From Gemmatimonadaceae bacterium (GTDB lineage: Bacteria > Gemmatimonadota > Gemmatimonadetes > Gemmatimonadales > Gemmatimonadaceae): a DNA stretch of 64,000 nucleotides. The stretch is from assembly GCA_020851455.1 (NCBI GenBank), contig JADZCT010000033.1, forward strand, positions 1 through 64,000. Reading direction: 5' to 3'. The translations under genes were made by a program, and so were the position numbers. The notes under the pieces were generated by a model. That model had not been told where the DNA came from. It did not search any database and saw nothing but the letters and a program-made list of their open reading frames with translations. Shown here in pieces: positions 1 to 64,000 of this stretch; the stretch's first letter is position 1, and each line of letters begins with the position of its first letter.

Positions 1-520
<520 letters not shown>

Positions 521-564
521 TTGCTACCTCATCGGATTGCTTCGTCAGAATGTCGTCCTGGGGC

Positions 565-586
565 GCCTAACGTCTGAATCAAGCCG
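565..586 (-). other. Half attC-like recombination site (integron cassette tail)
   Basis: Read on the minus strand this ends CTTGATTCAGACGTTAGGC, which closely resembles the right half (L' and R' boxes, with the GTTRRRY crossover motif GTTAGGC) of integron attC sites. It sits about 35 bases after the stop of the TMEM175 gene, where a cassette attC belongs. The matching left half (GCCTAAC plus TTCAAGC-like box) is not visible upstream, so the site would be truncated. Recognised by motif only. Confidence 0.45.
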
Positions 587-620
587 TGCGGCGCGCAGTG
601 TCGCCCGCTGCGTACTGGTA

Positions 621-1205
621 TCAGGTGCCGTGGCCATGCACCGTCCGCTCGATCCTCCGATCAGGCACCAGCCACAAAAGGGCCACTGCCACATATAGCA
701 CTTGAGCCACCCACGGCCACAAGAGCGTCGAGATGATTCCAAGCAGATACAGAACCGGCGAAAGCTTGCCCTTCCAGTCGCTGCCGATGGCGGCTCTCAG
801 TGGCGACTCGCTACCCTGCGCAGCAATGATCATTTGCTGAAGGATCCAATAGGCGATGGCCGCCGCAAGGAGCACAATGCCATAGAGCGCGGAAGGAACC
901 GCGGCGAAGTGATTCTCGCCCATCCACCCGGTGACGAAGGGAAACAGCGATAGCCAGAAGAGCAGGTGCAGGTTTGCCCAGAGACTCCCGCCCGTTACAC
1001 GCGTGCCGGCATGCAGCATGTGGTGATGGTTGTTCCAGTAGATCCCTACATAGACGAAGCTGAGCACGTAGCTCAGGAACACGGGAACGAGCGGAGCAAG
1101 CGCTTTCAGGTCATCGCCGTGCGGCACCTTCATCTCGAGCACCATGATCGTGATGATGATTGCGATGACCCCATCGCTGAACGCTTCGAGTCTGTTCTTG
1201 TTCAT
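621..1205 (-). CDS. TMEM175-family (DUF1211) potassium channel-like membrane protein
   Basis: A 194-residue integral membrane protein. Close to the N-terminus it carries [20 protein letters not shown], the R-x-x-x-F-S-D-G-V signature that lines the pore of TMEM175/DUF1211 channels, followed by about five more hydrophobic segments, the usual bacterial six-helix size. Bacterial members form tetrameric potassium-permeable channels. The ATG at 1205 is chosen because the motif should lie within the first ten residues or so; longer upstream starts in this frame only add low-complexity residues. Its ATG overlaps the stop of the hsdR fragment (ATGA), and a half attC-like site follows its stop, suggesting it arrived between hsdR and hsdM as a mobile cassette. 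Function in this position is unknown. Confidence 0.85.
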
Positions 1206-1594
1206 GTCCGTGTGACCAGTTCCCGTTGACCACTGACTTGCAGCCTCCACCACTCCGCACTCAGCGGCAACTCGTTCAGTTCCACCCTGGCCTCGCGCCA
1301 TGTCGGATAGTGCTTGTGCGGCTCGTCGCGAATGGCGATGCAGTTGAGATAGAGCACGATGTCCGGTCGGCGCTCGTGGCCGCCCGTGAGCGTCATCTCC
1401 TCGGCCAGCGCGAAGTCGTTCTGCTCCGGGCGCTCCCAGTCCACCAGGTGCACCGTCTCGATGGCGCGGTTGTTCTCGCGCTTGCCCCAATCGCCGAGGT
1501 AGCGGCAGCCGAGGTGGTCGGGCTGTGACGCGTCAGTGAAGAGCGCGACCACGCGGTTCTGGGTTTTTCGTTCGGAGCGGGGTTGCCCGGGCAT
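1202..1594 (-). pseudogene. hsdR fragment: type I restriction subunit with internal deletion and lost nuclease core
   Basis: The first ~75 residues match the start of type I restriction endonuclease R subunits: [10 protein letters not shown], then [11 protein letters not shown], then [20 protein letters not shown] and [12 protein letters not shown]. In intact HsdR these blocks are separated by a longer stretch between the NN and ETVHL motifs, so an internal piece appears deleted in frame. The frame runs as far as [12 protein letters not shown], just before the E-x-K of the PD-(D/E)XK nuclease, and then switches to unrelated sequence ([20 protein letters not shown]). It therefore cannot be an active nuclease or motor. 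The ATG at 1594 follows the ATPase gene stop by 2 bases and its own stop overlaps the TMEM175 start, so the remnant is still translationally linked to its neighbours. Confidence 0.75.
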
Positions 1595-1596
1595 CG

Positions 1597-2829
1597 CTAC
1601 ATCTCCCACAGTCGTGCCAGCGGGATGGCCAGGTTGGCGCCGCCGAGCGCGAACGCGCTGTCACCTGCGTAGAGCAACACGCCGCCGCGGTAATCCGTGC
1701 CGCATTGGTCAGCCAGGCGGCGGAGTCCGTGACCGTCGGTAGGCGTTGCGGTCACCGCCGATTTCACCTCCACTCCCCAGGTCTGCCGGCCGCGCGTGAT
1801 CACCAGGTCAACTTCCACCTGATCCTTGTCGCGATAGTGCCAGAAGCGCAGATAGGGATCGGTCCAGCCCGCCTGCGCCACCAGCTGCTGCACCACGAAG
1901 GACTCCAGCAGGTGTCCGAACCGGGTTCGTTGTGTGCTCCAGTCTCCGGCGGAGAGTCCCATCAGCGTGGCGGCGAGCCCGGTGTCCAACAAGTGTACCT
2001 TGGGTGCCCTGATCAGGCGGTTGGCTGGGCTCCGATGCCACGGAAGCAGACGGCGCACCAGGTAAAGCCGCTCGTACACGGCCAGGTAGTGTTCCACGGT
2101 TTCGCGGCGCAGCGCGAGGTCGTTACTCAAGCTCGACACATTCAGCAGTTCCGCCGTGCGCAGCGCCAGCAATTCGAGCAGCCGCCCCACGGCGGCGGGA
2201 TCGCGCACGCGGGCGACGTCCCGTACGTCGCGCTCCAGCAACAGACGCAGGTACTCGCGGTGCCACGTGCGGGCGCGGACGGGCGAGCGCGCCACCGCCT
2301 CCGGGAAGCCCCCCGCCACGATGCGATCTGCCAGCGCCAGTGGCGCTCGAGGCGCGGTGTCCGCGATCTTTGCCTTCAGGTGCCCGTCGAGCAGGGCCGC
2401 TAGGAAGCGCCCGCGCGTGCGTGCGCGCTCGGCGGCCGTAAGTGGGTGCAGATGCAGCACTTCCATGCGTCCGGCGAGCGAATCGCCGAGTCCTGGCAGG
2501 AGCAGGAGGTTGGCCGACCCGGTGAGCACGAAGCGGCCGGGGCGGCGGTCGCGGTCCACGGCGAGCTTGAGGGTGCGCATCAACTCCGGCACGCGCTGGA
2601 TCTCGTCGAGGATCGTCCACCGCGGCAGGGCGGTCACAAATCCGGTCGGATCGCTCCGCGCAAAGGCGAGCGTCGCGGCGTCGTCGAAGGTGACGTAGGC
2701 GTAGCGCGGCTCGAGGGTACGCGCCAGCGTGGTCTTCCCCGACTGGCGCGGGCCGAGGAGGCACACCACCGGCGTGTCGCGCAATGCGGCTTTGAGGGTG
2801 GCCGCCAGCGGCCGGGCGAAGGGTTTCAT
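1597..2829 (-). CDS. AAA-family ATPase with C-terminal DUF4143 nuclease-like domain
   Basis: A 410-residue protein of the AAA_14/DUF4143 class. Walker A is GPRQSGKTT near residue 26 and Walker B is WTILDEIQ near residue 92, followed by sensor-like RFVLTGSAN. The C-terminal DUF4143 region contains [12 protein letters not shown] and a PD-(D/E)XK-like core ([11 protein letters not shown] ... WGVEVKS). Members are widespread, often near toxin-antitoxin or restriction genes, and their biochemical role is not settled. Start at 2829 gives the usual short lead before the P-loop. It ends 2 bases before the hsdR fragment on the same strand and belongs to this defence-like accessory block. Length is full for the family and no damage is seen. 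Confidence 0.88.
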
Positions 2830-2873
2830 TCGTGACCGTCCATTTGACGGTCAGGGTAGCGTCTATTTGCCTA

Positions 2874-3059
2874 TTAAGCAAGCGTCTGGTTGCCGGTTGG
2901 CAGGCCGCTATCGGCGGCCTTCTCGCTCGTGATCCCCGTCGCAATCTGTGCCCAGAACTGACGCTCGACTTCGCGCCGATGCGAGGGAGCCCCCGGAGAG
3001 CGCATCGCCTCCCTCCCGGTCAATGCCTTCATCCATCCTGCGGGTCGCCCCATAAACAC
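2874..3059 (-). pseudogene. IS30-family transposase N-terminal fragment
   Basis: A 61-codon frame from a GTG at 3059 includes MKALTGREAMRSPGAPSHRR and VERQFWAQIATGITSEKAA, which resemble the amino-terminal helix-turn-helix end of IS30-type transposases. After AADS the match breaks (GLPTGNQTLA then TAA) and no catalytic DDE domain follows. It is a truncated insertion-sequence remnant next to another IS fragment. Confidence 0.55.
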
Positions 3060-3072
3060 CTCGTAGTTGGAG

Positions 3073-3204
3073 GTGTTGCGACGACCGGTTGAATCCGCCC
3101 AGTACCTCGCGATCCGCTACACCGACCGCTACTTGCCGCCGGCGGAGTACGAAGCACTTTGTCAGCACACGCCAGCCGACGATCCGGTCGGCGTACTCAA
3201 CTGA
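3073..3204 (+). pseudogene. IS3-family transposase remnant with internal deletion
   Basis: The frame reads RPVESAQYLAIRYTDR and then directly RYLPPAEYEALCQHTPADD...VGVLN before TGA at 3202. The first part resembles the QYLSIRYTERLAEAG block in the IS3 orfB catalytic domain and the second resembles the conserved ...PPAEYEA tail near the orfB C-terminus. The ~80 residues normally between them, including the catalytic glutamate, are missing, so this is a deleted remnant. Both ends are too short for certainty. Confidence 0.45.
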
Positions 3205-3520
3205 AGGAGCCTCCGGAAAAGCCGGGGCGATTCACTCGGCGTCGACGCGATTCTGCTGACACTCTCCGAGCGCGGAATGGCGCTGATCGAGCGAGGAGCG
3301 ACGGAGGCGAGCGGAGTGCACCGCATTCCGACGACGGCGCTCGAGGTGTACGACGTCGTTGGCGCGGGCGACACCGTCACGGCGTATCTGGCCGCGGCAC
3401 TGGCGTCGGGCCACACACCGCTCGAGGCGGCCGTGGTCGCGAACTTCGCGGCAAGGGTCGAGGTGAGCAAGCTGGGTGCCGCGACGATCAGCCGCGCGGA
3501 GGTTCTCGCGGCGTCCGACG
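3205..3520 (+). pseudogene. PfkB-family heptose kinase (HldE/RfaE1-like) C-terminal fragment
   Basis: The frame opens just after the IS remnant stop and reads LGVDAILLTLSERGMALIER, then DVVGAGDTV near base 3355, the catalytic GAGD motif of PfkB kinases, and ends VEVSKLGAATISRAEV. The order and the V-KLG-A-T tail are closest to the kinase half of D-glycero-D-manno-heptose-7-phosphate kinase. The N-terminal two thirds is missing and the frame runs on antisense to the methyltransferase without family similarity, so both ends are lost. It would have served lipopolysaccharide heptose synthesis, consistent with the adjacent sugar-methyltransferase-like gene. Confidence 0.65.
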
Positions 3521-3585
3521 CCGCTGAAGCGTCGCGGACGGAGCATCCCTGCCCCGGGGTTCCACGTTCACGCCGAGGGCGCGAG

Positions 3586-4476
3586 TCAGCTGGACGAGGA
3601 CTGCGCCTGACGTTCGCGAGGCACGAGGAGGAACGCTTCTGCGCCGACGTCCGGGCTGTGTGCAAAACGGCCTTGCCTGCCGTCCCAGCGGAGAAACTCG
3701 TATGCGTTTTCCGAGGCCCATGCTTCCGCCTGTGCGCGTGTGAGTCCGAACGTACTCATCCAGTAGGCGTCGAACTCGGCCAGGATCAGCGGACGGTGCC
3801 GGCCGATGGTGTCGCTCGCGCCGCGCAGGAGCAACAGCTCGGCGCCCTCGATATCGAGCTTCATGAAGTCGACGTGCGGGATGCCGGCGCGCTCCATCCA
3901 TGCGTCCAGCGTCACCATCTGCACACGCAGGTGGCCGCCTTCCTCGGTCACAGCCGCGGTGCCGGTCGAGGCCCCCGTCACGCTGCTTCGGAGCCACATG
4001 CCCACTTCGCCGGCCTTGTCGCCAAGTGCCACGGCCTCGATGCGAACCACATTGCCGAGGTCGTTTCGTGCGACAGTATCTTCGAGCCGCGACCGGTTCG
4101 ACGGCACCGGCTCGAACGCGACGACGCGTCCGTCCAGCTCGCGCGCGGCGCGCGCGAGGGGCACCGTCCACGCTCCCACGTTGGCTCCGACGTCGAGGAC
4201 GACCGCGTGCCGGGGCAACAGCCGAATCACCGCCTTCGACAGCGCATCGTCGTAGCACCCCAGCCAGTACGCGTGTGCCTCACTGGCATCGGAGACATCC
4301 CACGTCATCCGACTGCCGTCCTTCATGGTCACGAGCCGGACGCGCTCGTCGTGCCGCACCAGTGGCAGGAGCCCTCGATGCAGCACGCCGACCAGCTGCC
4401 ACTTCCCGCGGAAGTCGGGAAGCGCACGCAGGGCGCTTGCTCCAGCGTCGTATACCCACGCGGCAGAGATCATCAA
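3586..4476 (-). CDS. FkbM-family SAM-dependent methyltransferase
   Basis: A 296-residue methyltransferase. The SAM-binding motif VVLDVGANVGAWTVPLA lies near residue 92, the acidic motif II is VVAFEPVPSN, and the FkbM signature HVDFMKLDIEGAELLLLRGA is near residue 203. Members O-methylate sugars or polyketides; in bacteria many sit in glycan or lipopolysaccharide loci. The start MMISAAWVYDAG gives an N-terminal helix typical of glycan-associated FkbM enzymes. The neighbours are a heptose-kinase fragment and an IS91 gene, so the original glycan locus has been broken up. Substrate cannot be told from sequence. Confidence 0.85.
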   Translation of the reverse strand: MMISAAWVYDAGASALRALPDFRGKWQLVGVLHRGLLPLVRHDERVRLVTMKDGSRMTWDVSDASEAHAYWLGCYDDALSKAVIRLLPRHAVVLDVGANVGAWTVPLARAARELDGRVVAFEPVPSNRSRLEDTVARNDLGNVVRIEAVALGDKAGEVGMWLRSSVTGASTGTAAVTEEGGHLRVQMVTLDAWMERAGIPHVDFMKLDIEGAELLLLRGASDTIGRHRPLILAEFDAYWMSTFGLTRAQAEAWASENAYEFLRWDGRQGRFAHSPDVGAEAFLLVPRERQAQSSSS

Positions 4477-4553
4477 CTTGAATATGGCGCCGGGTCCGTG
4501 ATCCGTCCGGGTCCCCGCCGGGCCGCGTCGATGGGCGGCGGCCGCTGCGCGGG

Positions 4554-5543
4554 TCAGGGACGCGCGCGATTGGCATACCAGCCGTAGTACCGTGTCGTGA
4601 CGTGGCCCTTGTCGGGGATGTGCACCAAGACCCGAGCGAGGAACTCGAGTGGGTCCACGGTCTCGGTGCCCGCCGCCGGGCCCTCCGACTTGTCCGACCG
4701 GTACGTCACCGCCTTGGCGGCTCGGTCGTAGGTCAGCCGTTCGAGTGCGACCGGATTCCGCGCGCAGTACCGGGCGAGCCGCGTCGCGAACGCGCGATCG
4801 CCCTCAGGCACCCAGACGGCCGTATGCACGTGAAAGCCCGCGTGCGGCCACGTGAGCATGCCGGCAGCCTGGTCCTCGTCGAACAACTCAAGGCGCATGA
4901 AGAGCCGGAGCACGGCGCGGCGGAACGCCTCGGTCAACCGGGCTGGGTCGTGGGCCGGCCAAGTGACGAACGTCCCATCGGGCCGAAAGCCGCCGTCCGT
5001 GACGAGCAGGTGCAGGTGCGGATGCCAGTTCGCCCGGGAGCCATGCGTCTGCAAACAGGCGACGATGCCCACGCTGAGCTCGGGCTCGCCCGTCAGCGTC
5101 CGAATAGCGGCGGTAACGGTGCGGGCGGCGACGCGGGCGATCTCGCCGACCAGGCGGCGGCGATACCGACAGTAGGCGCGCAGCCGCTTGGGGATGGTGA
5201 GTACCACCTGCCGGTGCGGCACGGGCGCCTGGAGCGCGGCGTCGAGCCACTGCGACCGGATCGCCAACCGCTTGGCGTGGCAGCTCGGGCAGAAATAGCG
5301 GCACTTGCAGGAGAACGCGAGCAGGTATTCGTGTGCACAGGCGTCGCAGCGGATGCGCGCGAACCCGTGGTCCAGAATCCCGCACGCAAGGAACTTCTCC
5401 GCCACCTGCGCGACGATGGGACGCCACGGGCGGTCGACGCCGGGGCGACCATCGGGGCTCGAAGGGACGGGAGCGCCGAGCATACGGCCGGCCGGTATGG
5501 TCGATGTCACCATGGTATTGCGTGACGGGCCATTCGGACGCAA
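4554..5543 (-). CDS. IS91-family (Y2/HUH) transposase, C-terminally shortened
   Basis: A 329-residue rolling-circle transposase. It has the N-terminal zinc-binding cluster (CDAC, CKCRYFCPSCHAKR), the HUH metal motif in NWHPHLHLLVTDG near residue 175, and HVTTRYYGWYANRAR at the end, which holds the tyrosine region. Intact IS91/IS801 relatives continue for tens of residues past YYGWYANR into a second cysteine cluster; here the frame stops after three residues, so the C-terminus is lost. The N-terminus before RPWRPIVAQVAEKFLACG is also unlike the family. It may still encode the catalytic core but is probably a dead or one-ended copy. No terminal repeats were identified. Confidence 0.8.
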   Translation of the reverse strand: MRPNGPSRNTMVTSTIPAGRMLGAPVPSSPDGRPGVDRPWRPIVAQVAEKFLACGILDHGFARIRCDACAHEYLLAFSCKCRYFCPSCHAKRLAIRSQWLDAALQAPVPHRQVVLTIPKRLRAYCRYRRRLVGEIARVAARTVTAAIRTLTGEPELSVGIVACLQTHGSRANWHPHLHLLVTDGGFRPDGTFVTWPAHDPARLTEAFRRAVLRLFMRLELFDEDQAAGMLTWPHAGFHVHTAVWVPEGDRAFATRLARYCARNPVALERLTYDRAAKAVTYRSDKSEGPAAGTETVDPLEFLARVLVHIPDKGHVTTRYYGWYANRARP

Positions 5544-5598
5544 CGTGGGCTGATGATAGGCGCCCGCCCGGAGGGATGCGTCACCAGAGTAACGCGCC

Positions 5599-5604
5599 TA
5601 TAAT
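5599..5604 (+). promoter_or_regulatory. -10 element upstream of the OmpA-family gene
   Basis: A perfect TATAAT hexamer lies 32 bases before the OmpA-family start codon, after the divergent transposase. No convincing -35 box is seen at 16-18 bases upstream. It could be the housekeeping-sigma promoter of the next gene. Confidence 0.45.
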
Positions 5605-5636
5605 CAATCGAACGCAAGCCCACATTCGGAGGACGC

Positions 5637-6530
5637 ATGAGGCGGATCTTGTTCGGCGCCGTGGCGCTATCCCTGCTCGCTGCAGCTCCCGCGCCAGCGC
5701 AGGACCAGGAAGGGTGCAAGGATCATCCGTTGTTCACGCGGATGCCCAATACGCACATCGCTGACTGCCAAAGCAGCCAGTTCGACCTGCGCGCGTTTCC
5801 GTTCGGGCCTGGAAACAACGATCCGCCGACCAAGTCAATGCAAGTCGAGGGTCCGGTGCAGTACATCAGCTACGAGCTGAACGACGGCGCGGCGAAGCCG
5901 AGTGGCCTCCAGATCATGCGCAACTTCGAGAACGCGGCAACGAGGGGCGGTGGGACCGTCGAGGGCCGGTACCCGGGATGGTGCAACGCGTCGTACGACA
6001 ACGAACACATGCCCCGGATGGGCAACGGGTGCATGAGCTACGCACTGACCATGAAGTTCCTGAAGGGCGGCCAGGAGATCTGGGTGTTCCTCCAGGCCGA
6101 CGAGAACGAAGGGAACTACATGCTGACGATTTCAGAGCGCGAGGCGATGAAGCAGGACATCAGCGTCAACGAAGTGGCTGACAAGCTCAACAAGGACGGA
6201 TTCGTCGCGCTGTACGTGACCTTCGAGACCGGCAAGGCGACCATACTGTCCGATGCGGCGGCGACGCTCGACGCCGCGGCCGGCGCGCTCAAGGCGGCCG
6301 GGGAGTTCAAGGTCGAGGTCGCCGGACACACCGACGACGTCGGGACGCCCGAAGCGAACCTGACGCTCTCACAGCAGCGGGCCCAGTCGGTCGTGGCCGC
6401 GCTCGTGCAGCGCGGGATCCCGGCCGCCCGGCTTGTCGCGAAGGGGTATGGCCAGACGACGCCCATCGCGGACAACCGCACCGAGGGCGGTCGCGCCAAG
6501 AACCGGCGGGTGGAGCTGGTGAAGAAGTAG
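5637..6530 (+). CDS. OmpA-family outer-membrane/periplasmic protein
   Basis: A 297-residue exported protein. Residues 1-21 are a Sec signal peptide ending APAPAQ. The middle ~160 residues form a domain with paired cysteines (GWCNASYDN, GNGCMSY) that resembles the DUF4892-type domain seen ahead of OmpA modules. The C-terminal ~110 residues are an OmpA peptidoglycan-binding domain: YVTFETGKATI, VEVAGHTDDVGTPEANLTLS and NRTEGGRAKNRRVE, with the aspartate and arginine that hold diaminopimelate. The start has a GGAGG Shine-Dalgarno 4 bases upstream. It likely tethers envelope to peptidoglycan. It is the one clearly intact chromosomal-type gene in the decayed first 8.4 kb. Confidence 0.9.
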   Translation: MRRILFGAVALSLLAAAPAPAQDQEGCKDHPLFTRMPNTHIADCQSSQFDLRAFPFGPGNNDPPTKSMQVEGPVQYISYELNDGAAKPSGLQIMRNFENAATRGGGTVEGRYPGWCNASYDNEHMPRMGNGCMSYALTMKFLKGGQEIWVFLQADENEGNYMLTISEREAMKQDISVNEVADKLNKDGFVALYVTFETGKATILSDAAATLDAAAGALKAAGEFKVEVAGHTDDVGTPEANLTLSQQRAQSVVAALVQRGIPAARLVAKGYGQTTPIADNRTEGGRAKNRRVELVKK

Positions 6531-6705
6531 GACACGGCGACGGGGCGCACGAGCCCGACGAGTACTTCATCATCGAGTCGGCGACCCCGAAGGTGGCGGG
6601 GCTCGATGGCGCGGTGCGACGGAACGCTCGCGCCCGCGGTCTTTCGGTGCCGGCTCCGCCGAGCGTATGTTGTGCCGTATCGGCTGACCCTCACCGCCTC
6701 TGCCG
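6531..6705 (+). other. Spacer with a possible peptidase remnant
   Basis: No gene is present. One frame from 6533 reads HGDGAHEPDEYFIIESATPK and on to GLDGAV, which resembles the end of M20-type metallopeptidases, but there is no start and the match lasts only about 30 codons. It may be the tail of a deleted gene. Confidence 0.25.
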
Positions 6706-7131
6706 ATGCCAGTGACCGCCAGACTCTCGCGAGCCTTCTACGACCGACTGGGCGAATAGGTTGCCAACGAACTCGTTGACTGGATGAACGCCGTGGATAC
6801 GAACCACGGAACGACCCTGCGTGAGTTGATCGAACTGAACTTCGCGCGCTTCGATGCGAAGCTCGAGCAGCGCGTCGCTGAATCGGCCGCGAAGCTCGAC
6901 GCGAAGATCGACGGCGTCGCTGCCGAGCTCAATGCGAAAATCGATCGCGTCGCTGCCGAGCTCAATGCGAAAATCGATCGCGTCGCCGCCGAGCTCAATG
7001 CGAAAATCGAGATTGGTTTCGCCCAGCAAAGTGAGCGCATCGAGCGTGGCTTCAGGGAACAGACACGCTGGATGTTCCTCATCTGGGGGATGATGTTCAT
7101 CCCGATCATCGGGCTCTGGATGCAGCGGTAG
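6706..7131 (+). pseudogene. Coiled-coil membrane-anchored protein gene interrupted by an in-frame TAG
   Basis: The natural frame appears to begin at ATG 6706 (MPVTARLSRAFYDRLGE), hits TAG at 6757-6759, and continues in the same frame as VANELVDWMNAVD. A restart at ATG 6784 would give 115 residues. The body is a heptad/hendecad coiled coil (FDAKLEQRVAES, then three 11-residue repeats of the type AKIDRVAAELN) and ends with a hydrophobic anchor (MFLIWGMMFIPIIGLWM). The TAG most simply replaces CAG (Gln). Proteins of this architecture are membrane-anchored coiled coils of unknown role. Either the shortened form is made from 6784 or the gene is dead. Confidence 0.65.
6901..7011 (+). repeat. 33-bp tandem repeats within coiled-coil gene
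   Basis: Three near-identical 33-bp units occupy 6901-6933, 6934-6966 and 6967-6999, with a 12-base partial fourth. Each encodes an 11-residue coiled-coil unit (AKIDRVAAELN). Copies 2 and 3 differ by one base, so the expansion is recent. Confidence 0.9.
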
Positions 7132-7145
7132 GCCGGGCCGCGCTC

Positions 7146-7705
7146 CTATCGCGAGATGGAGTCCAGCGCGAGCAGCCTCCTGAGCACGGATTCCGGCGCC
7201 GTGAACGCCGAGCCGTGCCGCATGCCACGGGGGGCCTTCAGCGAATCGCTGAAGGCCCCCCGGTGTGCGAAGTCCTTCGTGCCCACCGTTCCGTACCTGC
7301 CACACGTGTAGAGGAGCTTCGCCTTCGCGTACGTCTTGAAGTCCTTCGTCGTCACATAGTACAGGCGGTGGTCCGCGCGTCCGCGCGACGTGCGCTGCGC
7401 GAGGGCATCGGTCTTCGGAAACCGCCCCGGAATCGCCGTGGACCAAACGATCACGTACTCCTTCGTGACGTTGTCATAGAACAGGTCCGGGGCCCAGGAG
7501 TTCAACGCGCCCGGCTCGTGCTCCATCACCGGTGCGCGTGATTGCTCCGATCAGTGGATGAGGTCGCCCGAGTGCGCGACGCCAATGGCGTGGTCGGTCC
7601 ACGAGACGGTCCACACGGGATGGAACATCCCGTCGGGGTCGCGGAGGATGCTCGGGTCGCGCATCCGGGACAGGAATTTCAATCGGAGTCGCTTGCCGAT
7701 TCGTT
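7146..7705 (-). pseudogene. GH43-like glycoside hydrolase pseudogene
   Basis: Reading from about 7705 downward, the frame gives RMRDPSILRDPDGMFHPVW, WTDHAIGVAHSGDLIH, then TGA at 7551-7553, then MEHEPGALNSWAPDLFYDN, YVIVWSTAIPGRFPK and LYYVTTKDFKTYAKAKLLY. These are the conserved strands of a family 43 five-bladed propeller hydrolase acting on arabinan- or xylan-type glycans; the TGA sits where the family has tryptophan (LIHW). The N-terminus is missing, the segment after KLLY is shortened, and the frame ends GMRHGSAF...LALDSISR. With no start, a nonsense codon and a likely internal deletion, it is dead. Confidence 0.75.
7228..7262. repeat. 35-bp near-perfect palindrome inside GH43 pseudogene
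   Basis: Two 17-base arms (cggggggccttcagcga and its exact reverse complement) are separated by a single base at 7245. No T-run follows on either side, so it is not a typical terminator. It lies at the point where the hydrolase coding similarity is shortened and may mark an inverted-duplication repair scar. Confidence 0.85.
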
Positions 7706-7720
7706 GAGTATACGGCGCGC

Positions 7721-7810
7721 TCATCGACCTCTGCGCTCCCCAGCGCCATCGCCGCTCGGCGCTCTTCCCCAGTCACGATTGACGGCCGCCTCGATGAAGC
7801 GGCATGGGCG
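7721..7810 (+). pseudogene. Possible start of a CBM9-type exported protein, cut by IS3
   Basis: A frame in register with the IS3 remnant reads SALPSAIAARRSSPVTIDGR and LDEAAW, up to base 7807. VTIDGRLDEAAW is the opening motif of carbohydrate-binding family 9-like domains found in exported proteins. At W-A-A the sequence passes directly into the transposase (ADITYFPMARG). No start codon is seen. Only about 12 residues carry family signal. Confidence 0.4.
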
Positions 7811-8317
7811 GCCGACATCACGTACTTCCCGATGGCGCGGGGCTTCGTCTTCCTCGTGGCCATCATGGACTGGGCGTCGCGCAAGGTCCTCGCATGGCGC
7901 GTCTCGCCCGACCTCACCAGTGACTTCTGCGTGGCGGCCTTGCAGAGCGCGCTGCAGCGCTTCGGCGCGCCCGAGATCTTCAATACCGATCAAGGCGCGC
8001 AATTCACGAGCGCCGCCTTCTTGGAGCCGCTCCGCGAGCGCCACATCCAGATCAGCATGGACGGCACCGGCTGCTGGCGCGACAACGTGTTCATCGAGCG
8101 CCTCTGGCGCGCGGTCAAGTGCGACGAAGTCCACCTGCACGCCTACGAGAGCGTCTCCGACGTCCGCGCGGGCATCCATCGTTACTTCACCTTCCACAAT
8201 CAACGCCGTCCGCACTCCAGCCTCGGGCGACGCACTCCCGATGCCGTGTACTACGCCACCCTGCCCATCACCGCAGCCCTTTCACCCCGCGAACTCCCAC
8301 TTATCCCGGCCGTTTAA
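7808..8317 (+). pseudogene. IS3-family transposase (orfB) C-terminal half
   Basis: The integrase core of an IS3 orfB: first catalytic Asp in ADITYFPMARG, second Asp in IFNTDQGAQFTSAAF, Glu in NVFIERLWRAVK, and the tail NQRRPHSSLGRRTPDAVYYA. All three DDE residues are present, but the N-terminal helix-turn-helix half and orfA are missing, the frame joining instead to a CBM9-like sequence at 7807. An internal ATG at 7832 could give a 161-residue product lacking the first Asp. It ends TAA at 8317. Confidence 0.8.
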
Positions 8318-8529
8318 CCTGTCTCAAACGGCCAGGCCACCTCTCCCGGTCGAAGTGACGGTCGAGTGACGGCAACGGAAAGCTTGGTTGCGCAACGAAA
8401 AGGAGTTGGGCGCGCGGGGTTCCGGGTGCATCGTACTCGCGCCCCGGAGTGGGAGCGACGTGCCGCCGGGGTGTGGGATGGTCTGCGGAAGAATCCCCAC
8501 CTACACCCACCTTCAATGGAGCAAGACCA
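8318..8529 (+). other. Intergenic spacer between IS3 remnant and peptide cassette
   Basis: The first ~30 bases (cctgtctcaaacggccaggc and on to cacctc) look like the right end of an IS3 element. The remainder carries no gene. It should hold the promoter of the four-gene cassette, but no clear -35/-10 pair was recognised. Confidence 0.4.
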
Positions 8530-8778
8530 ATGCTGAACACGCTGAAGAGGGCTGGAATGGCGGCTGCGACCGTTGCCGTCCTTGCGGGAGTGAGTCAGGC
8601 GTCCGCGCAGGGGCGGGACGCGACCCCGACCGAGGAGTTCGTCGCGTGCAAGGACAATGCGGCCGCGGCGTTCGATGAATGCATTGACGGTGCCAGGTGG
8701 TATGAGAAGATCGCCTGCACCGCGAAGCTCGCCGCCGACATCGTCCTGTGCGTTCCCACGATTATCCTGCGGACCTGA
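8530..8778 (+). CDS. Small exported four-cysteine peptide (82 aa), unknown family
   Basis: Residues 1-27 form a Sec signal peptide (basic MLNTLKR, hydrophobic AAATVAVLAGV, ending ASAQ). The predicted mature 55-mer has cysteines at 40, 51, 63 and 74, spaced C-x10-C-x11-C-x10-C, in alanine-rich, probably helical sequence, and ends hydrophobic (DIVLCVPTIILRT). The pattern would suit a helical hairpin closed by two disulfides. Start at 8530 is set by the signal peptide and a GGAG 9 bases upstream; the longer frame from 8449 adds unconvincing sequence. It is the first gene of a run with an exported propeller-like protein and an ABC transporter. I do not recognise the family; toxin, signal or structural peptide are all possible. 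Confidence 0.7.
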   Translation: MLNTLKRAGMAAATVAVLAGVSQASAQGRDATPTEEFVACKDNAAAAFDECIDGARWYEKIACTAKLAADIVLCVPTIILRT

Positions 8779-8785
8779 GCACGGG

Positions 8786-9937
8786 GTGACGTTCCAGGCG
8801 AGACGTGCCATTGCCGGGCGCGTTCGCGGGTGGATCCTCCGTCGCGCCTGCGGCGGGGGGTTCACCGCGGTGCTCACGCTGAGCATTGCGTGCGGCGGAT
8901 GTTCGCCGGTGACGCACTCCGATGCCGGGGCTCGCGCTGCGCATCCTTCCGTTGATCGGCGGGTCGGAGTGACTTCCGCAATCGCGCTGGATGCGAGCCG
9001 AGGCGACCCGGTTGAGTTTCGCTTCATCGGAGTGGCGCCCGACTCGGCGTTACTTGCGATCGAGAGTCGTACCGGCGCGTGGTGGCGCGTTCCGGCGGCG
9101 GGCGCGCCGCAACGGTTGACGGTGGCCAGGGGCGCGACCCACCCGCGCGCCCTGATTGCCGCCGTTGCGGGCTCGCGCGTCGCCACGGCCGACATAGCCG
9201 GCAACGTCACGGAGGACGCGGCGGAGGCCCGGGTGCCGGCTGTCGCGGTTCGCCGCCCGCTCATGCACCGCGGGCAGCTTCTGGGATTCGCGCGGCTGCC
9301 GGACGGGTCATATCTGACGCTCGAGAGCCGCCTGTATGCCGGCGCCCTTGCGCCGATGCCGGTGGATACGCTCCGCGTCGTGCACCTCGTCGCGCCGAGC
9401 TCAGAGCGCGTGCTATGGACCATGGAGCGTGCCGGGCCGGCCAACCCGTATGGTTCAATGACCGATTTCGTGTCCCTGGCCGCCTTTGGCGACACCGTCG
9501 TGATCGCGGCCAGCGCGCCGCCGCGCGCGATCTGGTGGATCCATGGCGACGTTCCCGACGTGCACGCCGCCTCCTTGCGCGGTGTGCCGACGGCGCCCAT
9601 GAGTGCGCGTGCGCGTGCGAGGCTCGAGGAGTTCCTGCGTCGGCGCGGCGTGGGCGCGGACGGGGTCGGGACATCAACGGCCGTGTTTCCACCGGTGGTC
9701 GCGGCGCGTCCCTTCCGAGGTGCGTGGTTTGTCGTGGGCGGCGCGGGCGAGGAACGATTCGCGCTCAGCGCGGTGTGCGCCAACGGCACGGTGAGCGTGC
9801 TGCTCGACGCGCCAGATGTCTCCTGGATATTCCTGCAGCCAGGTGAAGCGACCGTGCTGCGAAGGCAGCCGGGCACGACTCGTGCGACTATCGAGAGGAC
9901 GCCGTACACTTCCTTCGAGACGGGGTGCCACAGATGA
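8786..9937 (+). CDS. Exported beta-propeller-like protein of peptide/ABC cassette
   Basis: About 383 residues from a GTG at 8786, 7 bases after the peptide gene stop. An N-terminal hydrophobic segment (FTAVLTLSIACGGCSP) is a signal or lipoprotein-type export sequence. The rest is beta-rich with repeating blade-like motifs (VEFRFIGVAPDSALLAIES, FARLPDGSYLTLESRLY, FVSLAAFGDTVVIAA, ALSAVCANGTVSVLLD), resembling exported six-bladed propeller proteins, but the repeats are weak. Its last codons overlap the ATPase start (ATGA). Likely role: an extracytoplasmic partner of the transporter or peptide. Function unknown. Confidence 0.65.
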   Translation: MTFQARRAIAGRVRGWILRRACGGGFTAVLTLSIACGGCSPVTHSDAGARAAHPSVDRRVGVTSAIALDASRGDPVEFRFIGVAPDSALLAIESRTGAWWRVPAAGAPQRLTVARGATHPRALIAAVAGSRVATADIAGNVTEDAAEARVPAVAVRRPLMHRGQLLGFARLPDGSYLTLESRLYAGALAPMPVDTLRVVHLVAPSSERVLWTMERAGPANPYGSMTDFVSLAAFGDTVVIAASAPPRAIWWIHGDVPDVHAASLRGVPTAPMSARARARLEEFLRRRGVGADGVGTSTAVFPPVVAARPFRGAWFVVGGAGEERFALSAVCANGTVSVLLDAPDVSWIFLQPGEATVLRRQPGTTRATIERTPYTSFETGCHR

Positions 9938-10623
9938 CGGCCATGGTCACGGTGAGCGATGTGCGGAGGGATTATGGCAGGAAGCCCGCCGTCCGGGGGG
10001 TCTCATTCGATATTGACGACGGGATGGTCGTGGCGATCGTCGGCCCGAACGGCACGGGCAAGACCACCCTTGCCCGGATCGTTGGCGGGTTTGCAGCGCC
10101 CGATTCCGGGACCGCGACGATCGGCGGCCTGCCGGCGATGGAGTACAGGGAGCGCCATGGCGTGGGGTTCGTGCCGGAAGAGACCGGGCGGGGCGTTGCG
10201 GGCGTGCGTGTGCGCGACGTCCTCGCGCTGAGGAGCCGTCGGGGAAACGCCTCGGCACCCGGCGTGGCGCACCTCGCTGTTGACCGCTTCCTCGATTCGC
10301 GAACCGACACGCTGTCGAAGGGCCAGTGGCGCATCGTCCTTACTGCCGTGGCGCTGAGTGGGGCGCCCGGGTTCGTCCTTCTCGACGAGCCGGACGCGGG
10401 CCTGGATCCGGGTGCGCAAGACCGTCTTGCCGCTGCCATCAAGGAGGCCGCCCGCGCCGGGGCGGCGGTACTCATGGCGAGCCATCACCTGGAGCTGACG
10501 GCTCAGGTCGCAAACAGGGTGCTCTTGATGCGTGATGGCGAGATCAGGGAGACCACGGACGACGCTGGCGACGCGACGGCACTGCGCCGCCTGTTCGCTG
10601 CATCCGTGGGTGATGAACAATGA
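9934..10623 (+). CDS. ABC transporter ATP-binding protein
   Basis: A 229-residue nucleotide-binding subunit. Walker A GPNGTGKTT lies near residue 36, the signature is TLSKGQWRI (LSGGQ variant), Walker B is FVLLDEPDAGLD and the switch histidine is in MASHHLELT. The usual Q-loop glutamine is replaced (GFVPEETG). The start at 9934 overlaps the previous stop and is preferred over the GTG at 9925. Its stop overlaps the permease ATG. It pairs with the following permease as an ABC-2-like exporter or membrane-remodelling unit, probably acting on the four-cysteine peptide or protecting against it. Confidence 0.9.
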   Translation: MTAMVTVSDVRRDYGRKPAVRGVSFDIDDGMVVAIVGPNGTGKTTLARIVGGFAAPDSGTATIGGLPAMEYRERHGVGFVPEETGRGVAGVRVRDVLALRSRRGNASAPGVAHLAVDRFLDSRTDTLSKGQWRIVLTAVALSGAPGFVLLDEPDAGLDPGAQDRLAAAIKEAARAGAAVLMASHHLELTAQVANRVLLMRDGEIRETTDDAGDATALRRLFAASVGDEQ

Positions 10624-11354
10624 TGGCCGCGTGGCGATGGCTGATCGGCCGCGGATGGCTGCCTGCGAGCTGGGTCACACCCGCGTTCGCCGCCGCGGCC
10701 TGGATGCCTTGGGTATCAATGACGATAGGAATCGTCGCGGCCGTGGCGCTGGTCTCCCTCTTACCCGCGCGGAGCGCAGGCGCAGACGCGGTCGAGATGT
10801 ATGGCCCCATCGCCCTCGCAATCGCGGTCGCGTCAGTGAGCGTGGGCGCCGATCGGAAGGTGGAACGTCATGGCTTGCTCTTCCAGAATCCGGGATCGTA
10901 CTCGGGCCACTACCTGCGGGGCTATGCAATAGGCTTGGCGATCATCGTGGTGGCCACCGCCGCCGTGTGGACTGCGTCGCAGGTGGGCCGCGGGAGCCTT
11001 CCGGTGGGCTGGCTCGTGGGCGCGCTGGGGTTCTGCGTCTGCACTTATGCGTTCGCATGCCTTGCCGGCGCTTTCCTTTCCCGCGGGAATGCGGCGCTCA
11101 CAATCGTGTGGGTGGCGGTTCCCGTGCTCACGGCCATCACGTTTCGCGATCCGGCGCAGGATTCGCTGCGTAAGGCAATCGAGGCGTGGTTCGTTCCCCT
11201 CAATGCCATCGCGACGCTGCAGGGCGCGATAGACACGCGTGCATGGACCTCGTGGAACTGGAGACTGGGAGCACAACTGGCGGGCTTCCCGCTTGCATGC
11301 TTCGCGCTGTGCGTCATGAGGTTGCGGGCGCTGGACCGTGCGGGCTTTCGTTGA
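10620..11354 (+). CDS. ABC-2-type transporter permease
   Basis: A 244-residue membrane protein with about six hydrophobic spans (for example PAFAAAAWMPWVSMTIGIVA, AIGLAIIVVATAAVWTA, GALGFCVCTYAFACLAG, LAGFPLACFALCVM), the size of an ABC-2 permease. ATG at 10620 overlaps the ATPase stop, so the pair is translationally coupled. No family signature is visible beyond topology and context. It closes the cassette; the next gene is convergent. Confidence 0.75.
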   Translation: MMAAWRWLIGRGWLPASWVTPAFAAAAWMPWVSMTIGIVAAVALVSLLPARSAGADAVEMYGPIALAIAVASVSVGADRKVERHGLLFQNPGSYSGHYLRGYAIGLAIIVVATAAVWTASQVGRGSLPVGWLVGALGFCVCTYAFACLAGAFLSRGNAALTIVWVAVPVLTAITFRDPAQDSLRKAIEAWFVPLNAIATLQGAIDTRAWTSWNWRLGAQLAGFPLACFALCVMRLRALDRAGFR

Positions 11355-11373
11355 ACAGCCGGCCTGAGGCGGA

Positions 11374-11967
11374 TTATCGCCAGATTGCGAGCAGCAGGGA
11401 CTCCACGACGCCGAGCGCAAACCACGCGATGATCGGCGAGAAGTCAATCATGCCCATCAGTGGCACGACGTTGCGGATTGGCCGGAGGATGGGTTCGCTG
11501 AGCCGGTAGGACCAGCGCACGTACCAGGCGCCGGGCCTGAGGTGGATCCATGACATGACCACCCGGACGACTATCGCGACCTGAAGCAGCGTGAATGCCC
11601 AGGTGACGGTGAGTCCGTAGATACCGCGCAACCCGCCACCGAGTGACGCGGCCACAAACGCGAGCTGGTCGCGGAGGAAGCCGAGCCCGCCGATTACGAT
11701 GATCCCGGCGAGCACGGCTGCCATCAGCGCCCAGAACGGCGCGTGTGCCGGCATGCCGCCGGCGCGCGCGACGCGCCGCTCGACCGGGGCGAGGAGGGGA
11801 TCCACGTGCCGGTGGAGGGCGCGCGCAACGGCCCCGAACGGGCTGATCCGCCGCGTGCGAACGAGCCAGTCGAGCGTGGCGATGACGGCGAGCGCGGCGG
11901 CGAGCCCCAGAAAGACGGGCCTCGTCACGCCGATCACCAGGTCCAGCGCGGCCAGCAGCGCGTTCAC
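11374..11967 (-). CDS. YggT-family membrane protein
   Basis: A 197-residue protein with two copies of the YggT unit, each a pair of hydrophobic helices. The C-terminal copy holds the hallmark WIHLRPGAWYVRWSYRLSEP and ILRPIRNVVPLMGMIDFSPI, then a final helix. Start is GTG at 11967, whose GTGA overlaps the aldehyde dehydrogenase stop; the longer frame to 12330 only runs antisense-like through that gene. Family members are linked to cell division, osmotic tolerance or Sec-independent membrane insertion, depending on species. It is co-transcribed with the dehydrogenase. Confidence 0.85.
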   Translation of the reverse strand: MNALLAALDLVIGVTRPVFLGLAAALAVIATLDWLVRTRRISPFGAVARALHRHVDPLLAPVERRVARAGGMPAHAPFWALMAAVLAGIIVIGGLGFLRDQLAFVAASLGGGLRGIYGLTVTWAFTLLQVAIVVRVVMSWIHLRPGAWYVRWSYRLSEPILRPIRNVVPLMGMIDFSPIIAWFALGVVESLLLAIWR

Positions 11968-13538
11968 CGGCAGCTTGACCTGCGGCTTCCGAACAGGAAC
12001 CGCAGGAGCGCAGGCCACGCGCGCGCGCGTCGAACGGCTGACGGGTCGTGCGCTGCCCGCAGGAAGGCGTCCATGCCGGCAAGATGGCGAGCCGAGTAGC
12101 CAAACCACCATTCCTGGCGCCTGCCGGGCATGCGTTCGGAGACGATGCCGCGCGTGCGAAGGCAGGCCATGATGCCCGCCTCGCCGTGCGTACGCCCAAA
12201 GCCAGACTGCTTGACACCGCCGTGCGGGAGTTCGGGCACGCCGGCCGTCACGAGGACGTCGTTGATTGCCACGGTACCGGCTTCCAGCCGCGCCGCCAGC
12301 GCGCCTGCGCGCGCAGTGTCGCGCGACCACACGCTCGCCGACAGGCCGTATTCCGACGCGTTGGCTCGGGCGACCGCGTCGCTGGCGTCGCGCACAGCCG
12401 TCACCACCATGAGCGGTCCGAACGTTTCCTCGCGCATGGCTCTTGCGTCGGCCGGGACGTCGGCTAGCACCGTGGGCGGGAATGCCGGCCCGCCGGCGTC
12501 ACCCGTGCAGACCACCCTGGCTCCCCGGTCGAGGGCGTCGTCGCGCTGCGCCTCGATCACAGCACGGAACTCCGGGCGGATCATCGGGCCAACATCGGCT
12601 TCCGGTTCGGCAGCGCCGACGCGGAGCGATGCAACGACGCGCGACGTCTCCTCCAGGAAGCGATCGTAAGCGTCCGCCTCGACGAAGACCCGCTTTGGCG
12701 CGACGCACGTCTGTCCCGCGTTGCTGAAGCGGCCCCACGCGAGCCCGGCCGCTGCCATCGGGATGTTGGCGTCGGCACAGACGATGGCCGCGTCGCTGCC
12801 GCCAAGCTCCAGCTCGCACGGAGCCAGCCGTCGCGCAGCGGCGACGGCGACCGCGCGGCCCGCGCGCACGCTTCCGGTGAAGAACACCTTGTCAACCGGC
12901 GCTTCGACGAGAGCCGCGCCGACGGCGCCATCCCCCTGGACGAGCTGCACCACCGCCACCGGCACTCCGCTGTCAACAAGAAGCTGCCATGTCGCCTCGC
13001 CCACGGACGGCGTGAACTCGCTGGGCTTGAAGACCGCGGCGTTCCCGGTGGCGAGAGCCGGCAGGAGTCGCGAGCACGCAAGCATGAACGGATAGTTCCA
13101 CGGAGCGATCACGCCAACGACGCCGTACGGCTCCGGCACCACGCGCACGCGCTTGCGGATCAGTGCGCGGCTGCCGGCGGCAACCCACGGGGCGCGCATC
13201 AGTCGCGGGATGGTTCGCTGGAGGAATCGTGTGTCGTCGAGCACGACGACAACCTCCGTGGCCAGGGCTTCAGCCGCGGGCTTGCCAGTCTCCCGGCTGA
13301 GCAGCGCGGCCAGTTCCGTGCGGCGTGCGTACGCGAGGTCGTGAAAGCGACGCAGCATCTCCATGCGGGTGCCAGCGGGGAGTGCGGCCCATGCGGGTTG
13401 CGCCGAGCGTGCCTGCGCGACGGCAGCACCGACTTCTTCGCTGCCCGCGGCCTCGAAACGGCGCCACACCGCGCCGGTGCGTGGGTCGCGGGACTCGACG
13501 GGCCGGCGTACCGGCGCAGCTATCTCGGTCAGAGGCAT
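11964..13538 (-). CDS. NAD(P)-dependent aldehyde dehydrogenase
   Basis: A 524-residue ALDH-superfamily enzyme that oxidises an aldehyde to the acid. The oxyanion Asn148 is in APWNYPF, Lys171 in FKPSEF, the nucleotide turn FTGSVRAGR near 221, general-base Glu244 in CELELGGSDA, and catalytic Cys278 in FSNAGQTCVAPKRV. The C-terminus continues past the usual end (ERMPGRRQEWWFGYS and ~40 more residues), as in a subset of membrane-near ALDHs. ATG at 13538 gives the standard N-terminus. Substrate is not evident. The YggT gene overlaps its stop. Confidence 0.92.
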   Translation of the reverse strand: MPLTEIAAPVRRPVESRDPRTGAVWRRFEAAGSEEVGAAVAQARSAQPAWAALPAGTRMEMLRRFHDLAYARRTELAALLSRETGKPAAEALATEVVVVLDDTRFLQRTIPRLMRAPWVAAGSRALIRKRVRVVPEPYGVVGVIAPWNYPFMLACSRLLPALATGNAAVFKPSEFTPSVGEATWQLLVDSGVPVAVVQLVQGDGAVGAALVEAPVDKVFFTGSVRAGRAVAVAAARRLAPCELELGGSDAAIVCADANIPMAAAGLAWGRFSNAGQTCVAPKRVFVEADAYDRFLEETSRVVASLRVGAAEPEADVGPMIRPEFRAVIEAQRDDALDRGARVVCTGDAGGPAFPPTVLADVPADARAMREETFGPLMVVTAVRDASDAVARANASEYGLSASVWSRDTARAGALAARLEAGTVAINDVLVTAGVPELPHGGVKQSGFGRTHGEAGIMACLRTRGIVSERMPGRRQEWWFGYSARHLAGMDAFLRAAHDPSAVRRARAWPALLRFLFGSRRSSCR

Positions 13539-13714
13539 CGGGTTGCGGTCGCCTCGCGGAATCGTGGCCGGGGTCTGGGTGACGCGGGGGGACACTGCAG
13601 GGTAATCACTATATAGGGAGCATGCATGAACCGGCTGGCGCAGGAAAGGGCCGGAGGACAGCATCGGGGAATGTCGTGCCGATTCACTTCGTCTATGGGC
13701 GCTGGCGGTAGCCA

Positions 13715-14308
13715 ATGGGTGGATCACGGGGTAATCTGACGCAGTACCCTGTCGCCCATCGGGTGTCCGTGAGCGAGTTCGATTCGAGTCTTCCCATACG
13801 TGCGAAGCACGGTGACGAGCAGGCGTTCATCCGGATAGTCGAGTTCTACTATCCGCGATGCATGCGTTTCGCGCGGAACATGCTGGGCAGCGAGCAGGAT
13901 GCGGAAGAAGCCGTGCAGGATGCGTTCGTGCGGGTGTACGACAGTTTCCCGCGCTTCCGCGAGGATGCCCGGTTCGACCCGTGGCTGTTCAGGATACTGG
14001 CGAACAGGTGCAGGAGTCTTCTCGCGCGTAACGAACGCCGGCGTGCGGTGATCGAGTATGGCGATGTGCCGCACGGCGCGGCTGACTCTGAGGCCGGGGC
14101 CGACTGGGCCGAGGAAGTGCGGGTGGTGCTGGAGTCGCTGCCGGCGGAGCAGAGGGAGGCATTTCTGCTCCGGCACGTGGAGGATATGTCGTACGAGGAC
14201 ATAGCAGCGATGACCGGCGCCGGCCTTTCGGCGCTTCGGATGAGGGTGAAGCGGGCATGTGATGCGCTGCGTGCCCGCCTGACGGAGGTGAGCCGTGATC
14301 ATGGATGA
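13715..14308 (+). CDS. ECF-type RNA polymerase sigma factor
   Basis: A 197-residue extracytoplasmic-function sigma factor. Region 2 is seen in FIRIVEFYYPRCMRFARNML and DAEEAVQDAFVRVYDSFPRF plus PWLFRILANRC; region 4 helix-turn-helix in LPAEQREAFLLRHVEDMSYE and MRVKRACDALRARL. The ORF starts at 13715, but family similarity begins near the GTG codons at 13767 or 13773, which could be the true start. It heads a four-gene run; the next gene, overlapping by 14 bases, encodes a membrane protein in the place usually taken by the anti-sigma factor. It is probably autoregulated with the operon. Confidence 0.92.
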   Translation: MGGSRGNLTQYPVAHRVSVSEFDSSLPIRAKHGDEQAFIRIVEFYYPRCMRFARNMLGSEQDAEEAVQDAFVRVYDSFPRFREDARFDPWLFRILANRCRSLLARNERRRAVIEYGDVPHGAADSEAGADWAEEVRVVLESLPAEQREAFLLRHVEDMSYEDIAAMTGAGLSALRMRVKRACDALRARLTEVSRDHG

Positions 14309-14894
14309 ACGCGACGAGACGATCGAGCGGGCTGCGGAGGCGCTGTCGGCGCTCGCGCCGCTGAAGGGGGGCGCGGTGGCGCGCGTGCTGCTCGCAGTGC
14401 GCGCAGCGAGGGCACGGCGCGCGCCGGTGTGGCTGCGCGTGTCGTGGTGGATGCAGGACACTTCGGTGTCGGCGCGCGCGGCGGGGCTGATGGTGGCTGC
14501 GTCGCTTGCCGTCGGGTTCGTGCTGCGCGGCGCGGTTGCCAGTGACGAGAACATCCGTCTTGCCAGGACGGGCGGCGGCATCGTTGCACTTCAGCCCGTG
14601 GCGAATGCCCCGGCGGAGCCGCAGGCCGTACCGGTGTCCATGGTGTTCGATCTCGCCAACGCGCGGTCCGTGGCCGTCGTTGGCGACTTCAACGGCTGGG
14701 ATCCGTCCGCGGCGCCGATGAAGCGCATTGGCGGCACCGGGCCGTGGTCAGCGACCGTGGTTGCAAGGCCGGGCCGTCACACATACGCGTTCCTTGTTGA
14801 CGGCACGATGCTGGTTGCCGATCCGCTTGCGCCAAGGGCGGGGAATCCTGATTTCGGCGGCGATGCGTCCGTGATGATGGTGAGGACGCCATGA
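14295..14894 (+). CDS. Membrane protein with extracytoplasmic glycogen-binding (AMPK/CBM48-type) domain; candidate anti-sigma factor
   Basis: A 199-residue protein from GTG 14295, with GGAGG 6 bases upstream. Residues 1-60 are helical and cytoplasmic (DETIERAAEALSALAPL), residues 62-77 one membrane span (AAGLMVAASLAVGFVL), and residues ~105-199 an AMPK beta-type glycogen-binding fold: SVAVVGDFNGWDPSAAPM, then PGRHTYAFLVDGTMLVADP. Gene overlap with the sigma factor and the single-span layout match anti-sigma factors, but no zinc or RsiW-type motif is present. The domain could sense a polysaccharide or only serve as a fold. Function inferred from context. Confidence 0.75.
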   Translation: MIMDERDETIERAAEALSALAPLKGGAVARVLLAVRAARARRAPVWLRVSWWMQDTSVSARAAGLMVAASLAVGFVLRGAVASDENIRLARTGGGIVALQPVANAPAEPQAVPVSMVFDLANARSVAVVGDFNGWDPSAAPMKRIGGTGPWSATVVARPGRHTYAFLVDGTMLVADPLAPRAGNPDFGGDASVMMVRTP

Positions 14895-15547
14895 ATGCGC
14901 GATTCGGCCTGACAGTGCGGGCCGTTGCCGTCGCCTGCATCGTAGCTGGCACGGCCGCGGCGCAGGAGCCGCGGCTGCTCGCGATTCGTGACGATGCGAC
15001 GCGTGAACTGGTACGGACGTTCGTGGAGGCGGCCCGGGGCCGTGGGACGCCAACGGAGCCTCTGATCTCGAAGGCGTTGCAGGGGGTGGCTTTCAAGGCG
15101 GACGCAAAGCGGATCGAGCAGGCGCTGGTGCGGCTCGACAAGCACCTCCGGCGCTCGCGCGAGCTGCTCGGCGCACAGGCCACCACGGACGAGGTGGCGG
15201 CGGGCGCGGAGGCGCTCGGCAACGGGGTTCCGGACGGGGCGCTGCGCGACCTGCGCAGGACGGCCGACCGGCGCCCGGCGGCGCTGCGCCGCCCGATAAC
15301 CGTCGAGATCGGCGTGCTCACCGAACTGGTGGCGAAGGGCGTATCGCCCGGGAAGGCGGGCGAGATGGTGCGGCAACTCATGGCGCGCGGCGCGACGGGG
15401 ACGCAGCTTACGGAGTTGAATGCCGCCGTGCAGCAGGACGTGGCGCTTGGCGTTTCGCCGGCCGCTGCGCTCGAGCTGCGCGGGAAAGGCGTAATGTCGC
15501 TCCTTCCTCCGCCCATCTCCGCCGCTGCAGCCCAGAGAGTTCCCTAG
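14891..15547 (+). CDS. Exported helical protein of the ECF operon, unknown family
   Basis: A 218-residue protein with a Sec signal peptide (AVAVACIVAGTAAAQ). The mature part is mainly charged helices (ELVRTFVEAARGRG, ADAKRIEQALVRLDKHLRRS, ITVEIGVLTELVAKGVSPGK, EMVRQLMARGATGTQLTEL) with two alike VSP turns, suggesting an internal duplication of an amphipathic helical unit. The ATG at 14891 overlaps the preceding stop. No known domain is recognised. It sits between two glycogen-binding-fold proteins and is likely periplasmic or bound to the outer-membrane partner. Confidence 0.7.
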   Translation: MNARFGLTVRAVAVACIVAGTAAAQEPRLLAIRDDATRELVRTFVEAARGRGTPTEPLISKALQGVAFKADAKRIEQALVRLDKHLRRSRELLGAQATTDEVAAGAEALGNGVPDGALRDLRRTADRRPAALRRPITVEIGVLTELVAKGVSPGKAGEMVRQLMARGATGTQLTELNAAVQQDVALGVSPAAALELRGKGVMSLLPPPISAAAAQRVP

Positions 15548-15560
15548 CATCCTTCACGGA

Positions 15561-16697
15561 GTGTTGACGGCAGCGCTGTCGCTGGCGGCGCTGTCGTTTT
15601 TCGTGTCTTCCAGCGCCGCTGCGCAAGGTGAGCAGGTGGAGTCGCGGCTGGAAATCGGAGCGGCGCAGATCCAGCAGCCGGGGCGTGAGGCACGGAGCGC
15701 GCTTGTCCTCGGGGGGCTGCGGCATCACGCCGACTCGGCCATGGCCGCGTACATTGGCGGCACGATTACATGGGCGCGCGACAGCGTCGCGGCGGCGCAG
15801 GCAGTGGCCGCCGTTGCGTGGCGGCCGTCGCCGCAAAGCCGCTGGCAACTCGAGGCCGGCGGCGCCGGGGCAGCGTTTGCGCTCTCGCAGATAGGCTCTG
15901 CGGGGAACGTGAGCGGGTGGTCGCGTGCGCGGTATGCCCTCTCGCGCAACGTTGGCGTGCTGGCCGGCGCGACAGCAGGATACACCGTGCGCGGATCAGA
16001 AGAATCGCCGTCAACGGCGCTGGAAGCCGGGGCGTGGGCCACGGCGGGCCCGCTGGTCGTCGAACTGACCGCTGCGCGCGCCCGGACGCGGGACTCGCTG
16101 CTCATGGCCGCGAGCCGCGTCTACGGCAAGCCGGGGATCGGATGGCTCGATGTTGGCGACGTGGCGCTGTCGGCCTCGTGGGGCGTGGGGCAACTGGCAC
16201 TCGAACTGGCTCAACGCTGGCGCACAGGGCTGGCCGGGACGGATGCGGCGCAGGCAGCGTCGAGCGGGGCGGCCACCTGGACGATGACGTCGCGCACCGC
16301 GCTGGTGGCGACCGTTGGCCGTCAGTTGGCAGACCCCGCGCGTGGCGCCCCGGATGCAACGGTCGCATCTGCGGTGTTTCGCCTCACCTTCGGCGCCGGT
16401 GGGCCCGCGACTCCTGCGGGCTCGGAGGCAGCCGTCACGCCGATGGAGCGCGGGGCGAACCTGGTTGTTCGCATACGGGCGCCGATCGGAGCCCGCGTCG
16501 AGGTGGCGGGGAGTTTCTCGAACTGGGATCCTGTGCCCCTCGACTTGCGGAACGGCGTCTGGGAAGCCCGGATCACCGTGGCGCCCGGGCGCTATCGCGT
16601 TGCGTACAGGATAGACGGTGGTCCGTGGCGCGCGCCGGGCGGGCTCGCGCGGCTGAGGGAGTTCGGCGGCGAAGTTGGATTGATCGTCATTCCCTGA
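15561..16697 (+). CDS. Exported outer-membrane-like protein with C-terminal glycogen-binding fold
   Basis: 378 residues from GTG 15561. A signal peptide (LSLAALSFFVSSSAAAQ) precedes ~260 residues of alternating beta strands (SRWQLEAGGAGAAFALSQIG, GVLAGATAGYTVRG, ELTAARARTRDSLLMAA, TALVATVGRQL) that look like a small outer-membrane barrel. Residues ~285-378 are an AMPK/CBM48-like domain: ARVEVAGSFSNWDPVPLDL, PGRYRVAYRIDGGPW. This repeats the C-terminal domain of the membrane protein two genes earlier. It ends the ECF operon, with a hairpin terminator after it. Role unknown; surface polysaccharide binding is possible. Confidence 0.7.
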   Translation: MLTAALSLAALSFFVSSSAAAQGEQVESRLEIGAAQIQQPGREARSALVLGGLRHHADSAMAAYIGGTITWARDSVAAAQAVAAVAWRPSPQSRWQLEAGGAGAAFALSQIGSAGNVSGWSRARYALSRNVGVLAGATAGYTVRGSEESPSTALEAGAWATAGPLVVELTAARARTRDSLLMAASRVYGKPGIGWLDVGDVALSASWGVGQLALELAQRWRTGLAGTDAAQAASSGAATWTMTSRTALVATVGRQLADPARGAPDATVASAVFRLTFGAGGPATPAGSEAAVTPMERGANLVVRIRAPIGARVEVAGSFSNWDPVPLDLRNGVWEARITVAPGRYRVAYRIDGGPWRAPGGLARLREFGGEVGLIVIP

Positions 16698-16721
16698 CTG
16701 GAAGGTCGCTGGCGCCCGGCC

Positions 16722-16742
16722 CCGCCCGGCGGGCGGCTTTCT
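16722..16742 (+). terminator. Rho-independent-like terminator after ECF operon
   Basis: A GC stem (ccgccc / gggcgg, loop ggc) followed by ctttct lies 24 bases past the last gene of the sigma operon. Confidence 0.5.
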
Positions 16743-16844
16743 CCGGGCGCAAAGCTGGCGTTGGCCCGTCGCGCACCCGTAATTACACGGTGGCGCCGTC
16801 CCCACGGTGGCCACCCGTTGCCCCCTCGCCGACGGAGGTTCCCG

Positions 16845-18152
16845 ATGCAGACGTCCCGACGATCCTTCGTGCGCGGCCTCGCCGCGGCGGGCGCAGTACT
16901 GCCCGGTTTCGCGGCGTTTCGCGAGGACGCGTTCGCGCGGCTGTTTCGCGCGAACACCATCGCGGGGAGCCGCGGCGCGGCATCGGTGGCGGAGGACGAA
17001 CTCTACTGGGCGGAGATCCAGCGCGCGTTCGACGCCGACCGCACGATGATCAACCTGAACAGCGGGGGAATTTCGCCCACGCCCAGCCACGTGCTGGAGC
17101 AGATGTTCCGCGACTTGCGGTTCACGAACGAACTGCCGGTGGAGCACATGTGGCGCGTACTCCAGCCGCGGATGGAGTCAACGCGGCGGGAACTCGCCAA
17201 AGAGTTTGGCTGCGATACGGAGGAGATGGCGATAGTCCGGAACGCCAGCGAGGCGCTCGAGATCATGATCTACGGGCTCGACCTCCAGCGCGGCGACGAG
17301 GTCGTGGTGACCAACCAGAACTACGGGCGGATGATCACGACGTGGCAGCAGCGCGAGCGGCGCAACGGGATCGTCCTCAAGCAGGTGTCGTTCAAGGGTC
17401 CGCCGCCGTCGGATGACTACATCGTCGGACAGCTCCGGGCCGCGCTCACTCCGCGCACGCGAGTACTCGAGATCCCGCACATAACGAACCTCACCGGCCA
17501 GGTAATGCCGGTGCGGAAGATTATGGATCTTGCGCGGCCGCTTGGCATCGAGGTGTTCGTGGATGGCGCGCACGCCTTTGGCCACTGGCCGATGAAGCGC
17601 GACGAGCTTGGCGTGGATTTCTACGGGACGTCACTGCACAAGTGGATGCATGCCCCGATCGGCGCCGGATTTCTCTACGTGCGGAAGTCGAAGATCCCGA
17701 AGCTATGGCCGCTCATGGCGGCGGCGGAGGCGCAGGCGGGCGACATCAGGAAGTACGAGGAAATCGGCACGCACCCGCAGGCGAACTTCAATGCGGTAAG
17801 CGCGGCTCTTGCCTTTTCGCAGGGGATGGGGCTCGACCGGAAGATTGCCCGCCTGCGCTACCTGCGCGACAGATGGGCAAAGCGGCTACTGTCGGAGAGC
17901 GACCGCGTGCACGTGCTGACGGAACTCGGGCCGGACAAGAGCGGCGCGATCTGCCTGTTCAACGTGGACGGGCTCGACCCCGTGAAACTCGGCGGCTGGC
18001 TTCTGGCGAACCACAGGATCGTGAACACGCCGATCGTGCACCCGGAGTTCAGCGGGATTCGCATCACCCCCAGCATTTACACGTCGGTCCAGGAGATTGA
18101 CACGTTCACTGACGCCGTCGGTAAGGCGATCAAGACCGGAATCGCATCGTAA
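16845..18152 (+). CDS. Tat-exported aminotransferase class V-fold protein
   Basis: 435 residues from ATG 16845, with GGAGG upstream. The N-terminus QTSRRSFVRGLAAAGAVLPG is a twin-arginine signal. The rest is a fold-type I PLP enzyme of the cysteine desulfurase/isopenicillin-N-epimerase-like class: cofactor-binding Asp240 and His243 in VFVDGAHAFGH, Schiff-base Lys266 in FYGTSLHKWMHAPIG. The family catalyses racemisation, desulfuration or transamination; the exported members are poorly characterised. It is followed 11 bases later by the EVE gene. Tat export means it folds with PLP before crossing the membrane. Confidence 0.87.
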   Translation: MQTSRRSFVRGLAAAGAVLPGFAAFREDAFARLFRANTIAGSRGAASVAEDELYWAEIQRAFDADRTMINLNSGGISPTPSHVLEQMFRDLRFTNELPVEHMWRVLQPRMESTRRELAKEFGCDTEEMAIVRNASEALEIMIYGLDLQRGDEVVVTNQNYGRMITTWQQRERRNGIVLKQVSFKGPPPSDDYIVGQLRAALTPRTRVLEIPHITNLTGQVMPVRKIMDLARPLGIEVFVDGAHAFGHWPMKRDELGVDFYGTSLHKWMHAPIGAGFLYVRKSKIPKLWPLMAAAEAQAGDIRKYEEIGTHPQANFNAVSAALAFSQGMGLDRKIARLRYLRDRWAKRLLSESDRVHVLTELGPDKSGAICLFNVDGLDPVKLGGWLLANHRIVNTPIVHPEFSGIRITPSIYTSVQEIDTFTDAVGKAIKTGIAS

Positions 18153-18163
18153 CAGGGTACCCC

Positions 18164-18808
18164 GTGGAAACGAAGAAGAAGGCACCAACCGGAGGGAGGG
18201 CCGCCGCGGCCGTGAAGCCAGCCGTGGCGACGAAGGCCGCGAAGCCGCGCGCAGAGCGCGCCGCAGACGATGCCGACCTGACTGAGCGCAACCCGGACTA
18301 CGCGAAGGGCAAGTGGGCATGGGTGTTCAAGCGCCAGCCGGGCGAAGTGCGCTACTGGCTGGTGAAGACGGAGCCCGAGGTTTTCTCGTTCGATGACCTG
18401 CTGCGGCGCCATGGGCGCACGACTTGCTGGGACGGCGTGAGGAACTATGCCGCGCGCAACTTCCTGCGCGACGGGATGAAGCTCGGCGACCGGGTGTTCG
18501 TCTACCACTCGGGCACCGAGACGCCGATGATCGTTGGCGAATGCGAAGTCGCGCGCGAAGGGTACGTGGATCACACGGCGTTCGACGCCAAGCACCGGCA
18601 CTACGACGCGGAGTCGAAGCCCGGGGAACCGACGTGGTACATGGTTGACCTCCGCGCGGTGGCGCAGTACACGAAGCCGGTGACGCTCGAGCAGGTGAAG
18701 CTCAAGCAGCCGCTCAAGGACATGGCGCTCGTGCGAATCAGCCGCCTTTCGGTGAGCCCCGTGACCGAAAAGGAATACAAGGTGATTCGCGCGATGGCCG
18801 GGCAGTGA
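18164..18808 (+). CDS. EVE-domain protein with basic histone-like N-terminal tail
   Basis: 214 residues from GTG 18164. Residues 1-45 are a Lys/Ala/Arg tail (METKKKAPTGG, AAAVKPAVATKAAKPRAERA) like bacterial histone H1-type tails. Residues ~60-214 are an EVE domain: RYWLVKTEPEVFSFDDLLR, CWDGVRNYAARNFLRD, DRVFVYHSGTETPMIVGECE, YVDHTAFDAKH. EVE (PUA-like) domains bind modified nucleobases in DNA or RNA. Stand-alone bacterial EVE proteins have an unknown target; the tail would give nucleic-acid affinity. Convergent with the next gene across a hairpin. Confidence 0.88.
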   Translation: METKKKAPTGGRAAAAVKPAVATKAAKPRAERAADDADLTERNPDYAKGKWAWVFKRQPGEVRYWLVKTEPEVFSFDDLLRRHGRTTCWDGVRNYAARNFLRDGMKLGDRVFVYHSGTETPMIVGECEVAREGYVDHTAFDAKHRHYDAESKPGEPTWYMVDLRAVAQYTKPVTLEQVKLKQPLKDMALVRISRLSVSPVTEKEYKVIRAMAGQ

Positions 18809-18809
18809 T

Positions 18810-18833
18810 CCTGGCGCGCCTCACGCCGCCAGG
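18810..18833. terminator. Shared hairpin between convergent genes
   Basis: Arms cctggcg and cgccagg with a 10-base loop lie in the 31-base gap between the converging EVE and decarboxylase genes. No T-run is present. Confidence 0.4.
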
Positions 18834-18839
18834 GACCGC

Positions 18840-20321
18840 TCAGGACCGGGGCGCGACACCCGACTCCACCTCGGCGCGAACCACGCTGAGGCCCACCAGC
18901 AGGGTTTCGTAGTCGCCCCACATGCTGCGGTGGTTGGAGCAGGCCACGCGCATCACGTAGCGCCCATCCAGCTGCGAGCCGCTGATGACGGCGATGCCGG
19001 ACTCCTGGATGCGCAGCAGAACTTCCTTGTTCAACGCATCCTGCGCTTCGGGGCTGAGCGATGGCGGTGCGAGCCGGAAGCAGACGACGTTCAGCGATAC
19101 CGGCGCCGCGACGACCATGTCTGGGATGTCGGTCACACGCCGCCCGAACTCGCGCGCCTGCTCGACGTTCTGCTCGATGACCGCGCCAATCGCGTCCACG
19201 CCGTGGGCCTTGAAAGCAAGCCACGCCTTGAGCGCCTTGAAGCCGCGCGTGAGCTCGATGCCGCGGTCGGAGAAGGGCAGCCCGCCGGCTATGACGCCGC
19301 GCCCTTCGTCCCGGAGGTAGCTCGGCGTCACGGCAAAGGCGCTTTCGTGCACCGCCCGGTCCTTTACGAGGACGCAGGCAACCTCGTAGGGCAGGTACAC
19401 CCATTTGTGGAGGTCGAACGCGAGTGAATCCGCGCGTTCCATGCCCGCGAGCAAGGGTCGGAGCGCGGGCGAGAGCGCCGCGAGGGCGCCAAATGCGCCG
19501 TCCACGTGGAACCAGAGGTCTTCCTGCGCGCAGAAATCCGCGAGCGCAGGCAGGTCGTCAATCGCGGCTGAGTTGACCGTGCCTGCCGTGCCAATGACGC
19601 ACATGGGGCGTGCGCCCGCCTTGCGGTCGGCGGCAACGGCGGTGGCGAGGGCGCCTTTGTCCATCCGGAAGGTTCCGTCCACCGGCACACGCCGGAGCGA
19701 CGCGTTGCCCATCCCGAGAACCTCGACGGCCTTCTGCGCCCACGAATGCACTTCAGCCGAGGCGTATACCGTAAGCTGCGGCCCGGCACGCATTCCGCCG
19801 GCCCGCACGTCGAAGCCTGCCTTGGCGTGGCGTGCGACGGCCAACCCGATGAGGTTGGCCATGGTGCCCCCGCTCATCATTATGCCGCTCGAGTCAGGCG
19901 GGAAGCCCATGAGTTCGGCGAGCCACTCGATGACCTTGAGTTCCACAAGCTTCGGGGCCTGGTTCGCCCCGGCCATGTGAGCGTTCATTCCCGCGGCGAG
20001 CATGTCGGCCATCATACCGAGTGGCGTTCCGGGCCCCTGTATCCATCCCCAGAAGCGCGGGTGCCGGTTCCCGTTCGTGTATGGAAGCACATGCTCGAGG
20101 AAGGCGTCGTATGCGGCGTCGCCCTGCGGCTGATGCGGAAGCGGTTCCGCCGAAATAGCGGCCTGCGTCGCTGGCGGAACCGGTGTCCAGGGCGGCCGTT
20201 CGCGGAGCGTACGAAGCTGCTCGATCGAGTCGTCCACCATGCGGTGCGCGAGGGTGCGGAATGCGTCCCAATCGGCAGGGTCGAGGGTCCGCTGGCCCGC
20301 GTAGGTCGTTGGCTCACTCAT
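18840..20321 (-). CDS. PLP-dependent group II decarboxylase (aromatic/diaminobutyrate type)
   Basis: A 493-residue decarboxylase. Substrate region HPRFWGWIQGPGTPLGMMAD near 87, glycine motif MMSGGTMANLIGL near 148, stacking His192 in SAEVHSW, Asp274 in FHVDGAFG, and Schiff-base Lys306 in AFDLHKWVYLPYE. Group II enzymes remove the carboxyl from aromatic amino acids, glutamate or diaminobutyrate; sequence alone does not fix the substrate. Full length, ATG start at 20321. It stands alone, transcribed toward the EVE gene. Confidence 0.9.
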   Translation of the reverse strand: MSEPTTYAGQRTLDPADWDAFRTLAHRMVDDSIEQLRTLRERPPWTPVPPATQAAISAEPLPHQPQGDAAYDAFLEHVLPYTNGNRHPRFWGWIQGPGTPLGMMADMLAAGMNAHMAGANQAPKLVELKVIEWLAELMGFPPDSSGIMMSGGTMANLIGLAVARHAKAGFDVRAGGMRAGPQLTVYASAEVHSWAQKAVEVLGMGNASLRRVPVDGTFRMDKGALATAVAADRKAGARPMCVIGTAGTVNSAAIDDLPALADFCAQEDLWFHVDGAFGALAALSPALRPLLAGMERADSLAFDLHKWVYLPYEVACVLVKDRAVHESAFAVTPSYLRDEGRGVIAGGLPFSDRGIELTRGFKALKAWLAFKAHGVDAIGAVIEQNVEQAREFGRRVTDIPDMVVAAPVSLNVVCFRLAPPSLSPEAQDALNKEVLLRIQESGIAVISGSQLDGRYVMRVACSNHRSMWGDYETLLVGLSVVRAEVESGVAPRS

Positions 20322-20428
20322 ATCGTGAAGACTACGCGGTGGGCCGCGGCTGCGGTGGCCCTCCTGCGACGTGAGCTGGGAGCCGCGGCGTCACCGTGAG
20401 TGCGCGCCGCGGCTCCTCGGTGCCGCGC

Positions 20429-21820
20429 TCAGCGCAGGGTGGCCTTCTCGAGGCGGACGTCGCCCTCTCCGTCGCGCACGCCCATGAATACGACGCCGCC
20501 CCTGGCAAACCCGGCGATCACGCGCCCCGGCGGCAGCAGCACGCGGTCGGTGAGCTTTCCCTGGCCGTTGACGATGTCGTAAACGGATCCGCCATCGTAC
20601 ACGTTCGTGGTTCGGATCCAGATGTTGCCGTCTTCATCAGCGCGCACGGATCCGGCCTCGAACGGCGGGGCGTAGTCCGGAAGCTCCGATGGCTTGACCA
20701 TGTTGACAGGCGGCAGACTGATGCCGGCCGCGGCTCCGCCGCGAGCTGGAGGGGCATTGGCGGTGCCGCGCGAGGATCCGCCGCTGCCCATGCGGACCTC
20801 CGCCATCCCGCCCATCACGCCGCCAAGGTCGCTCGCCATGGCATCAATCGCCGCCATCCCTCCCTGCTGAACACGCTTCTGCACGTCTTCGCGCATCTTC
20901 TCCAGGACGGCGCGCGTGGAGTCTATGTAGGCCGTCTTCGCGGAGTCGTCGAGGTGACGCCAGGCGAACGGCACCTTGCCGGATGACGCGACCTTGCCGT
21001 CGGCGTCCACCCAGTCCACGTGGTAGTCCCGGGCGCGCACGACCGCTACGCGCCCGTCGGAAGTCACGGCCCACGCATCCAGGTACTGCATCGGGTTGAT
21101 CGTGGTGGAGATGCTCATGCGGCCTTCCGGCGTCTGTCTCACCGAGATGTCCTGCTTTTCCGTCTTGTACCAGATGAGTGTGTCAACCTTGCGCGTGGCG
21201 AGGTCAATCCGAAGCAGTGCCGCGGAGTCAGGTATGGTCGGCATCATCATTCCGCCTATGCTGTTGGCTGCGCCCGGCGGTGCCTGCTTGATCTGGATAT
21301 CGGGGCGACCGCGGTAGACGAGGCGCCCCTGGGCGTCGAACCCCGGAGTGCCATTCGGCCCGCCGATCAGGTAGCTCGCTTCCTGCGGCCGCGGAATGGA
21401 CATGACGCGCGCGACCTTGCCCTTTCCGTCGAGCACGAGCATCGAGAGGGAGCTCGGGTCCACGAAGAGCGTGGAGTCACCCTTGTAGGCGATGAGCCCG
21501 CCGGCGCGAGAGCTGTAGGCATTGGCCGTGGCGCTCGTTGTGTCGGCGACGACGGTGAAGGACGAGAGCGACGGATCGAACAGCGCGACCTTTCGCCCGC
21601 GGTTGTCGTTGACGAGCACCCTGCCGTCCGGCAGGGCGCGCACCTGCGACACAGCGCCGAGCAGCTCGGCGGAGGCCGCGACGACCTTGCCCAGCGGGCG
21701 GATGGGGGGCATCGAGGAAGGCGCGGCGGTGGACTGGGCGCGCGCCGCCCGTGCGGCGCACACCGCGACGGCCGCGGCGAATGCGGCCCGTGTGATCTGC
21801 ACCGGAAAGTGGCTACGCAT
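20429..21820 (-). CDS. Exported six-bladed-propeller-like protein, TonB-receptor operon partner
   Basis: 463 residues from ATG 21820 with GGAG 7 bases upstream (ORF extends to 21850). A signal peptide (AAFAAAVAVCAARAARAQ) is followed by propeller-like strands (VSQVRALPDGRVLVNDNRG, KVALFDPSLSSFTVVAD, LDAWAVTSDGRVAVVRARDY, VRADEDGNIWIRT, VIAGFARGGVVFMGVRDG). A charged insert rich in Gly and Met sits near residue 330. Such exported propellers are common in this kind of genome but uncharacterised. It lies 26 bases after the TonB-receptor-like gene on the same strand. Confidence 0.75.
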   Translation of the reverse strand: MRSHFPVQITRAAFAAAVAVCAARAARAQSTAAPSSMPPIRPLGKVVAASAELLGAVSQVRALPDGRVLVNDNRGRKVALFDPSLSSFTVVADTTSATANAYSSRAGGLIAYKGDSTLFVDPSSLSMLVLDGKGKVARVMSIPRPQEASYLIGGPNGTPGFDAQGRLVYRGRPDIQIKQAPPGAANSIGGMMMPTIPDSAALLRIDLATRKVDTLIWYKTEKQDISVRQTPEGRMSISTTINPMQYLDAWAVTSDGRVAVVRARDYHVDWVDADGKVASSGKVPFAWRHLDDSAKTAYIDSTRAVLEKMREDVQKRVQQGGMAAIDAMASDLGGVMGGMAEVRMGSGGSSRGTANAPPARGGAAAGISLPPVNMVKPSELPDYAPPFEAGSVRADEDGNIWIRTTNVYDGGSVYDIVNGQGKLTDRVLLPPGRVIAGFARGGVVFMGVRDGEGDVRLEKATLR

Positions 21821-21846
21821 CGCTATGCTCCGTTGAGGGGGGGTAA

Positions 21847-24800
21847 TCACCTGCTGATCATCATGACGCTTGTCGCAGCCCCGCCGGCCGTGCCGACGCC
21901 GGCGAACGGCGATCCGGCCGCTCCGGCGGTACCAGAACGGATTGACGCGAGGTACCGCTGGTCGAGGTAGCTCGTCACGAGCGGCGGCAGCTTGCGCCGC
22001 TGTGCGTCATCGAGGAGGCCTTTGACCTGCGGCGCGAGCCTCCTGAGGAGATCTACGGACCCTTCGCGGCCGCTCTTGTACACGCGGTACGCTGCTCCCT
22101 CGTCGTACTGGTCGGGGAGCGCGGCGAGCGACTTCACGATGGGCGACCAGATGGAGTCGAGGCGGATCATGTACCATCGGTTGAGCGTTGCAAGACTGTC
22201 TGCCTGCTTGCTGGTGAGTTGGAGTGAATCCGACTGCCGCAGGATCGTGGCAATGGGATTCGCGAGCCCCCCGCCGGTTGCGTAGATGCTTTTGAGTACT
22301 GATTCCGAGAGATGGGGGCCGTCCGAGCGGCGCCCGATGTTGAGCTGCTGGGTGAGGGCCTGCTCCTCGCGCGTAGGGCCGAGGTCGAAGCGGAACATCG
22401 CGGTCGCGACGACCGGCGTGCGGAAGGGGGTGAGCTGGGGGCTCGTGGCGCCGAAGCGCTGGTTGACGACGTAGCTGAATCGCTTGTTGGCCGCATCGAA
22501 GCCGCGGACGTAAAGGAGGTTCGGGTCGGGAATGGCGTTCTGGCCCCACCCGCGCAGGTGGTTGTCGCCGTTGAGCAGGAGGTCGGCGGCGCCGAGCGGG
22601 TTCTGCACCGAGAACGAAATGTTGGCGCGTTGCGGCATGCCGACTTTCACGGGATTGAACGAAATGGACAGGTTGGCCTGCGCCGTCCATGGGCCCTCGC
22701 AGCTGTTCCGGCCAGCAACGGTGCCGACCTGCCGGCGCAGGCAGTCGCGCACGTACGAGGGGGCAGAGCCCATGAGTGCCGACATTGCCGCGCCAAGGGC
22801 TGGGTTGGCTGCGCCTGCGCCGAAGATGAACGCGCGGTCGTTGGCGTACCCGTCGCCGTTCACGTCGGCCGCGACGAGCGGGGTGAAGGGAGTCCCCGAG
22901 CGGAAGGTGCCAAACCATGTCAGCCGGATGAGGTCGAACGCGTTGTAGTTGAGGAGGTACTGGATCTGGTGTCGCGAGTCGAGGCTAGCGCGCGACCACT
23001 GGTAGTCGAGGGGGTTGCCGGCCGTGTTGCCGCCGAAACCGCGTGTTCGCTCACGCACGGTCGTGTACACGTACGAGAGGTTCCATTGAAATGCGCTGCT
23101 GAAGTTGAGCGGGGAGAGCGAGGCGCGGAACTGCCGGCTTTCCGAACGCAGATCCGACCTTGACTCGGTAACGCGGTTGAACAGTTGCGAGACGCGCGCT
23201 CCGCCCGGAGCGATGCCGCCCGTCTGCGGTGATATGCCCGCAACCTGCACGTAGACAGGACGGTCGGCTTCGTCGGGGAGGGTGAATCGCTGGACGGGGG
23301 CGAAGTTCAGGTCCAGGGAGCCGCCCTGGTTGAGGTTGAGAGAGTACGTGACCTCGAACTGGCCATTGAAACGGTTCCCGAGGATTGCGCCGCTCCAATT
23401 CAGGTTCGACCGGATGCTGCGCGGGGCCGCGTAATCCTTCGCGAAGAGCGAGACGTTGGGGGCGGTGCTGGCGAAGGCGGTGCCAGTCGAGCCGTCAGCG
23501 CACTGGCTGGGTGGCGCGGCGCCCGCCGCGTAGCCTGGCCACGCGGGCGCTGGTGCGGCTGCACCGGTGCAAACAACCTGCTGGAGTCCGGTTGCGAGTC
23601 CGGTATTGTCGAGCGCGGCGCCGGTTGCCTGCACGCCGGGCGTCCCCTGAAAGACACCAACGCCGCCGCGCACCGTGGCGCGCGGGCCCCGGAATGCGCC
23701 GAGGAAGCTGCCGACCTGCGCGGCGGTCCCGTAGCTCCACGAGAACCCGACGCGCGGGCTCACGTACAAGCGGTTGGGCACGACGTCGTTTCTCGCGCCG
23801 AACAACTGCTCGACCTGCGCGTTGAACGCCGGCCTTGAATCGAAAGCATTGCCGTCGAGCCGCACGCCGTACTGGACCTGGAAGTTGTTGCTCCCGCGAT
23901 ACGAATCGCCGAGCGAGACCGCGCCGACAACCTGGCTCCCGTCGCGTGCGCGGGGCTGCAGTGTGCGGGTGTACGACAGGGGCCGCCCGGCCTGAAGGTC
24001 GGCGAGCGAGTTGAAGGTGAACGTGCCGAGCCGGTTCAGATTCTGGTCGAGCGCGTACGAATCGCGGCGGAGCTCGGTGGATAGCTTGATCCGGTGCTTG
24101 TTGTCCTCGCTGAACCACGAGAGGAGATTCGTGAGGCCCGCGGTGCGATTGGAGGCGCTCGACCCGAGCGCGGCATTGCCACCGAATGCCACGTACTTCA
24201 CGCCGCTTGCTCCGCTCGCGAAGTCCGAGTTGATCAGCACGGAACCGCCGGGCATCAGCAGGTAGGGGTCGGACGAAGCATTCGATCCGGAGACGCCTAT
24301 TGACGTTTCGCTGAGGATGCCGACCCCGAAGTATGTCGAGTGGCGGAACTGCGCACCGGTGTTCCATGACGTCCGGTCGCCGCTGTGAGCGGGCAGTTCG
24401 TTGGTGAGGTTGGAGATCGGCGATATGCGGTTCCACGAGCCGGTAAGCGTGACGTTGTACGCCGAGCCCGCGCGCGAGCTCGGGGGGGCGAAGTCGAACG
24501 AGCCGAGCAGCGATCCCTGGTCGGTGAGCCGGTCGTTGGGCAGGCGTCCGGCAACCGCTGGCACACCGAGTGTGTTCAGGGTGCGAAGCAGCCGCGTGAC
24601 GGAATCAGCTGCTATCCCGCTGGTCTCGAGTCCAAGCGGATCGGTGTTCAGGAGCGTCTGGAGGTCATTCGACCTGCGCCCAAGCTGGTAGGCCAGGTTG
24701 AAGAACGACTCGTTGTACCTGATTGGGCCGGACAGCCGTCCGCTGAGCGACAGGTTGGTGTACTGCTGGCCAAGTGCCCGGGCCGCCTGGTCGGTCCACT

Positions 24801-25572
24801 GCATCTGGGGGGCGTCGGCGTTGAGACTCGCGGTGCGGACCTTGAAGTTGGTGCCGCTCTGTGTACGCAGGCCGAACGTGGCGCCGCTGAAGCCGCCGCG
24901 GGACACATCGTACGGCGCGGACGACAGCATCGAGCTCACGACCGCATCGCGCGGGATGTCGGCGCCGCCGAAACTGAGGCCGTTCAGCGTCGTGGAGTTC
25001 TGGCTCGGGTCGAGGCCGAGCACGGAGAATCCCGACGGATCGCCATCGGCGCCTGGTATCAGCAGCGTTCCCGGGAGTGAGGCAGCCATTGCCGCAAGGT
25101 CGCCCTGCTGGGCTGCCGACAGCGCAGACTGGTTGACCTGCTGCTCGGCTCCGCCAATGTCGGCGGAGATGTCGTTCCGGTTTGGCCGTGCGCGCTCCGT
25201 TGCCTGCACGCGGACCTCGCCGAGGGCTTGGATTGCGCGCGACATCTTCGCGTCGGCGACCAGGATCTCCTCGTCGGCCACGCGCTTGATCTCGAACCGG
25301 CGCTGCGCGAGCCCGATCGAGTTGAAGGTCACGAAGTAGTCGCCATCCCCCCCGGGGAAGGTGACGGTGTAGCGCCCATTCTGATCCGTGCGCGCCGACC
25401 GGCTCACGGCGCCGGAGATCGTCGTGACCGTAACCTGTACGGCCTCGAGTGGCTGATTTTCGGGTCCTGTTACGCGCCCCCGGATGATGTCAACGCCTTG
25501 GGCAACGGTAGTTCCGAATGGCACGGCAAGGAGCGCCAGGGTCAGCAGGGTCGCGAAGCGGACAGTGCGCAC
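21847..25572 (-). CDS. TonB-dependent-receptor-like outer-membrane barrel with carboxypeptidase-regulatory domain and C-terminal helical extension
   Basis: About 1241 residues from GTG 25572 (frame open to 25698). Signal peptide FATLLTLALLAVPFGTTVAQ, then a carboxypeptidase-regulatory-like Ig domain (IIRGRVTGPENQPLEAVQVT, TDQNGRYTVTFPGGDGDYFV), a plug-like segment (DPSGFSVLGLDPSQNSTTLN) and a long barrel ending near FDLGPTREEQAL. After the barrel come ~170 residues of charged helices with LTSKQADSLATLNRWYMIRL and LDDAQRRKLPPLVTSYL, recalling the LTxxQ motif of Spy/CpxP proteins. It ends SVMMISR, without a terminal aromatic residue. It may import or export an unknown ligand; a propeller partner follows. 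Confidence 0.82.
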   Translation of the reverse strand: MRTVRFATLLTLALLAVPFGTTVAQGVDIIRGRVTGPENQPLEAVQVTVTTISGAVSRSARTDQNGRYTVTFPGGDGDYFVTFNSIGLAQRRFEIKRVADEEILVADAKMSRAIQALGEVRVQATERARPNRNDISADIGGAEQQVNQSALSAAQQGDLAAMAASLPGTLLIPGADGDPSGFSVLGLDPSQNSTTLNGLSFGGADIPRDAVVSSMLSSAPYDVSRGGFSGATFGLRTQSGTNFKVRTASLNADAPQMQWTDQAARALGQQYTNLSLSGRLSGPIRYNESFFNLAYQLGRRSNDLQTLLNTDPLGLETSGIAADSVTRLLRTLNTLGVPAVAGRLPNDRLTDQGSLLGSFDFAPPSSRAGSAYNVTLTGSWNRISPISNLTNELPAHSGDRTSWNTGAQFRHSTYFGVGILSETSIGVSGSNASSDPYLLMPGGSVLINSDFASGASGVKYVAFGGNAALGSSASNRTAGLTNLLSWFSEDNKHRIKLSTELRRDSYALDQNLNRLGTFTFNSLADLQAGRPLSYTRTLQPRARDGSQVVGAVSLGDSYRGSNNFQVQYGVRLDGNAFDSRPAFNAQVEQLFGARNDVVPNRLYVSPRVGFSWSYGTAAQVGSFLGAFRGPRATVRGGVGVFQGTPGVQATGAALDNTGLATGLQQVVCTGAAAPAPAWPGYAAGAAPPSQCADGSTGTAFASTAPNVSLFAKDYAAPRSIRSNLNWSGAILGNRFNGQFEVTYSLNLNQGGSLDLNFAPVQRFTLPDEADRPVYVQVAGISPQTGGIAPGGARVSQLFNRVTESRSDLRSESRQFRASLSPLNFSSAFQWNLSYVYTTVRERTRGFGGNTAGNPLDYQWSRASLDSRHQIQYLLNYNAFDLIRLTWFGTFRSGTPFTPLVAADVNGDGYANDRAFIFGAGAANPALGAAMSALMGSAPSYVRDCLRRQVGTVAGRNSCEGPWTAQANLSISFNPVKVGMPQRANISFSVQNPLGAADLLLNGDNHLRGWGQNAIPDPNLLYVRGFDAANKRFSYVVNQRFGATSPQLTPFRTPVVATAMFRFDLGPTREEQALTQQLNIGRRSDGPHLSESVLKSIYATGGGLANPIATILRQSDSLQLTSKQADSLATLNRWYMIRLDSIWSPIVKSLAALPDQYDEGAAYRVYKSGREGSVDLLRRLAPQVKGLLDDAQRRKLPPLVTSYLDQRYLASIRSGTAGAAGSPFAGVGTAGGAATSVMMISR

Positions 25573-25799
25573 GGGATAGGAAGTGGCAGGGTCTGGGGAG
25601 GAAACGTGCAGGCAGGCTGCTCGCCTGCTTAGAACGCGCCCACCAGCATAAGGGTTTCCCCGCTGGAAGTCAGCTACCGATATACCGCATCCGGCCACAA
25701 ATCAGTGCATTCGCCGATGGCGAACCTCAGGCCAGCGGGGTACTGTACATTTTCCACTCGCCAGTGCGGCATGTCACCCTTCTTCGCAGCGGGTATAGC

Positions 25800-26246
25800 A
25801 TGAACCGTAAGATGCGTATCTTCGCCACCGCGGCTTTGGTCTCCGCGGTCCCGGCCGTCGTGTTGTCGCAGGGCCGCGAAGTGGTGACGACTGGGGGTCG
25901 CGGGAGCCCGACGCTCTCGACCGCCGTCAAATCCGGAGGGATCGTCTACGCCAGCGGGCAACTTCCCGCCGGCACGTATCGTGACTCCAGCATCGAGGCA
26001 CAGACCGCGAGTGCGCTCGAGAACGTGAAGCGTGTGTTCGAGGCGGCGGGGACTTCCATGGACCAGGCGGTGAAGTGCACCGTCTTCCTGGTGGACCTGA
26101 AGGACTTCCAGGGGATGAATAGCGCCTACGCCAGGTACTGGTCGCCCGAAAAGCCCCCGCCGGCGCGTTCCACCGTGGTGGTAGCCGCCTTGGTGGTGCC
26201 GGGCGCCAGGCTCGAGGTCGAGTGCATGGCGGCGATACCCAGGTAG
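25800..26246 (+). CDS. Exported RidA/YjgF/UK114-family protein
   Basis: 148 residues from ATG 25800. Residues 1-24 are a signal peptide (MRIFATAALVSAVPAVVLSQ). The rest is a RidA fold: IVYASGQLPAGTYRDSSIEA, ALENVKRVFEAAGTSMDQAV, KCTVFLVDLKDFQGMNSAYA, and PARSTVVVAALVVPGARLEV with the conserved arginines. Cytosolic RidA hydrolyses reactive enamine/imine intermediates released by PLP enzymes; a periplasmic version has an unclear role. It is divergent from the TonB-receptor-like gene and stands before citrate synthase. Confidence 0.88.
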   Translation: MNRKMRIFATAALVSAVPAVVLSQGREVVTTGGRGSPTLSTAVKSGGIVYASGQLPAGTYRDSSIEAQTASALENVKRVFEAAGTSMDQAVKCTVFLVDLKDFQGMNSAYARYWSPEKPPPARSTVVVAALVVPGARLEVECMAAIPR

Positions 26247-26452
26247 TCAGGTGCGATGCGGCAACTGGCTCGGTGGTTGTTTCGGCCGGTTCGGCGGGCT
26301 CGCGGCGCGGCCGCACCGGCGATCCGTCAGCGCCGGACGGTGCGAATGACGTAATTTAGGAGATCATCTGGACCGCCGGACGCGTCCGCAGCACCTGCGG
26401 CGGTTCACCTGCCGCCGGAAACCCCAATTCAACTGCACACCAGAAGGAAACG

Positions 26453-27787
26453 ATGCCTGGCCAGACAGAAGCGACACCACTGGGCGACTATCTCGAGATC
26501 AAGGACTCGCGCACCGGTAAGACCTACAACATCCCGATCAGCGACGACACGATCCGGACGGCGGACCTTCGTCAGATCAAGGTGAAGGACGATGATTTCG
26601 GGATGATGGGGTACGATCCCGCATTCATGAACACGGCGTCGTGCCGTTCGTCAATCACATTCATTGACGGCGAGAAGGGGATCCTGCGCTACCGCGGCTA
26701 CCCGATCGAGCAGCTCGCGGAGAAGGCCAGTTTTCTCGAAGTCGCGTGGCTGCTGCGCCATGGCGAGTTGCCGACGCAAGCCGAGTACGACCAGTTCACG
26801 CAGGACATCACGTACCACACGTACACGCACGAGAACATCAAGCAGTTCATGGACGGGTTTCGCTACGATGCGCACCCGATGTCAATGCTTACGGCCGGCG
26901 TCGCGGCGCTCTCGTCGTTCTACCCGTCGGCGAAGAACATTCACGATCCGCGCGAGCGCGAGATTGCGTTCGTGCGCCTGCTCGCCAAGATGCCGACGAT
27001 CGCGGCGTTCGCATACCGGCACGCAAAGGGGCTCCCGTACGTCTATCCGGACAACGCGCTTTCGTACGCCGAGAACTTCCTTTCGATGATCGCGAGGATG
27101 TCGGAACCGCGGTACGAGGCGGACCCGGTGTATGCGCGCGCTATTGACGTGCTCTTCATTCTGCATGCGGATCACGAGCAGAACTGTTCGACGAGCGCGG
27201 TGCGGGCCGTCGGGTCGTCGCACGTTGACCCGTACTCGGCGGTTGCCGCCGGGATAGCCGCACTGTACGGACCGCTGCACGGCGGCGCCAACGAGGCGGT
27301 CCTACGCATGCTGCAGGAGATTGGCGACGAGAAGAACATCCCCGGCTTCATCGAGAATGTGAAGAGCGGCAAGGGCGATGCCAAACTGATGGGCTTCGGC
27401 CATCGCGTGTACAAGTCGTACGACCCGCGCGCGAAGATCGTGAAGAAGCTCTGCGAGGAAGTCATCAAGGTGTCGGGCTCCACCACGAAGGACCTCGACA
27501 TCGCGATGGAACTCGAGCGCATCGCGCTGAGCGACGAGTACTTCATCAAGCGCAAGCTCTACCCGAACGTGGACTTCTATACGGGGCTGATCTACCGGGT
27601 AATGAAGTTCCCGACGGACTACTTCACGGTGCTGTTCGCGATCGCGCGCACGGCGGGGTGGGTGGCGCAGTGGGAGGAGATGCTTCTCGACAAGGAGCAG
27701 AAGATCGCCCGGCCGCGCCAGGTGTACACGGGGGCGGCGGAGCGGAAGTACACGTCGAACCTCGACTACACGCGCCGGGTGGAATAG
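26453..27787 (+). CDS. gltA: Citrate synthase (type II)
   Basis: 444 residues, the enzyme joining acetyl-CoA and oxaloacetate to open the TCA cycle. Catalytic residues are visible: His241 in FILHADHEQN, His276 in YGPLHGGANEAV and His317 in GFGHRVYKSYDPRA. Length and the N-terminal beta domain (IKDSRTGKTYNIPI) fit the hexameric, NADH-sensitive type II class. Start ATG 26453 with AAGGA 5 bases upstream. The 206-base leader before it holds no gene. A strong hairpin follows. Confidence 0.96.
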   Translation: MPGQTEATPLGDYLEIKDSRTGKTYNIPISDDTIRTADLRQIKVKDDDFGMMGYDPAFMNTASCRSSITFIDGEKGILRYRGYPIEQLAEKASFLEVAWLLRHGELPTQAEYDQFTQDITYHTYTHENIKQFMDGFRYDAHPMSMLTAGVAALSSFYPSAKNIHDPREREIAFVRLLAKMPTIAAFAYRHAKGLPYVYPDNALSYAENFLSMIARMSEPRYEADPVYARAIDVLFILHADHEQNCSTSAVRAVGSSHVDPYSAVAAGIAALYGPLHGGANEAVLRMLQEIGDEKNIPGFIENVKSGKGDAKLMGFGHRVYKSYDPRAKIVKKLCEEVIKVSGSTTKDLDIAMELERIALSDEYFIKRKLYPNVDFYTGLIYRVMKFPTDYFTVLFAIARTAGWVAQWEEMLLDKEQKIARPRQVYTGAAERKYTSNLDYTRRVE

Positions 27788-27815
27788 CAGGGCGGTTGGT
27801 TTGGGGGATGTCGTG

Positions 27816-27848
27816 GATCGGGCCCGGGGACGTACCCCGGGCCCGATC
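27816..27848 (+). terminator. Strong hairpin after citrate synthase
   Basis: Perfect 14-base arms (gatcgggcccgggg / ccccgggcccgatc) with loop acgta lie 28 bases past the gltA stop. There is no T-run. Confidence 0.6.
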
Positions 27849-27900
27849 GGCGTTCATGGGCACTGTGGGCGCGCGTCGGGCCCGGCTAGGTTTCGCCACA

Positions 27901-28572
27901 ATGCCGTACACGCTCGCGCTCGAGGTCGTTGCAGTGGTTCTTGCCGCGCTCTCGGCGATGATCACCGCGGCCAAGAAGAATCTCGACCTCGTCGGGACGT
28001 ACTCGCTTGCCGTCATCGTCGCGTTCGGCGGGGGCACGATCCGCGATCTGCTTCTGATGCGCCGCCCGTTCTTCTGGGCGCAGCGCTGGGAATACCTGGT
28101 GGTGATCTTCGTACTCTCGCTGCCGTTCGTGTACAGCAGACGCATGCACCAACTGTCGCAGCGGCTCGTGGCGCGCGGCGAGCTCGTGGACGCGCTCGGG
28201 CTGGGGTTCTACACGGTCGTGGGCTGCATGTTCGCGCTGGAGGCGAAGCAGCCGGCCGTGGTGGCGATCCTGCTTGGAATCATCACGGCCACGGGCGGCG
28301 GGATCATTGGCGACGTGCTCACGAACGAGATCCCGGGGTATTTCCTTCACGGGCCGCTGTACACGTCGTCGGCGTTCGTTGGAGCGGTGGCATTCGTGGC
28401 GCTCGAACCGGTGAGCCACAAGATCGCGGTGCCGGCTGCGGTTGGCTCTGCAGTGGTGCTGCGGTTGATGTCGGTGTTCCTCGGCGCGACGCTCCCGCGT
28501 CCGCACTGGCTTCGCACCGACGCTTACCCGATTCAAGGCCCGCCGCCCGACGGGCCGCGACCGCCCGGCTGA
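27901..28572 (+). CDS. YadS/TRIC-type (UPF0126) membrane protein
   Basis: 223 residues with two repeats of a three-helix glycine-rich unit: VVAVVLAALSAMITAAKK with VIVAFGGGTIRDLLL, and FYTVVGCMFALEA with IITATGGGIIGDVLTNEIP. The paired GGGxxRD and GGGxxGD motifs define the UPF0126 family, whose structures are trimeric cation channels of the TRIC type. ATG 27901 is chosen because the first helix follows at once. Convergent with the NicO-like gene, 4 bases apart. Ion selectivity is unknown. Confidence 0.88.
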   Translation: MPYTLALEVVAVVLAALSAMITAAKKNLDLVGTYSLAVIVAFGGGTIRDLLLMRRPFFWAQRWEYLVVIFVLSLPFVYSRRMHQLSQRLVARGELVDALGLGFYTVVGCMFALEAKQPAVVAILLGIITATGGGIIGDVLTNEIPGYFLHGPLYTSSAFVGAVAFVALEPVSHKIAVPAAVGSAVVLRLMSVFLGATLPRPHWLRTDAYPIQGPPPDGPRPPG

Positions 28573-28576
28573 CGGC

Positions 28577-29233
28577 TCAGTGCGGCATCCAAGTCGGGAC
28601 GGCGCTGAACAGCCCGCCGTCCACGATTATCTCCCGCGCGAGCACCACGCCGAATACGAGTGACAGCGCGCCGGCGGCTATCCGGATGCCGTTCTGGAAG
28701 CGCACTACGTGGCGCGATGCGTACACGGCGGGCGCTGCCAGCATCCATGTGATGCTTACCATCCCGGCCACGGTGCCAACGGAAAAGACGAGAAGGTATG
28801 CGAGCGCCCATGCGGTTTCGGGGATCGCCGCGAGGACGAGCAGTGCAACGGCAGCAGAGCCCGCAAGCCCGTGCACGATGCCAATCAGCAGCGGCCCCCA
28901 GGGAGTGCCGCGCAGCATCGGGGGGTCATCGTGCGAATGGAGTTTCTCGCGGCGCAGATTGGCGTAGCCAAGGAAGATCAGCATGACCGCGACGCCGAAC
29001 TCGAGGCCCAGCCCCAGCCGCGGCGGCATCGCGAGCCGGAAAATGACCAGGGCGCCGCCGATGGCGATGACCGTCACGGAGTGGCCGAGCCCCCAGAGGG
29101 CGCCGACGCGCGCGGCTTTCGAGAAGCTGCGCTCGCGCGAGACGATCGTCGTTACCGCAACCACATGGTCTGCATCGGTTGCGTGCTTGAGGCCGAGCAG
29201 GAAGCCGAGCAGTGCGACGGAGAATGGGCTCAT
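28577..29233 (-). CDS. NicO/UreH-like metal (nickel/cobalt) transporter
   Basis: 218 residues with about six membrane helices. Near the N-terminus GLKHATDADHVVAVTTIVSR carries the His-x4-Asp-His metal motif of NiCoT/UreH-type transporters, and IGIVHGLAGSAAVALLVLA matches the second family motif. A short cytoplasmic loop is His-containing (KLHSHDD). ATG 29233 overlaps the stop of the DUF900-type hydrolase gene. Likely moves nickel, cobalt or a related metal; direction and metal are not shown. Confidence 0.82.
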   Translation of the reverse strand: MSPFSVALLGFLLGLKHATDADHVVAVTTIVSRERSFSKAARVGALWGLGHSVTVIAIGGALVIFRLAMPPRLGLGLEFGVAVMLIFLGYANLRREKLHSHDDPPMLRGTPWGPLLIGIVHGLAGSAAVALLVLAAIPETAWALAYLLVFSVGTVAGMVSITWMLAAPAVYASRHVVRFQNGIRIAAGALSLVFGVVLAREIIVDGGLFSAVPTWMPH

Positions 29234-30486
29234 GGACGGGTTGGTTCCGGGACACGGGGACCGCTGCGTGAACCGGCGGCCAGCGCCTCGATGTGGCTGA
29301 CGCAGGATTCTACGGCGGGCGGGATTCCGACGGGGATGGGCGACGGCGTGAGCTGCCATGTGCCGTCGGGCTGGAGCGTGGCGACGCCATCGAGAGCCCT
29401 GCAGGCGGACGGCACTCCGCGCACCACGGAGAAGAAGTCGTAGAGAGCCGAGCTCGACCAGCGCATGGAGTGCTTGGGCTCGACGAGCTTGCGGATGGCG
29501 CCATCGGCGCGCAGGCCGCGGGTGGCATCAATCACTTCGACGTCCTCGGCGACGAGCGAACGCGCCGAGCGTGTGCGGCCGGCGCGTCGCGCGTGGTTCA
29601 CGATCTCCGAGATTCCGAGCAGCCAATCGCCCGCCGAGGCGTAGACGATGCGGCGGGCGGCGATGTCCTCGAGCGCCGCCGCGAGCGTATCGCGGAACCG
29701 CTCGACGGGAACGTCCGGGGCATAGAGCACGACGGCCTTCAGCGGATCGGCCTGCAGCGCCTCATGGAGCGCGGAGGGCTTCGTGAGCGCTTCGGCGGCG
29801 AGCTGCGCGCCGAGACTATGCCCGACGACCGTGAGCGCTTCGGGACGAACTGCGTCACGGATGAGCGCCAATGCGTCGCGAAACGCATCGTTGCTCGCGG
29901 CGGCGCTGGCCGAGTCCTCGCGGTAAGCGCGCGAGACGACCGCCTCTGGGCTGGGCCATGTCGCCAGGCTCCGGTGCGCGGGCCAGGCGAATACGATCAT
30001 CGGGCCCCGATAGCTCCCGCGGTGTGCAATCTCGGCGCCCTGCGCAATGGCGCGGCCGAACGAAACCGCGAAGCCGTGAATGTAAACGACCGAACCCTCG
30101 CCCCGCGCGGCGGCGGACGAATCGGCAGCGCCGATCCGGGCGAGGAAGTCGCTGGCGGCGAGGCGCGCCGAGTCCACGCGGGCGGCATCCACCTGCTCGA
30201 GGTAGCGGCCGGCGGCATCCTGGTTCGCGCGGTCGTGAAATCGCGTGACAACGTACCCGTACTCGAGCGAGTCGCTCAGTGCACGGAGCGTGCGGCCATC
30301 CTTCCGTGCCCGTGCGGAGACATACCATGTGGTGTCGAGCGATGTGACGATGCCGGCGGCTTCCGTCGGTGCCCGGGGCGGAGCGCCTGCGCCCGTCACT
30401 GGCGGGCTGCCGCCAGCCGACGCACAACCGCCGGCCGCAAACGCGGAGGCAGCGACCGTGAGTGAAAGGCGCCAGCGCGACGCCAC
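29230..30486 (-). CDS. Exported lipoprotein-like DUF900-type alpha/beta hydrolase
   Basis: 418 residues from GTG 30486, with GAGG upstream, 8 bases after the VWA gene stop. A lipoprotein-type signal (RLSLTVAASAFAAGGCASAG) gives a lipidation cysteine. The hydrolase core shows VVYIHGFAVSFGRAIAQGAE (oxyanion loop), MIVFAWPAHRSLATW and the nucleophile elbow LTVVGHSLGAQLAAEAL with Ser. A later AEDVEVIDATRG and ...PKHSMRWSS could supply acid and His. DUF900 hydrolases are lipase- or esterase-like with unknown substrate. It is the middle gene of a three-gene operon. Confidence 0.82.
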   Translation of the reverse strand: MASRWRLSLTVAASAFAAGGCASAGGSPPVTGAGAPPRAPTEAAGIVTSLDTTWYVSARARKDGRTLRALSDSLEYGYVVTRFHDRANQDAAGRYLEQVDAARVDSARLAASDFLARIGAADSSAAARGEGSVVYIHGFAVSFGRAIAQGAEIAHRGSYRGPMIVFAWPAHRSLATWPSPEAVVSRAYREDSASAAASNDAFRDALALIRDAVRPEALTVVGHSLGAQLAAEALTKPSALHEALQADPLKAVVLYAPDVPVERFRDTLAAALEDIAARRIVYASAGDWLLGISEIVNHARRAGRTRSARSLVAEDVEVIDATRGLRADGAIRKLVEPKHSMRWSSSALYDFFSVVRGVPSACRALDGVATLQPDGTWQLTPSPIPVGIPPAVESCVSHIEALAAGSRSGPRVPEPTRP

Positions 30487-30494
30487 GGTGTGCC

Positions 30495-31775
30495 TCAAGA
30501 GACCTTCCTCGTCTTCTTCCGGAGGAAGTCCATGAGGATGAACTGGCCGAGCGTCATGGTGTTCGTGAAGTACGCACGACCCCGCGTGATGGATGAGACC
30601 ATCTTCACGAACTCGACGAGAGCGCGGTCGCGAGCGAGCATGAACGTGTTCACCACGATCCCGGCGCGGCGGCACTCGGTGACCTCGGCCAGCGTCTCGC
30701 GCAGGACGTAGGCGTCGAGGCCCATTGCATTCTTGTAGACGCGGCCGTCGGGCATGGTGAGGGCGCTTGGCTTGCCGTCGGTGATCATGACGACTTGCCG
30801 CATGTCCTTCTTCTGCGCGAGGAGGAGCCGGCGCGCGAGCTTGAGCCCCTGGGCTGTGTTCGTGTGGTACGGACCGACCTGCGCGCCCGCGAGCGCGCCA
30901 AGCGGGACCTCCTCTGCTGAATCGTGGAAGAGCACGACCTTGAGGGAGTCGCCGGGTAACTGCGTACGGATGAGGTGAGTGAGCGCGAGCGCCACCTTCT
31001 TGGCGGGGGTGAAGCGATCCTCGCCGTAGAGGATCATCGAGTGCGAGCAGTCGAGCATCAGCACGGTTGCGCAGCTCGACCTGTATTCCGACTGGCGGAC
31101 CATCAGGTCCGGGTAGTCGAGGTGAATCGGGACGCTGAGCGAGCCCGATCGTGCGATGGCGTTCCTGAGCGTCTCGGTCACGTCGAGGTTGAGTACGTCG
31201 CCGAATTCGTAAGGGCGGCTCCATGCATCGGACTCGATGCCCGTGGCGAGGTAGGCGGTGTCGTGCGAGCCGAAGCTCGACTTTCCCGTTGACGACAGGA
31301 TACCGCGGAGCGCCTTGTAACCGAGGAAGTCAATGCCGCGGTCGGTAAGGGAGAACTGCACGTCGCGGGCCGCAGCGCGGCCCAGGCCGCCCGGGCCCGT
31401 GACCGGCTGGTGCCCTGCCGGCATTTCCGGAGTGGCGTCGAGCTTGAGAAGGCCTTCCTCGACCAGGCGCTGGACGATGCCGTCGAGGAGGTCGGAGAGC
31501 TTCTGCTCGGATGGCTCGTCGCCTTCGCCGCGGAGCGCGTCGAGCATTTCCGGGGTGAACTGGCCCGATTCGAGGAGTGCGTCGAGGATTGCGCGCTTGA
31601 GCGCGTCGAGCGACTTGTCGGCCTTGTCGCCGGTCTCGCCCCAGAACGGATGGAACCGCGGGCCGCCGGCGAAGCCGGACTGCAGGAGGAAGTCCGCGAG
31701 GCTGTCGAGCAGAGACTGGAGGTCCACTGCGTCGCCGGCCTCGGGGCTGAACCGGGTGTAGGTGTGGCGTCGCAT
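30495..31775 (-). CDS. VWA-domain protein (partner type of MoxR ATPases)
   Basis: 426 residues from ATG 31775. The C-terminal half is a von Willebrand A domain with a full metal site: [13 protein letters not shown] (DxSxS), the threonine in PYHTNTAQG and [11 protein letters not shown]. The N-terminal half is helical ([40 protein letters not shown]). Such VWA proteins work with MoxR/RavA-type AAA ATPases as metal-insertion or remodelling chaperones; a MoxR-like gene lies 2.9 kb away on the same strand, separated by an oppositely oriented MFS gene. GGAGG is only 1 base from the ATG, so an unusual start context. Confidence 0.85.
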
Positions 31776-31924
31776 GCCTCCGCAATTTACCCGCAAGGCG
31801 GCGAAATGATGGCGGACGCGGGCCTTCGCTGGGCTGCGGACTGGCCGCGGCACAACCCCGCCCGGCACTCCAGTCCGGAACGATCCGGCACGAACAGGCC
31901 GCCTGCTTAGATTGCGAAGCACCT

Positions 31925-33157
31925 GTGACGACCGCCACCCGTTCGCTGAATCCATTCCGCACGCTCGTCGTACACAGGAACTTCCGGCTCTTCTGGTTCG
32001 GCCAGACCACGTCGCTCATAGGGACGTGGATGCAGCAGGTGGCCACAGCGTGGTTCGCGCTGGTGCTCACTGACGACGCGTTTCTCGTGGGCGTCGTCGC
32101 CGCGGCCGGCACGATCCCGATGCTGCTCGTCTCGCTCCCGGCCGGGGTGTTTGCCGACCGACGCCGCAAGCTCCAACTGGTGCGGGCCGTGCAGTCGCTC
32201 ATGCTGGTGCAGGCGGTTGCGCTCTGGTGGTTCACGTGGACCAACCGCATCAGCATCTGGGGCCTGATCGGCCTGGTGCTTCTCTCGGGCATCCTGGAAG
32301 CGACGGAGATCCCAGCGCGTCAGTCGCTGATCATCCGCCTGGTGAACAAGGACGATCTACAAGGCGCGATTGCGCTGAACTCGGGCGGCTTCAACCTGGC
32401 GCGCATACTCGGGCCGAGCCTCGCCGGCATCGTGATCGCCCAGCTGGGGATTGCGTGGTGCTTCGGAATCAACGCAATGAGCTATCTCGCCGTGATCGTG
32501 GCGCTGTCGCTCATGCGGCTCCCGGCCGGCGTGGACGAGCCTGGGTTCACGGGCAACTCGACGTGGCACGGAATGCGCGAAGCTCTCTCGTACGTGCGCC
32601 ACGACCGCTCCATGTGGGTGCTGTTCCGCGTGGTTGCGCTCTTCTCGTTCCTCGGCATTCCCGTGCTCTCGATGATGCCGGTGGTAGCACGGGACGTGCT
32701 GGGAATGAATGCACAGGGGTACGGCGTGCTGATGATGAGCTTCGGGCTCGGGGCTCTCACAGCGGCGCTCGCCGTTGCGTCGCAGGCCGCGAGCGTGCAG
32801 CGCGGGCGGATTCTCACCGTGACGTCGGTTATCCTCGGGCTCGCCGTTGCGGGGTTTGGCGCGTCGCGATCGCCCTGGCTCTCGATGGGCGTGCTCTACG
32901 TTGCCGGGCTCTGCATGATGGCGAACAACTCGCTCATCAACGGGCTCATCCAGATCCGGATGCCCGATGCCATGCGCGCGCGCGTGATGGCGCTCTACAC
33001 CACCGTGTACATCGGGATGCACCCGATCGGGTCGGCGGTGGCGGGATGGTTCGCGCGCCAGGTAGGCGTTTCGGCCACGGTGACGGCAATGGGGACGCTG
33101 CTGTTCATCGCGGCCGCATTGGCGTTCCGGCGCTACCCGGAGCTCAGGAACGCATAG
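31925..33157 (+). CDS. MFS exporter (MFS_3/enterobactin-exporter-like)
   Basis: 410 residues from GTG 31925 with twelve hydrophobic spans. The N-terminus FRTLVVHRNFRLFWFGQTTS followed by GTWMQQVATAWFALVLT is typical of the MFS_3 class, and the loop motif FADRRRKLQLVRAVQ is the MFS motif A. Later blocks LQGAIALNSGGFNLARILGP and RVMALYTTVYIGMHPIGS also fit. Members export small molecules or siderophores; the substrate is unknown. It separates the MoxR and VWA genes and is read on the opposite strand. Confidence 0.88.
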   Translation: MTTATRSLNPFRTLVVHRNFRLFWFGQTTSLIGTWMQQVATAWFALVLTDDAFLVGVVAAAGTIPMLLVSLPAGVFADRRRKLQLVRAVQSLMLVQAVALWWFTWTNRISIWGLIGLVLLSGILEATEIPARQSLIIRLVNKDDLQGAIALNSGGFNLARILGPSLAGIVIAQLGIAWCFGINAMSYLAVIVALSLMRLPAGVDEPGFTGNSTWHGMREALSYVRHDRSMWVLFRVVALFSFLGIPVLSMMPVVARDVLGMNAQGYGVLMMSFGLGALTAALAVASQAASVQRGRILTVTSVILGLAVAGFGASRSPWLSMGVLYVAGLCMMANNSLINGLIQIRMPDAMRARVMALYTTVYIGMHPIGSAVAGWFARQVGVSATVTAMGTLLFIAAALAFRRYPELRNA

Positions 33158-33217
33158 GCGGTCGGGCGGTATGCGGCACGTGCCGGAGGAGCCATCTTGC
33201 GCCGGACGGTGGAGTGG

Positions 33218-34684
<1,467 letters not shown>

Positions 34685-34799
34685 TGTGATTTCCGTGCGT
34701 GAAACTGAAACCTAGCCGGGGGCGCGGGCTTCAGGCTGCGCGCTGGTTTCCGCCGTGCAGGTGCGTGGTGTAACATTTCCGCCATCATCGGCATTCACC

Positions 34800-35504
34800 A
34801 TGGATCTCCGAGCTGAAGGAATCTCGCGGCGGTTCGGCCGCGTGCAGGCGCTCGACGGCGTCAGTTTCGGCGTCGGCCAGGGCGAGGTCGTGGGAGTGAT
34901 CGGACCCAACGGTTCCGGCAAGAGCACGCTTCTGGCCTGCGTCGCGGGGCTTGACGAAGCCAACGGCGGGCGCGTGCTGCTGGACGGCGCGGAGAAGCCG
35001 GCGCCCGCGCGGCGGCGCGCGCTCTTCTACCTCCCCGACGGCATCGCGCCGTGGCGAGACCAGCGGGCGGCGTGGGTCCTCGACTTTGCGTCGCGGCTGT
35101 ACGGGGCGGTGGAGCCGTGGCGTGGCGAAGTCAGCTCGGGGCTCGCCCTCGGGTCGTTCGCGAGGCAGCGGATAGGCGAACTCTCGAAGGGCCAGCGCAA
35201 GCGCGTACTGCTCGCCGTTTCGCTGCTCGTGCCGCGCCCTGTCGTGTTCGTTGACGAGCCGTTCGACGGACTCGACCCGCGGCAGGCCAGGGCCTATGGC
35301 GCGCTCGTGCGCGAGCGCGCCACTACGGGCCGCTCGTTCGTGCTCTCGATTCACGCGATGAGCAGCGCCACGCGGACATGCGACAGGCACGTGCTGCTGC
35401 ACGAGGGGCGCGTGGTGGCCGACGGTACGGTTGAAGCGTTGCGGGAGAAGGCGTCGCTGCCGGGCGACGCCGGCCTGGAGGAGATCTTCCTTGCGCTCAC
35501 CTGA
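34800..35504 (+). CDS. ABC transporter ATP-binding protein
   Basis: 234 residues from ATG 34800. Walker A GPNGSGKST near residue 38, signature LSKGQRKRVLLAVSL, Walker B VVFVDEPFDGLDPRQ and switch His in LSIHAMSS. The Q-loop glutamine is missing (FYLPDGIAPW), as in the other ABC ATPase of this window. Its stop lies 11 bases inside the following permease frame, so they are translationally coupled. It powers the ABC-2-type permease; substrate unknown. Confidence 0.9.
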   Translation: MDLRAEGISRRFGRVQALDGVSFGVGQGEVVGVIGPNGSGKSTLLACVAGLDEANGGRVLLDGAEKPAPARRRALFYLPDGIAPWRDQRAAWVLDFASRLYGAVEPWRGEVSSGLALGSFARQRIGELSKGQRKRVLLAVSLLVPRPVVFVDEPFDGLDPRQARAYGALVRERATTGRSFVLSIHAMSSATRTCDRHVLLHEGRVVADGTVEALREKASLPGDAGLEEIFLALT

Positions 35505-36834
35505 CTTCGGGCTCCTCCTGCGCAAGGAGCTTCGGGAGACCGTCATGTCGCGGTCGGCCCTGCTCGTTGCAATCGCGGCCGGGCCGCTCGTTGCACATTC
35601 GTTCGCGACGGCGATGGATGCGTACGCGGAAGTAAGCGGAGTTCCCGGCGGGGCCGCGGCGCTGACGCAGGCGCTCTCTCCGCTCGACGGGTTCGTCTCA
35701 CCCACCTTTGGCGCGTACGCGGTGCTCGCGACGCTGCTCTTTCCGTTCGTGGCGATCCGGAGCGTGTCGGCCGACAAGGAGTCAGGCGCGCACACGCTGA
35801 CCATTCAGGGGCCGTTCGGGCTTGGGGGAATCGTAGCGGCCAAGTTCGTGGCGCTCATGGCGGCGTGGCTCTGCCTGTGGCTGCCTGGGCTGTTTGCGCT
35901 CGGATTCTGGGTGAGCCGCGGCGGCCATCTCGACGGAACGGAAACCGCCTGGGTCCTCGCCGGTCACGCGGTGCGCGGCGCAGTGGTGATCGCACTCGGA
36001 CTGGCGGCAGCCGCCGTGTCGGAATCAGGGGCGAGCGCGGCGGTCCTGGCGCTGGCCGTAACACTCGGCGGCTGGGCGCTGGACTTCGCCGCCACCGTGC
36101 AGGGCGGGTGGGTGGCGGCGCTCGCGCAGTTCACTCCTGACGCTGCCCTCCGCACGTTCGAGCACGGTGACGTGCAGTTGCGTGTCATTGGAGTATCCGG
36201 CGTGGTGGTGGCTGCGTTCGTCCTCCTGGCAATCACGTGGCTCGAGCCGGCGCGTTCGCGCCGTGGCCGCTTCGCGCGCCTGGCCGCTGGCGTGGTTGGA
36301 GCTGCCTTGCTCGTTGTTCCGGCGGCGATGCTCAAGCGCGCGTGGGACGTCACCGAAGACCGCCGCAACTCGTTCAGCCGCGCCGACGAGCGGGCGCTCG
36401 CGACCATCTCCGAGCCGGTTCACGTGATTGCGTACCTCGGGCCGGAAGACCCGCGCCGCACCGATCTGGACCACAACGTGCTCCGGAAACTCGCCCGCGT
36501 GCTTCCGCACTTCGACGTCGAGTACGCGGCGCAGACGCGGACGGGGCTCTTCGAGGGGGCGGGCTCCCACTACGGCGAAGTCTGGTACGAAGTTGGCGGC
36601 AAGCGAGAACTCAACCGCTCGTCCTCCACGCCCATCGTGCTGGAGACCATTTACCGGCTCGCGGGCGTGGCGCAGCCCGTAGCCGAGGAGAACGCCTACC
36701 CCGGGTATCCGCTGCGCACGGCCGCGTCGGGCTGGCAGGTCTGGCTTCTCGCCGGTGGCTGGCCCGTCCTGGTGCTGGCGGCGTGGCTGGCATACCGGCG
36801 GAGCGGTCGTATATTTTCCCGGTCATCTTCATGA
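35491..36834 (+). CDS. ABC-2 permease fused to an extracytoplasmic GldG-like domain
   Basis: 447 residues from TTG 35491, with GGAGGAG upstream. The first ~285 residues have six spans (SALLVAIAAGPLVAHSFA, FGAYAVLATLLFPFVAI, AWLCLWLPGLFALGFWV, GVSGVVVAAFVLLAITWL). After one more span (VVGAALLVVPAAMLK) a soluble region begins AWDVTEDRRNSFSRADERAL and continues PVHVIAYLGPEDPR, which resembles the GldG/ABC-2-auxiliary domain found in gliding-type transporters. A last helix (LLAGGWPVLVLAAWLAY) anchors the end. Fusion of the two in one chain is unusual. Role unknown. Confidence 0.78.
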   Translation: MRSPDFGLLLRKELRETVMSRSALLVAIAAGPLVAHSFATAMDAYAEVSGVPGGAAALTQALSPLDGFVSPTFGAYAVLATLLFPFVAIRSVSADKESGAHTLTIQGPFGLGGIVAAKFVALMAAWLCLWLPGLFALGFWVSRGGHLDGTETAWVLAGHAVRGAVVIALGLAAAAVSESGASAAVLALAVTLGGWALDFAATVQGGWVAALAQFTPDAALRTFEHGDVQLRVIGVSGVVVAAFVLLAITWLEPARSRRGRFARLAAGVVGAALLVVPAAMLKRAWDVTEDRRNSFSRADERALATISEPVHVIAYLGPEDPRRTDLDHNVLRKLARVLPHFDVEYAAQTRTGLFEGAGSHYGEVWYEVGGKRELNRSSSTPIVLETIYRLAGVAQPVAEENAYPGYPLRTAASGWQVWLLAGGWPVLVLAAWLAYRRSGRIFSRSSS

Positions 36835-36841
36835 CTAACAC

Positions 36842-37567
36842 ATGACCACACTCAGCAGGTTCTGTGCGGCTGCGGCAATGCTGGCCGCGCTCGCGTCACC
36901 GGCGTCCGCGCAATCAGCCGCGCGCACGTTCGACTTCACCCGCGACGCGGTGGGGCGAGAGCCGGCCCAGTTCCTGCCGATGGTCGGAACGTGGGTGGTG
37001 ACCAAAGACGAGGGGCGCAACGTGCTCCTCGTGGACGGGCGAGTCTGGAAGAAGGGGCAGCCCGCTGGCGGCCTCGCGGACAAGGCGCGGGCCATTTACG
37101 GGGCCGAGCACGAAGAGTTCCTCGACAACGTGAAGCAGTTCGCCTACTTCCCGATCGCCGTGAACAAGGACGTCGCGAACTTCGAGGACGGCGACCTGAG
37201 CGTGAAGTTCAAGATGATCGGCGGCACGCTCGACCGCTGCGCGGGAATCCTCTTCAACGTGAAGCCGAACGGCGACTGGCTCACGGTGCGCTTCAACGGC
37301 ACGGAAGACAACGTCACGCTCTGGAAGTTCGTGAACGGCAAGCGAAGCATGGTGCTCCGCGGCAGGAAGTCCGTGCCGCTGGAGCTTGGGACCTGGAACG
37401 ATCTGCGCGTGACGATCAAGGGCGCACACATAACGGCGTATCTGAACGGCGACCAGATGCTCGAGTACGACTGGACCGATGCGATCTCGGGTAAGGTTGG
37501 TCTCTGGTCGAAGACCGACTCGATGAGCGAGTTCGACGCATTCAGCGTCATCCCGGCGAAGAGGTGA
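36842..37567 (+). CDS. Exported LamG/DUF1080-like beta-sandwich protein
   Basis: 241 residues, signal peptide AAAMLAALASPASAQ. The mature protein is a concanavalin-like sandwich: DGDLSVKFKMIGGTLDRCAG, ILFNVKPNGDWLTVRFNGTE, TLWKFVNGKRSMVLRGRKS, LGTWNDLRVTIKGAHITAYL and GKVGLWSKTDSMSEFD. This is the DUF1080/LamG pattern of carbohydrate-active or binding proteins; no catalytic site is recognised. It begins 7 bases after the ABC permease and its stop overlaps a GTG just before the DUF6624 gene. Confidence 0.8.
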   Translation: MTTLSRFCAAAAMLAALASPASAQSAARTFDFTRDAVGREPAQFLPMVGTWVVTKDEGRNVLLVDGRVWKKGQPAGGLADKARAIYGAEHEEFLDNVKQFAYFPIAVNKDVANFEDGDLSVKFKMIGGTLDRCAGILFNVKPNGDWLTVRFNGTEDNVTLWKFVNGKRSMVLRGRKSVPLELGTWNDLRVTIKGAHITAYLNGDQMLEYDWTDAISGKVGLWSKTDSMSEFDAFSVIPAKR

Positions 37568-37569
37568 CC

Positions 37570-38298
37570 ATGCTTAGCCTGTCCTGGATGGCCGCGGCGT
37601 CACGCAATGCCGGACGGTCCCTTCGCGCTCCTGCCCGCGCGGCCGCGCTGGCGGCGGCATGCGGGGTCGCGGGCGCGGCGCTTGCGGCCTCGCCGGGCGC
37701 GGCCGCGGCTCAGCGCGCGGATTACGCCAAGTGCAAGGTGGACACCACGGCAGAGTGGTACCGCAGCCAGAAGGAGTTCTACTCTCCGGCAAGCGACACG
37801 TGGACCGACGACACGCTGCGCGCGACGCTCCTGAAGGGGGCCGGGTTCGATCCGAAGACGGCGTTCGTGCCCGAACTGGGCTATCGGCTCGAAGCGGCAG
37901 TGCCGAGCGGCAAGGCGGAGGATACGACTGCGCTCGGTCTGCTTCGCAGGATGTCGCAGCGGCGGCAGTGGCCGTCCCGGGCAACCGTGGGTACGGCGGG
38001 AATGCATGCCGCATGGATGATTGCCCAGCATGACAGTTCGCTCGCCATCGGCGCGATGCACCGGATGATGGAGGCCGGCCCGGGCGAGTCTTCTCCGGCG
38101 GAAGTCGCCGTGCTGGAGGATGCGCGCCGCGTGCAGGTCGGCCGGGGGCAGATCCACGGAACGCAGTTCCGGAAGTTGGACGGAAAGGCGGTGCTCGCCG
38201 GGCGCCTCGAGGACTCCACGCACGTGGACATGCGGCGGGACGGCGCGTGGCTGCCACCGCTTTCGGTGAGCGCGTGCCTTGCGACTGTGGCCAGGTAG
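37570..38298 (+). CDS. Exported DUF6624-like protein
   Basis: 242 residues from ATG 37570 (a GTG at 37564 is possible). A long signal region ends AASPGAAAAQ. The body carries the DUF6624-like succession VGTAGMHAAWMIAQHDSSLA, AMHRMMEAGPGESSPAEVAV, LEDARRVQVGRGQIHGTQFR. The family is widespread, found both cytoplasmic and exported, with no known function. Last gene of the ABC cluster. Confidence 0.75.
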   Translation: MLSLSWMAAASRNAGRSLRAPARAAALAAACGVAGAALAASPGAAAAQRADYAKCKVDTTAEWYRSQKEFYSPASDTWTDDTLRATLLKGAGFDPKTAFVPELGYRLEAAVPSGKAEDTTALGLLRRMSQRRQWPSRATVGTAGMHAAWMIAQHDSSLAIGAMHRMMEAGPGESSPAEVAVLEDARRVQVGRGQIHGTQFRKLDGKAVLAGRLEDSTHVDMRRDGAWLPPLSVSACLATVAR

Positions 38299-38336
38299 TC
38301 GTTCCTGCTCGCCGTTCTCCGTGTCGTGATGCGCTG

Positions 38337-38356
38337 GTGCGCCGCCCCGGGCGCAC
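38337..38356. terminator. Hairpin between convergent genes
   Basis: Arms gtgcgc and gcgcac enclose cgccccgg between the DUF6624-like gene and ygfZ. Short and without a T-run. Confidence 0.35.
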
Positions 38357-39358
38357 TCAGCGGAACGGCAGCGCCGTGATCGTCGCGATCACCTGCCGGC
38401 CATTCATTGCCGCAGAGACAGAGACGCCGTCTTCCACCTCGCGCCGCACATAGGCGAGAGCGATCGGGCCGAAACGCGGAGACACGGCGGACGACCGCAC
38501 CGTACCGACCGGCGCACCGTCACTCGAATGCAGCTCCGCACCGGGCGTTACCGGAGCCGCTGCGCGGAGGCCACGGAGCGTACGGTTCACGTGGCCCCGG
38601 AAGCGTATCCGCGCGACGGTCTCCTGCCCGGTGTAGCACCCCTTGTCGAATGAGATGCCGCCGAGCCGATCGAGTCCGGCTTCCTGCGCAAGGACGGCAT
38701 CATCCATGTCGAGCGAATAACGCGGCCATCCGGCCTCTACCCGCAATACCTCGGCGGTGCCGGCATCGAGCGGTACCGCGCCCGATGCTTCCAGCGCCGG
38801 CACCATGGCCGCGCGCGCCGGTGCCAGCGCCAGCAGGTCGAACGCCATGACGCCGAGGTCCGGCGCCCGCACGACCTGTGCGGCGTGACCACGCACGTTG
38901 ACGTCAAGGTGCGCAAAGGGAGGCAGTCCGTCGAGCGCAACTTCACCCACCGCCTGCGCGGAACCCGGACCCGCGATACGGACTTCGCACGTATCGGCAG
39001 TGATGTCGCGAAATGACGCGAGCCGCGGGTTCACGTATTTCCGGAGCATCGCGAGCAGCGGCGGGCCGGCAGCCGCGTCCGCGTTCACCATGAAGCCGTC
39101 GTCGCTGGCGAGCACCCGCACGTCGGCGATGATCTTTCCCTTGGCGGTGAGCGCGGCTGCGTAGAGGCCAGCGCCCGGCTTCAGTGACGCGATGTCGTTG
39201 GTCAGGAGGCCGTTGAGCGTGAGCGCGGCCTGTGGCCCGGAGAACCGGATTCGTACGCGGTCGCTCCGGTCACACCAGACAGAACGGGCCATCGCCGCTT
39301 CGTACGCAGCGGGATCCGCTGCCGCCCACGTGCGGCTCGCAGCCGCGCCACCGCTCAT
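38357..39358 (-). CDS. ygfZ: Folate-binding protein YgfZ (iron-sulfur cluster repair)
   Basis: 333 residues from ATG 39358, overlapping the glcF stop (ATGA). Diagnostic motif DKGCYTGQETVARIRFRGHV near residue 243, with the conserved cysteine, plus the GcvT-like N-terminus (DRVRIRFSGPQAALTLNGLL, AALTAKGKIIADVRVLA). YgfZ uses tetrahydrofolate to help maintain iron-sulfur enzymes. It is the last gene of the glcDEF operon, whose GlcF carries such clusters, a sensible pairing. Confidence 0.92.
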   Translation of the reverse strand: MSGGAAASRTWAAADPAAYEAAMARSVWCDRSDRVRIRFSGPQAALTLNGLLTNDIASLKPGAGLYAAALTAKGKIIADVRVLASDDGFMVNADAAAGPPLLAMLRKYVNPRLASFRDITADTCEVRIAGPGSAQAVGEVALDGLPPFAHLDVNVRGHAAQVVRAPDLGVMAFDLLALAPARAAMVPALEASGAVPLDAGTAEVLRVEAGWPRYSLDMDDAVLAQEAGLDRLGGISFDKGCYTGQETVARIRFRGHVNRTLRGLRAAAPVTPGAELHSSDGAPVGTVRSSAVSPRFGPIALAYVRREVEDGVSVSAAMNGRQVIATITALPFR

Positions 39359-40665
39359 TGCGCGCTCCGAGCGGAATAAGCGTCGTCGAGGAGCTCGACG
39401 GGGTGGCGCGTGACGGCAGGGCTCCCGGACCGGAGCAAACCGGCCCCGATGTGCATCATGCACCCTGGGTTGCCAGTCACAACAACCGACGCCCCGCACT
39501 TTCGGATGTTCTCGAGCTTGGGAGCGAGTATCCGCTGCGAGAGTCCGGGCTGCGCGAGCGAGAAGAGTCCAGCACTTCCGCAGCAGTCGACTGCATCGGG
39601 CAGCTCGCGCGCGTTCAGTCCCTGCATGGCGGCTAGTACCCTGGCTGGGGGCTCGGAGAGGCGCTGGGCATGCAAGAGGTGGCACGGATGATCCACGGCA
39701 ACGGCCGCATCCGTCGCCGCGGCAGCGGGTTCCGGGCCTGCGTCCGCAAGCAACTCGCTCACGTCGCGCACGCGCGCCGCCATTGCCATCGCGCGCTCTC
39801 GCCATTCCGGGCTGCCCGCAAGGAGCCGCCCGTACTCCTTCATCGCCGCACCGCAGCCCGCCGAGTTCACGGCGATGAACTCCGCGCGCGATGCCTCAAA
39901 CGCGGCGATGTTGATGCGCGCCAGTTCCTGCGCCGCGGCTTCCTGCCCGGCGTGGGCGTGGAGCGCGCCGCAGCAGCGCTGGCCCGGTGCGGAGACGACC
40001 TCGTAGCCGTTGCGCGATAAGACGCGCTCGGTGGCCCGGTTGACGGGCGCCAGCAGCCCTTCCATGACGCAGCCAGTGAGCACTGCTACGTGTGCACGGG
40101 CTTCGGCCTCACGCGCTGCTGCCGGCGATGGTTTCGCTGGATCGGGGCCAATGGCTGGCCGGGCCACTGCGGGTCGCGGCAGCCGGCGCTCGATGCCATG
40201 CGACGGTCGTCTTGTCGTCTCCAGAGTCGCGCAGGCGATCCCGAGCCTGCCTGGCATGCGGGCGAGCAGTCGGCTCAGCCCTGTCGCGCGGATGAGCCGC
40301 ACCTTGAGCATCGCGAGCCGGAGCAACGCGGGTCTCGCAAACACGAACAGGATGAGCCGCGAAACGAATTGCAGCGGCCGCTGCGACAGGGTATCTGCAC
40401 GGACGGCTTCGAGCAGCTCGCCATACGGAACACCCGACGGGCACGCAGTTTCGCACGCGCGGCAGCCAAGGCAGTTGTCGAGATGCGACAGCATGAGCGA
40501 CTCATCTTCCGCCGAAAAGCCACCCTTCGCCAAGGCCTTCATCAGGACGATCCGCCCGCGCGGCGAGTCGTTCTCGTCGTCCAGGGTGAGATAAGTCGGG
40601 CAGGCCTGCGTGCAGAACCCGCAGTGCACGCAAAGGTCGGCGCCGGGGAGTCCGCGCACGGTCAT
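39355..40665 (-). CDS. glcF: Glycolate oxidase iron-sulfur subunit
   Basis: 436 residues. Two 4Fe-4S motifs: CVHCGFCTQACPTYL near residue 12 and CLGCRACETACPSGVPYGEL near 64. The C-terminal half has two CCG-type modules: ...VVSAPGQRCCGALHAHAGQ with FIAVNSAGCGAAMKEYG, and VDCCGSAGLFSLAQPGLSQR with VVTGNPGCMMHIGAGL. GlcF passes electrons from the flavin subunits to the quinone pool. ATG 40665 overlaps the glcE stop. Confidence 0.94.
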   Translation of the reverse strand: MTVRGLPGADLCVHCGFCTQACPTYLTLDDENDSPRGRIVLMKALAKGGFSAEDESLMLSHLDNCLGCRACETACPSGVPYGELLEAVRADTLSQRPLQFVSRLILFVFARPALLRLAMLKVRLIRATGLSRLLARMPGRLGIACATLETTRRPSHGIERRLPRPAVARPAIGPDPAKPSPAAAREAEARAHVAVLTGCVMEGLLAPVNRATERVLSRNGYEVVSAPGQRCCGALHAHAGQEAAAQELARINIAAFEASRAEFIAVNSAGCGAAMKEYGRLLAGSPEWRERAMAMAARVRDVSELLADAGPEPAAAATDAAVAVDHPCHLLHAQRLSEPPARVLAAMQGLNARELPDAVDCCGSAGLFSLAQPGLSQRILAPKLENIRKCGASVVVTGNPGCMMHIGAGLLRSGSPAVTRHPVELLDDAYSARSAQ

Positions 40666-41675
40666 TCCGCGTCCTCGCCGAGGATTCCCGGGTTCAGGAC
40701 GCTTCCGGGGTCGAACCGACCCTTGAGCCGCCGCGCCACCGAGATCGAGAGCGGGCTGCCGCGCAGCATGCGCGGGTGCGGGTCGCGGGCGCGGTACGAC
40801 GTCCAGAATCGTCCGTCGGTCTCGGTGACCGTGCCGAGCCGTCCCGCTTCCGCAACGCCGGCGCGCACAAGGGCGGTGCTGCCCATATAGCGCGCAACGA
40901 CCGCGCCGGCGGGCACGCCAAGCAGTCTCGCGTCGTGCTGGTCCAGCACGGCACAGCCACTCGGCGCCACCTCGGCGGCGATGAGTGCGTCAGCAACTGC
41001 AGCATCTCTTTCGATGGACGAAGAGCCGGCTGCTGGCGGCCACTTCGCCCCGGCGGGCGGCGAAGCGCCACGCACGCCGCCGCCGGCCGGCACGATCAGC
41101 ACCGTCACGTCCGCCGCAGGGATCGCCCGCAACCGCACGGTAACCTCGGTGATGATCCCCAGCGTGCCGAACGCGCCAACCATCAGCCGTACGAGGTCGA
41201 AACCGGCAACGTTCTTCACCACGCGGCCTCCGCCTCGTGCCACCGCGCCTTCACCATCCACGAACTCGATGCCGAGCGCCAGGTCGCGCGGGCGTCCGAG
41301 CGCCGCGCCGAACGGCCCGGTCGTTGCGGTTGCGAAGGTGGCGCCAATCGTGCCGTCATCCGTGCCCCACGGGCAGAGCGGGCACCACTGCCCGTGGGCG
41401 CGCGTTGCGTCGTCGAGCTCGGCCAGCGTGGTTCCCGCGCGCGCCGTGAGTGTGAGGTCTCCGGGAACGTATGCAACGATGCCCGAGAGGCGGCGCAGGG
41501 TGACTTGGTCGGCGCCGTCCCGCACGCGCGCTGCCGGCGTGCCCTCTCCCGACCACTTGCCCGCGCCAACGACCTTCAGTCCGCGGCCCTCGGCGCGCGC
41601 GGCACGGACGACATCGGCCAGATCAGGAGTGCCCGCTGGCTCGTGCGCCGCCGCCGGCCCGTGTGCGTCCGTCAT
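40662..41675 (-). CDS. glcE: Glycolate oxidase FAD-binding subunit
   Basis: 337 residues from ATG 41675. FAD-binding type 4 (PCMH) domain: VAYVPGDLTLTARAGTTLAE, then PWGTDDGTIGATFATATTGP and VVKNVAGFDLVRLMVGAFGT with LGIITEVTVRL. Works with GlcD and GlcF to oxidise glycolate to glyoxylate. Its start codon is the last of a series of 35-bp repeats, each repeating the ATG context, so initiation is coupled to minigenes after glcD. Confidence 0.92.
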   Translation of the reverse strand: MTDAHGPAAAHEPAGTPDLADVVRAARAEGRGLKVVGAGKWSGEGTPAARVRDGADQVTLRRLSGIVAYVPGDLTLTARAGTTLAELDDATRAHGQWCPLCPWGTDDGTIGATFATATTGPFGAALGRPRDLALGIEFVDGEGAVARGGGRVVKNVAGFDLVRLMVGAFGTLGIITEVTVRLRAIPAADVTVLIVPAGGGVRGASPPAGAKWPPAAGSSSIERDAAVADALIAAEVAPSGCAVLDQHDARLLGVPAGAVVARYMGSTALVRAGVAEAGRLGTVTETDGRFWTSYRARDPHPRMLRGSPLSISVARRLKGRFDPGSVLNPGILGEDAE

Positions 41676-41800
41676 GGCGCCGCTCCCGCCGCCTTGCGTG
41701 CGTCCGTCATGGTGCCGCTCCCGCTGCCTTGCGTGCGTCCGTCATGGTGCCGCTCCCGCCGCCTTGCGTGCGTCCGTCATGGCGCCGCGCCCACTGCCTT
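41661..41800 (-). repeat. Four 35-bp tandem repeats forming a chain of three 12-codon minigenes
   Basis: The unit repeats with exact 35-base period across the glcD-glcE junction. On the minus strand each copy gives ATG-ACG-GAC-GCA... ending CCA-TGA, encoding MTDARKAAGAAP. Minigenes run 41780-41742, 41745-41707 and 41710-41672, each stop overlapping the next start (ATGA). The first start overlaps the glcD stop and the last stop overlaps the glcE start. A GGGAG lies 9 bases before each internal start. Confidence 0.9.
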
Positions 41801-43210
41801 CCGCGCCGAAGGCGACGCATTCCACTCGCGGCAGTACCGCACCGGCACCACCTTGCCGGGGTTCGCGCGCCGGGCCGGATCGAACGCGTCGCGGAGCCGG
41901 CACATCGCGTCGAGCGATTCCGGCGAGAAGAGCATGTCCATGTATGGCTGCTTGTCGAGCCCCACGCCATGCTCGCCGGTAATGGTACCGCCTTCGCCGA
42001 TGCAGACTTCCATTATTTCCCTGCACGCCGCGTGCACGCGCGCCATTTCATCGGCGTCATTGCCGTCGCACGGTATGTTCGGGTGCAGGTTGCCATCGCC
42101 GGCGTGGAACACGTTGCACACCCGAACCCGGTGGCGCTCGGCGATCTCGCCAATGCGCCGCAGTACTGGCGCCAGCCGGGTACGCGGCACGACGGCATCC
42201 TGTACCACGAGGTGCGGCGCCACGCGGCCCATCGCCCCGAAGGCCTTCTTGCGACCCTGCCAGAGCCGCTCGCGGTCGGACGAGTCGGTAGCTGTGCGGA
42301 CCGCCCGTGCGCCGTTTTCGCGGCAGATGCGTTGCACCGCCGCCGTGTCGTCGTCGAGTCCCGCAGCGGGGCCGTCCACTTCCACCAGCAGGCACGCCTC
42401 GACGTCCGTTGGGTATCCAGCGGCGTAGATGGACGCCTCGACCGCAGCTATTGTCCCGGCGTCCACCAGCTCGAGCGCGGCGGGTACGATGCCGGCGGCG
42501 ATGATGGCGCTCACCGCCTTGGCGGCGCCGTCGAGCGCGGGGAAGTCGGCGAGCATGGTGCAGACGCGGGCGGGGTTGGGCGTGAGCCGCACGGTAACGT
42601 CCACCGCAACGCCGAAGCATCCCTCGGACCCCACGAAGGCGCCGAGGAGGTCGTAGCCGATTTCGTCGTCGCGCGGCGCAGCGAGCTCGATGAGTTCGCC
42701 ATCGGGCAGCACCACTGTCGCATGGAGAACATGATTCAGTGTGACGCCGTACTTCAGGCAGTGCGGGCCGCCGGCGTTCTCGGCGACGTTGCCGCCGATG
42801 GAGCAGGCCGTCTGGCTCGACGGATCGGGCGCGTAGTGAAGGCCGTAAGGCGCCGCTGCCTTGCTCAGCCTCGCGTTCACCACCCCTGGCTCGACAGTCG
42901 CAGTTCGCCCGACAGGGTCAATCGAGTATATCTGCCGCATGCGGTGCAGGCCGATCATCACGATTCCATCGGCGAGCGAACCGGCCGAGAGGCCCGTGCC
43001 CGCTCCCCGCGCGACGAACGGCGCATTGGCGGCGGCGAGCGCGCGCACTACCGCGATCGCTTCGGCGCGGTTGCCCGGGGCGACGACGAAGCGCGGACGC
43101 AGGCGGTAGCCGGGCAGCCCGTCGTTCTCGTACACCAGAAGCTCCGCGGCGCGCGTTATGACGTGCTGCGGGCCGACGATGCCGGAAAGCGCCCGTGCGA
43201 GCTGATCCAT
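41777..43210 (-). CDS. glcD: Glycolate oxidase FAD-linked subunit
   Basis: 477 residues. FAD-binding motifs VVAPGNRAEAIAVVRALAAA, FVARGAGTGLSAGSLADGIV near residue 92, and QTACSIGGNVAENAGGPHCL; the C-terminal oxidase domain ends with NVFHAGDGNLHPNIPCDG and GGTITGEHGVGLDKQPYMDM, which carry the substrate and flavin His residues. Oxidises glycolate or D-lactate-type 2-hydroxy acids. First gene of glcD-glcE-glcF-ygfZ. Its 3' end (GAAP and stop) is the template of the 35-bp repeats. Confidence 0.94.
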   Translation of the reverse strand: MDQLARALSGIVGPQHVITRAAELLVYENDGLPGYRLRPRFVVAPGNRAEAIAVVRALAAANAPFVARGAGTGLSAGSLADGIVMIGLHRMRQIYSIDPVGRTATVEPGVVNARLSKAAAPYGLHYAPDPSSQTACSIGGNVAENAGGPHCLKYGVTLNHVLHATVVLPDGELIELAAPRDDEIGYDLLGAFVGSEGCFGVAVDVTVRLTPNPARVCTMLADFPALDGAAKAVSAIIAAGIVPAALELVDAGTIAAVEASIYAAGYPTDVEACLLVEVDGPAAGLDDDTAAVQRICRENGARAVRTATDSSDRERLWQGRKKAFGAMGRVAPHLVVQDAVVPRTRLAPVLRRIGEIAERHRVRVCNVFHAGDGNLHPNIPCDGNDADEMARVHAACREIMEVCIGEGGTITGEHGVGLDKQPYMDMLFSPESLDAMCRLRDAFDPARRANPGKVVPVRYCREWNASPSARKAVGAAP

Positions 43211-43225
43211 ACCGGTAATTAAAGC

Positions 43226-43255
43226 GGAAGGGCCGGGCTATTGCCCGACCCTTCC
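43226..43255 (-). terminator. Terminator after sigma factor gene
   Basis: A 13-base stem with one mismatch (ggaagggtcgggc / gcccggcccttcc on the minus strand, loop aata) is followed by gctttaatta. It lies 54 bases past the sigma-factor stop and just before glcD. Confidence 0.7.
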
Positions 43256-43308
43256 AGGTCAACGCGCGCGAACCGATTCCGGGCGGTCCGTGACGTTGGG
43301 TGGGGAAG

Positions 43309-44202
43309 TCAGGTGATTGACCAGAAGCCGGCCAGCGCGCGCCCCTCCGGCGCCTGGCGCAACTTGTCGAACGCGCGCTCGCGGATCTGGCGGATTCGCT
43401 CGCGCGTGACGCCCATCAGTTCGCCGATCTTTTCGAGCGTCATCGCTTCGGCGTCGTTGTGGAGCCCATAGTAGAGACCCAGGATCTTGCGCTCGCGCGG
43501 CGTGAGGTAACGCTTGAAAACGTGCTCGATCGTATCGCGCATCAACTCGACGTCGGTAGTTTCCTCGATTTCCGCGCCGTCGGCGCCTGCGAAGCGTTCG
43601 CCGAAGGTGCACGCCTCGCGGTCGCTGCGATCCACCGGCGCGTCGAGCGACATCTCGCCGATGGACATCTGCCTGGCGGTGCGGACCTGGTCGGGTGACT
43701 GGTCGAGAAGCCGCCCGATCTCGTGCACCGTCGGGTCGCGCTTGAGAACCTGGCCCAGGATCGTTTCGGCGCGCGAGAGCCGGATGAGGTGCGAGTTCTG
43801 GTTGAGCGGGATTCGTACGGATCGCGTCTGCTCGGCGAGCGCTTTCAGAACCGCCTGGCGCACCCACCACACCGCGTACGAAATGAACTTGACTCCCTGG
43901 TCGGGGTCGAACTTGTGGACAGCCTTGAGCAGGCCTTCGTTGCCGATTGCGACGAGCTCCGACAGATCGAGGCCGTGGCCCTGGTACTTCTTCACGTAGG
44001 AGATGACGAACCGCAGGTTGGCGGTAACGAGCCTCTCCGCTGCGGTCTCATCTCCCTTCTGTACCAGCCGCGCGAGTCGCTTCTCCTCGGCTGGATCCGT
44101 GATGAGGGGCAGGTTCTGGATGTCGCGCAAGTACTGGTCGAAGGCCGTCGAGGCGGACGAACGGAAGCACGCCTTGTTTCTCGACTCGATCGCTGGCTGC
44201 AT
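43309..44202 (-). CDS. Sigma-70 factor, group 2-like (no region 1.1)
   Basis: 297 residues from ATG 44202. Region 1.2 FDQYLRDIQNLPLITDPAEE, region 2 LVTANLRFVISYVKKYQGHG with FDPDQGVKFISYAVWWVRQA, region 3 IPLNQNSHLIRLSRAETILG, and region 4 LTPRERKILGLYYGLHNDAE with MTLEKIGELMGVTRERIRQI. The missing region 1.1 and non-conserved spacer and the ~300-residue size fit group 2 rather than the primary factor. A GTG at 44274 is an alternative start. A good sigma-70 promoter lies 91-119 bases upstream and a terminator follows. Confidence 0.9.
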   Translation of the reverse strand: MQPAIESRNKACFRSSASTAFDQYLRDIQNLPLITDPAEEKRLARLVQKGDETAAERLVTANLRFVISYVKKYQGHGLDLSELVAIGNEGLLKAVHKFDPDQGVKFISYAVWWVRQAVLKALAEQTRSVRIPLNQNSHLIRLSRAETILGQVLKRDPTVHEIGRLLDQSPDQVRTARQMSIGEMSLDAPVDRSDREACTFGERFAGADGAEIEETTDVELMRDTIEHVFKRYLTPRERKILGLYYGLHNDAEAMTLEKIGELMGVTRERIRQIRERAFDKLRQAPEGRALAGFWSIT

Positions 44203-44292
44203 ACACACCCCGGGGGCGTTGGGTTGTAGCACTTCCGATGCGGCGGCACGGCGCGAAACGTTACCCACGCGCACACAAGCGCAGGGACGCGC

Positions 44293-44321
44293 ACGATATG
44301 TCAGGGAGCGCGAATGGTCAA
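44293..44321 (-). promoter_or_regulatory. Sigma-70-type promoter of the sigma factor gene
   Basis: On the minus strand TTGACC (-35, at 44316-44321) and TATCGT (-10, at 44293-44298) are separated by 17 bases, about 90 bases before the ATG at 44202. The boxes match 5/6 and 4/6 to consensus. Confidence 0.6.
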
Positions 44322-44410
44322 CACTCGGGCAGCAGCCGAGCGCTGCCGGCTTCTTGCCGCACGCCGCTAAGTCGTTGCGTGAAACCGGCTTACGATCGCA
44401 TCACAAATAT

Positions 44411-44439
44411 GTGTAGATCGGGCGCGCTCCGCTCTACAC
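44411..44439 (-). terminator. Probable terminator after aroB
   Basis: Arms gtgtaga and tctacac with a 15-base loop, followed on the minus strand by atatttgtg, lie 14 bases past the aroB stop. Confidence 0.45.
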
Positions 44440-44452
44440 CGGCCGCCAGCGC

Positions 44453-45475
44453 CTAGCCCGCGAGGCACTCCGCCAGCGCACGCGCCACCACGGAATCGTC
44501 AACTGGCATTGAATAGCCGCTGTCGGCGGCCGCGGGTTCTCCCACGTCATGGAGCAGCGCATACTCAGCACGCGAGCCGCGCGCCTTCTTGTCCCCGTGC
44601 GTCAGCGCTGCGACGACGGCAGCCGGGACGGGCACCGCGGGTACCCTCGCCAGGCCGAGCGCATCGAGAGCCGCTGCTACCGTCGGGGCGAACCCGGCCC
44701 GGGCAACTCCAGTCATTTCCGCGATGCGCGCCTCAACGTACATGCCAACGGCAACACACGCGCCGTGCGGCATTCCGTACGCCGCGGCGGCCTCGATCGC
44801 ATGGCCGATCGTGTGGCCGAAGTTCAGCATCTTGCGAAGTCCGCCTTCGCGCTCGTCGCGGCTTACCACGCCCGCCTTCACGCGCACGTTGCGTACCACC
44901 AGCTCCCCCATCGCGGCCGACGTCGCCTTCGCCGGCGTCACTACCTCGCCGGCATGGCCCACCAGCCAGCCGAGCTCGTCCCGCGACGTGATGAGCGCGT
45001 GCTTGAGGGCTTCGGCGAGCCCGTTCCTGAGTTCCCATTCCGGGAGCGTGCCGAGGACCGACGGGTCTGCGACCACGGCGGCAGGGTGGTGGAACGCACC
45101 AACCAGATTCTTGCCCGCGTGCGTGTCAACGCCGGTCTTGCCGCCGACGGCGGCGTCAATCATCGCGAGGAGCGTCGTCGGGACTTGGATGACGGGGACG
45201 CCGCGCATGTACGTAGCGGCGACGAACCCAGCCAGGTCGCCAACGACGCCGCCGCCGACGGCAACCACCGCAGAGTCCCTGCCGAAGCCGCGATCGAGCA
45301 TTGCGTCGGTGAGCCGTGCCCACTCGGCTCGCGTCTTGCTTGCTTCGCCGGGCGCAATGACCAGGAGATCGCCGTCCGGGACGCCGAGTGTGGAGGCGAG
45401 CGGTGCGGCGTGAAGCGGGGCAACGTTCGCGTCCGTGATCATCGCGATGCGCCGCCCGGCCGCCGCGTCGTGCAC
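44453..45475 (-). CDS. aroB: 3-Dehydroquinate synthase
   Basis: 340 residues from GTG 45475; second step of the shikimate pathway. NAD and metal motifs: VVAVGGGVVGDLAGFVAATY, QVPTTLLAMIDAAVGGKTGV, NLVGAFHHPAAVVAD, LAEALKHALITS, MLNFGHTIGHAIEAAAAYGM with the metal-binding His and Glu. The frame is open upstream to 45574 and reads SFSLHGSKIVVGAPLI, which looks like the missing first strand of AroB, but the only candidate start there is CTG at 45574 after GGAGGT, overlapping the adenosyltransferase stop. Real start may therefore be non-standard. Confidence 0.93.
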   Translation of the reverse strand: MHDAAAGRRIAMITDANVAPLHAAPLASTLGVPDGDLLVIAPGEASKTRAEWARLTDAMLDRGFGRDSAVVAVGGGVVGDLAGFVAATYMRGVPVIQVPTTLLAMIDAAVGGKTGVDTHAGKNLVGAFHHPAAVVADPSVLGTLPEWELRNGLAEALKHALITSRDELGWLVGHAGEVVTPAKATSAAMGELVVRNVRVKAGVVSRDEREGGLRKMLNFGHTIGHAIEAAAAYGMPHGACVAVGMYVEARIAEMTGVARAGFAPTVAAALDALGLARVPAVPVPAAVVAALTHGDKKARGSRAEYALLHDVGEPAAADSGYSMPVDDSVVARALAECLAG

Positions 45476-45567
45476 CGCGCCGGCGCCCTGGCCGATGAGT
45501 GGCGCGCCAACGACGATCTTCGATCCGTGCAGCGAGAACGAGGCCCGGCCCGCCGAATCCCGAGGCG

Positions 45568-46119
45568 CTACCAGGTGACCTCCCCCGCGCCGGAGCGGCG
45601 GTTCGCGACCCGCGACAGGACGAAGAGGAGATCGGAGAGCCGGTTGAGGTACGACACCAGGATCGCCGGCACCTCCGTGTCGTGCCGCAGCCGCACCACC
45701 GACCGCTCGGCGCGGCGGCAGACGGTGCGCGCTACGTGCAGCGCCGATGCCTTGGCCGTGCCGCCGGGGAGAATGAACGACTTGAGTGGTTCGAGCTCCG
45801 CCTGGCAGTCGTCAATGGCCTGCTCGAGCTGCGATATCCGCTCGTCGGTGAGACTGGCCTTCTGGAGCTGCTTTGCGTGTTCCTCCGGGTGCGGCGTGGC
45901 GAGCAGCGCGCCTATCGCGAAGAGGTCCCGCTGGATGGGCGCGAGCACTTCGTCAATGCGCGGCATCGGATCGGCGGCGCGCGCCACCCCGATCGCCGCG
46001 TTCAGTTCGTCAACGTCGCCGTACGCCGAGACGCGCGCGTCGTCCTTGCTGACCCTGCCGCCGCCAAAGAGAGCCGTCTGCCCGTCGTCGCCGGTCCGTG
46101 TGTAGATCCTGAGAACCAT
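45568..46119 (-). CDS. ATP:cob(I)alamin adenosyltransferase (PduO type)
   Basis: 183 residues from ATG 46119, with GAGGAAA upstream. N-terminal RIYTRTGDDGQTALFGGGRV binds ATP and the conserved block HVARTVCRRAERSVVRL, then ILVSYLNRLSDLLFVLSR, forms the active site. Makes adenosylcobalamin from reduced cobalamin. Its 3' end abuts or overlaps the extended aroB frame. Confidence 0.93.
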   Translation of the reverse strand: MVLRIYTRTGDDGQTALFGGGRVSKDDARVSAYGDVDELNAAIGVARAADPMPRIDEVLAPIQRDLFAIGALLATPHPEEHAKQLQKASLTDERISQLEQAIDDCQAELEPLKSFILPGGTAKASALHVARTVCRRAERSVVRLRHDTEVPAILVSYLNRLSDLLFVLSRVANRRSGAGEVTW

Positions 46120-46215
46120 CTGGTTTCCTCGATCCGCTGCTGTGGTGAGGTGTGATGAAGCCGGGCGCCGGGGCAACGGTGCTCTCCCGGGCAGCTCATG
46201 CGATGCCGCCTGCGT

Positions 46216-47193
46216 TCACGTTGCGCTATCGTGTCGGACCTCGACGGGCGGGCTGTAGGTCGCGGGGAACAGCCGGGCGAGGTGTTCCTGGAGCCGCTCG
46301 GGCGAGCCGATCGTCTTGCGGCGCGCGCACCACTGGTCGAGCGCGAGCCCGAACATCGCGGCATTCGGCCGGAGCATCGGGTCCTTGGAGATCGCGAGCG
46401 CGATGAGTCCCGAGAGCCCGGCGTCAACCTCGGGGAGCAGCTGCGTGACGTTTGGGGTAGGCGCGACCGTCACCTCGTCCATTGCTGCCTCCGTCTCGAT
46501 CTCGCGGAAGAGCTGCTCTCGCGCGAGGAGCTCGAAGAGGACGACGGCGCTCGAAAAGATATCGGTGCGCCAGTCCACCTTCAGCCCCAGCACCTGCTCC
46601 GGGCTCATATAGTGCTTCTTGCCGATCGTCATCTGCTTTGCCTCGGCGGGGTCGTGCATCGTGCGGGCCTTGGCTATGCCGAAGTCCGCAAGCTTCACCT
46701 GCCCGTCCCACGTCAGCAGGATGTTGCCCGGCGACACGTCGCGGTGCACGATGTACAGCCGCCTGCCGAGGTCGTCCACGAAGTTGTGGGCAAAGTCGAG
46801 CGCGCGACAGACGCGGCTCACGATGTACGCCGCGATCGCCGGCGGCACGGGCTCGTCGAGCGCACGGTGCCGGTCAATCAGGGCGCGCACCGTGACGCCA
46901 CGGATGAACTCCATCGCCATGTAGAAGCGGCCGTCAACCTCCTGAAATTGGTAGATCTGCACGATGTTGCCGTGCACCAGGTTCGCCGAGAGCTTGGCCT
47001 CGTCAATGAAGAGCTGGAGCCACTCCGGTTCGTGGGCGTAGTTGTCGTGGATCACCTTCAGGGCGACGCGCTTGGTGAAGCCGCGGTTCCCGATCTGCTC
47101 CGCCTCATACACGGTCGCCATCCCGCCACGCGCCACGCGGCGCATGAGGCGGAACTTGCCGAGGTAGTCTATGGTTTGGGCGGGTTCGGTCAT
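46216..47193 (-). CDS. Soluble serine/threonine protein kinase
   Basis: 325 residues. Glycine loop VARGGMATVYEAEQIG, Lys in KRVALKVIHDN, catalytic loop YIVHRDVSPGNILLTWDG, DFG loop VKLADFGIAKARTMHD and KKHYMSPEQV before the APE-like Glu. No transmembrane or sensor domain is present; the C-terminus is just kinase lobe plus a short tail, so it acts on cytoplasmic targets. Divergent from the ferredoxin reductase gene. Confidence 0.93.
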   Translation of the reverse strand: MTEPAQTIDYLGKFRLMRRVARGGMATVYEAEQIGNRGFTKRVALKVIHDNYAHEPEWLQLFIDEAKLSANLVHGNIVQIYQFQEVDGRFYMAMEFIRGVTVRALIDRHRALDEPVPPAIAAYIVSRVCRALDFAHNFVDDLGRRLYIVHRDVSPGNILLTWDGQVKLADFGIAKARTMHDPAEAKQMTIGKKHYMSPEQVLGLKVDWRTDIFSSAVVLFELLAREQLFREIETEAAMDEVTVAPTPNVTQLLPEVDAGLSGLIALAISKDPMLRPNAAMFGLALDQWCARRKTIGSPERLQEHLARLFPATYSPPVEVRHDSAT

Positions 47194-47281
47194 CTGGACT
47201 CGGGGTTTGGCGGCCCGGTGAAGGGCGGCTTCCGGGAACTTAATGGTTGCTGCGGCTGTCCACGCTGGCGAGTTTTTGTGC

Positions 47282-48298
47282 ATGGAGCACGAACTTCGCG
47301 ACATCACGATCATTGGCGGGGGGCCAACGGGCCTCTTTGCCCTGTTCTATGCTGGCATGCGCGGTGCAACCGCGCAGGTGGTTGACGCGCTTCCGGACCC
47401 CGGTGGGCAGCTCACTGCACTCTATCCCGAGAAGTGGATCTTCGACGTGGGGGGGATCCCGAAGGTCCTCGCCAAGGATCTGGTCAAGTCGCTTACCGCG
47501 CAGGCGATGCAGTTTGGCGGCGTCTTCCACGGCGCTCAGCGCGTGACGGGCCTGGAGGAGCGCGATGGCGTCTTTCATCTCATCACCGATGGCGGCCGTT
47601 TCCCGACGAGAGCGATCCTGATTGCCGCCGGGATTGGCGCATTTGCCCCCCGGAAGTTGCCGCAGGCGGCAGCGGTGCCGTGGGAAGGCAGGGGCGTGGC
47701 GTACGCGGTCGGCGACCCTGCGCAGTACCACGACCGCCACGTCGTGATCATCGGCGGCGGCGACTCGGCTTTCGACTGGGCCCACCAGCTCGCGCCCAGA
47801 GCGGCCAGTCTCACGCTCGTCCATAGGTCCGACCGGTTCCGGGCGCACGCCGCGACGGTCGCGAATGTTCAGGCGGCGGCTGACGCGGGCCGGGTATCCA
47901 TCTTCACATTCCATGAGCTGCACGACGTGATCGGGCAGAATGGCGCGATCAACGAGGTCGAACTTCGGGACGTGAAGGCGAAGACCACGCGGCGCGTGCG
48001 CGCCGACCATGTGTTGCCGATGCTGGGGTACGTGGGCGACATGGGCGCGCTGACGGAATGGGGCCTGGCGATCGTCAACGACGAGATCACCGTGAATCAG
48101 CTCATGGAGACGGGGCGTGCGGGAGTCTGGGCGGCCGGCGACGTCACCACCTACCTGGGTAAGCTGAAGCTCATCGCAACGGGGTTCGCCGAGGCGTGCA
48201 CCGCGGTGAACCAGGCGGTGCACTGGATCTACCCTGGCAAGAAGGTTGACCCGGGCCACTCGTCGAACCTCGCAATTTTCGGCCAGAAGGACGATTGA
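47282..48298 (+). CDS. Ferredoxin/flavodoxin-NADP+ reductase, thioredoxin-reductase-like
   Basis: 338 residues from ATG 47282. FAD motif ITIIGGGPTGLFALFYAGMR, PGGQLTALYPEKWIFDVGGI characteristic of the TrxR-like ferredoxin-NADP reductases (no CxxC), NADP motif VVIIGGGDSAFDWAHQLAPR, and C-terminal VWAAGDVTTYLGKLKLIATG. Transfers electrons between NADPH and ferredoxin. Its last base pairs overlap the tamA start, an unexpected coupling with envelope biogenesis. Confidence 0.9.
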   Translation: MEHELRDITIIGGGPTGLFALFYAGMRGATAQVVDALPDPGGQLTALYPEKWIFDVGGIPKVLAKDLVKSLTAQAMQFGGVFHGAQRVTGLEERDGVFHLITDGGRFPTRAILIAAGIGAFAPRKLPQAAAVPWEGRGVAYAVGDPAQYHDRHVVIIGGGDSAFDWAHQLAPRAASLTLVHRSDRFRAHAATVANVQAAADAGRVSIFTFHELHDVIGQNGAINEVELRDVKAKTTRRVRADHVLPMLGYVGDMGALTEWGLAIVNDEITVNQLMETGRAGVWAAGDVTTYLGKLKLIATGFAEACTAVNQAVHWIYPGKKVDPGHSSNLAIFGQKDD

Positions 48299-50553
48299 GG
48301 CCGACCGCGCTCGCAGCGCTGGCCCTCGCCGCCGTTCTCCTGGCGCCGGCGCGTGCCGCAGCGCAGGACCTCACGTGCGGTCCGGGCGGAGTCGAGGTTG
48401 CGTCCCTGACCTTCACCGGGAACGCGATTTTCCCGGACGCGGTACTCGAGCAGGGAATTGTCACGACTCCATCGTCGTGGGCCCGCCGTTACTTCAGCGT
48501 GCTTGGAAGGCGGCGCTGTCTCGACCGCGAGCAGTTCGCGCTCGACGTCCTCCGCCTCCGGTTGTTCTATCACAATCACGGCTACGCGTCCGCGTCGGTT
48601 GACACCCTCGTGCGCCCCATCGGCAATGACCAGGTCGCGATCACGTTCAGGATCCACGAAGGCGAACCCGTGCGGGTGAGCGACCTCGTCGTCAGCGGCG
48701 TGGATTCGCTGCCGGAGTCGGGCCAGTTGCTGCGGCGCGTGGCGATCACCCTTGGCGGGCCGTTCGACAAGTACGCCATAGAGGAAACGCGCGACACCCT
48801 TGTGCGCCGCCTGCGAAATTCGGGATACCCCGACGCCGCGGTGTTCGTTGGCTACGATACCCGCACCGCCGCGCGCACGGCGGCAGTGCGTTTCGCGATC
48901 CAGCCCGGGCCGCGCGTGCGCCTTGGACCGGTGCGCGTCGCGGTCAGGCCGCGCGCCGGCGAGCGACAGGGCATCAGCGATGCCGCGGTCGTCAGCGTGG
49001 CGGGAATCGCAGACGGAGACCTCTACAGCGAGGAGCGGCTCGAGCGGGCCAAGCGTCTGCTCTACCAGACGGAGGCATACGACCAGGTTGTCATCCAGGC
49101 CGACTCTTCCGCAGCCGGCGGCGATCCATCGCGTCGCGGTGTGACGATAGGCCTCGCCGAGGGATACATGCACGTCGTACGCGCGGCCGGCGGCTACGGC
49201 ACGCTCGATTGCTTTCGAGCGACCGGCAACGTGACGAAGTACAACCTCGCGGGGGGAGCTGCCCGGCTCGACGTGCAGGCGCGCGTTTCCAAGCTTGGCA
49301 TCGGCAAGCCGGTCACGGGGGCTGCCAGTCTGTGCCCGCAGGCGAAGTCCGACCCGTACAGTGAGAACCTGAACTACTACGTTTCGGCTTCCGCCACCCG
49401 CGCGACGGTGTTTCGCGACTTCACCCCGTCGCTCACTGTGTACAGCGAGCGGCGGTCGGAGTACCGCTCGTTCCTCCGCACCACGCCCATCGGGGGCGCG
49501 CTCGCCTTTTCGCGCTCAGCCGGCGCGATCAGGCAGGCGGCGAGTTACTCGGTGGAGTACGGGCACACGGAGGCGCAGCCGGCGCTCCTCTGCGCGGTGT
49601 TCAACGCGTGCGAAGAGGCAGACCGGGAATCGGCGGAGCGAACCCAGCGCCTCGCGGTCGCCAGCCTTGCCGTGGCCCGCGAGACTGCCGACAGCCCGGT
49701 GGACCCATCACACGGCACGTCCATCCGCGCGGAGCTTCGTGCGGCATCGCGACTCCTTGGCAGCGACCCGTCGCTGCAGTTCAACAAGCTGCTGCTCGAC
49801 GGCGCCGCATATGCGACGCCTCACGAGAACGTCGTGCTTGCCGTCCGGCTCCGCCTCGGCGCCGTCGTCGGGCCGAGTCTCTCGTTCTCCAATGCCGCGC
49901 TGTACGTGCCGCCTCACGAACGTCTGTTCGCCGGCGGGCCCGCAACGGTGCGCGGATTCGGCCAGAACGAGCTCGGTCCGGCCGTGTACATCGCGGCAGC
50001 GTATGACACGCTTCGCGCGGACGGATCGCACGGGGGGAGTCCCGGGAACCCCGCCGATACGGTCTACTTCCGCGCGGCCACGGGCCGACCCGGTGAGCGC
50101 ACCGTGCCAACCGGCGGGAACGCGCTCGTCGTGGCGAACTTCGAGGCGCGGTTCCGCAGCCCCGTCATGCCCGATGCGCTCCAGTGGACCGCGTTCGCCG
50201 ATGCCGGCGAGGTCTGGAACCGGGGCACCCCGGGCGCGAACCTCGGCTTCAGCTCGCTCCGCTGGACTCCGGGCGCCGGCGTTCGCGTTCGCACGCTGAT
50301 CGGCTTCATCCGATTCGACCTCGCTTACAACCCGTACACGCGCCCCGCCGGCGCCGCCTACTACGACGCTCCGATCGCGGCCGGGGGGGCCCTGCTCTGC
50401 GTCAGTCCCGGCAACACGCTTCGCGTGCAATCGAACGCGGATGGGCGTCTGACCCAGGCGCAAGGCGTATGCCCGGCGGCCTACGTGCCGCCAACGTCAT
50501 CGGCATTCTTCCGCCGGCTCACGCCGAGCATCTCAATCGGGCAGGCGTTCTAG
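48295..50553 (+). CDS. BamA/TamA (Omp85) family outer-membrane protein
   Basis: 752 residues from TTG 48295, overlapping the previous stop (TTGA). Signal peptide AALALAAVLLAPARAAAQ, then three POTRA-type units (VEVASLTFTGNAIFPDAVLE; VRVSDLVVSGVDSL; RVRLGPVRVAVR with YSEERLERAKRLLYQTEAYD). The barrel holds FAGGPATVRGFGQNELGPAV, the L6-loop VRGF motif of Omp85 proteins, and the last strand ends SISIGQAF. Together with the next gene it forms a TamA-TamB system for outer-membrane protein or lipid transport. Confidence 0.9.
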   Translation: MRPTALAALALAAVLLAPARAAAQDLTCGPGGVEVASLTFTGNAIFPDAVLEQGIVTTPSSWARRYFSVLGRRRCLDREQFALDVLRLRLFYHNHGYASASVDTLVRPIGNDQVAITFRIHEGEPVRVSDLVVSGVDSLPESGQLLRRVAITLGGPFDKYAIEETRDTLVRRLRNSGYPDAAVFVGYDTRTAARTAAVRFAIQPGPRVRLGPVRVAVRPRAGERQGISDAAVVSVAGIADGDLYSEERLERAKRLLYQTEAYDQVVIQADSSAAGGDPSRRGVTIGLAEGYMHVVRAAGGYGTLDCFRATGNVTKYNLAGGAARLDVQARVSKLGIGKPVTGAASLCPQAKSDPYSENLNYYVSASATRATVFRDFTPSLTVYSERRSEYRSFLRTTPIGGALAFSRSAGAIRQAASYSVEYGHTEAQPALLCAVFNACEEADRESAERTQRLAVASLAVARETADSPVDPSHGTSIRAELRAASRLLGSDPSLQFNKLLLDGAAYATPHENVVLAVRLRLGAVVGPSLSFSNAALYVPPHERLFAGGPATVRGFGQNELGPAVYIAAAYDTLRADGSHGGSPGNPADTVYFRAATGRPGERTVPTGGNALVVANFEARFRSPVMPDALQWTAFADAGEVWNRGTPGANLGFSSLRWTPGAGVRVRTLIGFIRFDLAYNPYTRPAGAAYYDAPIAAGGALLCVSPGNTLRVQSNADGRLTQAQGVCPAAYVPPTSSAFFRRLTPSISIGQAF

Positions 50554-50555
50554 TC

Positions 50556-53500
50556 ATGGTGCGCCGCCGGTTCCTCGTGATCGTGAGTGCGGTCGTGATG
50601 GTCCTGATCGGCGCGGGTGCCGTCGGCGCGCTGGTGGCTGCCACGCAGAGCGATGGCGGCCGTGAGTGGATCCGCGCGCTGGTGTCGCGTCAGTTGAACC
50701 GGGGACTGCGCGGTCGGCTTCATCTCGGCCGTCTGTCGGGCACGTTCCTTACCGACCTCACGGTTGACTCGCTCGAGTTGCGCGACCCGAACGACTCGGT
50801 GTTCGTGGCGTCCGGCCCGATCACCGTGCACTACGATCCCAGAGACCTGATAGACGGCCGGTTCATCTTCCGCTCCGTAACCGCGCGCCACGCGACGATG
50901 GTCATACGGAAGGAACTCGACGAGACCTGGAACTTTCGCCACGTCTTCCCGGTTGACTCGGGTATGGTCCGCCTGCCGATCCGTCAGCCGCGGAGCGCGT
51001 TCGGGGCCCGCATCGTCTTCAACGATGTCCGGCTGGACGACGCCGAGTTCCGGCTTACCAAGCCCTGGCACCCCGACGACTCGCTCTCGGGAGCCAGGCG
51101 CGACAGCGCGATCGCGGCCGGCCTCGCCGATGGCACGAACGAGATACGCCGTGCGTCGCTCGGTCCGCGGCGCGGCTTCCAGAAGACGTGGCGGTGGAAG
51201 GAGATCAACGCGCATATCACGCGCCTGCGGTTCCGCGATCCGGACAGCACCGGCAGGCAGTTCGACATCGCGCGCCTGGACGTGAACGAGACGGTGCCTC
51301 CGTTCCGCATCCGCGAGATGAAGGGCCAGGCGCTCTGGCGCGGCGACACGGTCTGGCTCGACGCCAAGCGCTTTGCGCTTCCCGGGTCGGTCGCCTCGGC
51401 GACGGGCAGGATCGAGTGGCCAACCGGCGACACGTTCTGGGATATCCGGTTCCGGAGCGACTCGACCTCACTTGCCGACGTCGCGTGGATTTCGCCGTCT
51501 ATACCGCGCGTCGGAGGCGGGTCCATGCGCCTGCACGTGAAGTCGCGCGCCGATCCGGATCTCACGGACTACGCCATCACGGACATGGACGTGCGAACCC
51601 GCGGCAGCCGCCTCCGCGGCGCGATGACGTTTGGAGTCGGCGGCCCGGTTCTCGAAGTCCGGAACGTGACCCTCGCTCTCGATCCCGCGGATTTCGAGTT
51701 CTTCGAGACGCTGAACAACGCGCCGTTCCCGTATCCATGGCGTGGCACCGTCACTGGCACCATCCGCGCTCCCGGCGGGCCGGTCAACCGGTTCCAGGTC
51801 GCCCGGGCGGATCTCGCATTCACGGACGGCAATGTGCCGGGGGCAACGGCGCGCGGCACCGGCCACGGCGAACTCGACATTCTCTACCCGGGCCTGGTGA
51901 AGTTTCACGGTTTCGCGGTTGATGTCGCTCATTTCGACCTGCGCACCGGGCAGTTCCTCAACGCGGCCTTCCCGCGGCTGAATGGCGTGGTCTCGGGGAG
52001 AGCGACGCTCGACTCGATCTGGACGGACGTGCGTGTGCGCGATGCCGATATCACGCACGTGGACGGCGACTCGCTCGAACCAACCCGCATGCGTGGCTCC
52101 GCGCGCGTGACGCTTGGCGATGACTTCATCGCGTTCGACGCCGATGCGGTCGCGCTGCCGCTTTCGATGTCTGCCCTTGCGCGCTCCTACCCCGCCGTGC
52201 CGCTCCGCGGCGACTACGTGGGATCGCTGCGGGCCTCGGGCAGCGTCGCCGACTTTACGCTCAGCACCGACCTCACCGGCGCCGGGGGGCGCATCCAGCT
52301 CGACGGACGCTTCGACGCATTCGCCCCGGGCTACGCAGCAACGGCCCGCGGCTCCGTCAGCCGTTTCGACTTGCGCCGCGCGTTCGGCAATGAGCGGGCG
52401 CCGCCCACGGCGCTCGACGCGCGCTTTGCGATTGACGTGCGCGGCGACTCGCTCGCGAATGCGGCCGGCACCGTGCGTCTCGACGTGGACAGGTCAATGG
52501 TTGACAGCGTGCGCGTGTTCGGCGGAGCCGCGGTCGTGGGGCTCGGCAATGGCATCCTGCGCGTGGATTCGCTGCGCATGGAGTCTGTCGCTGGAGTCGT
52601 CCGGGCGCGCGGCGCCCTGGGCACCGTTCCGTCCACCACCGATTCGCTCCGCTTCGAGTACGCGGGCGATTCGCTAGGCGGCCTTCGGAGATACCTCTCG
52701 CGCCCTGGAGTCGGCGACTCGCTGCAGGGCGTGGTGCGCGCCGCCGGCGTGCTCACCGGACGGGTCTCGCACTTCGCGCTCGATGCCGCAATGGCGGGCA
52801 CCGGCCTGCTGCTGCGCACGACCGAAGCGCGCGAACTGCGCGGCACAATCGCGCTCTCGGCGCTGCCTGACTCCGCCACCGGCTCTGTCACCATGCGCCT
52901 CGATGGCGTGCGGTCGGGATCGCTGGCGATCAGCGAGGGCGACCTGCGCGCCGACCTGCTGGGCGGCTGGCAGGCGCGGGTCAGCGGGCGGCTCGCAGCG
53001 CCGTCCGGCGTAGGCGCCCGGCTGGTCGCGGATGTCCGCCGCCGCGCCGATACGACGCTCGTTCGCTTCGATTCACTGCGGGCCGGAACCGCGTCGAATA
53101 CATGGCTGCTTCGCCGGCCCGGAACGCTCTCGTTCTCGAGCACCGGGTTCGGGCTCGACACCGTCGAGATGGCGGGCGATCGTGGCGGCCGGATCGTCGC
53201 TGCAGGTCGAACGACGGCCGGCGACACCGTTGCCGTGGCGCTCCGGGCGGACGCGGTGCCGCTCGCCGACCTCGGAGACCTGCTGCAGTCACGCGACTCG
53301 ATGGCCGGTACCGCAACGCTTCGCGCCGATCTGCGCGGAACGCGCGCGCGCCCCGACCTCTTCTTCTCCGGCGTGCTCGATGGCGCCAGGGTGGCCGGCA
53401 TGTCGCTCGACCGGCTGGATGCCGACGGACGGTACGCCGACCGGCGGCTCACCGCGAGCGTTGCCCTCTCGCGCGGTGGTGTCGCGGCGCTGCACGCCGA

Positions 53501-55097
53501 CGCAAGTCTGCCGCTCGACCTCGCCTTCGAGCCGACGGGCTCGCGGTTCCTCGAAGAGCCGCTCAGCGCGCGAGTTCGCACCGACAGCGCCGGCCTCGGC
53601 CTGCTCGAGGCATTCCTTCCCTCCGTTACGCGCGCGCAGGGCCGCCTGCGCGTTGACGTTGATGCCAGCGGCACTTGGCGCCATCCGAGACTCGACGGCT
53701 CGATCGTAGTGACCGACGGCACGCTCTCGTTCCGCCCGATGGGCGCGGTCCAGCTCCAGGGCGTTGTTGCCGACATCGGACTCCTCGGCGACAGCATTGC
53801 CATCCGCCGCGTGGCAGCACGCAGCGGGCCGGGCCGCGCAACCGCGGAGCTGTCGGGCGGCATCGGCATCGGCGATCCCGAGAATCCGACGTTCAACCTG
53901 CGGCTCGACGCCCAGTCGTTCACCGCGATCCAGGACCCGCGCCTCGCGGACCTCGACCTTACCGGCAGTCTGCGGCTGGACGGAACCCGAAGCGCCGCGG
54001 TGCTCAGCGGCGGATTCACCGTTGATCGCGGCGTCATCCGCCTGCCGGAGCTGACACAGAAGAGGATCATCTCGCTCGACGACCCGAACCTCTTCCGCGT
54101 GGTGGACACGACGGCGCTCGCGAACCGCCGGCTCCTCACCGCAGGCGACAGTCTCTTCATGAACAACCTCGCCGTGCGCAACGTGCGGATAGGCATGGGT
54201 CCGGACGTCTGGCTCCGCAGCGACGAGGCGAACATCAATCTGGGCGGATCCGTTGCCGTCACGCGGATGCGCGTCCTTACCGGTCCCGGCGCGGGCCGGT
54301 GGCAACTCGCGCTCGAGGGACCGCTGCAGACTGTGCGCGGGACTTACCGGCTTAACCTCGGACCGGTACAGCGCACGTTCGCCGTGGAGGACGGCGACGT
54401 TCGCTTCTACGGCGACCCCGATCTCAACGCCACGCTGAACATCAACGCGCTGTACACCGTCCGCCAGATCAGCCAGCAGGGCGCCCGGCCGGACGTCCGC
54501 GTGAGGGTGCACATCGGCGGGACGCGGCTGTCTCCCACCGCGGAACTCTCCAGCCCGGACTCCGCGCGCGTGACAAGAGCGGATCTCGTGAGCTACCTGG
54601 CAACGGGGGGGCCAAGCACCGCGATCAGCGGGCCATCAATGGATTATGGGTCCGCGGCGTACCGCTTTGCGCTGTCCACCGTGGGCACTTACCTGGGCGG
54701 CAAGGCGTCCGGTGGGGTCTGCGACGACGTGCAGATCTCGACCGCCAGCCTCGACGCCTTCGGCGGGCCGCTCCGCGCAGTCGGCGGCCAGACGCTGCAG
54801 GCGACCCGGCTCAACTGTGCGAAGCAGGTGACCGATCGCGTCTTCGTGCGCCTCGATGCCGGCCTCTGCCAGGTGGGGCGGCTGGTGGACCCGGGCACCG
54901 CGGTGTCGAGCCCCACGAACTTCACGGACATGTTCGGGGTGAAGCTGGACTACAGGGTCTCCCCCGACGTCACGATTTCAGGCGGCGTCGAGCCGCCCAC
55001 GAGCGCCGTGTACTGCCGCGACGATGCCAGCGCGCGCGGCTTTGCGCCCACGCCGAAGCAGTTCGGCCTGGATCTCGTGAAACTCTGGCGGTTCTGA
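50556..55097 (+). CDS. TamB-like translocation/assembly protein (DUF490)
   Basis: 1513 residues from ATG 50556, 2 bases after the tamA stop. An N-terminal signal-anchor (RFLVIVSAVVMVLIGAGAVG) precedes an AsmA-like start (SRQLNRGLRGRLHLGRLSGT FLTDLT) and a very long repeating beta region. The C-terminal ~350 residues are the DUF490 signature: GPLQTVRGTYRLNLGPVQRT, GDPDLNATLNINALYTVRQI, RVHIGGTRLSPTAELSSPDS, RADLVSYLATGGPS. TamB spans the periplasm as a hydrophobic groove and pairs with TamA. Size is as expected for the family. Confidence 0.88.
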   Translation: MVRRRFLVIVSAVVMVLIGAGAVGALVAATQSDGGREWIRALVSRQLNRGLRGRLHLGRLSGTFLTDLTVDSLELRDPNDSVFVASGPITVHYDPRDLIDGRFIFRSVTARHATMVIRKELDETWNFRHVFPVDSGMVRLPIRQPRSAFGARIVFNDVRLDDAEFRLTKPWHPDDSLSGARRDSAIAAGLADGTNEIRRASLGPRRGFQKTWRWKEINAHITRLRFRDPDSTGRQFDIARLDVNETVPPFRIREMKGQALWRGDTVWLDAKRFALPGSVASATGRIEWPTGDTFWDIRFRSDSTSLADVAWISPSIPRVGGGSMRLHVKSRADPDLTDYAITDMDVRTRGSRLRGAMTFGVGGPVLEVRNVTLALDPADFEFFETLNNAPFPYPWRGTVTGTIRAPGGPVNRFQVARADLAFTDGNVPGATARGTGHGELDILYPGLVKFHGFAVDVAHFDLRTGQFLNAAFPRLNGVVSGRATLDSIWTDVRVRDADITHVDGDSLEPTRMRGSARVTLGDDFIAFDADAVALPLSMSALARSYPAVPLRGDYVGSLRASGSVADFTLSTDLTGAGGRIQLDGRFDAFAPGYAATARGSVSRFDLRRAFGNERAPPTALDARFAIDVRGDSLANAAGTVRLDVDRSMVDSVRVFGGAAVVGLGNGILRVDSLRMESVAGVVRARGALGTVPSTTDSLRFEYAGDSLGGLRRYLSRPGVGDSLQGVVRAAGVLTGRVSHFALDAAMAGTGLLLRTTEARELRGTIALSALPDSATGSVTMRLDGVRSGSLAISEGDLRADLLGGWQARVSGRLAAPSGVGARLVADVRRRADTTLVRFDSLRAGTASNTWLLRRPGTLSFSSTGFGLDTVEMAGDRGGRIVAAGRTTAGDTVAVALRADAVPLADLGDLLQSRDSMAGTATLRADLRGTRARPDLFFSGVLDGARVAGMSLDRLDADGRYADRRLTASVALSRGGVAALHADASLPLDLAFEPTGSRFLEEPLSARVRTDSAGLGLLEAFLPSVTRAQGRLRVDVDASGTWRHPRLDGSIVVTDGTLSFRPMGAVQLQGVVADIGLLGDSIAIRRVAARSGPGRATAELSGGIGIGDPENPTFNLRLDAQSFTAIQDPRLADLDLTGSLRLDGTRSAAVLSGGFTVDRGVIRLPELTQKRIISLDDPNLFRVVDTTALANRRLLTAGDSLFMNNLAVRNVRIGMGPDVWLRSDEANINLGGSVAVTRMRVLTGPGAGRWQLALEGPLQTVRGTYRLNLGPVQRTFAVEDGDVRFYGDPDLNATLNINALYTVRQISQQGARPDVRVRVHIGGTRLSPTAELSSPDSARVTRADLVSYLATGGPSTAISGPSMDYGSAAYRFALSTVGTYLGGKASGGVCDDVQISTASLDAFGGPLRAVGGQTLQATRLNCAKQVTDRVFVRLDAGLCQVGRLVDPGTAVSSPTNFTDMFGVKLDYRVSPDVTISGGVEPPTSAVYCRDDASARGFAPTPKQFGLDLVKLWRF

Positions 55098-55196
55098 TGG
55101 TGCAAAGCGTATTGCGCCGGCGCGTCTTCTGAGCAATTGTTGTCCGTTCGGTTTCGTGACAGTGTTCCAATCCGCGCCCTCCTCGCTGACGCAACA

Positions 55197-56546
<1,350 letters not shown>

Positions 56547-56557
56547 GGAGGAGCGTG

Positions 56558-56731
56558 GTGGAACGCGACGCTATGACGTGCCGCGCCTGCGGCCGTGAGG
56601 AACGCGCGAGCGAAGGGTATCCCTGCACGGGGTGCGGCACGTTCATTTGCCAGATCTGCAGCATGAAGGGCGTCGTCCTCTGCCGCGCCTGCCAGGCAAA
56701 CGAAGCGGCAGCGCCTCCCAAGAGCGCGTGA
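56558..56731 (+). CDS. Small zinc-ribbon protein
   Basis: 57 residues from GTG 56558 (a GTG at 56555 is also possible), after GGAGGAG. Eight cysteines form four CxxC pairs (CRAC, CTGC, CQIC, CRAC) around GRE, GTFI and SMKGVVL segments, a double zinc-ribbon pattern. Tail EAAAPPKSA. Its stop overlaps the P1 peptidase GTG. Unknown role; possibly RNA or protein contact. Confidence 0.65.
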   Translation: MERDAMTCRACGREERASEGYPCTGCGTFICQICSMKGVVLCRACQANEAAAPPKSA

Positions 56732-57696
56732 ATCCGCGCGACGCCGATATCGCAGCCGCGGGCTTCGGCATCGCGGTGGGGCATGCAACGGACGCCATCG
56801 GCGCTACCGGGTGCACGGTAGTCCGCGGGGTCAATGCCCCGCTCCGGGCCAGCGGCACGGTGGTTGGCCGCGCCACTGGAACCCGCGAGTGGGCGCTACT
56901 CGACCCATGGGCATCCGCCGACCGGATTGATGCGGTGCTGCTCACCGGGGGCAGTGCCTACGGCCTCGACGCGGCCGCCGGAGTGATGCAGTGGATGGAG
57001 GAGCGCGGCCGTGGCTTCGAGATTGGCGGCGGCGTGGTGCCGATCGTGCCGGCAGCGGTCGTGTTCGACCTTGGCCCCCTTGGCGCCTTTCGCGCGCGCC
57101 CGAGCCCGAGCATGGCGTATGATGCGTGCGAGCGCGCGACCACGCATGGATGGGAAGAGGGGAGTGTCGGGGCAGGCACGGGCTGCACCGTTGGGAAGCT
57201 CTATGGGCCGCGTCTGGCTATGAAGGGGGGCCTGGGGGTGGGTGTGGCCGGCAGTGCCGGAGGGCTGATGGCCTGCGCGATCGCCGCCGTGAACGCTGTT
57301 GGCCATGTTCGCGACTTCGACGGCTCCATCATTGCAGGCCCGCGCGATCCGGGGGGCGGGATCGCCGACTCCGAGGCGGTTGCTGCGGCCCGTGGGTTCT
57401 TCGTCAGTCCCGAGGCGAACACGACGATTTCGCTTGTGGCGCTGAACCAGCCGTTCCCGAAGGTGGAACTGAACCGCATTGCGCGCGCGGCCGCAGTGGC
57501 CCATGCCCGTCGCATTGGCCCGGCTGGAACCTCCTACGACGGGGACGTGGTGTTCGCCGTATCGCCTGCCGGCGCCCCGCAGGGCGCCGATGCCGTCCGC
57601 GCGGAAATCATCGCCACGCAGGCGCTGGAAGAAGCAATCGTGCGAGCGGTGCGCACCGCGAAGGGTCGCGACGGGATTCCCGGACTCGCGGGCTGA
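56728..57696 (+). CDS. P1-family (S58, DmpA-like) peptidase
   Basis: 322 residues from GTG 56728 overlapping the preceding stop. Motifs IAAAGFGIAVGHATDAIGAT, VLLTGGSAYGLDAAAGVMQW, GSVGAGTGCTVGKLYGPRLA, KGGLGVGVAGSAGGLMA and a probable self-processing point in EANTTISLVAL (Asn-Thr). Members are N-terminal-nucleophile aminopeptidases or amidases made by autocleavage. The longer frame to 56632 is the zinc-ribbon gene in another frame. Confidence 0.87.
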   Translation: MNPRDADIAAAGFGIAVGHATDAIGATGCTVVRGVNAPLRASGTVVGRATGTREWALLDPWASADRIDAVLLTGGSAYGLDAAAGVMQWMEERGRGFEIGGGVVPIVPAAVVFDLGPLGAFRARPSPSMAYDACERATTHGWEEGSVGAGTGCTVGKLYGPRLAMKGGLGVGVAGSAGGLMACAIAAVNAVGHVRDFDGSIIAGPRDPGGGIADSEAVAAARGFFVSPEANTTISLVALNQPFPKVELNRIARAAAVAHARRIGPAGTSYDGDVVFAVSPAGAPQGADAVRAEIIATQALEEAIVRAVRTAKGRDGIPGLAG

Positions 57697-57699
57697 GCG

Positions 57700-58122
57700 C
57701 TAGCTCACGAGCCCGCTGACCGGCCGCGGTGGCGCGCCGAGCCGGACGTGCAGGTGCAGCTCGGTGCGCAGCTCGCCGTCGAGGTCAATGCGCATCGCGT
57801 GTGTCCCTGCCTCCTGGATGGGGAGGTCAATTGCCGCGATCACGGGGATGTCCACTTCGGTTGCGCCCGGCGGAGGCGTGCCGACCTCGAGTTCTCCCGA
57901 CGACGACCAGATTTCCTCGCCCTGCGGCCCAGCCCATCCGAAGGCGATCGAATGGACGCCAGCGTCCTCCGGCTCGGCCTTGAGGCGCACCACCAGGGTC
58001 GCGCGCGGGTGCACGGCCGGGAGGGCCCCAACCTGAAGCGCATCGAACACGCCAAGGATGTTGAGCTTTCCTTCCTGTGACAGGTTGGCGGCATCGGCGA
58101 AAAGCGCAAAGGATACGTGCAT
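57700..58122 (-). CDS. DUF6941-family protein
   Basis: 140 residues beginning MHVSFALFADAANLSQEGKL followed by NILGVFDALQVGALPAVHP and RIDLDGELRTELHLHVRLG, the layout of the small all-beta DUF6941 family. Function unknown. Convergent with the P1 peptidase, 3 bases apart. Confidence 0.8.
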   Translation of the reverse strand: MHVSFALFADAANLSQEGKLNILGVFDALQVGALPAVHPRATLVVRLKAEPEDAGVHSIAFGWAGPQGEEIWSSSGELEVGTPPPGATEVDIPVIAAIDLPIQEAGTHAMRIDLDGELRTELHLHVRLGAPPRPVSGLVS

Positions 58123-58199
58123 CCGGCCAAACTACGGCGTGTACCGTGCAGCGGCGACTGGCCGTTTCCACGGGGCCGTCCGTCCGGGTATTTTTCACC

Positions 58200-59114
58200 G
58201 TGCCGAATCACCCATCCCGCCGGGACGTGGTCCTGACAGAGCTCGGGCTCGTCGTCATGGCGATCATCTGGGGCCTGAACTTCGCGGTGCTGAAGTTCGG
58301 GACCAGCAAGCTCGATCCGCTCGCCTACAACGCCATCCGCATGAGCGTGGGCGCGGTCGTCCTGCTTGGTCTTGCCTGCACGCTCGCGCCGCCCCCACCC
58401 CGTACCGACGTCAAGCGCCTCATGCTCCTTGGCGTGCTCGGGCATGGCGTGTACCAGGGATTCTTCATCATCGGGCTCTCGTTCACCCGCGCGGGCACGG
58501 CTGCGCTCGTTGTGGCGGCAAGCCCGGCGCTCATCGCGATCGTGGGACGCGCGTTGGGCGTGGAGACCATCACGCGCCGCGCCGTTGCGGGGATCCTGCT
58601 TTCGTTCGCCGGCATCGCGATCGTCGTCCTCGGCTCGTCGCAGCACGGCACGGCCGGCACGCGGCACGTGGTTGGCGACCTGCTGATCTTCGTATCGGTG
58701 ATTGCATGGGCGTTCTATACGGCGTTCCTGCGTCCCGTGACGCAACGGATCGCGGGGTTGCACATCGCCGCGTGGACGCTCGTGGGAGGGACGCTGCCAA
58801 TCATCGTCCTCGCCACGCCCGCGCTGGTTCGAACCAGCTTCACCGCCATCGAGCCGCTGACATGGGGCGCCATACTGTACTCCGGCGCCGGCGCCATTGG
58901 AATCGCGTACCTCTTCTGGTACCGGGGCGTCCGCGTACTTGGATCAACCAAGACCTCCATGTTCGGGCAGCTTCAGCCCGCGATTGCGCTGGTTGCCGCA
59001 TGGCCCATGCTCGGCGAGCGCCCAACCGCCTGGCAGATTGGCGGCACGGCCGCGGTGATGGGCGGGCTGCTGCTCACGCGCGATACCAATGCCGAGCCGG
59101 CGCACGGCGAATGA
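58200..59114 (+). CDS. EamA/DMT-family transporter
   Basis: 304 residues from GTG 58200 (frame open to 58077). Ten hydrophobic spans in two EamA repeats: ELGLVVMAIIWGLNFAVLKF with LDPLAYNAIRMSVGAVVLLG, and DLLIFVSVIAWAFYTAFLRP with QLQPAIALVAAWPMLGERPT. DMT exporters move metabolites such as amino acids. Its stop overlaps the HAD gene. Confidence 0.88.
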   Translation: MPNHPSRRDVVLTELGLVVMAIIWGLNFAVLKFGTSKLDPLAYNAIRMSVGAVVLLGLACTLAPPPPRTDVKRLMLLGVLGHGVYQGFFIIGLSFTRAGTAALVVAASPALIAIVGRALGVETITRRAVAGILLSFAGIAIVVLGSSQHGTAGTRHVVGDLLIFVSVIAWAFYTAFLRPVTQRIAGLHIAAWTLVGGTLPIIVLATPALVRTSFTAIEPLTWGAILYSGAGAIGIAYLFWYRGVRVLGSTKTSMFGQLQPAIALVAAWPMLGERPTAWQIGGTAAVMGGLLLTRDTNAEPAHGE

Positions 59115-59806
59115 GAGTTGCCCTGTTCGATATTGACGGCACGATCCTGCTGGCCCACGGCGCCGGCAGCCGAGCTATGAGACGCGCCCTGCACGAGGTC
59201 GCGGGCACCACCGGCCCGGACGGCCTCCACTACGCAGGGAAGACCGACGGCCAGATCGTCCGCGAGGCGCTGCGCGGCTCGGGGTTCTCGGACGCAGACG
59301 TGGACGCCCGGATGCAGGCTGTGCTCCACCGCTACCTCACGCACCTGGACAGGGAGCTCGAGGCCGCGTCCGCGGAGCCGGTGGAGATCCTGAAGGGCGT
59401 CCCGGAACTCCTCGCTGCTTGCGAGGCGCACGACGGAGTGCTCCTCGGCCTGCTCACGGGGAACCTCTCGATCGGCGCTGCGCGCAAGCTGAGGGCCGTG
59501 GGGCTGGATTCCGCGCGGTTCGCGATCGGCGCCTTCGGCAGCGACAGCGAGCACAGGCCGCAACTTGCCGCGCTCGCGAGGGAGCGCGCCGGAGCGTTCC
59601 TGGGGCGCGACGTGGATGCCGCGTCATGTGTCGTCATCGGCGACACGCCGGCCGACGTCGCCTGCGCCCACGCCATCGGCGCGCGGGCGATCGGGGTCGC
59701 GACCGGCAACTTTACGCGCGCCGCCCTGCTCGAATGCGGCGCGCACGTTGCCTTCGATAACCTCGGCGACACGGACGCCGCGATGCACGCCATCCTGCAT
59801 GGCTGA
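59111..59806 (+). CDS. HAD-family phosphatase
   Basis: 231 residues from ATG 59111. Motif I VALFDIDGTILLAHGAGSRA, motif II GLLTGNLSIGAARK, Lys/Arg region, motif III CVVIGDTPADVACAHAIGAR. Gph/phosphoglycolate phosphatase-like cap domain. Might remove phosphoglycolate upstream of glycolate oxidase, but that is only suggestive. Stop overlaps the next ATG by the pattern ATGGCTGA. Confidence 0.88.
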   Translation: MRVALFDIDGTILLAHGAGSRAMRRALHEVAGTTGPDGLHYAGKTDGQIVREALRGSGFSDADVDARMQAVLHRYLTHLDRELEAASAEPVEILKGVPELLAACEAHDGVLLGLLTGNLSIGAARKLRAVGLDSARFAIGAFGSDSEHRPQLAALARERAGAFLGRDVDAASCVVIGDTPADVACAHAIGARAIGVATGNFTRAALLECGAHVAFDNLGDTDAAMHAILHG

Positions 59807-62474
59807 CGCCGCTCCACCCAAGGACGCAGCGGGCGCCACGCCGGCCGGACGCGCGCCGTACGATATGCCCGAGTTCACCCGGTCCCTTCGCGGGTTCGCA
59901 TCGGTGGCCGGGCTCCAGTCGAGGTCGCACGCGCTGGTCTTCGGGCCGCTCCTGGCCGCGCGGCGCTCGGCGATGCGCGTGCAGGCTGCCCAGTCGCGGG
60001 CGTCAGCGTTCGACGCAGCCCGCCTTCGCAAGAGTCTGGACGACGCCATCGCTGCGATCTCGGCGGAAAGCGCTGAAGGCGACGGGCCGACCGAACGGGC
60101 ACTCACCGCGCGCCTCGAGGAGGCCGCCGCCCCGGTGTTCGAGGCGCTCGATTCGCTGCGCGCGCGCGCCGACGATGTGAAGCGGGCCGCTCCGGCGGTG
60201 CCATCTGCGCAATGGGATGCGTGGTGCCGTGCCGTCCAGCACCTGTTCGACGCGACCGACGCCTTCTGGCTTCGGACCATCGGCATCGCGCCGGAATCGC
60301 GGCGCGGCCCGCTGCGGCTGGGCATCCCGCTCGTGCTTGCGATGCTGCTCGCGTGGAGTCCCGCCGCGGCGGGCGCGCAGCACGCCACGCTGCGTGTCGC
60401 GGGGGCGGCTCCGGAGTCGCTCCTTCGCGCCGGGTTCGATGTCGTCGGGGCGGCTGGCGGTGGCGTGCTCGTGGTTGCCGGCCCGCAGGAGCAGGCGCGG
60501 CTTGCCTCTCTGGGCTTTGCCGCTACGCGGATGCCCGCGCCGGCAGCGATCGCACGGGCCGGAAGGGGACCGGGCGGCGCGCAGGCACAGAGTCCGGTCT
60601 ACCGCCCGTTCGACGATCCAATTCGCGGGGTCGCGGCGTGGGCCGACTCCATTGCCAAGGCCAACCCGCGCGTGTCTCTCGACACGATCGGCAGGTCGTA
60701 CGAGGGCCGCCCCATCCTTGCCCTCAAGGTCGGACCGCGCGGCGACAGTCCGCTCCGCCAGAACGTGGCGTTCCTCGCTACCTACCACGCGCGCGAATGG
60801 GCCGCGACCGAGATGGCGCTTCGCCTCGTTGCGTACCTCGCCGCGACGCCGGGTCTGGACGCGCGCCGTGATTCGCTCGTGCAGGCACGCGACATATGGG
60901 TGGTGCCGGTCGCAAACCCCGACGGTTACCAGTACACCTTCACGTCCGATCGCCTCTGGCGAAAAACGCGCTCGCCGCATGGCGCCGCCGTTGGCGTGGA
61001 CATGAACCGCAACCATACCGTGAACTGGGGGCTCGACGACATCGGGTCGTCGCCGATCCCGGATTCCGACATCTACCGGGGGCCCTCGGCGGCTTCCGAG
61101 CCCGAAACCCGCGCGATCGAGGCATTCCTCGCCGCACATCCTCCGGTGGCGTCCGTCAGCTACCATACGTACACCGGGCTCATCATGTATCCCCCGACCG
61201 CGGTGTACGGTCAGCTCCCGGCCGACCTGCCCGTTTACCGCGCGCTCGCAGGCACCAACGTGCGGAGCGCCGCTGCCGACAACCTGCCCGGCTCGCTCAG
61301 CAACTACTACTCGCCAGGACCGGCCTGGCTGCTCTACGCGACCAACGGCGACTACACCGACTTCGCCTCGACCCGCCTCGGCGCGCTCGCGTTCACGCAG
61401 GAACTCACCACCGGCTACGGCCAGGGCGGCTACTACGGATTCGAGTTCCCGGACGACGAAACTCTCCTCGGCCAGATGTTCGGCGACGCGCTCCCGTTCG
61501 CGCTGGACCTCCTCGATGCCGCTGCCGCGCCGCGTGCGTTCGCGAGCGCAAGCACCGGGCGCAGGGTGGACGCGCTTACCATCGAGAGCGCGTCGCCCGC
61601 GATTCGGGCGATCGTGCCGGCCCCCGATGCGCCCCGCGCTGCCGTCATCCGCGACGCACCCGTGCCGTTCCGCGTGGACAGTGCCGCGGGCGGACGGTAT
61701 ATGCGCCGCCTCGTGACTGCTGACTCCGGACGCGAAGGCGCCTTCTCGGTGAAGTGGGCCGGCAACACCGCCAGTTTCCGCCTCCTCGCTGTGAACGGAG
61801 CGGAACCGCACGATCAACCGTGGATCGCCGACCAGTTCGCGACCGACACGCTGCTCCGCCGGGCCGGGACGCGATCGTGGAAGGGAACAAACGGCACGCT
61901 CACGTCGCCGCCGGTCGCGGTTCCAGCCGACATTGACACGGTCTCCGTGGCCTTCTGGAACGTTCACTTCGGGAGTAACTTCTCGCCCCTGCTCAAGGCC
62001 ACCGTCGAGATGACCGTTGACGGAGGCAGCACGTGGACCCTGATCGCAATGGTACGCGGCTTCGCGCCGGAGTGGTACCCTGAGGAGGTCGTCCTGGGGG
62101 GAATGCGCGGCAAGACGATGCAGGTGCGGTTCCGCACCGACGCGATGCAATGGCAACTGGACGAGATTGCCGTGGTCGGGCATACGGCTAACGCCGTCGT
62201 GCCTTCCGGCGGGGACGGCGCCATCGTGCCCAGCGAGAACCCGGTGCGGCTGGGCACCGTCCGGCTCAAGTGGCCGTGGCCGGACAAGCCGGGAGACTTA
62301 ATCGCTTATGACTTCTCCGGCCGCGAGGTGTGGCGCAGGCGCGTGGCGGATGGATCAACCACCTCCTGGAACCTGGCAACGCAGAACGTCGCGAACGGCG
62401 TGTACCTCGTCGTCGCGAGGTCCGGCGCGTCGGTCGTCCGGCTCAAGCTCTTCGTCGCGCGGCGAACTCCATGA
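59799..62474 (+). CDS. M14 metallocarboxypeptidase with fused N-terminal helical domain and membrane anchor
   Basis: 891 residues from ATG 59799. Residues 1-170 are charged helices (RLRKSLDDAIAAISAESAEG, RADDVKRAAPAVPSAQW) with no signal peptide; 171-192 are a signal-like span (LGIPLVLAMLLAWSPAAAG AQ). Then a peptidase M14 domain: zinc ligands His330 and Glu333 (YHAREWAATEM), His456 (SYHTYTGLIMYPP) and catalytic Glu535 (FTQELTTGYG), followed by beta-sandwich modules and a C-terminal sorting-like region (NVANGVYLVVARSGASVVRL). No stop or good start separates the halves, so one fused chain is likely. Overlaps acpS. Confidence 0.8.
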   Translation: MADAAPPKDAAGATPAGRAPYDMPEFTRSLRGFASVAGLQSRSHALVFGPLLAARRSAMRVQAAQSRASAFDAARLRKSLDDAIAAISAESAEGDGPTERALTARLEEAAAPVFEALDSLRARADDVKRAAPAVPSAQWDAWCRAVQHLFDATDAFWLRTIGIAPESRRGPLRLGIPLVLAMLLAWSPAAAGAQHATLRVAGAAPESLLRAGFDVVGAAGGGVLVVAGPQEQARLASLGFAATRMPAPAAIARAGRGPGGAQAQSPVYRPFDDPIRGVAAWADSIAKANPRVSLDTIGRSYEGRPILALKVGPRGDSPLRQNVAFLATYHAREWAATEMALRLVAYLAATPGLDARRDSLVQARDIWVVPVANPDGYQYTFTSDRLWRKTRSPHGAAVGVDMNRNHTVNWGLDDIGSSPIPDSDIYRGPSAASEPETRAIEAFLAAHPPVASVSYHTYTGLIMYPPTAVYGQLPADLPVYRALAGTNVRSAAADNLPGSLSNYYSPGPAWLLYATNGDYTDFASTRLGALAFTQELTTGYGQGGYYGFEFPDDETLLGQMFGDALPFALDLLDAAAAPRAFASASTGRRVDALTIESASPAIRAIVPAPDAPRAAVIRDAPVPFRVDSAAGGRYMRRLVTADSGREGAFSVKWAGNTASFRLLAVNGAEPHDQPWIADQFATDTLLRRAGTRSWKGTNGTLTSPPVAVPADIDTVSVAFWNVHFGSNFSPLLKATVEMTVDGGSTWTLIAMVRGFAPEWYPEEVVLGGMRGKTMQVRFRTDAMQWQLDEIAVVGHTANAVVPSGGDGAIVPSENPVRLGTVRLKWPWPDKPGDLIAYDFSGREVWRRRVADGSTTSWNLATQNVANGVYLVVARSGASVVRLKLFVARRTP

Positions 62475-62851
62475 TTCTCAGCGTCGGCATTGACCTCGTC
62501 GAGGTCGGCCGCGTCGAACGCCTCCTTGCGCGAAAGGGCGACCGTGCCATCGCGCGCCTCTTCACCGAGGGCGAAGCCGCATTCGCACGGTCAAGGGCGC
62601 ACCCGGCGACCCACTTCGCCGCACGGCTCGCCGCCAAGGAAGCGGCGTTCAAGGCCCTGGCTGGCTCCGACGCGGCCCGGCTCATCGGGTGGCGCGAGAT
62701 CGAGGTGGTGTCGCGCCAAGGCGCTGCTCCAGCCCTGACGCTCTCCGGACGCGCGGACTTCAGGGCGCGGGAAATCGGGGTTCAGCACATACACCTGAGT
62801 CTCACGCATACCTCGGAAACCGCGGGTGCCGTGGTCATCCTCGAGCGGTGA
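62471..62851 (+). CDS. acpS: Holo-[acyl-carrier-protein] synthase
   Basis: 126 residues from ATG 62471, overlapping the M14 stop. SVGIDLVEVGRVERLLARKG with the Mg-binding Asp, AARLAAKEAAFKALAG with the catalytic Glu, and IHLSLTHTSETAGAVVILE. Transfers phosphopantetheine from CoA to acyl carrier protein. Confidence 0.93.
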   Translation: MILSVGIDLVEVGRVERLLARKGDRAIARLFTEGEAAFARSRAHPATHFAARLAAKEAAFKALAGSDAARLIGWREIEVVSRQGAAPALTLSGRADFRAREIGVQHIHLSLTHTSETAGAVVILER

Positions 62852-62903
62852 ACGCAGCCCTGCGGTTGGCAAGCCGTGTAAACCCGAATACTTTCCTCTG
62901 GAT

Positions 62904-64000
62904 ATGCTTCTTCGGCGCTTCTTTCCATTCACGCTGACGCTCACGCTCGCCGTTTCAGCACTGGGCGCCGCGGCGCAGGAGCCCGTGGGCAAGCGGCTCG
63001 CGTCGGTCGTCGGGGTGGCGGTCGAGGAGTACGCCAAGGGTGTTGACGAGTCCGGGCGCCTGACCTCGGCCGTGGAGATCGAGGAGGCGAAGGGGTTCCT
63101 CGAAGAGGCGCGGCGGATCGCGGGACACCTCGCCACGCCGAACGCGGAATCCGTACGTACCGCGCTCGACTCCCTCATAGCTGCATCCGAGCGCCGCGCT
63201 CCGCCATCCGAATTGCGCGGGATGTACGACGAGTTCGCCCGCGCCCTTGGCTCTGAGGGCCTGCTCGACCTGCCGTCGCGCTCGCTGGATCTCGCGGCTG
63301 GACGCGCGCTATACCTGGCGAACTGCGCGGCGTGCCACGGGCCCTCGGGGAAGGGCGGCCCCGCGGGCAAGGACGGGGTCGCTCCGCCTGCGATCGGCGA
63401 GCGCGAAATCATGGGGAGCGTGACCCCGGCCCTCACGTACCGGATCCTGTCGGTAGGCGTGCAGGGAACCACGATGCCGGCATGGGACACGGTCCTCACC
63501 GTGGACCAGCGCTGGGACGTCGTCGGCTACCTGAACTCCATGCGGGCCACCGACGCCGACCGGGCGCGCGGGCGCGCCGCCCTGGCGCGCATCTGCCCGC
63601 ACTGCGCCGACACCGCACCCGCGGCCCAGCGCTTCGACTGGCAGGTGCAAAAGAGCGACGCCGACCTCGCGGCGATGCTGCGCACCGGGGATCCCGCGAC
63701 GGGCCTTCTGGCCGCTGCGCCAGTGAGCGGCCTCGAGGCCGAGGCCCTCGTCGCCGCGCTTCGCGCGGATGCCATCGTGGAGCCGCGTGTCGAGGTCGCC
63801 GCCGCCGACCCGCGCGAGGCGGTCCGGAAGGTCACGCAGACCCTCGACGACGCCGTGGCTGCGTATCGTGAGGGCCGGCGCGACGCCGCGGCCGACCTGG
63901 CGTTCGATGCCTACATAGCGTTCGAGCCGCTCGAGACCAACACACGCCCGCGGAACCCGGCGCTGATCGCGCGGATGGAGCGCGACTTCGCCGACTTTCG
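62904..64000 (+). CDS. Cytochrome c-FTR1 iron permease fusion, N-terminal part
   Basis: Begins at ATG 62904 and is cut by the window end after ~365 residues. Signal peptide FFPFTLTLTLAVSALGAAAQ. A c-type cytochrome domain has heme motif CAACH at 141-145 (YLANCAACHGPSGKGG) and the axial Met in GVQGTTMPAWD. A second pair CPHC follows near 230. The last residues (AVAAYREGRRDAAADLAFDA, YIAFEPLE) match the helical start of FTR1 proteins that carry an extracytoplasmic heme domain. FTR1 takes up ferric iron coupled to oxidation of ferrous iron. Start chosen by signal peptide. Confidence 0.88.
   Translation, partial: MLLRRFFPFTLTLTLAVSALGAAAQEPVGKRLASVVGVAVEEYAKGVDESGRLTSAVEIEEAKGFLEEARRIAGHLATPNAESVRTALDSLIAASERRAPPSELRGMYDEFARALGSEGLLDLPSRSLDLAAGRALYLANCAACHGPSGKGGPAGKDGVAPPAIGEREIMGSVTPALTYRILSVGVQGTTMPAWDTVLTVDQRWDVVGYLNSMRATDADRARGRAALARICPHCADTAPAAQRFDWQVQKSDADLAAMLRTGDPATGLLAAAPVSGLEAEALVAALRADAIVEPRVEVAAADPREAVRKVTQTLDDAVAAYREGRRDAAADLAFDAYIAFEPLETNTRPRNPALIARMERDFADF

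Follow-up and report, generated by a model that had tools for sequence, protein, structure and literature searches.

A tandemly duplicated stop-start junction places three 12-codon open reading frames between glcD and glcE in a Gemmatimonadota genome

Among described systems, the closest counterparts of the junction reported here are termination-reinitiation pairs, in which genes for subunits of one complex are joined by a 4-nt ATGA overlap of stop and start (PMC6728339, PMC10666635). In E. coli, the last 15 nt of the upstream gene are enough for coupling at such an overlap, and moving the stop 38 nt from the next start lowers re-initiation by 80-100% (PMC10666635); the limits of spacing differ among studies, a few of which report coupling across wider gaps (PMC12548453). 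In synthetic bicistronic designs and nonsense short-ORF (nfORF) constructs, a short ORF contains an internal Shine-Dalgarno (SD) sequence and ends next to, or overlapping, the start that follows (PMC5995908, PMC13255528); in E. coli, a synthetic nonsense short ORF whose internal SD lay near the following start raised translation (PMC13255528). Tiny ORFs have additionally been described upstream of an operon gene in axe-txe, where a minigene affects expression in cis (PMC8708949), and between mgtC and mgtB, where mgtQ is reported to affect downstream translation (PMC8092293).

The glcD-glcE junction of a Gemmatimonadota genome differs from each of these. Where an ATGA pair has one overlap, it has four in series, three of which end 12-codon ORFs made by duplication. 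Unlike the synthetic designs, the chain is natural, its units are repeated in tandem, and an upstream gene would feed it in place of its own promoter and first ribosome-binding site. The axe-txe minigene has two codons, is single and is reported to act possibly via mRNA stability, whereas here 12 codons are present in three copies; mgtQ reportedly relies on alternative stem-loops and on acidic codons, whereas the glcD-glcE junction lacks special predicted RNA structure. No precedent for repeated coupling junctions was found in the open-licence literature, and on its sequence we file the array as a putative variant of termination-reinitiation coupling.

The host sequence is a metagenome-assembled genome (MAG) that totals 2.96 Mb over 139 contigs, with 4% contamination, and is the only genome of its species in this comparison. 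The features below lie in the window (the whole stretch of DNA analysed, 64,000 nucleotides); an earlier note on this DNA had omitted the strand, and the genes and minigenes all lie on the minus strand.

41777-43210, minus strand: glcD, gene for the FAD subunit of glycolate oxidase (477 aa); TGA stop within the first ATGA
40662-41675, minus strand: glcE, intact gene for the FAD-binding subunit of glycolate oxidase (337 aa); NCBIfam GlcE match at 2e-43, under the equivalog cut-off; syntenic in relatives
39355-40665, minus strand: glcF, gene for the iron-sulphur subunit (436 aa); NCBIfam GlcF match at 4e-83, under the equivalog cut-off
38357-39358, minus strand: ORF after glcF, beginning MSGGAAAS and resembling ygfZ/GcvT by eye; overlaps glcF by one ATGA
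41663-41800, minus strand: tandem array of 35-bp units in 3.9 copies (TRF score 234 with 93% matches; copy comparison)
41742-41780, minus strand: minigene 1, MTDARKAAGAAP*, its start overlapping the stop of glcD; GGGCG, not GGAG, upstream
41707-41745, minus strand: minigene 2, MTDARKAAGAAP*; GGAG 7 nt before the ATG
41672-41710, minus strand: minigene 3, MTDARKAAGAAP*; GGAG 7 nt before the ATG; stop overlaps the glcE start
41683-41686, minus strand: GGAG Shine-Dalgarno of glcE, 7 nt before the ATG, read from sequence
41718-41721 and 41753-41756, minus strand: GGAG copies of minigene 3 and minigene 2, respectively, read from sequence

The profile matches support GlcD, GlcE and GlcF as FAD-linked and iron-sulphur subunits of a glycolate oxidase, with scores below the equivalog cut-offs; for GlcD these were Pfam FAD-oxidase_C (4e-68) and FAD_binding_4 (2e-37) together with NCBIfam GlcD (6e-135, likewise below the cut-off), and its identity to same-genus GlcD proteins was 70-81%. 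GlcF is intact. Pseudogene decay of glcE was considered and is not indicated, as the gene is intact and its divergence exceeds the trend of the genus only slightly (z from -2.9 to 0.3). In the adjoining part of the operon (38357-40665, minus strand), glcE-glcF (CGGAATGACC) and glcF-next ORF (GCGCAATGAGC) are each joined by a single ATGA, such that the whole operon forms one chain of 4-nt overlaps in which the glcD-glcE junction is the odd one out.

The 35-bp repeat that the earlier note had placed at this junction was recovered by TRF with the same period. On the minus strand the ATGA sites stand at 41780-41777 (the end of glcD), 41745-41742, 41710-41707 and 41675-41672 (the start of glcE), giving four stop-start overlaps in series across the 101 nt between the glcD stop and the glcE start, and the arithmetic proposed previously, 35 = 39 - 4 with an unbroken ATGA chain, holds in the sequence. 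The count of four copies requires qualification: TRF finds about four periods, but the fourth (41811-41777) is the native glcD tail, a degenerate copy with 6 differences over the 26 nt 5' of its ATGA, and the array consists of the original junction plus three added units. Each added unit comprises the final stretch of glcD (~7 codons) followed by the first 13 nt (4-5 codons) of glcE, and only two sites vary among the three, both at synonymous third positions. The array occurs once in the genome and is far beyond chance.

Since the MAG is fragmented and contaminated to the extent given above, the array might be an artefact of a short-read metagenome bin. Single-base differences among the copies speak against identical units having been collapsed or looped during assembly, and the copies differ more strongly from the glcD tail; moreover, the 138-bp array lies within a 206-kb contig with intact genes on both sides. 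We consider such an artefact very unlikely.

Comparison with relatives indicates how the array arose. In almost every relative examined, glcE lies next to glcD, and 36 of the 42 distinct junctions have a single direct -4 overlap (ATGA or GTGA); within the genus this was the case for 14 of 15, the remaining one being +1. None of the 42 junctions carries an array. A single 4-nt overlap is thus the ancestral state, and the array is a derived, lineage-specific tandem duplication of the stop-start junction, specific to one species as far as can be seen from the genomes compared. Conservation of the unit itself was rejected, as a DNA search of 179 family genomes returned mainly the GlcD C-terminus and no array; no match to the unit was found in viral contigs. 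We propose that a 35-bp duplication of a translationally coupled glcD-glcE junction would have been followed by amplification to three added units, and the pattern of copy divergence fits a first duplication, divergence and later amplification.

The tidiness of the chain follows largely from its unit length. A duplication that spans ATGA places the next ATGA L bases further on, and a start reaches the TGA in frame only if L = 2 mod 3; since 35 satisfies this condition, every added unit necessarily forms a full ORF of 12 codons that shares an ATGA with the one after it. When single tandem duplications of 20-60 bp were simulated at 36 natural junctions of relatives, an intact chain resulted in 99.7% of those with L = 2 mod 3, and in 33.5% over all lengths; with L = 0 mod 3, GlcE was extended in frame at its N-terminus in 96%, and L = 1 mod 3 gave ORFs that ran past or ended early. 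With a prior of about one third for such a chain, the arrangement by itself is no evidence for design or selection. Because every unit brings its own stop and start, a change in copy number cannot frame-shift glcE, which always starts at the last ATG, and a phase-variable on/off frame switch was therefore rejected.

Graded tuning is possible under this frame neutrality, and the earlier note had suggested that copy number tunes GlcE translation. Under that explanation the number of units would set GlcE relative to GlcD, either downwards through multiplied re-initiation losses or upwards through added SD-bearing starts, and repeat number would vary among strains under selection. In its favor, expansion or contraction of a frame-neutral array would change expression in steps and not on/off, SD motifs stand at three of the four starts and are absent from the first, and short upstream ORFs shift translation in E. 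coli 5-20 fold (PMC13255528). However, the comparison of repeat number that had been suggested as a check gave no second copy-number state at the glcD-glcE junctions of relatives, no other minigene chain of 35-bp spacing was found in 395 phylum genomes, and the species is represented by one genome. As a chain is also expected from about one third of random duplications, tuning of GlcE by copy number is unsupported, and we regard it as unlikely. The more specific proposition that the SD-bearing minigenes form a relay in which the number of identical units sets the ratio of two subunits, in small steps and with no risk to the frame, appears quite unlikely.

The SD motifs, which the earlier note had missed, bear on the mechanism. 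GGAG stands 7 nt before the start that follows each added unit, that is before minigene 2, minigene 3 and glcE, whereas the first junction has GGGCG; all three added units thus have the internal SD ~5-10 nt before the next start that characterizes bicistronic and nfORF designs. Predicted pairing to the anti-SD CACCUCCU was -6.7 kcal/mol for the GGAG units versus -4.9 at the first junction. The 16S rRNA 3' end was not found in the MAG bin itself, and the anti-SD was taken from genus members, being present there in three same-genus genomes. GGAG is present at the same position of the glcD tail in several relatives, which makes it plausible that an ancestral SD was included in the unit when it was duplicated. 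Across 1.25 Mb of sampled sequence (42% of the genome), with genes called by a simple GC3 rule, an SD-like motif was found at 22 of 88 (25%) -4 junctions versus 7% at matched positions within genes.

These observations bear on whether the repeat is simply inert, a passive product of slippage whose minigenes are rarely translated while glcE starts de novo at its own GGAG-ATG. The start site that glcE possesses, with GGAG at 7 nt, agrees with such a reading, as does the predicted local RNA structure, which does not exceed that of shuffled sequences in strength (z = 0.45) and for which a special role at the array was rejected. In contrast, SD motifs at only about a quarter of -4 junctions suggest that coupling is the main route in this genome, and the glcE start region is GC-rich and, by prediction, only ~40% unpaired on average. 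An inert repeat seems improbable to us. That the 12-residue peptide is functional and made in three copies is extremely unlikely: all three copies encode the same peptide, their two differences being synonymous, but MTDARKAAGAAP is a fusion of the GlcD tail and the GlcE head, is of low complexity and is absent from relatives, and two variable sites are too few for a test of selection, the synonymous pattern being weak with a chance of 1 in 9.

Taken together, these results suggest that the duplication probably produced a relay that preserves coupling and is tolerated because it changes GlcE little or not at all, without having been selected as a tuner. The intact state of GlcE and GlcF and the purely synonymous differences among the minigenes agree with this reading. 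Ribosomes finishing glcD would re-initiate on minigene 1, then on minigenes 2 and 3 and finally on glcE, with GGAG assisting the last three starts. The translated minigenes would hold each step at -4 and so keep coupling over the 101 nt; without their translation, coupling of glcE to glcD over this distance would be largely lost. Retention of coupling from glcD through to glcE, as the earlier note had it, thus holds in principle from the sequence, and the array is most likely tolerated because coupling is preserved. That the minigenes are translated, and how large any effect would be, we infer from this arrangement. As a rule of thumb, if ribosomes re-initiate with probability r at each junction and never start de novo, the expected GlcE:GlcD ratio would change from r to the fourth power of r; should re-initiation at each junction be poor under these conditions, four junctions would cut GlcE steeply, at odds with neutrality.

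If the chain is translated, it provides a natural test of the loss per re-initiation step, as the GlcD:GlcE ratio reached after passage through four ATGA junctions in series would set a direct bound on the efficiency per junction, which the cited studies address one junction at a time. The locus would also illustrate how two overlapping genes may take up an insertion and yet stay coupled, the outcome being set by insertion length modulo 3. The array is in this respect a curiosity, largely a consequence of simple arithmetic.

Examination of the sampled 1.25 Mb placed the array in its genomic context: it had the highest TRF score of 104 arrays and was the only one joining two gene ends, while 58 of 94 arrays had a period divisible by three and lay inside genes or at gene edges. 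Chance chains of unrelated short ORFs exist in the same 1.25 Mb among the matches listed; the idea that such chains are common in the genome was rejected, the glcD-glcE chain being the only one of repeated units among those matches. In the phylum, where the search covered 35-bp spacing only, the pattern ATGA(N31 ATGA)x3 was present in 2 of 395 genomes, namely the host genome and one other, whose match is a repeat that bears a GGATTCCCGC...GCGGGAATGACGG motif, seems unrelated and does not resemble a minigene chain. This match to the spacing pattern, in a same-family genome (L138, G080:C25:427207-427315), is a 35-bp tandem repeat with a palindromic GGATTCCCGCTTTCGCGGGAATGACGG motif.

Further repeats were observed in the host genome. 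A period-35 tandem array of 2.5 copies (83%) lies outside called genes at L139:7133-7221, and a period-34 array of 2.9 copies (98%) at L089:1-99 stands at a contig end, where it may be the cause of an assembly break. In addition, a gene at 6784-7131 contains a 33-bp tandem repeat of 3.6 copies (6893-7010, plus strand) that encodes the 11-residue repeat AELNAKIDRVA; its small product has a C-terminal hydrophobic segment and appears by eye to be coiled-coil-like and membrane-anchored.
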